A stretch of DNA of 64,000 bases. It comes from Tubiluchus corallicola. Lineage: Eukaryota; Priapulida; Priapulimorpha; Priapulimorphida; Tubiluchidae. The translations under genes and the position numbers were made by a program. Under the pieces are notes generated by a model. The model saw only the letters and a list, made by a program, of their open reading frames with translations, searched no databases and was not told the DNA's origin. Below, one piece after another: positions 1 through 64,000 of the stretch (position 1 is the first letter of the stretch; each line of letters starts with the position of its first letter). Where the stretch lies: NCBI GenBank assembly GCA_030141605.1, contig JAQGDQ010000060.1, forward strand, positions 62,001 to 126,000. Reading direction: 5' to 3'.

Positions 1-537
1 GATACATGGGGTGCGGAATTGCTTGTCAAAGCTAGGGTTGGTGCATTAGAAGTATTGGGAAATCCCTTGTATGCTTGAAAAGTAGATTACTGCATAGAAA
101 AAAAAACTTTGTAAATGTAGTAAAGATATTGAAACTGCAGAACACATAATATTAAGTTGCAAATTTTACACACAGATGAGAAACAAGGTCCCTTGGCAAG
201 AAGTAACTGATGAAGAATGCTTGAGATGGCTGTTATTTGGAGAGGGAAAAATTTATGCAGTCTGCCTACTGAGGGACATAATGGTCAAAAGAAGAAGCAT
301 AGTGAATGTATAACTTTACAGCTGAAAAGATAAAGAGTAATATATATTTAGCTGTGCATAACGGCAGTACAACATTTATAAACCCAAATTTGTTTTGTGT
401 TGTTGTAGCATAGAGCAAGCATATGAGTGCGCCTTCACGTTTTTGAGTAGAAATCAGCTTAGTAGTACAATATACATTGCTCCTCGCCCTGATATAAAAG
501 GGATTTAGGCACCGGACAGATGGATGGATGGATGATT
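1..537 (+). mobile_element. 3' end of a non-LTR retrotransposon (LINE), decayed
   Basis: Reading from about 110 to 310 gives a cysteine/histidine stretch of the type found at the C-terminus of LINE reverse transcriptases (ETAEHIILSC, then a W-x3-TDEECLRWLLFGEG stretch), ending in TAA near 310. Upstream codons (ELLVKARVGALEVLG) fit the segment just before that zinc-binding region but are interrupted by a stop and a frame change, so the copy is dead. It ends in a short GATG/GGAT repeat at about 519-535, typical of a LINE 3' tail. The clade (CR1/Jockey or similar) is not resolved. Confidence 0.7.
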
Positions 538-1318
538 AATAAGTTGGTAAGACATAAGACAACGGCAACTGTATTTCACGGCGTTGGACAAACAGTCAAT
601 ATCAAAATAATGAAGTGCAAAGATACGAAAGAAGTGAAACAGCGGTTTGCAAAATGCAAAGCACCACAGAACGACAAAACGTGAAAAAGGCTTTTATGAA
701 AAATTGCAATGGTCTGCGCCTCTCTGCTACTAATCTAGTATTTTCTACTGCTTTCTGTCTGCTGCACTACATTGCTGTAAAACAGGCACTCCATGTCACC
801 TTAAATTTAGTGAAAAGGCCTCGCCGGCAAACTTTAAAATTGTTTCTTGTAAGTTAGCCAAAGTCACAATATTTAAGTCAGACGACCTTTCAGTTTCTTT
901 CTGAAGATCAACAATTTTTGTGACCTTTCTGAATCTAACACGCAACTTCATTTAGTTAATCGAATAATTCACTAAAATTTAAAATTTGCAAAAATAACAA
1001 ATATCCTCGTGTAGAATGCAATCATAAATAAATTACACATTACACTAAATATTTCTTCGTAAAATACAGACACATTAGAGTGGAATACAGCATGCAAATT
1101 ATTATGCGCAAAATGCTTGCGCAGTGAACTGAAAATCAAAATTTTCGTTCATCAAACTAAATTAATATTTTATTATAAATGTAAGACAATTTTATTTAAA
1201 AAAATATAAGCTTGAAACATAAGGCAAACTGAAAACTAAATTTTAAATATAAATTTTCTAAATTGATTATTTTTTCTGTTTTTTTTTCAACTTTTTCTGA
1301 CAACACCTCACTAAAGTT
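538..1318. other. Intergenic, nothing recognised
   Basis: AT-rich sequence between the LINE tail and the putative promoter of the Brinker/CENPB gene. The only open frame of note (615-857) has no similarity I recognise. Confidence 0.5.
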
Positions 1319-1329
1319 AATATGGCGGC
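1319..1329 (+). promoter_or_regulatory. YY1-like core-promoter element
   Basis: AATATGGCGGC matches the animal YY1 consensus AANATGGCGGC exactly. In animal genes this element usually lies just downstream of the transcription start. A good splice donor (CAG|GTAAAA) follows at 1361, which suggests that this marks the first, untranslated exon of the downstream gene. Confidence 0.45.
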
Positions 1330-1360
1330 CACCACACAAGCAATTTTTTTCTTATTGCAG
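1319..1360 (+). other. Putative 5' untranslated exon of the Brinker/CENPB gene, with uORF
   Basis: The stretch from the YY1-like site to the donor at 1361 could be exon 1. If it is spliced to the acceptor that ends at 1877, the ATG inside the YY1 motif (1322) opens a 17-codon upstream reading frame that closes at TAG 1890-1892, before the main ATG at 1910. This is inference from motif and splice sites; the true 5' end is unknown. Confidence 0.35.
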
Positions 1361-1909
1361 GTAAAACAGAATTGCGCGTAATTATCATTGTTGTAGAGTA
1401 TAATTTTTACCATATGCTTATTCAAGATGTGGTATCTTACGTAAAATTTATGTAAAAATGAATATTTAAATTAAAAACTTTACATCTGTGAGAAAGTCTG
1501 TTTTCTTACCTTTGTTTCAATTTGCCTTATTTTCAAAATGGAGAATGCAATAAAATATTTTAACATTTCTGTGTTAATGAATAAGTTAATTGCATGTGCA
1601 TTGTTAAGAGACTTTTTCCGCCAAGTAAGGTGTATGCTACAAGTCTACTGTTTAGTCTCGTATAATAACCCCTATTAAGTATCAAGTATTATACGTTTTA
1701 TCAGAATAATTATTGAAAGCACAGCTAGGATTTGAGTTCCATTCGTGAAATCTAATTGCAGTATTATGCTATCAGTCACATGACTTTTCATTATATTTAT
1801 TCAGTGACTGAAGACAATTTAAGTTAATGAATTACCATCTTAATGCCCTGTTTTAATAACTTAATTTTACATTGCAGATTTTTTTAAATTAGTTACTGAA
1901 TTTACAAGT

Positions 1910-2816
1910 ATGGCATCTGGACGATTAGAAGTCAACCATCATGCTGCAACGACCTTACCAGATAATCAAGTGTTGCCTGGACAAGCATTTGGTCCAAATC
2001 ATTCAGACATACAGCCAGATGCTAATTCAGATGAGTTGCTAAATTCTGGTTCAGCATCAGAAAGTCTGCAAGAATCTGAGGCAAAGTGTACTGGCTCGTC
2101 AAGACGCAAACTAAAATGCCCTAGAAAGCTTATAACACGGTCTGCATTTTTGCGCGAACCGGAACAGTGCCAAATTAGCTCTAGCGAATCTCTGCAATCA
2201 TCTTATTTAGTGAGGAATATTCTAGATAATTATGAACAGTTGGAAATCGAGCCTGTCGGTGATAGTTTACAAAGCGATCAAGGATGTTCTGAAACGAATG
2301 GTAGAGATATTGATGCAGAGTTTGCCAATAGTATCAACACCGGTGAGATATCAATGGAGAATGAAACTGTTGTAAACTCTGATGATGAAGTGGTAATTCC
2401 AAAATATGAGCTCGGAAGGCGGTTCAACCTGCGAAAATCTTACAGCAGAGAAGAAAAGCTCCGGGCTATAGATTGGTATTTCCAAAATGGGCAGAACAAA
2501 TACAGGACATGCAAGCACTTCTCATTAAATACTCGCACACTTGGTAAGTGGATTGCTGCCGAGGAAAAGATTCGTCAAGGTGATACCACGCCTCACGATG
2601 AAGCTGAAGCTGCCGCTGCAGAACTGAAAAATCTTCACCAAGAGTTGTACAAGTTTTATAAGACAGAAATTGATCGACGAGAAGGCGACGAGTCGTGTTT
2701 AACGGACACGTGGTTGAAGGAAAAGTCGGAGACGCTGGCTCAGAAGCTATGTCCAGAACAGGATTTTCAGTTCAGTACGGATTGGTTAACAGAGTGGAGG
2801 CAGAGATACATAGAAG
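1910..2816 (+). CDS. Brinker/CENPB gene, coding exon 1 (module A)
   Basis: Codes residues 1-302 plus one base (phase 1), donor G|GTATTT at 2817. It holds an acidic, Ser-rich N-terminus, then BrkDBD A (about 174-222) and a CENPB-type HTH (about 240-302). Module A is the most divergent: it lacks the GRRPFW start of the second HTH that modules B and C share, and has an Ala/Glu-rich stretch in its place. Reading on past the donor hits TAA after two codons. Confidence 0.85.
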
Positions 2817-5800
2817 GTATTTAAAATTCTGTGTAAATCAGGCAGGTCACAAAAAATTGTTTCTGTCTTGCCTCATGAGCTCAAACAATGTCAGTAGAGA
2901 GACAGGAAATTTTTTTTTCAAACTTTGTGAATGTTTAAAGCTGAATGGTGGAATATTTGAAATCAGTTGAAAGCAAAGTTTGTTTATTTCCCACTGGTTA
3001 GCAGTAATGTTTTAAACACTTTCAATGCACGCTTTGTTTTTTAGTTTCGCATTACTAAATTGTCGTATAATTATCGATTATTGTATAGTCTCTTTTTTGT
3101 ATCATGAACACGCGTATGTATAAGCGGCAACACTACTCCGCCGTTAACAATTTGGCAAGAAATTTGGTACTTTTCAACCTCCAATACAATGAGCATCATA
3201 CAAAACGGCAACCCTGGCCGAGAGTTAGCCTTGGAAAAACATGGCCACGTCCTGCATTCCCCGAAAGAACGATGTTATAATAATTGTGTTTTACATTTTA
3301 AATTACAAAAATACGCTACAAAAAAATTGTAAAATTCCCAGCTGGGTGTACGATAAAAAAACAATCCGGGCGACTAGACAGAAACAGAAGTATTTTTATT
3401 GTCGATCTTAAAATGCAAATTATTTGTAAGGTGTAACTTTTATTTTCTGAGTGCAATAAAACTCTGTGAGCCAATGGAGGATTTTCAGAAAATTTCCATT
3501 TTTATTGATTCCTGCAAACTGACTAATTTGTTGCTTAAAGAAAACAGTTAATTCCTTCACTTTACTATATAACTGGCCATATTAAATTTATTGATTTTTT
3601 GGCCGACAATTGAGATTTTGGGTGTTTGTAGCGAGTATAGTGATGATGTAATTTTCAAACAATTACAGAGTGATTTTAAAGCAAAACCGCACCCGATCTT
3701 AAACTATAGGTAAAAACAGTCTTTGAAAAATATTGAAAGGAAACACTATTTTTTTCAAAAATGACTCAAGTGAAAGAACTATTGTCAGACAAACACATTT
3801 TCGCATTCGTGCGACTAGTTCTTTGCTGTTACATGCATTTTGCCATTTACTAGTTAGACGGACATTAGCACCATTGTATAAAAAACTGGTGCTGTACCTT
3901 TCAGTTCAGATGTGTTAGTTTGTGACGAACTACACATGTTCCACAGCTCATGTGTGAGCATAGCGGTAAATTTGAAATTTGAATTTTTGTCTTAAAACTT
4001 TTAGTACAACACACTGAATATCTTACAGTAGCACCGTACTTCAACTTTCGCTTTCGCATACACGTGCAACACGATCATGGAAATTTTTTGTTGGTGAAAA
4101 TTATGTTGGTTTTTGATGTCATCAATAGTTGGACTCACCTACCATTAATTAAGTTTTTAATCTATTATTTAATTATTAGAAACGCTTTTGCAGTATTGAT
4201 TGTGTTAAAATGTATACTTTTTATCGTACTTGAAAATGGTGTAGTATATGAAAAATCATCCTGTCTTCCTTTCATGATACGCAATCATATAGTTGAACAT
4301 CCAAGCTAATTATCATAATGTTACTAATTAGATGTTATTATGACTGTGAATGCCAGAATATAATAACCATCATCATCATAATATGTAGGAACTTTCACAA
4401 CTTCAAAGTCTGTTAACATTTTTTTTACCTTTTAGATGCAAAAGGCTTGGACCAGCAGCAAGCAATGTCGCCCGAACCGCCAGTCGAGCTAAAAATCCCT
4501 TCTGTTCCGTACTCCGGCTTCCGTAAACGGGGCCGCCCCAGAAAGAGCGACATGCAGCTCTTTGGATGTGAGACAGACGATCCTACGGTCAGCCACTGCA
4601 GCATACCGAGTGCTTTCGCCAGTCTTGATGAAGATAACGAGCTACGCCGCGAAGCCGAGAAGCTGGAAAAGGCTCTCTTTGGCCACGAAAAGAAGCTGAT
4701 AACTGAGTTCATGAAAGAATATCCCAACATTCCATCTTCTCATTCGGGAAGTCGACCATCAAGTCTGCATTCCAGCTTTCCAAATTCTAATTTTCCATTT
4801 GACCTATCATCGCTCTGGACAGAAAGTCTAAAATTTTCCGGTCGTAATGGTTTCTTGGGTGCGCCTGCGCTGACCGATCACCGTATCGAGCGACTTCTTC
4901 CAACTTCTAATTCGGGCAAGACGCCTCCATTGTCAAATGCTTCCTTATTGGCCAGTCTTAATCAATTTGTTCCTCCTGATACATCTCTGACTCAACCACA
5001 AATGTCTACCAGCTTAAAAACGTCTGATACACCTGCTTCAGACATTGATGGAGCATCTAAAACTGATGTTGGGTACGACGACATTCCGGCTAGGTACAGT
5101 ATCGGTCGAAGTCGCAACCATCGCAAATCATATACGAGGGAGGAAAAGTTGCGTGTTTTAGATTGGTACTATACGCACGGTGAGAATAAATATCGAACTT
5201 GTAAGGTTTTCAATTTGAACACTCGCATGCTTGGAAAATGGGTGAAAGCCGAAGGGAAAATACGCAGCAGTCGTCATGGCGCTATGAAGGTAACATCTAT
5301 TTTTTTGTTATTTCCTACTGAGGTATTTCGTAAATAGATAATGTTATGCAGTTATGCGGTGGGGTTCGTAGCCAGATCGTCTTGCGAAAATGGTAGCATC
5401 CTCAGAGCCATAGCCTTGAATCTTATGTTGAATATATTATGTTAAAATTGATACTTTTTATCGTACTTGAAAATGGTGTAATATATGAAATACGTGTATA
5501 TATATATATATGTATACATACTACATACATACGTACGTACGTACGTATGTACGTGTATCCAGAAACTGCCAGAATTAATTATAAGATTTATAATCTTACC
5601 TGTTTAGCTCCTACATCAAACTTCAGAAAGTCTTCACTGAAATTTTTTCATTAGTGCACTAATTTATAAAGTGTTCTGTTTGCCCGCCTCTTGTCTTCAT
5701 ATCTCATTCCGTTGGTTAGAGAAATTGTGTAACACATTTGCCTTCAGTGATACGTGCTTTTGTGCAGATTACTTACTGTTTCGTAGATTTATCATCCATA

Positions 5801-8800
5801 ACTACAGACATGATGTTTCGTGGATGATAATTTAGCTTTTATTTATTTTCTAATTTTCTTAATTTCTGAAGTGGTCTCCCACTTTTTTGTTATTATATTT
5901 CCAAGAACTTATTGTAACTTCTGTTGGTTTGTTATGCTACTTTACTGGCAAAATACCACAACATTTAGCTGCTGTAACGATACACCTAACTCAAGATAAG
6001 ATGCACGTCACAATACAGTTAGCGTTTGCAGGTTTTATGTAAAAACTAGATGAAGCCATTGATAATAAATGCTAAACATATTTTATCAATCAATACTTTT
6101 AGGATTTTTAACCGCCAAAATTACTCGATAAACTGTTTGATTTTATTTACTTGTGTAATGTGTAGGATATTGTTTCCATTGTAAGCCACCGGAAAAGCAA
6201 AACATTTCAATACTTTAAGTTTAAAAGTTGCTTGTGTTCTGAATTACATTTGCCATTTCACAAGTTTATATGTAAACAATGTAATTAACCTACTACACAT
6301 TAATTACCTTGCCGTTTCAACCACATTGGCTGCTAGCTTTGTCTGTGTTAAGTCAACTACTGCTCACTGCATGAATTGACAGGTATCTACAGTAAATTCT
6401 ACAGCTGCGGTTTGAATTACTTCAAATTGTTTTTATCAGCATAAGATGAAGCGTGTGCTAATTTGCTAAATATCATTGACTCAGGTTATCACAATACGGG
6501 TGCACTTTGGCGATATGCATATTGTAATGAAAGCTATCGTGATAAGCTATCAAAAGCTATACATGGGTGTATCGTTACAAGCCTATTAACATTATTGCGT
6601 GATTACGCTTAATACTTATAGTTTAATTCTCAGCTGCACTATGTATGTGAATAAGACTCAACTAAGTTTCAATTGAATCAGCACTTAACAACTGAACAAA
6701 TTTTAGGTTGGTAGCGGCAGGCGTCCATTTTGGCGTGACATGGAAGACGAGTTATACAGAATGTACCTGGCAAAAGTTGAAGAAGTTGGCCACGAGAGGG
6801 CAGTACCGCAAGCTTGGTTTCGCACAAAATCCGAAGAACTCATGCAACATTTACATCCCGAAGCGCAGTTCAAGTTTTCATACAACTGGCTGGAGGGATT
6901 CAAAACTCGCTATATAAGTAGGTGTAAATCTTTCGTTTTTTGGCTTTTTGATTTCAGTGGTGCGATTGCAAACCAAAACCGTCCACAAGTCGGCATAGTT
7001 AAAATTACGTGATGATGCGTCCAAGTAGAATACACCAAAAATTTTCTCAAATGTCGATTTTTCATGTTTTATAAAAATCAACGCTAAATATATTAGACTT
7101 CTATATTCTAGCATCAAATTATCAAGTTATTATCACAATTTATTTTATAACTCTTTACTTACTTTTCTGTCTAGAAACTAGTACTGCAATTGTAAAATTT
7201 TGTATTTTCAAACTTAGATAGTAGCTTGTGGAAGCAGTAGTTTTGCTTCGAGTTTTTTCTGGTGACAAGACCAGATCTTCATCAGGAAGATCCATCTACT
7301 GGATTTAAACATAACTTCCGTATGCTCTTATAAAGTCAATAGCAACCGCACTTTCATACGGTTACTAAGAATTTTGTAGAAACGCGACAAAAAACAATGG
7401 CTGACTTTTGAAATTTTCTCAGGACTGTTGTGTTTTTCACTGCATAACCTGCACCTCAACTTTAACGTGGATTATCTCGGCTTAGAAATAACATAGAGCG
7501 ATGAGCTTGGTATCAAAATGATCCTCATGAGATGGAGATTCAGGACATGTGAATAACTAGAAAAGCTTAATTGCCGACTTATAGAAGATTTTGCTGTGCA
7601 AGCACACAGTGTGCATTATCAATTGAACAAAAGCCTTTTTGTGAAGCAAATTTGAAACAGTAGTTATCAAGTTCGGGACAATAGTGCGTACAGACTTTAG
7701 ATTTTTACTTGATTTACAGTAGGCGCTGCTTAATAGACTCACTTTGGGACCGAAGTGTTTTGACCCAATTAACCGAATGAGCCTATTAACCGATGGGTGT
7801 AGTATTACTGGTATAGAAGTATGAGTCACCAGCTTACTAAGTGAATTAGCAATAAATTAAAAAGTATACTTTTTTGAATCACACAAGTCTGTTTATTTGC
7901 AAAAATTACAAAAATTCATTTAAAGTCGGCTGCTTCATTTTATCGTGAAGAAGTTCGCCCACAAAATTCTTAAAATGACAAAAACGTTGAAAATCTGTTT
8001 TTATGTGAAGCACAAATTCTCGTAAAATACTCAGTGCCTGGCGTGCTTAAACTATTGGTGGTGCCTGTGTTTCCCCGCAACTTCGTCTGTAATTTCGACT
8101 AAGTTCCTGCTTGCTGTAATTGTGACGTACTTACTGTATTGTACCTGCATCCCTGGCATAAACAGCAACATCTAACTGATTAAACTTTCTGGCAAAGACT
8201 ACCAGAGCTTCAAAAGCAAACCGCTGAACAAGTGATTAAATGTTTAGCTTCCAGGAATTCTTGGGTAACGAGGTTAATTGCAGTGGACCAGCGAGTCAAA
8301 GCAAACCATTAGGCTAGCATAATTAGGGTATGCTAAACGTTCCTGCTTACAAATAAAATGGTACTTAACATGATTGTTTCTATGTATATTATAGGACAAA
8401 AGCGAACTAAGATGATATAAAAATCGTAAAAGTTTATAAGTCACACGAAGTGTCTCATTGAAGCATGTGAAGGAAAAATATTGAGTCAATTATGCGGAAT
8501 TATTTGAGTCAATTACCGATAGCTTTTATGTATATTTGAATAGAAGCGGCCCGTTTCAGGCGTTTTTCAGTCAATTAAATGATGGATTCTATTAACCGTG
8601 AAGCTATTAAGCGGCACCTACTGTATAAATATATGTATAAACTATTACTTCATAAATGTAAATGCAATTCTTGTTCACTTTACTTGTAATTGATATACTT
8701 TGTGTTTATATATTGCAGAGAGAGCCATTGATCTTCTCCCAGACCCCCTACCCGCCGAGACGGAGGTTGGCTCCACCACATTGACCACGAGTGCCAGTAG

Positions 8801-9800
8801 CAGCTCCTCTTCTGCCAGCGAAGCTTTCACTAATCTGCCCCACGCCGCCACTCCGCAATCACCACAATCTTCTCACAGCAATTCATGCTCTCCGGCACCG
8901 CCAGACTGCAGCACCAGCGCACCGGGGACAGCTAGCACAGGTAGCCAAGCCAACCAGACTACAGGTAACAATATTAATCTGCCAACATTCCCTGGAGGTA
9001 TATTTAATTTTCCGGGTTTTGGTGGGTTTAACTCGCATTTCAACACGCTTTCCATGCTAATGTTAGCTAGCCAGTTAGGAGCAGTAAATTACGGGGCCAA
9101 TTTGAATGCACCAGGCCAAGTTTCAATGACCGGAATGCCGTCGTCGTCGTTTCCTCCGCCGTCTCTTGCTTTATTACCCGGCGTTGGCAATTTGGCAACA
9201 CCAGCCGGATCTGACAATCATGGAAATCAGTTTGGCTCAGATCAATTCAGTGCCAGGGCTTCCACTTCTAAAAGCTTACCAGTAAACTTGCCGCTTCCAG
9301 CGTCACTGAATGGGAGCGATGCACGCACAAACGACCAAACATCTGAGCCTGAAGGTAGCGGAACAGATGATGCACACATGGAGCAATTTGATGTCGGACA
9401 GCAGAAAGTTCATCGTAAATCGTACACTCGCGAAGAAAAGATCCAAGTTCTTGATTGGTTCCACAATAATGGCAGAAACAAGTACAAAACTAGTAAAATG
9501 TTCACAATGAATATCCGCACGCTGGCGAAATGGATAAGAGCAGAGGACAAGATCCGGCGGAGTCGCCAAGGCTCCATGAAATCCGGAAGTGGTCGTCGCC
9601 CGTTTTGGGCCGATATGGAGAACGAGTTACTGCGTGAGTATCGCAAGGAGGGCCAGCGCAGAGGGGGTGCTAAAAATATTCCACAAAACTGGTTTGAGAA
9701 GCGATCGGAGGAACTAATGAAACAAATGCACCCAGACCAGCAGTTTATATTCTCTGCACAGTGGTTAGAGCGTTTCAAGAAACGACATGCTTTGCCATGA
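1910..9800 (+). CDS. Triple-module Brinker/CENPB-type DNA-binding protein (4 coding exons, 1017 aa)
   Basis: Joining 1910-2816, 4436-5289, 6707-6917 and 8719-9800 gives 3054 nt, in frame from ATG to TGA. The protein has three repeats of one module: a Brinker-type homeodomain-like HTH (BrkDBD; RKSY[ST]REEK...NKY[RK]T...KW..AE.KIR) at residues about 174-222, 531-581 and 890-941, each followed by a CENPB/Tc5-type HTH (about 240-302, 588-657, 948-1015). Between modules lie Ser/Pro/Asn-rich linkers, and an AT-hook (KRGRPRK) at about 333-339. This is the N-terminal architecture of pogo/Tigger transposases and of vertebrate POGK, but no DDE catalytic domain follows: the protein stops right after the third module. 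By hand count module A and B BrkDBDs match at 35/48 positions, B and C at 30/48. A nuclear, sequence-specific DNA-binding role is inferred from the domains; target and pathway are unknown. The start is the first ATG after the acceptor at 1877. Confidence 0.85.
3690..4180 (+). repeat. Repeat family D, copy 1 (intronic)
   Basis: Similar over about 400-500 bp, in the same orientation, to 51730-52235. Shared blocks include GACATTAGCACC-like sequence at 3860, a TTTGAAATTTGAATTT block and CAGTAGCACCGTAC. It lies in intron 1 of the Brinker/CENPB gene; copy 2 lies in the NCOA6 5' intron. No TIR or coding sequence was seen. Confidence 0.6.
4436..5289 (+). CDS. Brinker/CENPB gene, coding exon 2 (AT-hook and BrkDBD B)
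   Basis: Acceptor TTTTAG ends at 4435; the split codon G|AT gives Asp303. It carries the AT-hook KRGRPRK (bases 4525-4545), a charged probably helical stretch (DEDNELRREAEKLEKALFG), a Ser-rich linker and BrkDBD B (residues about 531-581). Donor AAG|GTAACA at 5290, phase 0, splits module B between its two HTHs; modules A and C have no intron there. Confidence 0.85.
5500..5562. repeat. Microsatellite (TA/TACG/TATG)n
   Basis: Alternating purine-pyrimidine tract with TATATA, then TACATA, then repeated GTAC blocks, in intron 2 of the Brinker/CENPB gene. Confidence 0.8.
6707..6917 (+). CDS. Brinker/CENPB gene, coding exon 3 (CENPB-type HTH of module B)
   Basis: Acceptor TTTTAG ends at 6706. Codes GSGRRPFWRDMEDEL and onward to FKTRYI, a CENPB/Tc5-type HTH closely like the one in exon 4. 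The chosen donor, A|GTAGGT at 6918, leaves one base (phase 1), which agrees with exon 4 and with the end of module A. A competing donor, G|GTGTAA at 6922, leaves two bases and would break the frame. Confidence 0.8.
6958..7607. mobile_element. Repeat family A, copy 1 (non-autonomous DNA transposon)
   Basis: Ends are inverted: 5' TTGCAAACCAAAACCGTC...AAGTCGGCA, 3' TTGCCGACTTATAGAAGATTTTG...GCAAGCACAC. The body shares the ATCTACTGGATTTAAACATA block with copies at 19.1, 20.7 and 41.6 kb. About 650 bp, no coding capacity. The superfamily is not assigned. Confidence 0.7.
7717..8623. mobile_element. Pogo/Tigger-like MITE
   Basis: TA target duplications at 7715-7716 and 8624-8625 flank TIRs CAGTAGGCGCTGCTTAATAG and CTATTAAGCGGCACCTACTG. 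About 0.9 kb, with no intact transposase frame. Confidence 0.8.
8719..9800 (+). CDS. Brinker/CENPB gene, coding exon 4 (module C, stop)
   Basis: Acceptor TTGCAG ends at 8718; the split codon A|AG gives Lys658. A low-complexity Ser/Pro/Thr/Gly/Asn-rich linker of about 230 residues precedes module C, which is intronless here (BrkDBD about 890-941, CENPB-type HTH about 948-1015), then TGA at 9798-9800. Confidence 0.85.
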
Positions 9801-11136
9801 CCTGTTGTAAAAATATAGTTAACCTTGATTTTATAATAGTCGGTAAGTTATGTTGTTGGTTCAGTGTCGATCAACATTGTGACGTAGATCGACTAGGCTT
9901 CGTAACTAGAAAAAAGAGAAAGTTTTTATTGTTTGTCATAATTCAGTTGCCAAATTGCTACATTGATATTTTTAGTGTCTAGAAGCGTGGAACATTGATT
10001 ATCCAAGCTCAAACATCCCGAAAACTCCTGCCTAAAGGGCAAGCGCAAATGGTTTACATTATCTGCCATAAAGCTGGGCTGTTGATCAAAAGCCATAGTA
10101 CACTTTATGTGCAACAAACGTAATCTATGTACAAAGGTAGTTCTCTATGGTTTAAGTCTTGCCAGTTTTTTTTTTTTTTTGGTTTGAATAATCTTGTTTC
10201 CACTACACCAGAGTTTGAGCTTCAAATGCAAAATGAGCCAGACAGTCTGGCAGTCTACTTCATGAGCAAAACATTTGTTATATGGCACCTAGTGCAAGTA
10301 ATGTGGTATTGTCCCACTAAAAAGCTTAATAAAGCCAGAAACCAAGCAGCCATGCTTAAAACTGCACAGATTTTTCTATGTTTACCAGTCTTTCCATAGA
10401 AGTAACATATATTATAATTACGTCTGTGTTACTGCAATATTTTACAATGTGTATGCCTGTGACTCTGTGTATGTGTCGTATTAATGTTAGTCAGAACTTT
10501 TATATAGCCAACGTAAGCGCACATAATGTATAGAATCATGCATAATAATGTACAAAATACTCTTTGGTAATTATCGTTGTAACTAACGATGCCGTTTGTT
10601 TAACTGCAGCTGTTTTTGGATAGTGCAATTATTTCGGTCCGGTTTTTGCGTATAGATGTAATCTTTTTTCTAAACATTTGTTTATTTTTATTGGAGATAA
10701 AATCTCTCTACATTCGTGTTGTACGATAGAACATACAAGTATATGCATTATATAATGTATTATAAGCGATATGCAACGCTGTGCTATCAACCATATTTTA
10801 CACTTCCTCACACATCTCATGTCTCTAATGGTGCCTAACATGATCTTCCATTTGATTTGAGGTTGCAAACAACTGTATTATTACACATTTATTTATTGAT
10901 TTTTCTGTTGTGGCTCATTCCTATCACATTCATATTGCCGTTGATAGCATCTGAATATCGTATAATAGGTCATGCGAACCTAATAACAAGACTGTTTTGA
11001 ACAACTAACACTCGGAAGATATAAAACCTAAACATTTTTTTATGATAGGAAAAGAATTCTGCTTGTGTGATCATGTAAAGGTTTTGCCATAAATGATTTT
11101 TTGAAAACTTTCACAGAACTGGCCTAGTTATTGCTA
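9801..11136. other. 3' flank of the Brinker/CENPB gene
   Basis: Presumably holds the 3' UTR; an AATAAA hexamer lies at about 10329, but the cleavage site cannot be chosen. A T-run lies at about 10168. No further coding sequence was recognised. Confidence 0.4.
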
Positions 11137-11701
11137 CAGTCAACCTCGGATTTAAGGTGACCGCGGACCAGAAAAAACCGTCCTTTATATCCGATGTCCC
11201 TTATAGCTGAAGTTGAGTTAGACCGAGGATGTATCTAGACCTGTACTTTTGCCCATATTTTTATGGGTTATTCCTACACATTCTGTGCAGATGGTATGTA
11301 GGAAGCTCCTTCAGTGATGCGAGATGTACGTGACGGCGGAAACCGAGCTGTTCGAAGGCCGAGTTTGCGAAAAATTGAGGTTAAAAATCAATCAATTTCG
11401 CTTTGATCATAGGGTTATATGCGAGGTAATTTACCTGGGTTTCTATTACGCGGGACCTGAAGATATCGTCCCTTATAACTAAAAGTCCTTTATATCCAAG
11501 TAGTTCATATACGAAGATTTTTATAAGGAAAAACATTACAAAAAATCCGGACTGGTGTTGGTGGTCCCATATAACCGAAAGTCTCTTATATCCGAGTACC
11601 TTACATAAACGAAGATTTTTACATAGGAAAAACGTTACGAAAAATCGGGACCGGTGTCGGTGGTCCCTTATAAGCGAGTACCTTATACCCGAGGTTGACT
11701 G
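11137..11701. mobile_element. Pogo/Tigger-like MITE, 'TATAAGG' family, copy 1
   Basis: TA-flanked, with TIRs CAGTCAACCTCGGATTTAAG and TTATACCCGAGGTTGACTG. Internally it repeats CCTTATA/GGTCCCTTATA phrases. Related copies lie at 24593 and 30832. Confidence 0.85.
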
Positions 11702-13596
11702 TATTTACTGTAGCACTTCATTGCTGTTGACGTGTCTGTTACCATTATAACTTTGGTCTAGTGAAAAATGGTAAAGGGAAAACTTCACAAGCAGTTGCAC
11801 ATGACTTTTTTGGACGGAACTTTTGTAGTTTTAGTTAAAGAATACAAAATGGTAAAACCAGAGTCAGAAACCAGAAACAAAAACATAGCTGACCATCTCT
11901 GTACTTTTCTCAGCCTTTCGCTTTAATTTTCCTATTGTGGAAACTTTAAAAACGTATTTCGTTTGAGGTTAGTGTTTAACTTGAGGAAATAACACTCTGT
12001 CAACTTCTAGTATGACCAGATGCCTGTAGCTCCCGATTGATGTATTTTATTTTACTGTAAACATTCCTAATGCATATGACAACATTTTGTAATCGCTAAC
12101 TAATACTGAAGAAAGCACTGAATTCCTCGATTAATTTGCATTAAAAGAAATGCAAAAAAACATTTAGTAGCTTAGGAAAACATTGTTAGTTTAACAATGC
12201 AAAATGCCTTCAGAACACATTGTTCTTCTAGTGTTAGATTAGAAGCTTTTGCTTTTCACAACAAAGCTAGTTTCCGTGCAATAGGCGTACAGCGCGCAGG
12301 CCGCATTGCGTCTCGTTTTGACCAGTTTACTTTTGTGATAAAGAATAATGAATGTAACGTCACGTTTTTTTTATTTTGATATAACTTTTATTATTTGCAT
12401 CTGCTGTAACATATTGGTGCTTTGGTTTATTATTATATATACATTACGCTAGTAAAAAATTTATCTGCTTAGCATCAAATGCGCATTATACATCATGTAT
12501 TTTACAGTTATTTGTTTGTACGTATAGTATACAATACGTGTATTAAAATAATAATTATGCATATTATGATTAAATGTTGTTATTAAACTTTGTAGGCAAA
12601 GTACAAAATGTATTATTATGCAAAAGTGTTTTCCATACCCCGAGTACGATTTTGGATATCTTATTGTGATTTGTTTAGCTAATGCATGTTTCCTATGCAC
12701 ATCCGCTGAAGCATATCCAAAGGTGATTCCATACGCACATCTGCTGAAGCATATCCAAAGGTGATTCCATACCAACCCGTTCTTTCAGAATTTTTCTTTT
12801 CGTAAATTGCCATTTTATAACGTTATTCTGATGTCGTCGATGATTATTTCATTCAAAAAAGTTATTTCATCACTAGGGTTCTACCTGGGGCCTGTTCCTG
12901 GGAAGTTTTTGAATTTGTTCATTTTCGAATCACCGTAGGTGCAAATTTCAAATTTTACAACACGATGAATGACCTTAAAATAATAGTTATCTTGTGTAGT
13001 TGTTTTGTGCTGATGCCTAATATTTGCCATTCATACTTGAATCTCATTATAACGTTGGAATCTTTTAATCTAAATGACCTTTATGCAGTTGTATCTTCCA
13101 AAACGATTCATATAAAACAGAATTGTTTTACATTGTGTATAATCCATACTTGTTTTAGTTCACTCTTTTTTATTATTTATACTATTCTGTTGTTTATTTT
13201 TAGTTAGTCCTATGCACAAATAAAATTATGTTAGCCATTTGTTATTTAGTTTACCATTGGCCTGAGTGATAATGAATGTACATGTAATAGCACACACTGT
13301 TTTAATTCCTACACGCAAAGTGTAATAATGTACTAAGTTGTTAACTACAGGTATGAAAGTTTATAATACGGCTTAAGATCTGTATCGAGAATTTGTTTAA
13401 TAACTGAATGTGTTAATTTTATCCTATATTTAATTTTTTATTTTACTTTGTAAGTCTTAGGTTGTGCAGCTCATATCTGTGACTGTTATTAATGTGTATG
13501 TTTATGAGTTAAAAGTGTGTACAAAACTGTATGGAATGTGACAATTTCACATCTATTTTGAACGTAAAGGGGCCCATACACAAATAGGGTTTAGAT
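11702..13596. other. Intergenic, no gene recognised
   Basis: AT-rich; short ORFs at 12197, 12461 and 12965 have no recognisable similarity. Holds one short tandem duplication at 12697-12772. Confidence 0.4.
12697..12772. repeat. 38-bp tandem duplication
   Basis: Two head-to-tail units (12697-12734, 12735-12772) that differ at one position by eye; the unit begins GCACATC and ends GATTCCATAC. Confidence 0.85.
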
Positions 13597-14136
13597 CCCC
13601 AGTTCCCAACTTTTTGGACTCCACGTACCCCTAATTTTTTTACACTATCTGCTGGTACCCCTTCACCCGCCATGAGCAAAATAGAGAACCAACACTGATG
13701 TAATGTCATGAATATTTTTATTATATATGTTATACGTATTGCTCCAATTAAGTTCACTAAATAAGAGTTCAATGAGATGGCTTCTGTTTCATAGCAGAAA
13801 CTAACTTTTTGAATTGCTGTTCACTTTTCGAGAGACTGACTCTCCTGTCTCCGCGCATGTCAAGGCGGTTTAGGGCTTTTGTCTTGATTGTCACCATCAC
13901 TGAAAAGCCCGCTTCACACAGGAAAAATTCACTGAAAGCTTTACAGTGGACAGGGGTCAAGACCTCAACCAACAACCATGAATTGTTGGCACAGTCGGTC
14001 GACAGAGATGTGTGAATCACCCGCTGATTATTATACAACACTACTTTTTAAAATTGTCTAAGAGGCTTCTCGGATACCCCTTGTGGTGTTCGCTAGTACC
14101 CTAAAGGGAACTAGTACCCCAGGTTGGAAACTAAAG
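13597..14136. mobile_element. hAT-like non-autonomous element
   Basis: A perfect 8-bp target duplication GTTTAGAT (13589-13596 and 14137-14144) brackets the element. Ends are imperfect inverted repeats (CCCCAGTTCCCAAC and GTTGGAAACTAAAG), and it carries the GTACCCC phrases typical of this class of hAT-derived repeat. Confidence 0.8.
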
Positions 14137-14144
14137 GTTTAGAT

Positions 14145-15508
14145 TTGCGAAATCATCGCATAACTTTTTGCACGTGTTTCTTTTGTGGTGCAACTTTATC
14201 AATAGAAACATGAACTTTTATTATATCTGGGGATCTATATAATGGTTGTACTTCCGGTGATAATGGTTCTGTTCAAAATTTATCATATTGAACCAAAGCG
14301 CCCACATGACAAGCTCCAGTTGTTATTATTATAACTATTGTTTTTGCTATTTACCTGTTGCATATCCGTGTATGCGTTTTTATCTATATAGAGTACTAAG
14401 TTATGTATTGGATTAACCGCATAATTTATGCTCATTTATATCATTATATTATATTATACCCCACACTAAAGTTGTGTATAAACACTTCCCTGACTTAAGT
14501 TGTGATAAGTATGGTAGTAGTAGTGTGTTTAACAGCTCTATCACAACTCAAGTTTGGCTGGTAGGCATACTCGCATCGCGTTTATATTTTTTTAAGTGCT
14601 TGGTGTAGGAGCTTATTGCCACACCCTAAATTATTTGCACGCATAATTAGATATTATTATTATTATGCAATGTATATCTGACTTATTGCTTATATTGTTA
14701 ATTTGCGTTTATTGTGCAATGCTTATTAATGCTTTTACCATGTATGGGCAATAAAATATCTCGCTATTATAAATTGTGTTGTTACCAAATTTTATATATA
14801 GCCTAGGGTCCAGGTTTCAAAGTTGTGTGCGTGTCATGGTTTCATATTAAATACCAAATGCAGATAGTATACAATTTTGTGGCACCAGTTTCTTCAGAGG
14901 CGGGAGTTCGAATCCCACCACTGCCGCTATATTTTGTGATGCCACCTCTATAACTCAGAAGACGAAAACTATCAAACTGACAGATTAAATGATATTCTAA
15001 TTAACATATCATCAGATTAAGATACGTTTCACTAGGTAACGTGTCTTTGTTTTCACAACATAGCGTCCAAGCGCCATCTATTTTTAACATTGTTAACTAG
15101 TAGAACAATATGAAGCTGTTAAGCTGCATAATTTCTGTCTGAGATCTACCAAAATAAACTTACTTTTGTGTGAAAAATGATTCCATACGCATTATCTCAT
15201 GTAAAAGGTGGCATAATAAATTAAAGAAAATTCAATTGTTTTTTCTGACAAAAGTACAATTTTTTCAGTACATAATGAATTGTATGTTGTACAGTCTGAC
15301 ATACTTTACAAACATCACATGACGACTTCACTAACGTTGCTTTTCTGTGCACATGATAATATTAACTATTTAAGCAGGCAAATACAAAAATATTTCACTG
15401 TACACGAACTATTGTCATTTCTAGCAAAATAGAATCGCGTGTTTCTGGTTATTATCATCTGAGCATTCATAATCACTAATTACCATAACGTTTCATCAAC
15501 TGCTGCGA
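14145..15508. other. Intergenic, no gene recognised
   Basis: AT-rich. A tRNA-like B-box at about 14895-14925 lacks the rest of a tRNA. An AATAAA hexamer lies at 14751. Nothing else is supported. Confidence 0.4.
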
Positions 15509-16170
15509 CATACGACTGCAAGTAGCACAATTACCCACTTGCATTGTTTTTTAACTCGCCCCTGATGACAGACTAAAAATTGCTCAGTCACCATAGCAAC
15601 GCCAATTTTAACAATGCCCATTCGGCCAGTGTGTGCCGCAGGACAATGAACATAGTGGCTGGTGTCACAAACACCATGACAACCTATTGTTCCAGCTAAA
15701 CTGTAGCTTGCTGCTGCGTGAAATTTTACACAATTTTATTACAAATACTATTAGCACACAAAAAGTTTATGTCCAGCATTTGCATAAATAACATATTCCG
15801 GTTGAATATTTCATTAGCTATTTGAAGATGTTGGCTGTTTTTGCTTATATAGGCAAATCATTTAACTACTTGAGAAAAATTTGCCGGTACCCATGCAAAA
15901 CGCTTCATTTACAAAACAAACAGCATTAAACACTTAATAAGTGTTTAATTTACCAAAAACGCATAAAACCAAGAAATGACCTTGACACAAAAATGTGGTC
16001 TTTACAAAGCTTAAGAACCCCTCTTAATAGATCCGTTGAATGTTTTTACCTGCAAATAATCCTTGTAACAAAATTAAACAATATTGTGTAAAAAGTGAAA
16101 TTTCTCAATGGTCAGTCAGTTAATCGGGCATAACAATGAAACTTGTAATTGCACTATTTGCAATCGCATG
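15509..16170. mobile_element. Repeat family B, copy 1 (MITE-like)
   Basis: Terminal inverted repeats of about 35 bp: start CATACGACTGCAAGTAGC, end GCACTATTTGCAATCGCATG. About 660 bp, non-coding. Other copies: 18703-20433 (reverse, interrupted) and 31772-32848 (interrupted). Confidence 0.75.
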
Positions 16171-16634
16171 ATTAATTACCAGACTATAGGTGAAAAAGTT
16201 TAATGTTATGCAAGTTATAATAATTCATACGTGTAAATAAATGATTGGGTCCCTCTGACTGGATAGGAATATTTACCAGAACAGATTTTTATGTAATTAT
16301 ATAAACAAAGTGAGGCAAAGAACATTGAGACGGAAACATAAATTGTTTGTCTTTCATCAACATGAGTATATGCGGCATCATTATTCAACACATTTGTTCA
16401 GTGTCAACTACAAATGCTTTAAAAATCACAGAGCAAACTCATCTTCAAAACATCACTAAATTGTGTGCCATCACGAGTCACAGCTGCTACACTTGGCACG
16501 TAGCGACTTACACGCAATCACAGTAGACAATTAATGAACTTCTGCATTTTGAGCAATTTCAGCTGAGTGTTAATTTTTAGAATAAAAACACTGGTTTAAA
16601 ATTTATGATACAATTATACAATGGCAACTTGTAG

Positions 16635-17104
16635 TTAAATTTAGTGGGGGTGCAGCTTCAGAAAATTTTTAGCCATTATTTTAATACTGTCTAAAACGAA
16701 ATCAACATATGTAATTTTAATGTTGTAATTTGTAATTGTAATTTTAAACAAACAAACATACGAAAATTTACACAAAATTTACACTTGATAAAATCCTGAA
16801 CAAAAAATATTTTTTGCTCATGAAGAGCCTAAATTGTCGGAGTTCAAGAATATGCCCATACGCGGCTTTTAAGCACGTGACAACTGACAACACACACACT
16901 CAAACTAAAGTGCAGTGTCTTATCTCAGGCATGTGTGCATGGCCGCATAACAGCCAAACACACCACTGTGTTGGGCTGTGAAGCAAACAGTACTACCCTC
17001 ACGTGCCTTGGACCGTACAAGTATAAAGAAAGAGCTAAAGAAAAAGGACTTATTACATTGAATATTATCGATAATATTAAGTGAAAATAGGGGGTGCTGC
17101 AGTT
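16635..17104. repeat. Repeat family C, copy 1
   Basis: About 470 bp, similar to 27605-28062. Opens with TTAGTGGGGGTGCAGCTTC and closes with a similar phrase in the same orientation (AGGGGGTGCTGCAG). Near the 3' end is the perfect 18-bp palindrome AATATTATCGATAATATT (17061-17078). Confidence 0.7.
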
Positions 17105-17223
17105 CTAAGAGCTGCTACTGTAATTATATCTACCCAGAAAAATGAAGCAATTTTTATGAAATTAGTAATTATAGTGTGTGCACGTGTTGCATGCATGACA
17201 TCCACGACATTACAAATTAATTA

Positions 17224-17661
17224 CAGTGTTCCCTCATTTATCGTGGGTGTTCCGTTCCAGGCCCGCCCGCAATAAGTGGACAATTGTCTTGTGTACAATC
17301 TCACGTCGGCAAGGAGCATCTCAAGCGGGCGCAAGTACTACATTTCGTTTTTAGTGTGTATTCGTCTGCCAAATAAATGCACTATTTACTGTAAATGGTA
17401 ATTTTTTATGATTTATAATATTTTTTTAATGTTAGAATTAATATTTTTAATATATTTTTATACATTTTGTGATTTTTATGCAAAATTCATGAAATCTATA
17501 CATTACTGTACAATACGCACTACTGGTGTGCAAAAATACTTTAGACGGAGTACCGCAAAACAGTGAAAATACGGCGATAAATATTTTGCATTAATATTTT
17601 TGAAAACCCGCGAAACAGCGAGTCCGAGATAAACAAACCGCAAAGTAGCGAGAGAACACTG
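17224..17661. mobile_element. Pogo/Tigger-like MITE, 'GTGTTCCCTC' family, copy 1
   Basis: TA-flanked; TIRs CAGTGTTCCCTCATTTATCG and AGTAGCGAGAGAACACTG. A related copy lies at 41162-41570. Confidence 0.85.
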
Positions 17662-17807
17662 TATAATTTTTCTAAAACTATAACTTCACTTCACTAACTT
17701 CAAAACTACCTAACTAGAGATATCTACTGCACCACTTTTAGTGATGATCAGATCTTTTTCTTAAAATCACCGGAACACCGTCCTGGATGATGGACAAAAC
17801 CACAAAT

Positions 17808-17897
17808 CTATTCTCCACCAAATTTTGCCATCCTTCCGTTGAGTGGGCGGGCAAGATATTTACCAGACGCAATGTATTTCTTAATGGCGGGTAGAGC
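17808..17897 (-). CDS. GST 1 exon 7 (stop)
   Basis: 90 nt, reads ALPAIKKYIASGKYLARPLN then GRMAKFGGE and TAG, acceptor ACAG. Same C-terminal tail as GST 2 apart from one codon in length. Confidence 0.93.
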   Translation of the reverse strand, partial: ALPAIKKYIASGKYLARPLNGRMAKFGGE

Positions 17898-20800
17898 CTG
17901 TAAACAATAAACAAAGGCATGTAGTCAAAAGAACTGCAATTAAGACAAACACACAGTATCACACAAGGAGCCATCAGGGATAGGGCCGTCTTAATGGGAT
18001 TATAGGCCTCCGGGCAAAGCTTTTCACTGAGACCCCTACACAAGCACTTACAGGATTAACTAGTCAATATTAAAGAAATATAATTTTATATATATATATC
18101 TAGTCTAGTTATAATTATTTAATATTGACTAGTTAATTTTATATATATATATTACATATTACATGCACGCACGCACACACACACGTGCACACACGCACGC
18201 ACACACACACACACATATATACATATTGCATTAGTACTTCCAACAAAATCAGTGTTTAAACATTGAAAAACATTCTGTATAGCAAAGATCAATCAACACA
18301 AGCATTTGAACAATATAATCATCATCTCTGTAGTCACACGTCCTCTGCCATGACTATTTCTACCACTTTAGTCTATGCGTCTATTTTTACGTTGAATTTG
18401 ATGTTCAACTCCAGGTAATTGACTATAACCACACAGGCAAAGCAAAAACACCTACCTCGAACCTAGTCATTAAATCCTGAAGGTTTTTATAATCATTTAA
18501 ACATCCGGGAACGAATTGATTGTTGACATACAGTAATTCGTAGACAACAAAATCTACAAAGTTCAAATTGTTTCCTGTAAACCAGTTGCGATCACCCAGA
18601 AAGGTGGAGAGAGGTTTGAGCTTGGACGGCAACTCCTTGATGTAATTTGCTCTCCCAGTTTCCTATAACGATATATTCCGTATAAACTATTCATTCAGAA
18701 ATCAAATGATTGCAAATAATGCAATTACAAGTTTCATTGTTGTGCCCGATTAACCAGCTGGAAATTGTTAAATTTCAGTTTTTTAACAATATTGTTTAAT
18801 TTTATTACAATGGGTATTTGCAAATAAAAACAGCCAACCGATCTATTAAGAGGGATTCTTAACCTTTGTAATGGCTACATTTTTGTGTCAAGATCATTTT
18901 TGGGTTTTGTTCGTTTTTCGGTAAATGTATTAAGGGTTTTACATTATTTTGTTTTGTAGATGAAGCGTTTTTCATGGGGTTTTTCAAGCAGTTAAATTAT
19001 TTGGCTACTTAAACAAAAACAGACAACGTACATCTTCAAATAGTTAATGAAACATCCAACCGGAATATGTTATATGTGTGCTTCCATAGCAAAATCGTTC
19101 ATAAGTCGGCAATTAAGCTTTTCTAGTTATTCACATATCCTGAATCTCCATTTCACGAGGATCATTTTGAAATCAAGCTCATCACTCTATGTTATTTCTA
19201 TGCTGAAGTAGTCCACGTTGAAGTTGAGGTGTAGGCTGCACAGTGAAAAACATAATCTTGAGAAAATCGCAATTAAAGCCAGCCATTGTTTTTTGTCGCG
19301 TCTCTGCAAAACACTTAGCAACCGTACAAATGTTGATTGCAATGGATTTTGCAAGAACACATCGAAGTTATGTTTAAATCCAGTAGATGGCTCTTTCTGA
19401 TGAGGATCTGGACTTGGCAGCACGAAAAACCCGAAGCAAAATGACAGCTTCCAAGAGCTATTATTGGAGTTTGAAAAGTAGGAGATTTTTACAATTACAG
19501 TCAGCGGCGGATTATGATTTTATGGGCCTTAGGCTTGAGCTTGGAACGGGCCTTTTAAATGTTGCTACACTGCTGAGCTGACGTGTTTTTGTGGAGCTCT
19601 CGTCGAAATTATAACTGACCCCCAGAAAAATTCGGAAACTGAAATTTTGGACTTAAACTTAAACTGTGTAAACGTGAATTGTGTAAACTTAAATTGTGTA
19701 AACTTGATTTGTGTAAACCCGATTTGAAATATAGTGACTGACTTTTGAAAAAAAACTTTTTTCTATATTTTATTTTGGCGGGCCCCTTGCTCTTTTGTCA
19801 ATTTATTTTTTTTACAAAAAAAAAATTTTTTCGTTTTATTTTGCCAGGCCCCTTTTGATCCCGGGCCTTAGGCTTCAGCCTATTCAGCCTATAGGGCTAT
19901 CCGCTACAGTACTAGTTTTTATAGAGAGAAAAGTAGGTCAGAAGTTATAAAATTAAACTTCTAGTGTTTTTTAACACTTTCTTGATAATTTCATGCTAGA
20001 ATATAAAAGTCCAATACATTTAGCTTGGTTTTTATAAAATACTTTTGAACAAATTTTTGGTGCTTTCAACTTTGAAGAATAATAACGTAGTTTTAACTAT
20101 GCCGACTTATGGACAGTTTTGGTTTGCAACCACACATATATGCAAATATAAGTCATAAACTTTTGGTGCGCTAATGATATTTTATTTGTAAAAAAATGTG
20201 TAGAATTTCATACAGCAGCAAGCCATGACCTGCTGAAACAATAGGTTGCTATGGTGTTAGTGACATGAAGCTGCTATGTTCATTGTCCTGCTGTAGTTCC
20301 TAACATCACACTGCAACAATGGGCATTGCAAAAGTTGTCGTTGCTATGGTGACTGAGCAATTTTTTGTCTGCCATCTAGGGGCGAGTTAAAAAAACAATG
20401 CAAGTGTGTAATTGCACTGCCTGCAGTCGTACGTACACCATCCTTAATTTTAAGGCGGCTACGACAATAGTGCAACAGTGAGATGATAGATAAATCGAGT
20501 CAAATCACGCGTGAAATTAGAAATTGCAACTACTTACGTAATCACCAGCAAAAGCGTACATTGCCGTGGAAACAGAACGTCGCATATCTGCGCAGACGTC
20601 TAAAACCAAATCCTGGCGAATAATCTCTTCTTCTGTTTTGCCATCTAAAAATGAACAATTAAAGAAAAAGAATTCACCAAAAATCTGCTTAAATCTAACA
20701 AAATCAACCAAAACTTATTCAGAAGGTATTTTTAAACGTGTAGCTTGCAAACCAAAACCGTCTATAAGTCGGCACAGTTAGAACTCTGTTATGATGCTTC

Positions 20801-22831
20801 AAAGTAGAATACAATAAATATTTTGTCAACTGTCTATTTTTCGTTTTTTATTAAAACAAATGCTAAATACTTTGGATTTTTATATTCTACCATCAAATTA
20901 TCAAGAAACTCTTCAAAAAGCACTAAAATTTAATTTTACAACTCCCACAACTCCTCGTTTAGAAACAAGTACTACAATTGTAAAAAAACTTGTATTTTCA
21001 AATTCTGATAGTAGGTCGTGGAAGCAATCATTCTGCTTCCGGTTTTTTCTGTTGCCAAGTCTAGATTCTCGCCAGGAAGAGCCATCTACTGGATTTAAAC
21101 ATAACTTCAATGTGCTTTTGCAAAGTCCATAGCAACCACACTTTGATACGGTTACTAAGTGTTTTGTAGACAAAAAACAATGGCTAACTTTAACTGTGAT
21201 TTTATCAAGATTATGTTTTTCAGTGTGTAGCCTGCACCTCAAATTCAACATGGATTATTTCAGCTTAGAAATAACATAGAGCGATCAGTTTAGCTTCAAA
21301 ATAGTCCACGTGAAATGGAGATTCAGGATATGTGGCGTGCAGTTGCTTGTGTTTGTGCAGTTGCTAAGTGTTTTGAATAAAAGCGACAAAAAACAATGGC
21401 TAACTTATGACTTAAACCAGGGGTGTGCAAATTGTGGCCCGCCGAGAGAATTTGTGCGGCCCGCGAAGAGATTTGTCAACCTAATGAAAGTGCGGCCAGG
21501 GCGATTAATTGAGTGTACCCAGCTAAAGTCCGTGCCACGATCCCAAAGATAGTGCGGGTAGTTTTTTTCTATTAGATCGGATGCCATTAACCCTTACAAG
21601 ACGGTTGTAGCTTAATAACACTGTACTATACAGACTGTGTGATACACATTACTAATATGCATTGTAATGAAATTACCACTATCTGTCCTGAAAGTAGAAA
21701 TATATGGTTTATAATATAAATTTTAATAACTTCTAAAATAGTTTCTTGGGTGTAATTGTAATGATGTACGCAGGTCGGATGCAAAAAAAATCGTTATTAG
21801 GTCCTACTGTACTTGGCTCCTTGATCAAACTCCCTGTGGCCCGCAGGAATTGCGGGAAAGTTTAATGTGGCCCGGCTAGTCAGATAATTTGCACACCCCT
21901 GACTTAAAAAATGACTTATAGACGATTTTGCTATGTAAGCACAAAAATGTGGTTTGATCCTATGTCAGTAAGCAACTAAGGAAGAAAATTCATTAATTTA
22001 CTTTAAAATATCTGTAAATTCATTAGTCTCATTTGCACAAATTCAGTTATTGTCCATATAACTGTTGTATAATCAATAACAAATAGTAGCACAATAAGTG
22101 ACATAACATATTCGTATTATTCAATCAAAAAAGACGTGGAATCTAAAATAACATATTTATATAGGGGTGGCTGCTCAATGACCCCTGGTCCTTCATCACC
22201 CCATCTCTATTTTGTTAATAAAATTTAGTCACTATAATTTCATAATCTTTGTACCTATTCAGAGAGACAAATAAAAATTTTGAATTTGAATTTAACAGTA
22301 AAAACTTAACACAGCTGCCCTAATCTCCGATCTACATTTATTTTAAATAGTACATTCGCAATCATGATGCTCCTTCTCCCCTCTTCACGTTTCTTTTCCT
22401 TCCCTGTCCTTCTCTCCTTTGCACCCTGTCATTTTCTCTCTTGCAGTAAGCTGATGTATATAAGTAAAGCAAAAATAATAATAATTCACGTAAATGTAAC
22501 TGAGATTTTCCTCCCTACGTTCCTCTTTCTTCCTATCACCTCTCTCTTTGTCTCACATTCTCTCTCTTCCACTATTCCTCAGTCACAATCTCTCTGCCTC
22601 CTCTCCTTTCTCTCTTGCAGCAAGCCATATTAATAAAGCAAATAAAAACATGATAATAAGTTAACATAAGTGAGCAATTTCATTTCTCCTTCCCTTCTAC
22701 CACTTCTTTCCCCAGCCTGCTCAACTCTCTACATCCCATTCTGTCTCTCCCCCTTTTCCCTCCCTCTCCCTCTTTCCCTTCGATCTTCGCTACTGTGCTT
22801 CTGGATGTACATGAGCATATCTCAGCCCCCC

Positions 22832-22891
<60 letters not shown>

Positions 22892-25800
22892 TCCCTCTCT
22901 CCCTCCCTGTTCTCCCTGTACTTCTTTCACACAGATATTTTATATGATGTATAACCAAAGATATGTTTAATCACAAATTTCAAAAAGAATGTACACGATT
23001 CATTTCCCAGAATATAATACAATCTTTTATTTACAACTAATAAAGTTATTTCTCTTGCTACAATTACACGGTTATCTGTCACGTTTATGCAAGATAAGAC
23101 TGTGCAAAGTTAGCAAATGTGATCAAAAATTGCTGTAAAATAAAACTTAATTCTACTACTATGAAAGTTTTGATTTGGAAGTTTTAAAGAGGTTAATAAC
23201 CAAGAATGAGCTGGTAGTTTACATACAGCTACAGAGGTTTACCAAGTTTGTATTTCCGAGCCAGATATCGCAGAATGGTGTTTGTCTGAGTTAGTTTCAG
23301 TTCACCATCGATAAGATAAGGCAACTACAAAAAACATCACTTGTAAACTAGCTATACGTCTATAACCACAGAACCATAGAACAATGAAGAATACAGGGCG
23401 TCTCAAAAGTTATCACACACTTTGTAACTATTTTCTTTTTAAATAATTTTTCTCCCATCCCAGCAAGTTCTTACAAGAATCGAAAAGGGCCTTCGACATT
23501 TCTTTATGTTTATTTTTCACTGGAACCGTGTTGCTATGGTGACAAAGTTGTTAGACATGCAACGTTAGAAATGCAAAATCAGCCAGGCATGAGGTCCCTC
23601 AATTGCGAATTGAAGTTCACATGTGAACCACGTTACTCTGTCATTATTAGCAATGTAGTTTTTTGCAAGGTGCAGCCCATCTTTACCATTCATGGGCTGA
23701 GGAACTTTCTCGATACAAGATGTACGACTTGTCATTGGACTGGACTGTGAAGCTCTTGAGGTCCCGGAAGAAAGCGGCAAAAATAGCAAAACCTCCTGGT
23801 GTGGTAGTTTTTTTAAGATATTCTAAAATTACTAATTTAATTTAGCTAAAATAATAAAATAACAAGATTTTAGTTAATCTGCACCAAATTCAAACATTTT
23901 GCTTTGTTTGTTAGAAAAATATAGAAAGTGTAAACTGCATAGTGACTTTTGAGACACCCTGTATATATTAAGCTGTGCCCACACCAAGTGTATTTGTGTG
24001 GCTGAGTATCTATTATGGCACCCATAAAAACACGTTTATCTTTGTGCAAAAAAACACGCACATAACAACAAAACTGCTTATTGCACAGAGACCCATACAC
24101 AAGTGGGCGACTGCTCACTGCACAGAGTCCCACATATGAATGGGCGATTGCTACTGCACAGAGTCCCAAACACAAGTGGGCGACTGCTCACTGCACAGAG
24201 TCCCACATACGAATGGGCGATTGCTAATGCACATTATGTAGTCAAGTTAATAAAAAGATTTCAGGTTATCAATCACAACCACGTTTTTTTTTGCTAAAAT
24301 TATGCTAAAATTCCTGTTTAATTTCCTATACAATTTTCCTACTTCTAATTCAAGTAGGTATAGGTTATAGTTATAGGATTTTGCGGACAGATGTTTCTTA
24401 TTTGATTATGACAAAACGGTTAGACGTTTTTCGTTGTAACAAGAGTTGGATATAAGAGAAAAAATTTTGCAAAACGAAAATCTCCATGAAGACAAATATG
24501 CTTGGTGAATGCACAGCATTAATCTGCACTATGTTAGTTACAGAAGATTAAATGCTAAAAATATTTAACAAAGAGATATAAAAATAAAATTACAGTCAAC
24601 CTCGGGTATAAGGTACTCGCTTATAAAGGACCACAAATACTGGTCCCGATTTTTCGTAACGTTTTTCCTATGTAAAAATCTTCGTATATAAGGTACTCGG
24701 ATATAAGGGACTTTCGGTTATAAGGGATGATATCTTCAGGTTCCGCGTAATAAAAACCCAGGTAAATTAAATCGCATATAAGGGACCCTATGATTAAAGC
24801 GAAATTGATCGATTTTTAACCTCAATTTTTCGCAAACTCGGCCTTAGAACAGCTCGGTTTCCGTGGTCACATACATCTCGCATCACTGAAGGCGCTTCCT
24901 ACATACAGTTTGCACTGAATGTGTAGCAATAATCCATAAAAATATGGGTGAAAGTACAGAAAAGTGCAGGTCTAGATGCACCCTCGGTCTGACTGAACTT
25001 CGGCTATTAGGGACATCGGATATAACGGACGATTTTTCCGGTCCCAAGGTGTCTCTTATATCTGAGGTCGACTGTATGACAAAGGAAGGTTTTCACCCAA
25101 AAATTATGAGCAAACCAAGTCTGATAAATGTTAAAGAACAGTAGTTTTAGAATCTAGTTGTCAGAATAATGCTGCAACTAAAGTGCTTTAATAATACGTA
25201 CATTTGGAAAATCCAGACCCAATGTGAACTTCTCATTCATCCAATGGCTGCGATCAAAATTTGGAGCTGAAAAATTAGATTTAAAACGATCGAATCACCA
25301 TCGTCAACAAATTATTGTCACTTTTACACAGTTAATACTACTTGAAAGTATTCACAATGACAAATACGCATATGCTGTCTATCACTACAATTATCCTAAT
25401 GTGCATTTTCTAAATGCCATACAAGCTTTAACTTTAAAGGAAGGTTTGGGTGAACCTTACAATGCAACCCAACAGAAGATTTGTCAACTGTACACCACTA
25501 GTTCCGAGTATATTAGTCGACATAAGCAAGTTCACGATGCAAGTTAATGCAACCCAACAGAAGATTTGCCAGCTGTTGTCATACTGTACACCGATAGTTC
25601 CGAGTACATCAGTCGACATAAGCAAGTTTACGATGCAAGTTAATGCAACCCAACTCATTTCCAGCAAGTTTCTTATATTCTACTCGCGGCGTACAGTATT
25701 CACCCAGTTTCATTCAATTGCAGCAACCCGAGTAGTGTCGCGGCTTGCGCGAACTTGTATGGCATTATCAGCTCCCTCTTTCAATTCTCAAGTGTTTTGA

Positions 25801-28800
25801 CCCATGACTACTAGTGAACAAGTCTGGTTCCACTACAATGCTAAGCCTGCTTAGCGTTTTCCTTGTCAGTCTGAGAGGATTAGCTAGTAACTAGTGGATT
25901 TTTCTAATTCACAAATTCTAAAAAGTCAGCATAGCAATGAGGAGAGAGCTCGAGCATTTCACTTTTTGTCTAAACAGCTTCAGCCGGTTCAGTGAATTCA
26001 CACTATTTAATACAATGTACCGGATCTCTGTCATCCACCTACGTTTCAAGCGTTTCTTAAAATCGTAGCAGAAGACAGAGCGAAAACTCCAAAACCTCCA
26101 TAACAAAGTTGTATATTCTAGTGATGTGACAAACAGATCGAATTCCCGAAGCAAGGCAAATCAAACTGTTCCATTCAATTTTGCCCGCGAATAATATTTC
26201 AGCAATTCAGTTTCACTCGGTAAAATCCGCAGCTCTTACGCTGTTTGCAAGACCCGGATCGTTAATTTATTACACAATACTTTTCTTGTTAAAATATGCT
26301 AAACTATCTATGGCGAAAAAACTTTAAAATAACGATCATATCATGTACGTCAAATATCTTCCGGTTATGGTAACCTACAGTAGATTCAACAACATGTGCG
26401 CTTCCAAAAGTGCAACACTGAGAAAGACTTGCCTGCACCCTCGTACAGCACAGCCATTTCACGCAGCTATGTTTATCGTCTGCCTTTTATATAATTAAGT
26501 TACGGACCTGATACCAAAAGAAAAATATCTTCGCCCAAATGAGGTATATTATTTCAATGTGACTTATAAGCAAAACAATGTTCGATTTCGACCTGATTCG
26601 GCACTGCATGCATCTAGTTCAATTTAGTTGGGCTTGGCCAACAATTTTTTTTTCTATTAGACAATGGCTTGATTCGGCGAATCATAAGTTTGTCCCAACG
26701 CCATTATAACGACTGGGGCGGACATCCAATGTTCGAGCTCGAATGTTCGAATACGATTCAAACCTTAAAATTATAGATTTGAATAATTCAGCACTTCAAC
26801 CACATGCGTTCTTTTGTTCTTAAAACGTTTTTAAACATCATGCAATCAGCACAATTTAGTAGCGATTTTTGTGCGCAATTTTAAGCAGTTATATTATTAG
26901 TAGTTTATTATTAATTATTAGTGGTTTTGATGCACAATAAAATTGAATAATAGGGCCTACGCATGATCTTTGTAAAACCGCTTTTTACCGAGGTTTCGAA
27001 AACCTGTTCGATAATCTTTTAAACTCAATTTGAATTCGATTTGAATTCGAAACACTGAAATTCGGTTCGATTCGAGTTCGAAAGTCACAAATTATATTTG
27101 ATTCGAATTTGATTTCTGGTAGAGAATGCTCACCCCTAATAATTACCTTGTAATTAGTCAGTACAACTATATCTAATAAGACTTTTGCAAGGAAATAAAC
27201 GTTAGAAAAGAAACACTCAAAAAGCGCCATATCATAAACCTAACATGATGGAAAATCTTCTCTTCCTTTTCTTTGAAAGAGACTGTTAATTCCACCATAT
27301 TATTTAATTTCACAGTAAAACATACGTGGGCCAAATTCATATCTCTTTTCTTCATATTCCGCTTCCGCAAACTCCAGTACAAACCTGATTGACTGCGCCA
27401 GCTGTAACACAACAATAAAGGCACTAAGACAGCAATTCAACAAAATAATAAAAGCAACGCTTCATCAAAAGATAAGGGCCCATTCAAGACCCATTCAATG
27501 TTTGGCTGAAGATGTAATTACTAATGCTTAATTGTGATTGCACAAGGGGCGTTATACGGGCAGGATGCCTCATTGACTGTAGTCCTAACAGTGGTGACTC
27601 GTAGCTAAAATTAGTGGGGGTGCAGCTTCAGCAAATTTTTAGCCATTGTTTTAATACTATGTAAAACGAAAAAAACATGTAGTTTTAATGTTGTAATTGT
27701 AATTTTAAACAAAGAAACATACGAAAGTTTATATAGAAACTTGATAAAATTCTAAACAAGAAAAATAACCAAAAAATAGTTCAAGATTGATCCATTCATG
27801 GCAAGCACGTGACAACTGACAACAAACAGTGTGAGCAACAGTACTTTCTCTAACTGGGCTCAGACAAGTGCACATGGCCGCATGCGCACAACAGCCAAAC
27901 ACCACGTTCCTGGAGTACACTGCGCTGGGCTGTGAAGCAAAAAGCACTACTCTCACGTGCTCTGGTTCCATATAAGTATAAAGAAAGAACTAGAGAAAAA
28001 AGACTTGTTATATTGAATATTATCGATAATATTGAGAGAAAATTGGGGGTGCCGCAGTTTCACAGTACATATACACAAGTCGGCACTGAGTCTTAATACA
28101 TGGCCAAATGTTTCTGAAAGAACAAATTTGCTGAGGTGATATATGCCACGTTTAAACAATTAACACTTGGCAAAATGATTGCATAGCATTGATTGTACAA
28201 ATGGGGTATTACTACTTGAACTGCTGCAATGTTGATTGTGTAAACGCTGTATTACTACTTGTATTGCTGCAATGTTGATCGTGTAAACATGGCATTACCT
28301 TGGTGTTTGCATTTTCAGGCACACTTACGAGCTCTGTCAGTTAATGAAGTGCCTTGGCCGGTACAGCATTTTTATGTCAATATCAAAAACTCTTGCAACA
28401 ATAATGACTCAGCAGTTAAATCACATATGAAAATATAAAAGCCTGTACAGCTCTGAAGCAGCAACGTGTGACGACAGCTGCTGCACTCAAGCTGTACAAT
28501 ATTTGGTACTCAACGTATAAACAAAACCGAGAGTAAAAAGATCTAGTTTATTCAAGACTCCTCATTAGGACACAGTAGGGGTGGAAATGAATTCCACAGC
28601 TAAAAAGTCCTCAGGCAGACTGAAATACGCGACGCCTCTCTTGGAGCGGAAAACTGAAGAGATCTGGCAAAGCATGACATTGAACACATGACAGCAAGCT
28701 ATATATTACCTTGATCTAATGGTTTATATCACTCCTGTTGACACAGTTTACTCATCAGTGCTAAAAGCTTCCAGGTTTTCTGGCCTGTGGTCAGTCACAA

Positions 28801-29453
28801 GCTCGAGGTGCATACTTGGCTATAATTTAATCAACACCAAGCCTAGCTAGTAAATGAATGGGTGACTATAATGGGAAAACTGCTTCTGGGTGGTTTCATC
28901 TGCCATATTGCTCCGACTATTTCTCACGTTAAAGAAGTATGTATAGGAATCTTAATTGCCAAGACATCTCTGCTAGGATTATGATCCTTGATAACTTCCT
29001 AAATATCGGCTCTACCAGAACCTTTTACTATAGTGGTAGGCCAATTATTGTTTCATTGCAGCATGCAAAGGACGCTATCACATATAAATATTTTTGACTG
29101 CTCAAATAGTTAATACTAATAATACTCATATATTATACTTTATCAATGGACTAATTATTATATTGTCATAATTCTGCCTCTTGTTCCTTTAATAGCCGCT
29201 TATATTCTAGCATAATGGTAGGCCTAAATGTAAACATACAAACCAGGCTGACCAGGCACACCTGGTAGTTTTGGCAAACACACCATATGTTTGTGTAACA
29301 GTTTCAGTTATTGTAAGAAATTATTGCAACAGTAAAGGGTACAATTATGTCAATATAGTAACAATCTAATAATTAGTGGGTACCTAGTTATATAAATTAC
29401 TAGTATTAGTCTATTACCCCTCTTATTTTCCAGTAGCCGAGTAACGGAGCCAT
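17808..29453 (-). CDS. Mu-class glutathione S-transferase 1 (7 exons, 220 aa)
   Basis: Joined on the minus strand: 29418-29453, 27326-27401, 25202-25266, 23243-23324, 20538-20644, 18456-18662, 17808-17897 = 663 nt, ATG to TAG, every junction GT-AG and in frame. The product is a full-length cytosolic mu-class GST, which conjugates glutathione to electrophiles. N-terminal thioredoxin-like domain (about 1-86): [12 protein letters not shown] with catalytic Tyr7, the EYEEKRYEFGP strand, EKFTLGLDFPNLPY with the cis-Pro61, and glutathione-contacting QTNTIL (72-77). The helical C-terminal domain covers exons 5-7 and includes the mu-like D-FVVYELL helix and a LNGRMAKFGG tail. Vertebrate mu genes have eight exons; here the equivalents of exons 6 and 7 are fused in one 207-nt exon. 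GST 2 upstream has the same exon lengths and phases except for one codon at the end. Confidence 0.93.
18055..18137. repeat. 20-bp perfect inverted repeat with AT-rich loop
   Basis: Arms ATTAACTAGTCAATATTAAA (18055-18074) and its exact reverse complement (18118-18137), separated by 43 AT-rich bases that include a TA run. In intron 6 of GST 1, next to the CA-rich microsatellite. Confidence 0.85.
18138..18228. repeat. Compound (TA)n/(CA)n microsatellite
   Basis: TA run, then CACG/CACA repeats, then a short TA run. Confidence 0.9.
18456..18662 (-). CDS. GST 1 exon 6 (equivalent to vertebrate exons 6 and 7)
   Basis: 207 nt, 69 codons, acceptor ATAG, donor GAG|GTAGGT. Includes FLGDRNWFTGNNLNFVDFVV and ends LQDLMTRFE. 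The N-capping region of helix 6 (GNNLNFVDF) is conserved. Confidence 0.95.
19076..20135. mobile_element. Repeat family A, copy 2, nested in family B
   Basis: Ends GTGTGCTTCCATAGCAAAAT and TTTTGGTTTGCAACCACAC are the family A termini; the family B sequence resumes on both sides. It is longer than the other copies because it carries another insert at about 19502-19909. Confidence 0.75.
19502..19909. mobile_element. hAT-like insert inside family A copy 2
   Basis: Extra sequence absent from other family A copies, with inverted ends CAGCGGCGGATTATG and CTATCCGCTACAG and GGGCCTTAGGCTT phrases near both ends. The target duplication is not clear, so boundaries are approximate. Confidence 0.6.
20538..20644 (-). 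CDS. GST 1 exon 5
   Basis: 107 nt, reads GKTEEEIIRQDLVLDVCADM then onward to YAFAGDY, donor TAC|GTAAGT, phase 0. First helices of the C-terminal domain. Confidence 0.93.
20738..21942. mobile_element. Repeat family A, copy 3, split by a hAT-like insert
   Basis: Starts GTGTAGCTTGCAAACCAAAA and ends GACGATTTTGCTATGTAAGC. The body shares the ATCTACTGGATTTAAACATA block with copies 1 and 2. In intron 4 of GST 1, directly upstream of exon 5 in gene direction. Confidence 0.75.
21418..21901. mobile_element. hAT-like non-autonomous element nested in family A copy 3
   Basis: TIRs CAGGGGTGTGCAAATTGTGG and TTTGCACACCCCTG; 8-bp target duplication ACTTAAAC (21410-21417) / ACTTAAAA (21902-21909), 7/8. Typical hAT ends with subterminal GCGGCCCGC phrases. 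Confidence 0.85.
22360..22960. repeat. Pyrimidine-rich region with (CT)n microsatellite
   Basis: Long C/T-rich stretch made of degenerate units that twice contain CTCTCTTGCAG followed by a short AT-rich segment, ending in a pure (CT)n run at 22835-22889. The open frames across it on both strands are composition artefacts. In intron 4 of GST 1. Confidence 0.8.
23243..23324 (-). CDS. GST 1 exon 4
   Basis: 82 nt, reads LPYLIDGELKLTQTNTIL then RYLARKYKL, donor CTTG|GTAAAC, phase 1. Holds the cis-proline and the Gln-Thr-Asn glutathione-contact motif. Confidence 0.95.
23394..23961. mobile_element. Mariner-like non-autonomous element
   Basis: TA-flanked (23392-23393, 23962-23963); TIRs CAGGGCGTCTCAAAAGTTAT and AGTGACTTTTGAGACACCCTG. 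About 570 bp; a reading of about 55 residues on the minus strand may be transposase remains. In intron 3 of GST 1. Confidence 0.8.
24082..24227. repeat. Minisatellite with alternating 37/36-bp units
   Basis: Four units, each starting TGCACAGAG: 24082-24118 (37), 24119-24154 (36), 24155-24191 (37), 24192-24227 (36). Units 1 and 3 share ACACAAGTGGGCGACTGCTC; 2 and 4 share GAATGGGCGATTGCT, so the array is two copies of a 73-bp dimer. Confidence 0.85.
24593..25074. mobile_element. Pogo/Tigger-like MITE, 'TATAAGG' family, copy 2
   Basis: TA-flanked; TIRs CAGTCAACCTCGGGTATAAG and TTATATCTGAGGTCGACTG. Close to exon 3 of GST 1 (ends 128 bp from it). Confidence 0.85.
25202..25266 (-). CDS. GST 1 exon 3
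   Basis: 65 nt, reads PNFDRSHWMNEKFTLGLDFPN across its end, acceptor CAG, donor AAT|GTACGT, phase 0. The W-x-x-EK-x-x-LGLDFPN signature is diagnostic of mu GSTs. Confidence 0.95.
25461..25655. repeat. Tandem duplication, units of 85 and 96 bp
   Basis: Units 25461-25545 and 25546-25641 plus a 14-bp partial third unit, each starting AATGCAACCCAACAGAAG; unit 2 has an 11-bp insertion. In intron 2 of GST 1. The ORF across it is a by-product. Confidence 0.85.
26710..27140. mobile_element. Repeat family E, copy 1 (probable hAT-like MITE)
   Basis: Subterminal TTCGAA/TCGAATTCGA phrases in inverted arrangement and imperfect terminal repeats (GGGGCGGACATCC and GAATGCTCACCCC). Homologous in reverse orientation to about 53250-53555. 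In intron 2 of GST 1. Confidence 0.65.
27326..27401 (-). CDS. GST 1 exon 2
   Basis: Reads LAQSIRFVLEFAEAEYEEK then RYEFGP, 76 nt, acceptor CAG, donor CCCAC|GTATGT, phase 1. Matches vertebrate mu exon 2 in place and phase. Confidence 0.93.
27605..28062. repeat. Repeat family C, copy 2
   Basis: Same orientation and extent as copy 1 at 16635, with the same 18-bp palindrome at 28016-28033 and the same start and end phrases. In intron 1 of GST 1. Confidence 0.7.
28063..29417. other. GST 1 intron 1, nothing further recognised
   Basis: AT-rich non-coding sequence. A short local repeat at about 28205-28290 has TGTAAACGCTGTATTACTAC-like units two to three times. Confidence 0.4.
29418..29453 (-). CDS. 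GST 1 exon 1
   Basis: Reads [12 protein letters not shown] on the minus strand, donor GGG|GTAATA, phase 0. Contains the catalytic Tyr7 of mu-class GSTs. Too short for an ORF caller; identified by frame, donor and near identity to the exon at 44843-44878. Confidence 0.9.
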
Positions 29454-30831
29454 TAACTATGTCGGGTTGGGTTCAATCAAATGTGTAATCTGGAAAATAC
29501 AAACAAAGCCTTAGATTTAGGAAATAATTCTAATAAGTTAATTTTAAGAACGCAAAATATATGCGAGCATCATGAAACATCAGCTACTATCCATGTCATG
29601 AGACGAGTCTAATAGTAATAAACCTAGTATATAATAATAATTAACAACACTGCTGAGCAATAAGGAAAGAGAACGCATCCAGGAAAAACTAACTAGGAAA
29701 ATTTTTTTAGAACACTAACAGAGCTACAATACACCGAGAATTTCAGTCTACGTCAAAATACAACACGCCGAAGAAGTTGTGTAATCATTACAGCTTTACA
29801 ACACTCGGCAAACACGCTAATACAGTACACACCATAAAACCAACACACCCTAGCAAGGTAAATTTTGATTGGTCGCCCAGATTCTGCTCTCTGTGCAATA
29901 CGTACCAATAGAAACCACCGAAAGAGACGGGTCTGTCATAAAACTATATGCATAATTCTGAAAGCCTATAATTATGAATGTATTATTTTACAGTTTACAC
30001 TTTTTTGAAAAATCAGGAGCCAAAATATAATATACGTTTCATTTCTGTTTCTTTATTGTTTTGTTTTTCCGTTGTATAATTTTATGTGTATAATGTATTG
30101 TAAATATGTAACTAATTACGAAAATGTTACTAAGTGCATGTACTGTGTGACTGTTGTATTCATGTGCTTTTTCATGTACCAAAAAATAATATTAAAGGCA
30201 TGTACGCGATCCTTCATACTTAGACACTGATTGAGCATTAGACAACGTTTAATATGAATTGGAAATAGTGTTCCTAAGCATGTAATAATCTTTCCATTCT
30301 CTAAGCAATAATAACATAGGCCCAATCTCCTCTATAGCAAGGTATAATAATTATGTAGTTTTTAAGAACGGAGCTAACGATTAAATCACAAAATCGTTCC
30401 AAACCTGTTAATTTTATTTCAACGAAATGCTTAATTGTCGACTAAACATTTTTATGTTGCAAGCAAGTCAGTATGTGTATTATTACTAGAAAGTCAAGTA
30501 ACTATTCGGTTAGAAGTCTAGTGATTCTTTATTACCATAATTCTGTAAAAAGATAGAAGAAACTACTCAACAAAATTATTCATATGTAACAAAAATAATT
30601 TGAAACTTTATTTTGCAAAAAATAGATATTCTAAAAAATTAATTTGATTTACCTATAGTATACAAAATTTAAATTTGATTTCAATATAATAACATCTTTA
30701 CTTTATAATAACAAACGAGGGTGTAGATAATTTTATTCTACAATCTAGAAACTTTATGGTATCATAAAGATACAGAGCATCTCCTATGAAATATTGTAAA
30801 ATACTTTTATATATAAAAATATACTCATCTA
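29454..30831. other. 5' flank of GST 1 (minus-strand gene)
   Basis: Upstream of the GST 1 start. CCAAT boxes in both orientations lie near 29869 (GATTGG) and 29906 (CCAAT), the only promoter-like hint; the transcription start is unknown. No coding sequence was recognised. Confidence 0.3.
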
Positions 30832-31043
30832 CAGTCAACCTCGGATATAAGGGACACCTCAAGGTTTCTATTAGCGGGACCTGAAGATATCGTCCCTTAT
30901 AACAGAAAGTCCCTTATATCCGAGTACCTTATACACGAAGATTTTTAAATAAGAAAAACGTTACGAAAAATCGGGATCGATGTTGGTGGTCCTTATAAGC
31001 GAGTGTCCCTCATAAGCGAGTACCTTATACTCGTGGTTGACTG
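30832..31043. mobile_element. Pogo/Tigger-like MITE, 'TATAAGG' family, copy 3 (short)
   Basis: TA-flanked; TIRs CAGTCAACCTCGGATATAAG and TTATACTCGTGGTTGACTG. Only 212 bp: an internally deleted relative of the 480-565 bp copies. Confidence 0.85.
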
Positions 31044-31771
31044 TAGTTATAAAACAAAGTTGTTTGCACCATTTAATCCACAAAGCACACTGGGCACAGT
31101 ATTGAAGTAGTAATCTCTAAGAACTCACACACTTATAACACCAGTAAATGAAAGACATCACAGATGATTAATTTTTGTTTTGCTTTAGTCTCATGTTCAA
31201 TTTAATTCAATTCAATTTATCTGATATATTATCACACATTTTAAAGCTTACAGTAATTTCTACTGATTCAACGTTAACACTTTTGCAAAGTAACGACACT
31301 AGTGCCAATTACACAACTATTTTCCTACGGTATGTAATAAAAAATAAGATATGGCTGCCTCTTGAATTTCCTAGAGAAGAAAACACAATTATTTAATAAT
31401 CGACTGATTATAAAAGTGCACTTTAAAGTTAACTAGAAAAATATAATATCGGTAGGTATGTCATAGTTTTATCAGCATACGATTAAAATTGATATGTATA
31501 ATAAAATCTAATGTAACAATTATTAAAAGAAATTCCCATGACAACAGCTCAGACTACAGCAAAGAACAACAGGTAGGCATGGTTCAGAAATTTCATGAGC
31601 TTTAATGGTTCAGCAATGAGTTGTCTAGAAAGCAATAGTACAACTCTGGATACGCACTGAATGAGAAGTAATGAATACCATAAAAAATTATTTATATTAT
31701 CACAATAATGAGGCAAGAAACTAAGCATTTAAACTATTATTATTACTAGCAACAGACTAAAAATTAATATA
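31044..31771. other. Intergenic between the two GST genes
   Basis: AT-rich; the 73-codon ORF at 31175 has no recognisable similarity. Confidence 0.4.
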
Positions 31772-32848
31772 CATACGACTGCAAGCAGTGCAATTACACA
31801 CTAGCATTGTTTTTTTATCTCGCCCCTAGATGGCAGGCAAAAAGTTGCTCAGTCACCATAGCAACGCCAAATTTAGCAATGCCCATTCTAGCAGTGTGAT
31901 CTTAGAAGCTACAGCAGGACAATGAACACAGCAGCTGCGCGTAACAAACACCGTGTCAACCATTTGTTCCAGCTAAACTGTGGTTTGCTACTGCGTGAAA
32001 TTTTACATAATTTTTTTTACAAATATCGTAAATGTACAAAAAGTTTATGTCCTGCATTTGCATAATTCCTGTTGGATACGTCATTAGCTATTTGAAGAGA
32101 TTGGCTGTTTTTCTTTAAGTATGCAAATAATTTAGCTACTTTAGAAAAATCTGCCGACATTACATGAAAAATGCTTCATTTTCTGAACAAAACAGCATAA
32201 AACACTTAATAAATTTACGGAAAATGCACAAAACCCAAAAATGATCTTGACACAAAAATGCGATCATTACAAAGCTTAAAAACACCCTCTTAATAGATCT
32301 GTTGACTGTTTTTACCTGTACCTACTCACTGAAACAAAATTAACAAATATTGTGTAAAAAGTGTAATTTCTCAGTGGCCAGCAAGTTGATCTAGGGTTAC
32401 CATACATCCGAGTTTCCCCGGACACGTCCTCTGTCTGGGCAGGTTTTCAAAAAATCGACAGTTTGTCCAGGTTTTGCATCAATCCGTAAGTATGTATGGA
32501 CGTTGCCAACTGCAGTGGCATACGACAAAGAAAAGCTCGTTAATTTTCAATACAAGATGTTGCTAACATCTCAAAATGCAACCCTTGTAAAAGCTTTGTG
32601 TACATATTTACTGAACAAAAGTAAGCGATGCGGATTCCGGGAGCCATTTTATTTGTTTTTATGTGATTTCTTTAAATTTGTATAGTTTCTCTGTTTTTGC
32701 AATGTTTTAATAGACCCTAGACTGGTCATTTTTGCCTACTTGCAAGTGTGCGAAAAAGTGTCCTCTTTTTCAACTCAGACAATATGGTAACCCTATGTTG
32801 ATCAGGCACAACAATGAAACTTGTAATTGCATTATTTACAGTTGCATG
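31772..32848. mobile_element. Repeat family B, copy 3, split by a hAT-like insert
   Basis: Starts CATACGACTGCAAGCAGTGC and ends GCATTATTTACAGTTGCATG; same orientation as copy 1. Interrupted at 32392-32795. Confidence 0.75.
32392..32795. mobile_element. hAT-like element nested in family B copy 3
   Basis: TIRs TAGGGTTACCATACATCC and AATATGGTAACCCTA; 8-bp target duplication AGTTGATC (32384-32391) / TGTTGATC (32796-32803), 7/8. Family B copy 1 has the uninterrupted site (AGTTAATCGGGC). Confidence 0.85.
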
Positions 32849-33369
32849 AAACAATAAATCTTCAATGGTTAACAAATACCAACAATAAATAATACTAAAG
32901 AAACTTTCTCAGTCGGACAATACAAGGTAAAAATGCATGTATATCTCTAGTAAAATAATACAAAACTGTATTAATTACATAGAGGGTATATTTGAAAACC
33001 CGGGATGGAAATAATCATGTAGTAAAGAAAACAGTTCTTAGTTTGCAGGTGTTGATACTTTAGCCCGTATAGAAAGCTATTTGAGAAACTTGAAGTAAAA
33101 AGATGCAGCAAGGAAGGAATTGAAACTTCAATTTGAAAGAACTGTCTAAATGATGTTAGCACTTAATGTAATTTGCAACGACGCGAGCATAATTTGCACA
33201 AAAGCACATTAGTTTAAGAGCCTTGAAAACAATTGCAGTGCATTTTAAAAAGAACTACATTAAGGAAGATTAATTTTTTCCATTATAGTTTTCCAAACCT
33301 TCAAGTTGTAATGATGAAAACGTAATTTCAAATCTTTAATAAGAAGCTAAGTCAATAGGCCGTAGTTGC

Positions 33370-33462
33370 TCAAATGTCACCACCCCATTTGGCTACCCTG
33401 CCGTTTAGCGGCCAAACAATGAACCTCTCAGAAGCCATGTACTTCTTCATGGCAGGAAGAGC
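33370..33462 (-). CDS. GST 2 exon 7 (stop)
   Basis: 93 nt, reads [20 protein letters not shown] then [10 protein letters not shown] and TGA, acceptor ACAG. Confidence 0.93.
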   Translation of the reverse strand, partial: ALPAMKKYMASERFIVWPLNGRVAKWGGDI

Positions 33463-36400
33463 CTGTAAAAGAAGATATAGTTCATAAACAGAAGCCAAAA
33501 CTGATAAATATATGTGTGTCACCAATTACATGTAAACAAAATGTATGTATCTAAAAAGGAAAACAATTTCTATGAATTCATAGTTGCTGAGTTTTTGAAA
33601 GCAAACTTGAAAGAAAAGAAACGTAAAAAAGCTGACACTGCATATTCAACGCAGTACTCTTGGGTGATCTTAGATTTAAACAAAGTTATACCATAAGACT
33701 TGAATTCATTGTATCCTGAAGAATTGCATTATCAAGTAATAAGATTTAATCTTCCCCATATACAGACAAGGAAAACTTAATAACATCGCGCGGTAACAGT
33801 ACTGACTCCACATTCAATTCCTGATTAGCTCTGTAAATCATAATGTGGAAGACATGATTACTATCATCAAATTTTTGCAAGTTTAAACAAGTAAAACAAC
33901 ACAAAGCTCAAGATTTCCACAGTGTAGAACAGTAATATGTTCTTCAGTACAACTCATTTCATATGTAACATGTAAAATCAACAGCCAAACACCACGAAAA
34001 ACAACTAAGAAACACGTTTCGACAAGTTCTAAGTTCTAATAGCACACTCAAACGTAAAGATTTCTCTCGCAGTTTGTTGCGCAACTTCCCTCTGAGAGTA
34101 AAGTTGCACGTGCGAACGGCTTGGCAACTGATTGTGCAAACTAACTCACAGCAACATATGCCGAGTTTGCAATAAGTTGCGAGAGAAATCTCTACGCCTA
34201 AACGCACAAGAAACGCGTTCTAAAGAAAGTGGAAAATATACAAAATATATTTAACCATACTTCAATAAAATTCATTTAATCCAGGGCCGCCTTAATGCAC
34301 GGGTATGCTGGGCAGTTGCCCTGGAGCCCCATACTAATCTGTGTATGTTGTGACTTGCTGTCAATAAATAAATAATACATTATTTGTAGATTAATAATAC
34401 ATAATTCATAGTAATTTCATACAGTGTCATCTCCATCTGTGTGGTTTACCAATTGAGTATTTTTTATATGTTGAAATTTTTGTGTTAGTCAAAGTTCATG
34501 TTAGATTGTTCAAACATTTGTGTTGATTAGTCTTTGCTGTACAAAAAATTTTGTTGCAATAGAATAAATATACATTTAATTTTATCGACCATTTCCATTT
34601 TTATACCTGTGAATGGTTGTGTAGGTAGGGGCCCCAGTGCCCTGCTTTGCCCTGGACCCTTATAACGCTGGCATTAAGATGGCTCTGATTTAATCAACTG
34701 TGTAACGGATAGTGAAACCTTTACCTGGAATCTAACCATATAATCCTGCAAATTCTTGAAATCATCCAAGCATCCGGGTATGAATTTATTGTTGACGTAC
34801 AGTAGTTCATAAACGATGAAGTCTACCATGTTTATATTGTCTCCGGTAATCCATTTACGTTTTCCCAAGTAGTCGGAGAGCGATTTAATCTTGCCAGGTA
34901 AATCCTTCGCATAATTGGCTTTACACGTCTCCTAATGAGAGAAATGTACTTCTTTACTCTCGTTTTCTTTTAACCGTGATTCATGTCTATGAATACTTGA
35001 AATGGTAAACTATATGTTCTATTGTTCTTTATATAAATATCACAGACGTAAAAGGACAGTAAGCCGCTTATCACAGCTTTCCCTGTTAAACAGCTGAATA
35101 ATGCCAATGCCAGATCACAGATCTCTGTAATAAATTAATCTATAGGGAAATATGACTAAATTAATGAAACTTACCACTAAGAGGATAAAGACAGCATTTT
35201 TTACACACAGCGTATCACTACATAATGCCAATTCCTATCCTGTCATTATACAACTATACTTACGCATCAACTATGCTCATACCTAGATGCTTAATTCAGT
35301 ACTACCATAGTAGACTCAATGATGTTACAATCTGACATTTGTTTATCTTTTTTTTAATTCCTTTCTTTATTACATACTTCTTCCGGACAGGGTTCACAAA
35401 GGTACACTAACTTTGGTTGGTTCAATAAGAATTTCAATGCCAACAGTACTTTATGCATAGATAGTGAGATCTATTCAGAGTGAAAGATACTATAAACTGA
35501 TGCGCGAGTCTAAAAACTACTCGTTTCATACTGTAATCTCAGACGTTAGACGTCGGAGTATCTACGAATAAGTTAACTAGGCTATAGCCGGAGTACCAAA
35601 TTTTGAGAGGCGCTAGATTTTAGGGACCCAGTTTTAAAAAATTCTTATTCTCCTCGGAAAATGCAGATCTTTTCATATTCATCTAATGCCTGTACTTTAT
35701 AACACACCACAAGCAGTTAGATTGTCAGCTTTTACATAAGAGTTATATATATATATATAGGGAACAACATTTTATAAAAATATAACCACGAAGGTAATAG
35801 TACTACTAATACACCACAAACAACTGTGTACTGGACTTCAAATATAGATATCCATAAGATATTGGGCAGGTCATAACTGTCTGCCAAGGCATCTAACATC
35901 TTGATGTGCCCCTAATTAGAGGCTTCCAAACTCTACGAACAGCATTCCGCTAAGATATGCAATATGCATAGCAGGTATTTCATTAAATGTGATTTTTGCT
36001 TTTAAATGCGCAACCCAAATTTTCAGCTTTTAGAAAAATGCTAGAGCAATAATGTTATTTATGGCACAGAAAGTTGATACTTAAGTTTCATAGACTATAT
36101 GCAGGTAGTTATGCCACCTAGTTTGAGACATAAGTTTTGATAATCAGAGCAATATGCAACAAGCTCATACAATATTAGTCAGCAAAACAATCACCTTCAA
36201 CAACTTATTTACAAAACAAGATACAGTAAGTCCTCGCTTAAAGACTCCCCATTTAGGGAAGTTTCGTTTCAACGACGCTAATCATTTTGACACCTTTTTT
36301 TAGCTGGCTTCGTTTCGACGACAATTTTTTGCCTTACTTTAAACACTAAAATCTTATTTGCTGCGCTTGTACTCTATCAAGAAGCCCGCCACTCACTCCA

Positions 36401-39400
36401 GATCAGCGTAGCACAACTAAACTGTCAGTAGACAATCAGCTGCAGTTACAGGCAGGGCACGATGATTCATTGCTTTCCCACGTTTAGATAAAATTCTTCT
36501 TGATAAAATGCAAAAGTTTCACCTGATAAAACTCTCCCCTGTTACAAGGTTAATTGCTGCGTTCACTTCATTTGCATTTTAGCAGCGGTAATATTAGTAA
36601 TATTTTAATTAAAGAAACATTGTAGAACTGTAAGCAATAAACCACGAAAAAGTGTTTAATTTATGAGCCAAACGTTAATGATTTTTCTCTTGCAAGATAA
36701 CTGAGCTTTTTAACATAGCCACGCTCAATGGTTTTCGCCGCGCTGCAAGCAACTGATTTTACATAGCCAAGCACTAGTGATTTTTGCTCCTGGAATGCAA
36801 CCGAATGCTTTTACATTGTTTCTTATGGAAAACAAAGTTTCGTTTAGCGACGTTTCACTTAACGGCGAGTTTTGCAGGAAGGCACTAGCATCGTTAAGCA
36901 ACGAGTTACTGTAGGGCCTTAAATCTGTGTGAATTATCAACAGAAAAATCTTAGTCAAACTTAATGGCAGTCATTAGGCGATAGAAATGTTTGAGCGGAA
37001 TTTCATGCTTTATTACTTCTAATGTCTGTTACTTTAACTATTCTACAGTAGCTAATCTTTAGCTATAATTTCAACACCTAGCTGCAACACAAAGCTATTA
37101 ATATCACACTCAACAATAAAATCCAAACTTACAAATTCCCCGAGAAAGGCATACATTGCAAAACTAATGGCCATTCGCATGTCCGCACATACTTCCATTG
37201 CTACATTTTGTCTGTTCAACTCCTGCTCTGTTTTACCCTCTGAAAAATCAATAATTGTCAAAATAACTGTAAAGCCACATTAGTTTGCACATTACAAATG
37301 TTCTAGTCAAGTATTTGCTAGGCATACATAGTTTTGTGACTGTCAATCAGTCTCCATAAACACAAAATCGATGAGTCACAATTTGTTTCCCCTAGCTGCT
37401 TTTCAGTTGAGCCCATCGTTGTTTTAAAACCTGTATACCCCCTCCGTTTTGATTTTATTCTCAATAATGGGTATGGTTGTACTCCTGCCACAATCATTTG
37501 TTGATGAGCGCTGAAGATGTCTTGCATATACATATATAAACTATTTGTATGTACAGATACATACATTGTAAATCAGGAGACAACTTACCTAACTTGTATT
37601 TCTTTGCCAGGTACCTCAAAATAGCATTTGTCTGGGTTAGTTTTAGGTCGCCATCTATGTAATAGGGTAACTGAAAATCAATAATAAAAAAAATTGAAAA
37701 ATTTCATTTTCGTAAATTAACCATTTCACTAAAACAAATAGCTCAAACAGCACCACTATGCAAACACAAATTCTCAGTAACTCCCAATCCCCATAATCCA
37801 CTTTTTTAAGGACGGGATTTAAGAAAAAAATGCTATAAAAATTTTTGTGAAAAGGAACCTCATTTACCTGTCACTTGTGTGAGCTAGAACAACCAAAAAC
37901 CAGATTGATTAGAAATCATATAAACACCTAGGTACCAGTTCAAGGTACAAGAAGGTACCTTGTACACCTAGGTACCAGTTCCACAAGAGCAGGCAATCAC
38001 TTTTTAACATGAAATGCACATTTCTATACATCACTTTTGCTGTTAAGAAGCACTTCTTAACTGCTGTCTTTACTTTAGTGTGCTCAGAGTAACATCCGGA
38101 GCCAGATGTTCCTATCCATAGTTCACGATGAACATCTGCACGTGTTAAACTGATTTATTAAAATGATTTTGCGATTGAAAAAGTAATCAAGTGTATGTAT
38201 TGAGAACGTTGCCAGCTTTTCATATCTTGGCAGTGTGATGAGTTGTGATGGAGGCACAGAAAGCGACGTCAGGGTGAGAATTAGCAAAGCAAGCAGCAGT
38301 ATTTAGGAAGATGGGAAAAATCTGGGCAAACAAGAAAATTGACAAGAAAATCAAGCGTCGTTTGTGCAACACCATTGTGCTGCCAACAGCTCTTTATGCC
38401 AGCAAAACCTGGAAAGTCACAGCGGCGCTATCAAAGAAACTGGACGTCTTCCACCATAAATGTCTTCGGAAAATCCTGGGGAAAATTGGTAAAATATCCT
38501 ATCGTGACCATGTTACCAATGTGGAACTCCCACAGCAGGCACAATCAAGGCGGTTGCAGGAAATAGTCGCAGAGAGAAGACTGACATTGGCTGGACATAT
38601 CTACGCCTACCACAACAACGCCACTCCAAAATAGCGTTATGCTGGGAACCACCTGGTGGAAAAAGGAAAAGAGGTCGGCCAAAAACAACGTGGCACAGAT
38701 CTTTCAAAGAAGGCCTTCGGGCTAGGAACAGACGTTGGGAGAACATCGAAAGAGAAGCCGCCGATACAACTCAGTGGAAAATGCTGTGTGCCCAATGTGC
38801 ATCCCTGCACGGGAAGGACTAAGGTCTAAGGTAAGGTATGTGTAGCAGTGAAACCTGTTACCCAAAGATGATGCATCTGTCCAGAGCCCGTCATGCAGGT
38901 TGGTAATTTTGAGAATTTTGGAAAATGACAATTCAACATTATTCTCACTGAATATGACCCTATTAATAGGATCATATTATGTGACCATTTTTCAGCAACA
39001 AAACAAGGAGCTGCTAACTTTCCAAGAAATGACTATGCATATGCATTCATGATGCTGTCAAATAAATTAGATAAACTTAAATGTTCAACAACATATCCAT
39101 TATCCTTTACATTTTGCCTTAACGATAATAAATAAATAAATAAATAAAATAAATAAATGTGCTTTCAAAGATATATGTGGGTCAAATTATAAGTATTCAC
39201 GGTACATAAAATAAAATGTGATCGACCTTTCCAAGGCATTGGACCCAATCGATGGTCACTCATTTTGCGTGACGAATCTAGGTGCCTTGCAATGTTAAAA
39301 TGATAACAAACGAAATCTTGTGGCACTCTTCTGAGCATATAAAGCTATAAAGATCCAATACATCCAATCATGAACCTTTTCTTCATACAGATCAGCCCAC

Positions 39401-42400
39401 TGCAAGCCAGACTTCAGCAGGATCGACTACTAATCTTGGATAACGGTGGTAGGAGAGGAATTAGCTCAGTTCAAAGAATAATGCTCCAAGATGAGGCATA
39501 AACCATTTGGCAATACTCATAAGTCATTCATATGCATATAAATCCTTCCTCAGCAAGATGAATAGAATAGGGCAGAAATGGAATGACAAATGAAACAATC
39601 AGCCATTCATTTGGTAACAAGACTGATGTGTTTAACCGTGTTGTAAGGCACACACGCACGCACGTACACACGCATCCATGCACTTATGCACGCATGCATA
39701 CACACACTCATGATGCACACACACACACACACAAGGTGACCACTCAGCTTCCTGAGCAACATTCCGACGGCTCAACTATTACACTTGCCCTCAATTACAA
39801 ACTAGTACTCCTTTTACTCTGGCAAATCTAGCTGAGATCAACATGATCAAGTTTGTTCTTTTTGTCTGTAAGTACTTACATTTGGAAAATCCAATCCCAA
39901 GTTAAATTTTTCATCCAGCCAATGACTTTTGTCGAAAGTGGGTGCTGAAAAAAGGGAAAAACGAAATATACCACAATCAGTGCAAAACTGGTACGTAAAA
40001 CTAGACAAGCTTGTTCTCTGTAACATTTCTGGTCAAGAATACAAACTGATGGATTGTAAATTAAGAGTTTGGATTCACACATGAACACCAAATAGCCCAT
40101 TTGCTTGTGTAAATACAGTTCATAACACTTATAACATTATGACAACTTATAATACACTTATAACAACTGAAAACGTGCCTCAGATATAGCTTATTGAAAA
40201 ACATGAATCTTTAGAATTGGCATTTATAGAGAGTTAGCAGCAAAAAATTTATTCAAATTAGGCTTCTACTTTTGTCTGCTGTTTATAGATGAATTGTTCA
40301 GCTAAGGTCAAAGTTCATTTGAAAGGCACAAAAGGCAGGAAAGTGGACAATGCAATAGTCTAACTTTAGTACATGATTTTAACCAGTTAAATCACTTTAA
40401 ATGCTTAAACAAATAGCATGATTCCATAGCCGGGATTCTCCCGAATAGAACAGTACCTAATTTGTAATCATTTAGTTGTGTCTGTGCTCGTACAGTAGCA
40501 GAAAATTCATAGGTCTTATAAGATCTAGTTTGAATGGTGCGGTGCTGAAGAGGTTAAAGAGACACTGTTTGCAGTGGGGGCAGCACAAATGCAAGATAAG
40601 ATGAATGTTCTTCTTGATGGTTAGCTATAAATGTCAACGTGTTCTAACAATTCACCTACTTACAGCATTTTAATTAAAAGTACTTAATTATCCGTGTGTG
40701 TTCTTTGTGTGCACTGGTACATAGGCAGTTTGTGCGCATGAGAGAAACTTGTTACATTTACATGAGCGTGCGAGCAAGTGTACGTCTATGAGGTTAGAGC
40801 ATTAGAATGCATGTGGGCAGTATGCTGATATAACTCATACCTGCCCCGTCTGTTTTTTCCTTATCATCTTGAGGTTTGTTATCTCTGCCTTACCAACTCC
40901 ACATTGATTACATCTAGATTTTGAAAATTATGAATATTTCATTACGTCTGTAATTCTCATCCATTCACCCCTTTCCATGTTCACCACTTTTTCCCCAAAT
41001 TGTCTTTTTTTGGATTCATTCATGTGATTTATTAAGTTAACCCTGCACAAGCTTTCTTATAGTGTTGACTTGATGCGTCTTCATCTGCTGATGATTTATA
41101 AACTTTGTATGTTACATATTGTTACACTATATAAATATATGTAAACTAAATAGTGTAACTACAGTGTTCCCTCACTTATAGCGGGTGTTCCGTTCCAGGC
41201 GAATTTCCGCGAAGTAGGGACGCTATACTTATTTTAGCAGTTATACATTATTTTAAGTCTTAATAAACTCTCCCCATACTCTTATACATAACCCTTTCCC
41301 GTTCCCTTAATAACTTTTCCCATACTGAACATGTACCTTTGAAAAAACTTTACCTGAATGTGATTTTTTACGCAAAATTCATCAAATCTATACATTACTG
41401 TATAATACGTACTACGCATGTGCAAAAATACTTTAGAAGGAATACCACAAAAACCCGAGAAACAGCGAACAGCGAAAATACCGCGATAAATATTTTACAC
41501 TAATATTTTTGAAAAGCCGCGAAACAGCAAGTGCGCGATAAACGAACCGCGAAGTAGCGAGGGAACACTGTATATTTTTAACTGATTGTGTGCTTGCATG
41601 GCAAAAACGTCCATAAGTCGGCAATTAAGCTTTTCTAGTTTCGCATATCCTGAATCTCCATTTCTTGTGAATCATTTTGATACCAAGCTCTCATTGCTCT
41701 ACGTTATTTCTAAGCTGAGATAATCCACGTTGAAATTGAGGTGCAAGCTACACACCAAAAAAACATAAACTTGAGAAAATTCCTATTAAATTTAGTCATT
41801 GTTTTTGTCACGTTTCTACAAAACACTAAGCAACCATACAAATCTTGGTTGCTACGGACTTTGCGAGAACACATTGATCTTATTTTTAATCCAGTAGATG
41901 GCGCTTTCTGACGAAGATCTGGGCTTGGCAATAGAAAAACCTGAAGCAAAATGACTGCTTCCATGAGCTACTACTGGAATTTCAAGTTTTTCTCAACTGT
42001 ATTACGTACTAGTTTCTAGACAGAAAAGTGAATATGGGGTTATAAAACTAGATTTCTAGTATTTTTCTTTACAGTTTGGTGCTAGAATGTTAAAGTTGAA
42101 TATATTTAACATTTGTTTTTGTAAACAAAAAAAACAAAATATTGACACTCGACCAAATTTTTAGTGCATTCTACTTTGAAGTATCATAACGTAGTTTAAC
42201 TATGCTGGACTTATGGACTAACCTAGTTTGCATGCACACATATACAAAACACTGTGAATATATATAATACGTACGTGGGCCAGTTTCGTATCTCTTTTCC
42301 TCATAGTCCGCTCCTGCATATTCTAGCAAATATCTTATGGGTTGAACTAGCTGTAAAAAAACAAATAAAACAAGTTTTATCTACAGAAAAAATGCTAAAT

Positions 42401-44878
42401 AAGCAGCACTGAAACCCACTGCAAACGCAAATAACTCCATCGGAACAGTAACCAGAATTGTACCTATCAAGCTCTTCATCTCATTTTAAACAACAAATAA
42501 TTTCAGAAGCAAATTTCCTTAAAAGCTGCAGGTAACTACTACGTTAGAGTACTGATAAACAGTAATACATGCTAGTGTAAATATCATTAGTAGTAGAACA
42601 AACACTAGACTGTATGAGATTACAGTGGGAAAAGACAAAAATGAGTCAGCATTTTTCAGCGACACACACATAGTTCACGTACTGATTGTATTCAGTAAAG
42701 ATCCAAATTCTAGACAAATGTAGAACTTGGAATGCAATGTTTGTAACTTGACTGCAGGTGCCAACTATTACGAAGGCCTTATAAGAGGAATTAATTTAAT
42801 TGATAATTTAATTTAATTGATAACTGTGGCGTCTCACTTTGATATGTAAAAATCTTAAGCAAATCATTTTTTTGATATCTACTGTACTTCAAAATTTAGA
42901 CAAACCGTAACTTCTTCAGAATTCTGGTTGATTCAAATGCTATCAACTTGTCGTTAACTAAGACAACAAAGATGTTAAGCTCACGTTACCCTGGCATTCT
43001 GTCCATCCGGTTTTACTAACCATCCAGCCTATTACCAATTTAAATAGTAAATAATTTACTACCGAATTTAAATTCAATATTTATATTAGTCGTGTGTACC
43101 GGTTTGGCAGATCATATATTATATTGTCACTTACATTTATCACCTATCGTAAAGTAACAAAATAATCAGTGTTCAACATTTCTTGTGTAACATTCAAACT
43201 GTTCTTTAACGAAAAAAAAACACACACACAAAAATGTGTACAGCTTATGTGTGGGCTTATGTGCATTAATAATTTATTATTTGCTGTTTATCTAGTCAAG
43301 TCACTTTATTTATGAATACCTTCATTCGTGGTTGCTACTTTTAATCACACGTACTAAAAAGGTAATTAAAATCAGTTACTGCTTCAAAGTTAGTAAAACA
43401 GCGCTTTGTTATAATATTCTTATTATTTTGGTTCTCTGATTAAGACATCATGTAAAATTCCTTCATTTTGTTGTGTTTTCCATTTCCGTTTTGTTGCATT
43501 TACAATATGACTTAGTTGCAGCTTATTCCTACATAATATATTGCTTGTATTCATCAGCATAACATTAACACAGTGTACAGTCAAAGCTCTTTAAACTGCC
43601 TACTTTAGAACTGAAATAAAGTTGCTGTCATAGTGAGTTTGCATTATAACAAGTAGTGATCGGCGATTTTGCAATTTTCTAATTTGATAATCTTATTCTT
43701 GTAATTTCATATCACGATTAATCTTTTGCGGTAATTTTTTAGTCTTTTAGTTGTATTTTACAAATGTAGCACTGAAATATAGCCTATAAACTTCTTCACT
43801 GCCTGCTATTTTCAAACTCGCAAACTATTTTTATAGACACGTACATTCACTAACTACTCAACCACACACGTCACGTGTCAACGAATTTGAAACTCCACTT
43901 TGCACCACTGTGCTTGCAATCGTGTGCATTGTGTAAAGTGAGAAAAATGAAGAAAAATGCAAGGATTAAATTTATTCGTGCTAAAGCACTGCCTTTCAGT
44001 CAGTGTGCAACACGTACATTTTGTTCTCGATTACCTGAATTACTGTTCAATAGCCGATTATATCGATTTATGGTTGTAATCTCGAGTAATTCGATTAATC
44101 TATTAATCGACCATCACTAATAACGAGGTGCATTAATACATACATGTTATATGCAAATGTAGAAATTTGCAAATTTCATTTGTTAACATTGTTACTTTCT
44201 TCATTTGTGTTGATCTATGTGACATTTTACACAACAGGCCGTTCAAATTTATTTTAATATTTTAATTATGTACATGTTATATGCAAATATAGACATTTTG
44301 TTTTGCTAAAAATTTCGATGTTAAGAGAGATTGGCGCCATAAATGGGATAGGGGGGTTACAACGATATTTACGATTTAATTACCGATTTTGTTTGTTTAC
44401 ATTGTTACTTTTTCCATTCATGTTGATCTACTTGTCATTTTATACAGCAGGCTACTGAATATTACAAACTGATATACTGATATAATATTTTAATTATGTA
44501 TGTTACTAACTGCTATAACTTATCCTACATACAGCAAAACATATATTTATTCCTAAGTACTCAATATTTCTTTGCTGGTAACAACATCCTGCATTCTGCA
44601 GTCTTTTAACGTATTCTCAAGCTACATACGGGTGCTTGACTTGATGACACTTCGGCTTTTCGCCACCCCCTCTCTACATTCTTTACTCAATCTGTTTATA
44701 AGGCATTACCTAAATGAATTTTGTATTAGAGATGAATAAATTTTTTGAATTGCATTGAATTAAATGAGCAAATGACTCAAGTTGTAAATATGTGTGTTTA
44801 AGATAAATTATCTAACAACATAATAATAACATAACCTGTTACCCCTCTAATTTTCCAATATCCAAGTGTCGGAGCCAT
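33370..44878 (-). CDS. Mu-class glutathione S-transferase 2 (7 exons, 221 aa)
   Basis: Joined on the minus strand: 44843-44878, 42275-42350, 39880-39944, 37589-37670, 37133-37239, 34725-34931, 33370-33462 = 666 nt, ATG to TGA, all junctions GT-AG. A full-length mu-class [15 protein letters not shown] with catalytic Tyr7; [37 protein letters not shown] with the cis-Pro61; QTNAIL glutathione-contact motif; an all-helical C-terminal domain with [20 protein letters not shown]; tail [12 protein letters not shown]. Expected role is cytosolic glutathione conjugation. It sits upstream of GST 1 on the same strand with identical lengths and phases for exons 1-6, so the two arose by tandem duplication; exon 7 differs by one codon. 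The conserved Asp of the vertebrate YWDIRG motif is Lys in both copies. Confidence 0.93.
34282..34687. mobile_element. hAT-like non-autonomous element in GST 2 intron 6
   Basis: Perfect 8-bp target duplication ATTTAATC (34274-34281, 34688-34695); TIRs CAGGGCCGCCTTAATG and CATTAAGATGGCTCTG; subterminal GCCCTGGA phrases. A related fragment (GGGCCGTCTTAATGGG) lies at about 17983. Confidence 0.9.
34725..34931 (-). CDS. GST 2 exon 6 (equivalent to vertebrate exons 6 and 7)
   Basis: 207 nt, 69 codons, acceptor TTAG, donor CAG|GTAAAG. Includes [21 protein letters not shown] hAT-like element begins 37 bp beyond the donor. Confidence 0.95.
34932..36223. other. GST 2 intron 5, no gene recognised
   Basis: AT-rich intron sequence with a short (TA)n run at about 35745-35759. 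Confidence 0.4.
36224..36911. mobile_element. Pogo/Tigger-like MITE, 'TCCTCGCTTAA' family
   Basis: TA-flanked (36222-36223, 36912-36913); TIRs CAGTAAGTCCTCGCTTAAAG and CGTTAAGCAACGAGTTACTG, with internal GTTTCGTTT...CGACG phrases in inverted arrangement. In GST 2 intron 5. Confidence 0.85.
37133..37239 (-). CDS. GST 2 exon 5
   Basis: 107 nt, reads [20 protein letters not shown] then onward to YAFLGEF, acceptor TCAG, donor TTT|GTAAGT. Confidence 0.93.
37589..37670 (-). CDS. GST 2 exon 4
   Basis: 82 nt, reads [18 protein letters not shown] then RYLAKKYKL, acceptor TCAG, donor TTAG|GTAAGT, phase 1. Confidence 0.95.
37924..37981. repeat. 18-bp direct repeats around a small hairpin
   Basis: ACACCTAGGTACCAGTTC at 37924-37941 and 37964-37981; between them AAGGTAC (37942-37948) and GTACCTT (37955-37961) can pair. 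Confidence 0.8.
38195..38823 (+). mobile_element. LINE 3' fragment, reverse transcriptase C-terminal region
   Basis: Reads [18 protein letters not shown], then after a one-base frameshift near 38306 [62 protein letters not shown], and past a TAG at 38632 [14 protein letters not shown], ending at TAA 38821-38823. This is the well-known C-terminal region of RTE/CR1-like LINE reverse transcriptases. Pseudogenic, antisense in GST 2 intron 3. Confidence 0.85.
38824..39879. other. Rest of GST 2 intron 3
   Basis: Non-coding; contains an AAAT/AATA tetranucleotide run (39131-39159) and a CA/CG-rich microsatellite (about 39648-39733). The 39583 ORF crosses that microsatellite and is not credible. Confidence 0.5.
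39880..39944 (-). CDS. GST 2 exon 3
   Basis: 65 nt, reads [20 protein letters not shown] at its end, acceptor TCAG, donor AAT|GTAAGT. Confidence 0.95.
39945..41161. other. GST 2 intron 2, first part
   Basis: Non-coding. An inverted repeat GTTACACTAT / ATAGTGTAAC lies just before the MITE (about 41119-41158). Nothing else was recognised. Confidence 0.4.
41162..41570. mobile_element. Pogo/Tigger-like MITE, 'GTGTTCCCTC' family, copy 2
   Basis: TA-flanked; TIRs CAGTGTTCCCTCACTTATAG and AGTAGCGAGGGAACACTG. Confidence 0.85.
41588..42239. mobile_element. Repeat family A, copy 4
   Basis: Starts GTGTGCTTGCATGGCAAAAA and ends CTAGTTTGCATGCACAC. Uninterrupted copy, about 650 bp. Ends 36 bp from GST 2 exon 2. 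Confidence 0.75.
42275..42350 (-). CDS. GST 2 exon 2
   Basis: 76 nt, reads [19 protein letters not shown] then RYETGP, acceptor ACAG, donor CCCAC|GTACGT, phase 1. Confidence 0.93.
42351..43653. other. GST 2 intron 1, no gene recognised
   Basis: AT-rich intron; nothing else supported. Confidence 0.4.
43654..44119. mobile_element. hAT-like non-autonomous element
   Basis: TIRs TAGTGATCGGCGATTTT and TTAATCGACCATCACTA; 8-bp target duplication ATAACAAG (43646-43653) / ATAACGAG (44120-44127), 7/8. The 81-codon ORF inside has no recognised similarity. Confidence 0.8.
44843..44878 (-). CDS. GST 2 exon 1
   Basis: Reads [12 protein letters not shown], donor GGG|GTAACA, phase 0; 11 of 12 residues equal GST 1 exon 1. 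Confidence 0.9.
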
Positions 44879-47480
44879 ATCAACCTTTCTTTACGGACTT
44901 TGACCTGCCGCTACACCAACAGATAATGCACAGTGGCTGTACGTCGATTCAAGACCTTAAAAAAGGGAAAAAACATAACAACAACTTAGACAGCTTTGTA
45001 GTTTTAATCGACGTTATTTACACATTTCGCGATGTTCAGAACTTTTATATGGAGTGTAACAATTCTTCCCAGTGGAACGTTTCAATAACTATGTGATGAT
45101 TAAAAGCACATATACTGTGATACAGTTATAAAATTAAAAAAATTATAATGCAGTAATACTATAAGGCAGCTATAATAAAACCATGTATCAGTTACACCTG
45201 TAAGCATTTTCTTGTTTAATAATGATTTAAAACTACATGATAATAAATTATCGCTGGTATCATAATCTGTAGGCACATATCAGGGCTCAATTATGACCTT
45301 TTGGGTCCTTAGGGTAATGAAATTATAGGCCCCCTCAGACGGAGCCACCCTCTAACTCACTGGCACCATCTTGAATATTTTTTACTCGTGATACATTTTA
45401 CCACCGACTTACACGGTTGGAAGTAAAGTACTGGCCTCATTTTCTGAAATTAAAATTTTATTTAGAGTTAAATTATTCAGCACTGAAAAAAATTAAAACT
45501 GTACACTCATTTTTCAAAAGAACCTCTATTTGAAAATGTTTTAGCTGGACCAAGTTTATTTTCTCCAATAATGTCTCACTAATTCCATGTTACAAAAAAC
45601 CTACTTTATCCAGGGTGGAGATGAGGTGAGGAAAGACAGTAGGTCATCGAGTCACTCATCCCTTATAAATCAATATTGTAACTCACAGAAAGATTACAAT
45701 GGGTATAATTTTAGTTACTTAAATGGAATGATCAAATAAAGCAACAGTGGTATAAGTGAAGAGAAAATAGTAATAATAAATAAATGCAGATGATGAACAC
45801 GTAAGTTATAACCGTCATAAACAATATTCAGATCAAAAAATAATGTCGAAATATATTGTACAGCACCCAATTGCTAATACCTCTTGTAACACTGCCGCAA
45901 ATCCAGGCACAGCACAATTCCCGCACGCACAGAAGCGAAGTGCCATGCAGTAGTTACTATTCGAGAATACGCGTTATCGAGACCCTGATGACCGGTTTGA
46001 AACGATCTTGATCAAAAACTAGTCCATGGCCAAATCTCGCGAGCTTATGCATATAAATGTAAATAGCCCAGAAGAATGAGACTTGGCCGAATAGTGAGGC
46101 ATTTAAAAACATTTTTAAAGACCTCTGTTCAGCAGCTTCAGGTTTTATTCCTGGAAAGCATCGTAACGACGACAATGACCTACTTCTCTCAGTTAAAAAA
46201 CTTTTAAAAGGCAGATTGCATACTGCTGCCATCTGTTGACCATATTCCAAAACAACACAAGTAAAAAGTGACCATGTCCGTAAACATGTAAAAATTATTT
46301 TATTTAAGTTTTATAATTTTGATTACGTATGTGACGTCATTAAAGAGACACAACTTCAGTTATATTATATTTTAAATTACTGAGAGTTTATATTTGAATA
46401 GTCTAAGAATTGACAAGCAAAACAGTTGATGAAATAGGCATGCATTATCCACTACAATTATTATCATGGTTGAACAGAAACTGAAAATTAAACTTTAAGT
46501 AAGCTCATTAGCAATAAGTAACTAGTCACCAGGGTTAAAAAGTTATTAACAAACTTATGAAGTCTCTCTTGTTCATTTTTTAATCATTCACTACCCCCAC
46601 TCGTAGACAATCAATGTTACGTAACACTGTTTATGCACAGATTTAACTGTACACACCATGAAAATTACTGATTAGCCATCTACACACGCGCACGCACACA
46701 CACTTACTTATAAAAAAATTAATACTGATTTATAATTTCTTCAAAATTCTGAGTAGTCACATTTGCATTTTTTGCTGAAACCTATTATAATTATGAACAA
46801 ATCTGTCTAACAACGCAAAAACATATCATCAGCATAATATATGTTTATACAATATCAAATCACCTAGGCAGTAGGCACACGTCAGCTAAAATGTAGATCA
46901 TAATAGATAAAGGGACATTGCATTAACGTTGTAGCTGGATCACTAAGTCTTAATTATGCTACGTCAAAATGTGACCCATTTTGTTAAGGTGACCGTTATG
47001 CATCACATGTTCAAAGGAAATACATTTTTGTAAAAATTAAAATGTAAATGACCGTTGGCATATTTACTGTCTATAGCATAATAAACGGGAAATTAAAACA
47101 TTTTAAAAAGTGTAGCCATACGCATAAATATATACTTAAAAACAAATTCTGAAAAAGGTCAAAACGGAAATTTATAGAACTTATTTTCCATTCCTCTGGT
47201 AATTAAATTCGTTATCACGCACGCTATCAAGTATCAACATAAAACTATGATGTGTAATTATACAGGGGCGTGGTCTATTGCTGCTACAAAACTATAAATT
47301 TTCTTTAATAAATGAATTTCGTAGGAAGCAAATTTTAAGTTTGTCCTTTGAATTTTGGTGGAACATGGGTACAAACCAATTCAGCTTCAGGGAAACCTGA
47401 CCTTGGCGGCTATGAACCCGCCCTCTAGCAGCTACTAACAGTAACCAAATTACCCAGAAATCCGCGGCGCAAATACTATA
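44879..47480. other. Region between GST 2 and NCOA6 (divergent genes)
   Basis: No gene supported. Contains a repeat end at about 45281-45350 (CAGGGCTCAATTATGACC...) that also occurs reversed at about 60985-61042, and a TCTCGCGAG motif at about 46035. The 97-codon minus-strand ORF at 45957-46250 is unrecognised. Confidence 0.4.
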
Positions 47481-47489
47481 ATCTTAGTG

Positions 47490-47588
47490 CACATGCGCCG
47501 AGTCTATATTGCAAATGGCGACTCTTGTTATTGTTCAATGGCATACGTAAAGTTGTCATAATTATGACAGAGAATTTGTCATTATCAG
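47490..47588 (+). promoter_or_regulatory. Putative NCOA6 promoter and 5' untranslated exon
   Basis: A locally GC-richer stretch with an NRF1-like site (TGCACATGCGCC, about 47488-47499, 10 of 12 consensus positions) and a weak YY1-like AAATGGCGAC, followed by a strong donor ATCAG|GTAAAA at 47589. The ATG in the YY1-like site opens an 11-codon uORF. Layout resembles the start of the Brinker/CENPB gene. Inferred only. Confidence 0.4.
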
Positions 47589-50128
47589 GTAAAATTTAAC
47601 AGCTACCTCGCGTCTACATCATGTCGTGTACTTATTGCGATACAACACTAATGTTTCCGATTATTGCCGTTTATAATATCTGTAATCATTTCCTTCATAA
47701 CTTGACTGAATTTATGGGGTATGTCGAAAAAATGGAGTTACTTTTGACGCACACCTTTCAGGAACTACGCGCTTTATACGGTTATGCTCTGTAACAGTTT
47801 TTAAAGTACTCCGTAATAATTGTCTGCTTTATTCGCGTCACTGTGGTGTCTAACAGTGTGCATTATTATTTTAAGCGGTCATGGGAAATTATTTTTAAAA
47901 CTTGGGTCAGGTACACTAAATATAAGTGTGTGTGGACAGTAGTTATATAAATAAAATACCTAATTTCAGCTGCAGCGCTAAATTAGTTAGTGCTTGTGTT
48001 TTGCAGTATGGTTGTCATTTAAATGTACCAAATTAAGGATATTAACTAATACAGTGTGTGTATGTATGTTGCTTTTGAACGTACGTTTATTCTTAATAAT
48101 TTTAGCAGCTCATTTCTTTTGCTGTCATTAAATGCCTTTAGCTTGTAAGGACTTATCTTACTGATATTAGCAAGCATTTGCCGGATTTTTACCTTTTCGT
48201 TTAATACATATCTACAAAAAATATTATTAGTTACAAGTACTTTACCAGCTTAACCTTTGTCTTCTCTCTGTTGTTAGGTAACATTCATTGGTGGCCATTG
48301 AGGTTGTGGTTATTGGAACTTTTACTTTTTTGTTTCAACTGATTCCACGGGGTTCTGTTAAACACTTCTCAATGAAGATATTTTTCAATTTCTGGATTTG
48401 TTTCTTGCTTAGTCTTTTTTTTGCTTTTTTGAGTAACTGCTTGTGTTGTCTTTTAGTATATGATTTCTGAAATTTTATTCTAGATTTTATGGATACTTAA
48501 GTCTAAATTCCAGGTTTTTCATGATATTGGGCCCTTTCTACATGTAAACAGACTGATTACCTATAGATACACACCCTGTAGGTTTTTAACTTCCTTTATG
48601 GGGCATTGCTGTTGCAGACCCAAGGAATAAACTTAAGAACACTGCCTTATATGTCGTATTTTTTGGCAGCAGCATGACATAATTTTAAATTAACAATGGT
48701 ATTTAAAGGAAAGCCAAGAATCTCAGAAAGTTATTCTTATTTTAATATTTGAAAAGAATGCTAGAAAATTAAGCAATAAAATTGTGATAAGCGCTTCGCG
48801 TAATTAGTAAGATCAAATTGAAGTTGCGATCATTTCACTTTTTCTATCTCTTTTAATTCATATACAGTAATCAAAGATGATTATTAGGTTAAATTTCATG
48901 AAAACTACTTTTGTCCTAGACTAGGAGTTACTGGGAAATTTTTGAGTGTTTTTGCACTGACAACAATTGTTTTACTATTACTTTTATAATACACAAAAAC
49001 AATTCAGATAAATCCACACCACAAGCCTGCAATTTGTCAAGCGCGTTTTAGTTAGGATTTGCAAAACTAATGGCTTTTGTGCTAATGAATGAAATAATTG
49101 TAAATTTACTGCATTGAACAAACTCTGCCATGCTGCCTCGGTGTCCAAACTCTTTTCTTATTGATTTCGTGTAAGAATCCACTGTGTTCTTACAGTTTAC
49201 CCTTTGGGAAAATCAAAAAGGCCCCCTTTTTGTCACAAGGATTATTTGAGCAGCACATGGTGACCTGGCAGTGAAGCAAAAGCGGGAATGATAACAAAAC
49301 AGAAAATTTGACCTTGTCGCAATAATAAAGCAGTGCAGCTTGAGATACCAGTGACGTCATGCTGTACCTTGTTAGTATTATTTTTATCTGTTGCATATAG
49401 TCCGTTGAAGTAGGTGTGGACATAGCTATGATTTGATCTTATTACTAAAAATTCTTCCAGTTCATCATTAAAACTGCCCATTTATTATACTGTCCACGAA
49501 CAATAGTACTTTACCAAAATTCTAGAGGTTCCTTTGTATTGTCAAATGATATATAACATTTTTTTTATTATGTTTTATATTTTTGTAGATGTAATCATAC
49601 AGTTCATTTTTTAAAAACACAGTAATGGAGTCCTGGCATGTAACATTTTCTGCTTTTTTATAGTTTAATGAATTTCATTTTAAAATTAATAAGGTGAAAG
49701 TAAACAAGTATAACCGATTTTGTTCGTTTTGAATTTAGGAATGCCTGTAAGTTAGATAATTTAAGTTTAATTGTTATAACCAGTAATTTTAAATTTTCAT
49801 GGTCGATGAGTACATTGTACAAAGAAGTATGTACAATGATAGTGCCAAAAGTTTGCTATTATTTTTGAAATCAATGTGTATTGTTGGATCACAGACACGA
49901 AAAGAGAAAATTTCGTGTGATTGTTGTGTAGTCATTCTGTTTGTTAGTATAAGTGCCATACTGAATGCTTGCCATATGTACCATGGTTTCCACTCACCCA
50001 TTGTTGAAAAACTGGCCCTTGATTAGTAATTTCTGCATGTGTGCTATTCAGAAAAAAATGTTTAAGGTAGCGTAGTTTGAAACCTTGTAAATTATTTTGA
50101 GTTTGAATTTGTAAATTTTGACAGTAGT

Positions 50129-50130
<2 letters not shown>

Positions 50131-50199
<69 letters not shown>

Positions 50200-50236
50200 C
50201 TCGTTCTCGCTCTCACTCACTCACTCTCTCACTCTG
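50131..50236. repeat. (TC)n microsatellite
   Basis: Pure TC run 50131-50196, then an interrupted run with CG and CA variants. ORFs on both strands across it are artefacts. Confidence 0.95.
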
Positions 50237-50692
50237 TTTTGGTCTCTTACTTCGCATTGCGCATGTAAACATTTTCAGTTCTTGTACATTTATACCCTTT
50301 TAAATTAAAAAAGGCACCAATTCCATTTGAATATCAAGAAAATTGAGCCTGATCTTTGTTGTTCATTCAAACTTCATGTCCTTGGTTTTCACAATACTGG
50401 CTTCCCATTGCTGTTCAGTTTGATTGGCTTCTTCCTGGATAGTGTCATGCTCAATATCTAAAATTCAATGTGACCTTGATAACCACGAAGAGATTTTCAA
50501 AATTTATCAGTTGTTTGCTTAAAGTTGACTCTAACATTCTTTAATTAATATTAATCCTTCATAATAGCAGAGCAACATCAAGAAGGAGAGTAGCATTTAA
50601 AGGACAAGAAAGGGGGGGGGGTAACTGAAGTAGGTTGTCAGAAAAAAAATCATCTTAAAAAATTATATTACTTTATAGCAATTTTATTCGTA

Positions 50693-51131
50693 CAGTCATA
50701 CCTCGGTTTTCGACCATAATTCGTTCCTAAAAAGTGTTTGAAAACCGATTTGGTTGAGTACCGAATCATTTATTCCCATAAGAAATAATGTAAAAGTAAT
50801 AATGTAATAATAATGTTAGTGACATCTATGTGATATTATTGATAAGAAAAACATAATAGAATTCCTTAGAAAGAAAAACATAATTATTCCTGCATGAAAA
50901 AACCTTACATGTTGGTAGCAGTGTGATGGCTTACGTAAGCAAGAGCAGAAACACGTGTGTGACTACTCTTGGGTACGCTCGGCTCTACTCGGCTCGCCGC
51001 GCATGCGTTCATCATGTGCTTGGTCGAGTACCGAAATTCTGGTTGAGAACGGAAACAATTTCAACTCGAATTTTCTGGTCGAAAACCGATTTGTACGAGT
51101 ACAGAGACATTCGAAAACCGAGGTATGACTG
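50693..51131. mobile_element. Pogo/Tigger-like MITE, 'CATACCTCGGTTTTCGA' family
   Basis: TA-flanked; TIRs CAGTCATACCTCGGTTTTCG and CGAAAACCGAGGTATGACTG are exact reverse complements over at least 20 bp, the least decayed pogo-like ends in the window. Confidence 0.9.
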
Positions 51132-51729
51132 TATATCGTACTTGCATTGAAAGGATTTTTCGTCTGTTTTCATTTTAAATCTTTCGCAACACTTTTCGAC
51201 CGCTCTATTACATGACGTAGTATACGCACAACATAAATCAGGCGAAGAAAAGGAAATGTTAAACTATGTCCCAAATAAAAGTCACTGACTCGCCGTCCAG
51301 GGTGTGCCACTCATTAACCAAAAACGACAAGTACAGTAATTTAAATTTTACTCACTTAGCAACATGTGTGCTACGAATGCTGTATTCTTTTTTCAAACGT
51401 TACTTAATGTTATCAAAACTCATTTCAAAAGACCTACCATTAAATGACTGCACCTAACGGTCATCGCGGGAGTTTAAATTTATAATTTTTTACACAGAGT
51501 TACTGCCAACGCAAGCCCTGCATGCAAAAAGGCAGTATGTAAGTGGTACAAAATTTCAAGGCTAATTTTTTGAGTATTATGTAAGGGAAGGTTTTCTTGT
51601 GCTTTAAGAATTTTTGAAACAAAAAATTCACCTGCTGTTATTTGTTTGTACAGCTAGTGTTGTGATGAGATCATTCTTATGCTCGGTAACATTAGTATTA
51701 TGCCAGATTTACTCGTTAAAGGATTCATT

Positions 51730-52235
51730 CAATGTTAAACTAAGTCCTATAGCCCAAAATAATGTATCCTGTGTAATTTTGAAAGGGACATATTGTTTTT
51801 CAAGCAGAACTTATGTGAAATAATTATTGCCATAGGAACCCAATTTTGCATTCGCGTGGCAATTTTTTGCTGTTATATGCATTACATGGGAAGTAGTGCG
51901 GTAGTTAGGCGAACATTAGCACCTGCATCTCTAAAACACGTTGCATAAAAACGGGCTCTGCACCTTCCTGTTGTTCAGTTGTGATATAGCACACATGTTT
52001 GAGAGCAGCTGTAAACTTGAAATTTAAATTTTTATACTTAAAATTTGCCGAGTCTTGTGTAGTGCACTGAATGTGTACAGTAGCACTATACGTTAATTTT
52101 TGCTTTCATAGACGTGTGGGATGCTCATGGAATGTTTGTGCTGTTGAGAATTGTGTTCATTTGTGACGCCATCACTAGCTGGGCTCCTCGGCTGTTAATT
52201 TAGTTTTAACATGTTATTTAGTTATCGGAGACAGT
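51730..52235 (+). repeat. Repeat family D, copy 2
   Basis: Same orientation as 3690-4180; shared blocks include GAACATTAGCACC, TTGAAATTTAAATTTTTA and CAGTAGCACTATACG. Ends about 100 bp before the first recognised NCOA6 coding exon. Confidence 0.6.
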
Positions 52236-52340
52236 GGTGAGACTTATGCTCTTGGTTTTTAATGTATGATATCATTTACCTAATAGTTTTCAATTATTTC
52301 TGAGTACGTAATCATTGTTGAAATTTTAACAGATGACACA

Positions 52341-52476
52341 ATGGATGAAGGCTCCGATTCGGAGGTGGAGCCTGAAGTTGAAACCGTCCTCACTTGCCAG
52401 GGAAGCCTAAGCGATCCGCTCTTCCATGAGAAGCTTGTTGCCTTGACTACGAAACTGAAACGATTGCTTCGGACTG
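52341..52476 (+). CDS. NCOA6: NCOA6 first recognised coding exon
   Basis: Acceptor AACAG ends at 52332; ATG at 52341 is in frame: [17 protein letters not shown], then the [17 protein letters not shown] helix. Donor ACTG|GTAAGA, phase 1. Acidic start plus this helix match the region ahead of VEPWNSV in vertebrate NCOA6. Confidence 0.8.
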
Positions 52477-55400
52477 GTAAGACAAACTAACCAATCTCAG
52501 TTCAGAGATCTATCATCTCCTGTTGGTTTTATAATTTCGTGTGAAGGAATTGAAATATTTCTCAGCTTTCACTCGGACTAACAATGAGACTTTTGATTTG
52601 CCGGATCGAACGGAGTTTACTGCTTACGTTCACTCGTAGCTCTTACGCAGTTCAACTGACCATGTTCATTAATTAACGTAGAACTTTTGTAGTTAAAATA
52701 AGCTAAACTCAGCGTAGAAAAGCTTTGTTAATCCGTGGCAAGAAAACTTCAAAATTAGTGATCATATTAAGTACTTCAAATTTCTTGCAGTAACAATAAC
52801 CTACAGTAGATGCGACAACACTCGCATCTGCAGAAGTGCAATATTGAAAAAGACTTGCCACCTGTGCACGTCATAGCCTGTTACATGGCTTCATTCAACG
52901 TTGCTAATTCAGTGTAGCGTTTAATAATTTTTATATTATTGTTACTTTTGTTTGGCTCTGCCTAGAGCATCCTGTGATTTTTTTATTCATACATTTGGTC
53001 CAGTTCAACTTGATTTTACAAACAAAGGACTGACTTGATTCAGCATATTAGAAGTTGTGCCTCGTTAGCACTTGTAAGTGCTCGTGCTTATGTTATAAAG
53101 TTAAACTGCCGTGAACGTTTTTACCGCATCTCAGTCTTTCTGTGTACGAGTTTTGCACATATCTAAGAGCAAGAGGTAACTCGTATGCAAGTTATTTCTA
53201 GACCCATGCAGTGCTTGTAAAAATGACAAAGAGTGTAATTATGTGTGGACTAAGGATGAGCATTCTGTACCAGAAAGCAAATTCGAATCGAATCGAATTT
53301 GTTACTTTCGAATTCGAATTGAGTTTGAAAGATTTTCGAACAAAGATCGTGCATATTACTTGATTTTGTTCCACAGCGAAAAACGCTATTACTTTGTTAA
53401 AAATTTTGTGCAGTAACTGTAGCTATTTTCATGCTGTTTCAAACATTTTAATGATAAAGAAAGTGTGTGGCTGAAGTGCTGAATTATTCTAATCTATAAT
53501 TTTAGGCTCGAATCGAATTCGAACGTTCGTACTCGAACGTGGACTGAGCTTGTGTACGCATCGTACAAGATATTAGATGAAAATCTTTGTCCCAGTTTCC
53601 ATGTTTAGTTTCCATTTTTCCTGAATAAAAATCTAATTAGAATATAACAGAATTAATTATTATAATCTTAATGTCATAATATTGTTATTCATGGTACAAA
53701 CTCACAATTGATTAAATTTTAATACCAACTGAAAGTCGGGAAATGCAAAAAAAGCTGAATACTGCCTGGATTTGAACCAGGTCATTTTTCGCATTTCGTG
53801 GTTTTCAATTTAGTTGATGGAGGTTGTGTCATCGAGAAATAATAGAATTTGGAGATAAAAACAAACAGTGCAAGTATATGATTGCTAAACATTTACAAAA
53901 GTGTGTTTATGGCATTATAAAGCATAAACACTAAGTAAACACTACGCAGTTGCAGGTAATTTTTTTTGTATGTCGAACAAGTGCACCTTGACATTGGTCA
54001 AGAAATTTTTATTCTTATATTAGTCTTGTTATTATTAAAAATTTGGACAAATGTCGGTGTATTTGTACTTTTAAATGACAGTTATGATTGTAAAAAATTG
54101 TTTGACTGCCTTCCATGGCTATCGTTCTTCTTCCACCATCTTAATGTACAAATATACCATGTCATTAACTAATTTTTTCAATTTTTATTACTAAAATAAA
54201 ACTCGTGCAGAATACTCTAATGGTTGTGTATTTTCAGGTGTTTTTCGCGTGGTCAAAGTGGAACCGTGGAATAGCGTCCGCGTAACGTTCAGCATCCCAC
54301 GCGATGCTGCACAACGATTAAAAAATCTAGCTCAGCACACCGACGGCGTGCTGCGAGAACTGGGCATTCTGTCCGTACAAGTCGACGAGGAGAATGTGAT
54401 TTTGTTGAAAATTGCTGGGACCAACAACGAAGCGCATGAGATCGTTTTGAAAACAAACGATAACATTGCCTCGTCCACACCGAGTGCAGCGTCTAACGAA
54501 TCGGGTGCGAGCGATGCGGACGTGCAGAAAAACGTGACACAACTTACGAGTGTTCAAAACCAGATTGATACAAATATGACTGTTTTCAATCAAATTGCGA
54601 GCGGTGACGTTAACCACCTGTTTCGTTCGCCTAATGTGGTGGCACCGAATAGTGATCCGCTTCCGTTCCAGCAACCCCGAGTAGTGGGAGCTCGGCGGCC
54701 TGCCAACACCTATCCCAGTATGCAACAGACACAGTCCATTAGTTCTAGTCACTTGCCATCGTCGCCTGTCATGATGTCAGTACCAGTGATGCATCCGCAG
54801 CAGAGGCTCCATTCTTCGTCCAATCAGGTTTATGCAAATTCCCAGTCAGTGGGATACGTCCCGCAGACGAGCATCAGTGTCAGTAGTGTGGCGCGCATGG
54901 TAGCCAGTAGCGAGGTGGCGCTGTCAAGCCCGCTGCTCGTGAACTTGCTTCAAAGTGGTGGCAGCACAGCTGCTGATGCTCAAACCCGCATGTTGAGTCC
55001 TCCACTTGCGGACGGTCCCGTCAAAAAGAAGCGTAAACCTCGACGGTCGAAAGAGAAACACGAGGATATACCGAAGTCTGTTTCACCTATTGCTGCTGTG
55101 GAAGAGCCACTTCCTCCTGGCATGCGGCACATAATCAATCCGCTAACTGGACACTTGGAGCCTGTGGCAAATGAAGATTCCGAGTCGAGCCCCGGTGCAG
55201 TCGACCGTTTGGAGAATTCTCACGAGCTCCCTGTTATGTCCCCTCAACTTCGCACACTTTCGGATGATGTAGATCCGGACAAAACAGATACTGATCAAGC
55301 GGAGGAGTCAAATGAGTCTCCGCCAGTGTTGGAAAAACAGTATAAAGTTAGTGAGAGTTTAGAGACATTAAAACCCTCTGTAAAAGTAAAAACGATAGTG

Positions 55401-58400
55401 TCACCGTCAGAATCGCCACCTCGTCCGCCGACTGTGTTAAAAATTACATCTACAAGAGATAACTTGGGGAACACCACGTTTATGGTAAAAGCTCGTTCGC
55501 GCGATGTCAAATCAAAGGAGGAGAAAGTGTTAAAGAGGGCGGAATCGTGCAAGGATGAGCCAAAATTGCCACCAATCCGTATCAAGGTTCCCAAGTCGAG
55601 TATAGCGGGATTGGATTCGTCCTTGGTTACGAACAGTCCGGGAAGAAAGCGGTCATCGAAGGAACGATCACACAGCTTGAGTGTTGAACGAACATCAGCT
55701 GATGTAATGAGGCCGAAGGACTCATTGTTAACATCTGATGAGCATGGTACGTTGTTTCTGTTTTAACAAAATTTACATTAAACTAACATGGGTTTAAAAT
55801 CTATAGCATTGTTTGTAATACTGATTCCCCTACAGCTGTGCATGGACAAGGAAACTATAGGTTAACACGCACTAGATCACTTTGCTTGACCTTGGTCATA
55901 TCTAATGAGTTCAAAGAACTAATTCGACACTTTTTTGTTGCTTCAGTTGTACAATATTTTTGTGTAATACCCGTGATGACATTTAGCCTCATTAATGATA
56001 CGTAATATGAGAAACCATTTAGAGATTTTTTTCATAGCTCCTACAGCTTCTAAAACTCTCTACTTTGGGCTGTTTGCCTGCAATGACACAAACATGTTTT
56101 AGACCTATAGGTGGAATTAATTAATTTACAAATATAAACGCTTCCGTTTCCGTCAAATTGCCTTCGTAATTTTTTGACCCAGTAATTTTATCGTATTTTG
56201 TGCGTTCATATACTTACCTGGTGCAGCCATATAAAAGCGTGTTTTTTAATTTAAAACATAAAACGCAATAATTATTATAATATCATTGTTTTGACGAGGG
56301 TGCAGCCAAAACAGAGTGTTTTTCTACAGCTAACTCTCGGGCCAGGCCAGGGTTGTCTTTTTGTATGATTCTGATTATCATATTGGAGGCTGAAATTATT
56401 ATATTTTCAGCTAACTTATCGTATTAGCTACCGAGCAGTATAGCCGTTTATAACGTAATTATCAGAACATGTGATAATTTAAGACTTCATACTGTATAAA
56501 AAGGGAACTAAATGATAATCCATAATTATGCAATAATTTAGTAATGCCAAAACAAAAAACTAAAAACAAATTTTGATTTCAACTGGATTTAAATAGTCCA
56601 GGATTCAGCTTTAAACATTTGCAAAGCTTTAAGAAAAAAATATTTTCCTCATTTGGAGGCATATTTTGAGCTCAAGAGGTAAGGCAGAAACAAAAAACTT
56701 TTTTACCCGGTCCGGGCTCTGTCACAGTATTTTACATTTCGCGTTAAGTTTAATTCCGAAAATTGAATAAATGACTGGTGTTTTGCACCTTTTAAACTAC
56801 CATTCATTCTGTGTTCAAACAAGTCTAAAACGTTAATAATATCAGATGGGCTGAAGCCTTTCTTCCTGAACGTTATATTCTTGGTGCATTTACAAAACAA
56901 AAAAGCCAGAAGCAGAAAAGCAACATCTAACATCAAAAATTTTTTGTATAAACTGTATTTCTGTATTTTTAATACTCGCAACATGCGTGGAAACTTCGAA
57001 GAACACTCTGCAATATTTTCACTCCAGTATTCATGTTACATACACTTAAGAAGCCAGTGTTTATAAGAGTTTATTAATACAATATGTTTAACAATAAAAT
57101 TAAGAAATTGGCCGTAATTTGGTCTTCAACAAATACTGTACTGTAATTATTATTTCTTCAAGACTGCAAAAATTCTGTCTTCTATTATTAAGTACCTAAA
57201 GAAAGCAGTTTGCACGTTAGGTCATTTTTAATTTACCACACATTTACTTTACAGGTAAACAGAATTTTTGAGGGTAGGTAGTAAATGACCATGTTACGCT
57301 CCATTAAAGTTTCAGTACTATTCCTCACATACAGTACAATACTGAAATGCCACAATTTTTTATTTTCTTTTCGTATATCGAACATGTATGTGTGTTTACA
57401 GTTATGTGTTATAGTTACATGTTAACTATAGTTACGATGTTAACATGTATGTTACTATGTTACCATGTTAACTATAGTTACATGTTATAGTAACATGTTA
57501 CAGTTACACCTTATATATGTAATTAATGACTGTTTTTAATGACTTTGCTCTTAAAGGAAGACCAGACGATTGTTTAGACTCAATCTCATTTTAATTTACT
57601 GTCCAAGATATACATTTTCTTGCCTATAAAAGTTAACAATTGTTCCTTATATTTGAATAATTAGCTTAGAAAGTTAATTAACGGCAACCAAACACGGCTG
57701 TTGCTTACGTCAGAACCTAACCACTGTTTGTGCAATGGCAGGCGTCCTCCCTTGCGCATCAAGCACATTTGCATAAGCGTTACAGTACTGTTTAAACGCA
57801 TGATGTCACGAAAAATGGGCTTTACATCATATGACGTCAGAAACTAACACTGCAGTTCATGATCATGCTTATCACGGTACCGCCTTTTATTTATCGGCCA
57901 TGCAAATGTGACAGATAGGCGCCGCTCCCAATCTTAGTAGATTCACTGAGCTGCGAAAGTTTAATGAAATTTGACTATCCGAGGTACTTATTATTTAATC
58001 TTAGCCTTGATTTAAAAAAAGGCTATTGTAGTTTTCAATATTTTAGAGCATTCTTTATTCTGAACTCGTGTTTACACAATCATCCGGTTTTCCTTTAAAA
58101 TAGCGCACTACTTTTTTTATTTTACTAGATAAGTTGAATTCATAGTTTTCGGTTAATTAGCAGTCGTTCATAATTTTGAGCTTGACTTTTTAATGGCAAA
58201 ACAATTTGCACCTGGTAACCTTGACGGCTAGCGCGTCAGAAGCAAAGCTTTTCCTAAAATATGCGACATGAATATGCAACTATGCACCCTGAAACACTCG
58301 TGAAATGCTTGGGGGTTTATACACATTAATAATTCATGTATTTAGACTGAAATTAAATTAGGTTTGTTATGCGTTAAGTCCTAGAAGATGCATATTTTAC

Positions 58401-61400
58401 AAGAAGCTCATGGCTGTATTAAACTTCTTTTGACGCCAGCAAATGCCTAGATACATATGAATGACTAATGTTGTCCCACACACGTTTATAATTTTTGTAC
58501 ATATATTATATGTATATACAGTATGGTTTAACAATTACATTTATATGTGTACAGTATCATTTAACAGTTACATTATCAGATTTATGCTTAAATTTACATA
58601 AAAAATGTAGCATTTAGGTAGACTATACCTGGTTTAAAAGATTAAGTAGTGCAGATATATATCTCAAAGTCACCAAAAAATGTGACACTTCATAATTGTT
58701 CACGATAATATTTCCTCATGAAAAAATTGTCTTTATATACCTTATGATCAAACATGTAAATGTCATTTTCTTTATTCATGGCAATTCGCAAGTTCCCTGT
58801 TTTACAAAACTGTATAATTATTTTATTTTCTGTTTATGCTTAGAGCAATTCTGGCTTCTATACTATCTAAAATTTGATTAAAGGACTTACTGGGAAAAAA
58901 ACTAAAATTAAAAGAAAAAACAACACCATTATGTTGTACTCATAAAAATAACTTTATTATTATCTACAATACTGATTAAAATTATTTATTTCACTTTATA
59001 TGGGGGAAGGGAATAGAAGAGCGTATGGTCGTTCCCTTTCCCCACACATAGGGGGAGTAAAAGACCGTATGGTCGTTCCCTTTCCCCACACATAGGGGAA
59101 GGGAGTAAAAGATCGTATGGTCATTCCCTTTCCCCACACATAGGGGAAGGGAGTAAAAGACTGTAAGGTCGTTCCCTTTCCCCACGCATAGGCGAAGGGA
59201 GCAAAAAACCGCATGGTCATTCCCTTTCCCCACACATAGGGGAAGGGAGTAAAAGACTGTAAGGTCGTTCCCTTTCCCCACGCATAGGCGAAGGGAGCAA
59301 AAAACCGCATGGTCGTTCCCTTTCCCCACACATAGGGGAAGGGAGTAAAAGACCGTATGGTCTTTCCCTTTCCCCACGCGTAGGCGAAGGGAGCAAAAAA
59401 CCGTATGGTCGTTCCCTTTCCTCACACATAGGGGAAGGGAGTAAAAGACCGTATGGTCATTCTCTTTCCTCATACTATTTAAATATTTACTTGTCAACTG
59501 ACTACAATCTGTATATCTTGTTAATGTGTGAAATAAAAATTGTTACGTCTGAAAGAGATAGCATAATTTTTTACGCCTTGGAAAGAAAAAGTTTTGAAGC
59601 AATCGCCTCTATGCAAAAGCTTACCCTATGCCGTACCAAATGGCAAAGTTTGAAACGACGAGAAATATGCATTTGTCATCTCTGTTCAAACTTTTTTTGT
59701 GCTGTTTTTGAGACCATTGGTCCCATGCTGGAAAACATGATTTATATTACATGTTTTAAAAGCAAGCCTCATATTTATATTGGCATACACACTAATGTTT
59801 GCTATGGTTTCAGTGGATTTACTAGTAAATCAAATAAAAACTTGTTTAGTTATAGGTGTTAAATGCATCTAAAGCTCACCCGTATTTAAAACCACACTGT
59901 GAAGTGCAGTTAATTTCAGGTCAAAAATTATCTAATGGACATGGTCGCTAAATTTATGTAAATGCGTATGTCTACACTGAACTGCTTCTTTCATTTGAAG
60001 GGCATGACCTGGTTCATTGTTGGGAAAATAGATTTTAGTATAAAACTATTCATGCATTGGTATAAAATTTTGCCCTTATGATGTGAGCTACAAGTTTACT
60101 TGCTCTTACACCAAAGCCAGATTATCCTATAGGTTACTATAGGCTGCCAGCCAGGACCTCTCAAGCTTTGGTAACATTTGGTAAAAAGTCTGTTTTCAGG
60201 GCGAGATTATCGTATAGGCTCGTATAGGCTGCCAGCCAGGACCCCTCAAGCTTTGGTAACATTTGGTAAAAAGTCTGTTTTCAGGGTGAGATTATCGTAT
60301 AGGCTCGTATAGGCTGCAGCCAGGACCCCTCAGGCTTTGGTAACATTTGGTAAAAAGTCTGTTTTCAGGGCGAAATTATCGTATAGGCTCGTATAGGCTG
60401 CAGCCAGGACTCCTTAAGCTTTGGTAACATTTGGTAAAAAGTCTGTTTTCAGGGCGAAATTATCGTATAGGCTCGTATAGGCTGCCAGCCAGGACCCCTC
60501 AAGCTTTGGTAACATTTGGTAAAAAGTCTGTTTTCAGGGTGAGATTATCGTATAGGCTCGTATAGGCTGCAGCCAGGACTCCTTAAGCTTTGGTAACATT
60601 TGGTAAAAAGTCTGTTTTCAGGGCGAAATTATCGTATAGGCTCGTATAGGCTGCAGCCAGGACTCCTTAAGCTTTGGTAACATTTGGTAAAAAGTCTGTT
60701 TTCAGGGCGAGATTATCGTATAGGCTACAGCCAGGACCCCTCAAGCTTTGGTAACATTTGGTAAAAAGTCTGATTTTTCACTAGGGTTGTGTTGAAATAT
60801 AATTTGGTATGCAATAAATATTAAAGTAGTGGTATTTCTTAATTTTTATTCTTTAAGGCAAAAGACAAACAAAAGATAGCTATTCTAGTTTAAAGAATTT
60901 GCAGTAAGTTTAGTTAAATGTTTATAAATATCATGAGTAGAAAACATTCAAGATGGGTGCAGGGGGAATTAAAGGACCACTCTTTCTGAGGGGCCTCATA
61001 ATTTCATAATCCTAGGGACCCAAAAGGTCATAATACGGCCCTGGCTGTCACATAATTCTCAAATATTATAATGTAGTTCTAGAGTGCTGGCATTATGATG
61101 TGGTTTTTTACTGTCACTTTCATTTTGGCTAGTATAGAACTCAATCATGTGGATAGTTATGTTTTGCTGTCATTTAATAGAAAATCCTAGTTCCTACTCT
61201 GTCTGTGTATCCGTGATGACTACATTAACTGCATTTAATTAAAACATACATTTTCCATGTTTTAAAATGCAAGACAAAATTACTATGCAAAAGTATGCAT
61301 GCTGAGGCTGTAATTCACCATCAGATCATTGACATCTAGTGCGATACTGTTTTCGCGTTTTGCAAAATTTTCAGCATTGCAAACAGTCTGATTCAGTTTC

Positions 61401-64000
61401 ACTTTTGACTTTCAAGAATAGAGGGTGGTTGCAATAATTGCCATTTTTCTCTTTGCAGATAAACCGATTACTGTGACTCGCATGGAAGACATCACGGAAC
61501 CCAGTGATTTGTCGCAAGGAGTTGACTCCACTACTATTGTCATCGGCGTTGAAGGTCCGAAACTCGAGGACGAATCACTGCGAGACCAGGAAAGTGTGAG
61601 AAACATCGTAATTGATCCGGATTTAGAAGCAAAATCTGAAATCCGAGTTAGTCGCTTGGACAATGTGATCGACGATTTGTCAGTTGGTCCAGGTGCAGTG
61701 GCACCAACTGACACCGTGTTTGATAAGGCGGCCATAGATTCTATTAGTGGTGGTTTTCTAAATGCACCATCGATAAACAGTAAAGTGAACTCTCGGAGTA
61801 TTCCAGCGTCGGCTTCACCAAAATCTACGATTCGCAGTGAGTGTCTCAGTGTAACAAATGTCGCAAACTGTTTACCTCAAAGCGCACGCAGCTCTGTGAG
61901 TTACGGTGAGAAAGTGCCCGAATTAAAGCCGGAAAACATTGTAGTAAGCAAAGAGGAGCATTTAAAATCGAGCGAGTTGTTGGCTGCTGAATGCTGTCGT
62001 GATAGTGGTAAGGGTACGAGTCCAGAAAGTGAGCGGGATAAGAGTCCCGAAAACAGTGATAAAGGAAAAAGTCCAAACAGTCTAAAAGATCTTACTGAGT
62101 TGGATGAGTGTTTAGACGAGAGTAGTAAAAGTCCAACAACTAGCATAGCGAAAGAACTGTGGCTTGGTGCACATTCTCAAGAGCTTGTGAAAATAGCATT
62201 TGCAAATGGACAGCAGTCACTCGCCTCATCGCACCTTGCACCATCATCTGACTATGGTGCTCTTGAGTCGGATAAAGTGGGCAGCAGTGAGTCAGCTGGT
62301 AAATTTTACCGAACTTTCTTAGAAACGTTGCCCTCGCATGTGAAATTAAAGGGTATGAATAACATGCTTTCTGCCAAGGCAGGAATGGAAAACACGAGTG
62401 AAATAACTACAAATTTAGCTCAAGTCACTGGTAAAAATCCGAAGTCGTTTCTAGCACCTTCTGCAGATTATGGCGTATCAAAAACGGCTTTCCAAAATGT
62501 TTTCTTTTCGGACAGTTCTGAATCTCGCACGCAGTATGGGAAATCTTTCTCGTCTGTGCCGAGTGTGGGCAGTAGAACAAGACAGTTAGGCAAAAGTGTT
62601 AATTCGTCTACCTTGCGAAAGTCACACACTTCGTATAATCAAACTGGTAACGGTTCCTTGTCAATTTGTGCCAACAGCGGTGGAGATAAAGCTGAGAATA
62701 CGGGCTACAATAGTAGTGCTAAATCGTGTGGAATTGCTTCAGTAACGACGACAGTACCCCCTAGCAGTAGAGGGCACCTGCCCCCAAGCTCAACAGTTAA
62801 TGGTCCAAGTAGTAACAGCTCAACCATATCTGTGACGGAGATGGTTGCTAGCATATTAAACGCATATAGTGTTATGCAGTCCACTGCAGGCAGTGGTACT
62901 TCTGTGAGTAGTTCTGCAAGGGACATTTCAAACAGACATCCACCGCCGGCTTCATTAGCACATTTAAATCCAGCCAGTTGTGAAAATGGAGCACATGTTC
63001 ATCCCAAACATCAGGGATCAGTGCTTGCCGATTTGAGAGGGCAGCATTTGGCAGTGGCTTCTAGTGCCGTGTTAACATCTCCGCTTGGCAAATCCTTAAC
63101 TTCTGATGTTGACGCATCTTCTGGTTCAGCAGCAATGCAGACTTCTACCTCAGCCGCGTGTGTATCCAGTACCATTTCACCTCGATCGCGAACAGCCTTT
63201 TCGAAACCTGCGCCGCTTCGGATTCCAAAAGAACAAATAACTGGGCCGACTCAAGTTGCGTCACCTGTTAATTTAGCGTCAAGTTATCTCTTAGCTGCTG
63301 CCAACCTCACCCAATCAGTGCAAGCATCTATGTCTCTAGCATCTTCGAATTTGTTCGGTCCTTTGTCGCCTCCGCTACCTAAGAAAGGTGGCGGCGGTAA
63401 ATCATCTAGTTCACCGAGAGCCAAAAGTGGAAAAACTGGAAACAAGCGGTCGTCGAGTCCTGGCGCAAGTTCACCTCGTGGTTCACATGCTCACCAGTAC
63501 GGAAACGGCACCAGTCCGCGAGCTTTCGCCGATGCGGGAAAATCTAGTGCAACAGTTGTATCTCATTTAGGTAGTATAAATCACGCAACGTCTCTGATTG
63601 ACAACATACCCCTGCCTAGTATTTCTAGTTCTACGCCAACAACCTCTATTACTAGTGGCCATGCATCGGTATTTGCAACATCAAACACGCTGGCAGATGC
63701 ATGTAAAGACACTGGACCTGAAATAACTGTTTGGAGTTATAATCGCTGCGCATCCGAACAGCATTCACACCATCATCGGGTACCTTTCATTGGTGAAAAC
63801 AATATCCTGTGTGGGTCTCAAGATTCTGAAGTATCCGTGTCCAGTTTTGTTCCGAATGCAACTGACCATGACTACACGCCGCAGTCTGGTGACGATCTGA
63901 CAAAGCAAGAGTCTGAGGAAGTGATTTCTACCACGATCGTTGTCATGTCACCTGTGAAAGACGCTGAAGAGTTCCAGATTGACCTAAAAGAAAAGACGGA
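52341..64000 (+). CDS. NCOA6: Nuclear receptor coactivator 6 (NCOA6), 5' part, incomplete at window end
   Basis: Joined exons 52341-52476, 54238-55746 and 61459-64000 (open) give about 1395 codons. Recognition rests on two blocks: the N-terminal domain with [20 protein letters not shown] and [11 protein letters not shown], nearly the same as vertebrate NCOA6, and the nuclear-receptor box [12 protein letters not shown] (LxxLL at residues 279-283, bases 54936-54950), which equals LxxLL-1 of vertebrate NCOA6. Directly after it comes a basic [10 protein letters not shown] cluster (about 310-319), a likely nuclear localisation signal, again in the vertebrate order. The remainder is Ser/Thr/Pro-rich and mostly disordered, with a basic Ser-Pro stretch ([14 protein letters not shown]) near 63450. 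Known role: subunit of the MLL3/MLL4 (Trr in fly) H3K4 methyltransferase complexes and coactivator of nuclear receptors. The start at 52341 is the first ATG in the exon; further 5' coding exons are possible. Confidence 0.9.
53250..53555. mobile_element. Repeat family E, copy 2
   Basis: Reverse-complement relative of 26710-27140 with the same TCGAATTCGA phrases near both ends and a shared central block (ATAATTCAGCACTTC on its reverse strand). In the NCOA6 intron before the LxxLL exon. Confidence 0.65.
54238..55746 (+). CDS. NCOA6: NCOA6 coding exon with conserved N-terminal domain and LxxLL motif
   Basis: Acceptor TTTTCAG ends at 54237, donor CATG|GTACGT at 55747, phase 1 at both ends. 1509 nt, 503 codons. 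Carries the VEPWNSV domain, the LLVNLL receptor box and the KKKRKPRR basic cluster. Confidence 0.93.
55747..57700. other. NCOA6 large intron, 5' part
   Basis: AT-rich and non-coding. At about 57405-57505 a cluster of self-complementary GTTAACTATAGTTAC and AACATGTT words forms a locally palindromic low-complexity patch. Confidence 0.5.
57705..57907. promoter_or_regulatory. Candidate intronic enhancer: CRE/ATF and octamer motif cluster
   Basis: Within 203 bp: TTACGTCA (57705), ATTTGCAT octamer (57767), TGATGTCA (57801), the full CRE TGACGTCA (57832) and ATGCAAAT octamer (57900). GC content is higher than its surroundings. Function is inferred from motif density only. Confidence 0.35.
57908..59000. 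other. NCOA6 large intron, middle
   Basis: AT-rich, nothing recognised apart from short TA-rich tracts near 58500. Confidence 0.4.
59001..59475. repeat. 48-bp minisatellite, about 10 copies
   Basis: Unit: a GGGGAAGGGA block, AGTAAAAGACC, GTATGGTC, then TCCCTTTCCCC. The purine and pyrimidine blocks are complementary and GACC-GTAT-GGTC is a near-palindrome, so each unit can fold into a hairpin. Two variants (ACATAGGGGAAG...GTAAAAGACCGTATGG and GCATAGGCGAAG...GCAAAAAACCGCATGG) alternate from about 59090, giving a 96-bp higher-order repeat. Because 48 is a multiple of three, long minus-strand frames stay open (168 codons at 58991-59497) without being evidence of a gene. Confidence 0.9.
60120..60775. 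repeat. 83-85-bp minisatellite, 8 copies
   Basis: Eight units, each holding GCTTTGGTAACATTTGGTAA then AAAGTCTGTTTTCAGGG and an internal GTATAGGCTCGTATAGGCTG doublet. Unit 1 is divergent and the last lacks one half of the doublet. In the NCOA6 large intron, about 0.7 kb before the downstream exon. Confidence 0.9.
60776..61458. other. NCOA6 large intron, 3' end
   Basis: Contains a repeat fragment at about 60985-61042 (GAGGGGCCTCATAATTTC ... AAAAGGTCATAATACGGCCCTG), the reverse complement of the one at 45281-45350. Otherwise nothing recognised. Confidence 0.5.
61459..64000 (+). CDS. NCOA6: NCOA6 large downstream exon, open at window edge
   Basis: Acceptor TTTGCAG ends at 61458; split codon G|AT continues [20 protein letters not shown]. 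No stop through 64000 (last codons read FQIDLKEKT). At least 2542 nt, Ser/Thr-rich, with a basic block at about 63380-63480. No second LxxLL motif was seen in this part. Confidence 0.88.

Follow-up and report, generated by a model that had tools for sequence, protein, structure and literature searches.

Entire pogo transposases are well known to have given rise to host genes. The locus described here raises the question of whether the DNA-binding region of such a transposase can also be kept without its catalytic domain and repeated within a single gene. It lies at positions 1910-9800 of a 64,000-nucleotide stretch of the Tubiluchus corallicola genome (contig JAQGDQ010000060.1, positions 62,001 to 126,000), which we refer to as the window.

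Gene model and the three two-HTH modules

Our gene model comprises four coding exons, joined in frame across GT-AG introns to encode a protein of 1017 amino acids (Table 1). The exon open reading frames run for 306-368 codons without a stop, lengths whose chance probability, given how often stops occur in the introns, is about 1e-9 to 1e-11, and exons show a GC content of 43-50% versus 33-35% for introns. Splicing of exon 2 to exon 3 unites the two halves of module 2 without a gap, as in the unspliced module 3 (AMK-VGSGRRPFW versus SMK-SGSGRRPFW). The joins between exons 1 and 2 and between exons 3 and 4 were drawn from frame, phase and splice-site score only: the first intron (2817/4434) and the third (6918/8717) are both in phase 1, and the latter combines the top-scoring donor and acceptor among the possible junctions. 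From these sequence features, we infer that exons 1-4 form one transcript. The first-pass annotation had likewise proposed a single 1017-aa frame of four exons with three module repeats, a proposal borne out by the in-frame joins and by module-to-module similarity of 98-165 bits, far beyond chance; pairwise identity among the modules is 38-57%.

Table 1. Coding exons, two-HTH modules and AT-hook-like motif of the gene model, in window coordinates
Feature	Position	Strand	Content	Remarks
Exon 1, coding	1910..2816	+	Acidic N-terminus and module 1	Phase-1 donor following base 2816
Module 1	2423..2815	+	HTH_Tnp_1/psq-like HTH and Tc5-type HTH, aa 172-302	
Exon 2, coding	4436..5289	+	Linker 1-2 and first HTH of module 2	
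AT-hook-like motif	4533..4553 (approximate)	+	KRGRPRK, aa 333-339	10 bits versus Pfam cut-off of 17.4
Module 2, first HTH	5113..5289	+	aa 529-587	
Exon 3, coding	6707..6917	+	Second, Tc5-type HTH of module 2, aa 588-657	Junction backed by homology to module 3
Exon 4, coding	8719..9800	+	Ser/Pro/Ala/Gly-rich linker 2-3 and module 3	Stop codon 9798-9800
Module 3	9402..9797	+	BrkDBD-like HTH and Tc5-type HTH, aa 886-1017	

Each module comprises a first HTH of ~55 aa followed by a second, Tc5/CENPB-type HTH of ~70 aa. Only module 2 (aa 529-657 overall) is interrupted by an intron, which separates its two HTHs. Profile searches detected HTH_Tnp_Tc5 (PF03221) in modules 1, 2 and 3 at 27.9, 22.2 and 23.4 bits, respectively, at or above the Pfam cut-off of 22.2 in each case. 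The BrkDBD profile (PF09607) reached 21.6 bits in module 2 and 16.9 bits in module 3 when these were scored alone, both below the cut-off of 23.4, and 25.4 bits when summed over the whole protein; the first HTH of module 1 was matched not by BrkDBD, but by HTH_Tnp_1 at 30.2 bits. Since no single copy reaches the BrkDBD cut-off and copy 1 is matched by HTH_Tnp_1 instead, the earlier description of three Brinker plus CENPB modules stands for the CENPB-type half, while its “Brinker” half is better termed a Brinker/psq-like HTH. The protein thus contains a Passer-type combination of BrkDBD-like and HTH_Tnp_Tc5 regions, with Tc5 detected per module and BrkDBD only in sum. We found no KRAB domain in the protein, which does not match a POGK-like layout of KRAB, one module and DDE.

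The modules are separated by disordered-looking linkers of about 226 and 228 aa with a high content of Ser, Pro, Ala and Gly, and the protein’s N-terminus is acidic. An AT-hook had also been proposed; its KRGRPRK core is present, but with a score well short of the Pfam threshold. A PFDLS stretch (aa 423-427) fits the CtBP-binding motif PxDLS, but shuffling the protein sequence yields such a motif in 2.4% of cases, so that a role in CtBP binding is only a lead.

Two further features were recorded around the gene. Within the window, positions 54195-55766 hold a long exon of a homologue of NCOA6 (nuclear receptor coactivator 6; NCOA6_TRADD-N, 87 bits), which marks the genome as that of an animal; searches for COX1 and GFP gave no match, the GFP result being uninformative. 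Contig C1821 also bears a long trinucleotide microsatellite array (L018, 3931-4431), open in several frames, some 4 kb upstream of the window.

Predicted folds and the divergence of module 1

An AlphaFold model of module 3, built from four sequences with a mean pLDDT of 74, shows six helices patterned as two HTH domains, and the models of modules 3 and 1 each contain two HTH-like helical units. The top Foldseek match to module 3 is CENP-B bound to the CENP-B box (1hlv; probability 0.99, E 0.012); next come Tc3, with its bipartite domain, and the paired domain of Pax6. Comparison of module 3 with 1hlv by VIA gave a Z score of 7.8 over 114 residues with a whole-chain rmsd of 14 Å, indicating that the two halves agree while their mutual orientation differs. 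A sequence search of the PDB returned the Brinker domain (2glo) as the best match, with an E value of 0.02.

The three modules differ in the character of their second halves, which carry net charges of -8, +1 and +6 in modules 1, 2 and 3, respectively. Module 1 carries TTPHDEAEAAAAELKN in place of the basic GSGRRPFW stretch of modules 2 and 3, and in its structural model this TTPHDEAEAAAAELKN stretch merges into helix 4, now 29 residues long. Because the second HTH of copy 1 is acidic, the modules are not equivalent, and the first-pass view of three repeats of the same module needs correcting in this detail: in copy 1, the second HTH has diverged and the basic linker has been lost. Sequence and model together suggest that module 1 reads DNA differently from modules 2 and 3, and copy 1 may perhaps be no third equal reader.

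Origin of the modules and alternative readings

We searched for DDE_1 and found no match in the protein or anywhere on the 756-kb contig C1821, compared with 97 places elsewhere in the genome, although a weak match is possible; the proposed lack of a transposase domain is supported by this result. No convincing pair of terminal inverted repeats with a TA duplication brackets positions 1910-9800. When modules 1 and 2 were each used to query the whole genome, the searches returned the locus itself only, the next best match being a Tigger-like element with an E value of 0.016. No relatives were found in prokaryote genomes or viral contigs, as expected for an animal gene. Between modules, synonymous divergence is saturated (pS 0.86-1.02) and nonsynonymous divergence is lower (pN 0.28-0.44), values that compare paralogous modules rather than orthologues and so are not a measure of present-day constraint. 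With synonymous sites saturated and the protein kept, the modules are old, and all three have been under selection.

The locus combines traits of a domesticated regulator: a single copy, purifying selection (between modules) and no mobility features. It is most likely a single-copy host gene and no transposon now. A decaying or non-autonomous copy of a pogo-type transposon would explain the pogo-type DNA-binding domains in a genome with many pogo-type elements, but we regard this as extremely improbable for a single locus that has introns, long open frames and selection on all three modules, and that no terminal repeats bracket. A more serious alternative is that the model joins what are really two or three adjacent one-module genes (exon 1; exons 2-3; exon 4) that arose by tandem gene duplication. 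When exon 1 is extended into intron 1, the result is a complete module-1-only reading frame that reaches a stop at once; exon 2 contains an in-frame ATG 29 bases past its start; and every module ends at or near the end of an exon. Exon 4, however, has no in-frame ATG in its first 335 bases, although this stretch is GC-rich and open, and the donors and acceptors unite the exons in a single frame. On balance, we consider separate neighboring genes unlikely.

The relationships among the modules bear on whether they arose by duplication within the gene or whether related pogo elements were captured three times independently. In a maximum-likelihood tree of 15 rows, all pogo-type DNA-binding regions from one genome, the modules group together in a single clade (99/98), which recurs in 98% of bootstrap trees; the other sampled pogo-type DNA-binding regions of the genome score at most 23 bits against them. 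This close grouping, far from all other sampled elements, makes separate captures very unlikely, even though the modules are old and divergent, their linkers appear dissimilar by eye, only module 2 contains an internal intron, and the donor family may be extinct. A larger split (94/90, drawn open) places the modules with L022 and with L024, L028 and L043. The last three have a first HTH that is Brinker-like by sequence, and in L024, which was scanned, BrkDBD and Tc5 score 38.5 and 58.3 bits, respectively. These affinities fit a putative Passer-like source for the modules; in this single-genome tree, even the closest element lies far from them.

Overall, the explanation we favor as likely is that a pogo (“Passer”-like) DNA-binding region was domesticated long ago, was amplified within the gene and acts as a multivalent DNA-binding regulator. 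The first-pass annotation had suggested a captured pogo-type DNA-binding region expanded in one gene, and the pogo-type domains, the CENP-B fold match, the single clade, the saturated pS and the absence of a DDE match on the contig all agree with it. Against the favored explanation weigh the large rmsd to 1hlv with a Z score below 8, the BrkDBD scores below cut-off in each copy and the lost basic linker of module 1. The coding region would descend from the two-part DNA-binding region at the N-terminus of a pogo-superfamily transposase, and this unit would have been duplicated twice within the gene, with the catalytic DDE domain absent. The duplicated unit was plausibly a cassette of linker and module between phase-1 introns. 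Exons 2 and 3 together span 1065 bases, equivalent to one linker and one module, and are phase-symmetrical (1-1), so that their duplication could leave the frame intact.

Several repeats lie in or near the gene. A 69-bp interspersed repeat occurs at 4185-4253 in intron 1 and at 5422-5490 in intron 2, the two copies being 86% identical, and more than 800 places across the genome are candidates for further copies; we considered it as a trace of exon duplication and rejected it because its candidate genomic copies number in the hundreds. Outside the gene, a 569-bp element at 11135-11703 with TA-CAGTCAACCTCGG inverted repeat ends (24 nt, 92% complementary) looks like a non-autonomous pogo/Tigger-type element. 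Genome-wide, candidate matches to the end of this element number in the hundreds, and the 40 that were scored are at 86-100%; within the window, the CAGTCAACCTCGG end has six matches versus 0.42 expected. Inverted CAGTCAACCTCGG pairs at 24593-25074 (0 mismatches) and 30832-31043 (2 mismatches) are probably further copies of the same family.

Predicted function and comparison with known systems

By homology with CENP-B, the intact modules 2 and 3 would each bind a two-part site some 15-20 bp long, and the long linkers would allow one protein to engage two or three spaced or separate sites. Module 1, whose first HTH is normal but whose second is acidic, would probably recognize a shorter site or use its second half for protein contacts. 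Two, perhaps three, modules, together with the linkers, the AT-hook-like motif and the acidic N-terminus, fit a nuclear protein acting at multiple sites. With no enzymatic domain, transcription regulation or chromatin bridging is likelier than DNA cutting, and from sequence and homology we infer DNA binding and a role as a multivalent regulator or chromatin-bridging protein. A more specific version, in which three composite modules sit on flexible linkers, one of them has switched to protein contact, and the protein loops DNA or bridges chromatin in a multivalent manner, perhaps where pogo-type elements spread through the genome have left sites behind, seems to us distinctly unlikely. If the gene was domesticated as we read it, transposase DNA-binding regions can serve as repeat units in the manner of zinc fingers and psq motifs, and multivalent DNA reading can be tested directly on modules 2 and 3, assayed singly and together.

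Pipsqueak carries four tandem psq motifs. Transcription factors of CENPB and HTH-psq type that derive from transposons are found across Metazoa and are mostly lineage-specific (PMC10027918). Because such factors and Pipsqueak are known, tandem transposase-like HTHs without a DDE domain are not new in principle. Our search of the open-access literature found no description of three composite two-HTH modules with long linkers, which is weak evidence of novelty. Drosophila Pipsqueak, Dan and other psq proteins resemble the present gene in using a transposase-related HTH in host regulators, but their unit is a single ~50-aa HTH, whereas the gene here repeats HTH pairs with ~230-aa linkers.

Among pogo relatives, Passer transposases combine BrkDBD, HTH_Tnp_Tc5 and DDE_1, POGK combines BrkDBD and HTH_Tnp_Tc5, and vertebrate host genes derived from pogo retain the DDE domain (PMC7386202). 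The gene shares with Passer two HTHs in the same order, and the Brinker-like L024, L028 and L043 fall on the modules’ side of the tree; unlike Passer, it has three modules, introns and a single copy, with no DDE match on the contig and no bracketing terminal repeats. POGK and POGZ are likewise pogo-derived host genes with a Tc5 HTH, accompanied by BrkDBD in POGK, but both retain the DDE domain and carry a single DNA-binding region alongside KRAB or zinc fingers (PMC7386202). CENP-B (1hlv), the top fold match of module 3, similarly joins two HTH domains by a linker, but has one module, a dimerization domain and a decayed DDE domain (PMC7386202).

The same genome encodes another pogo-type DNA-binding protein with tandem HTHs, in a 336-aa ORF on the minus strand of contig C2279 (L022, 931-1941). 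It resembles the present gene in combining a Brinker-like HTH with two Tc5 HTHs in an ORF without a DDE match. In that protein, however, the second HTH alone is repeated, and its similarity to the modules described here is at most 23 bits.
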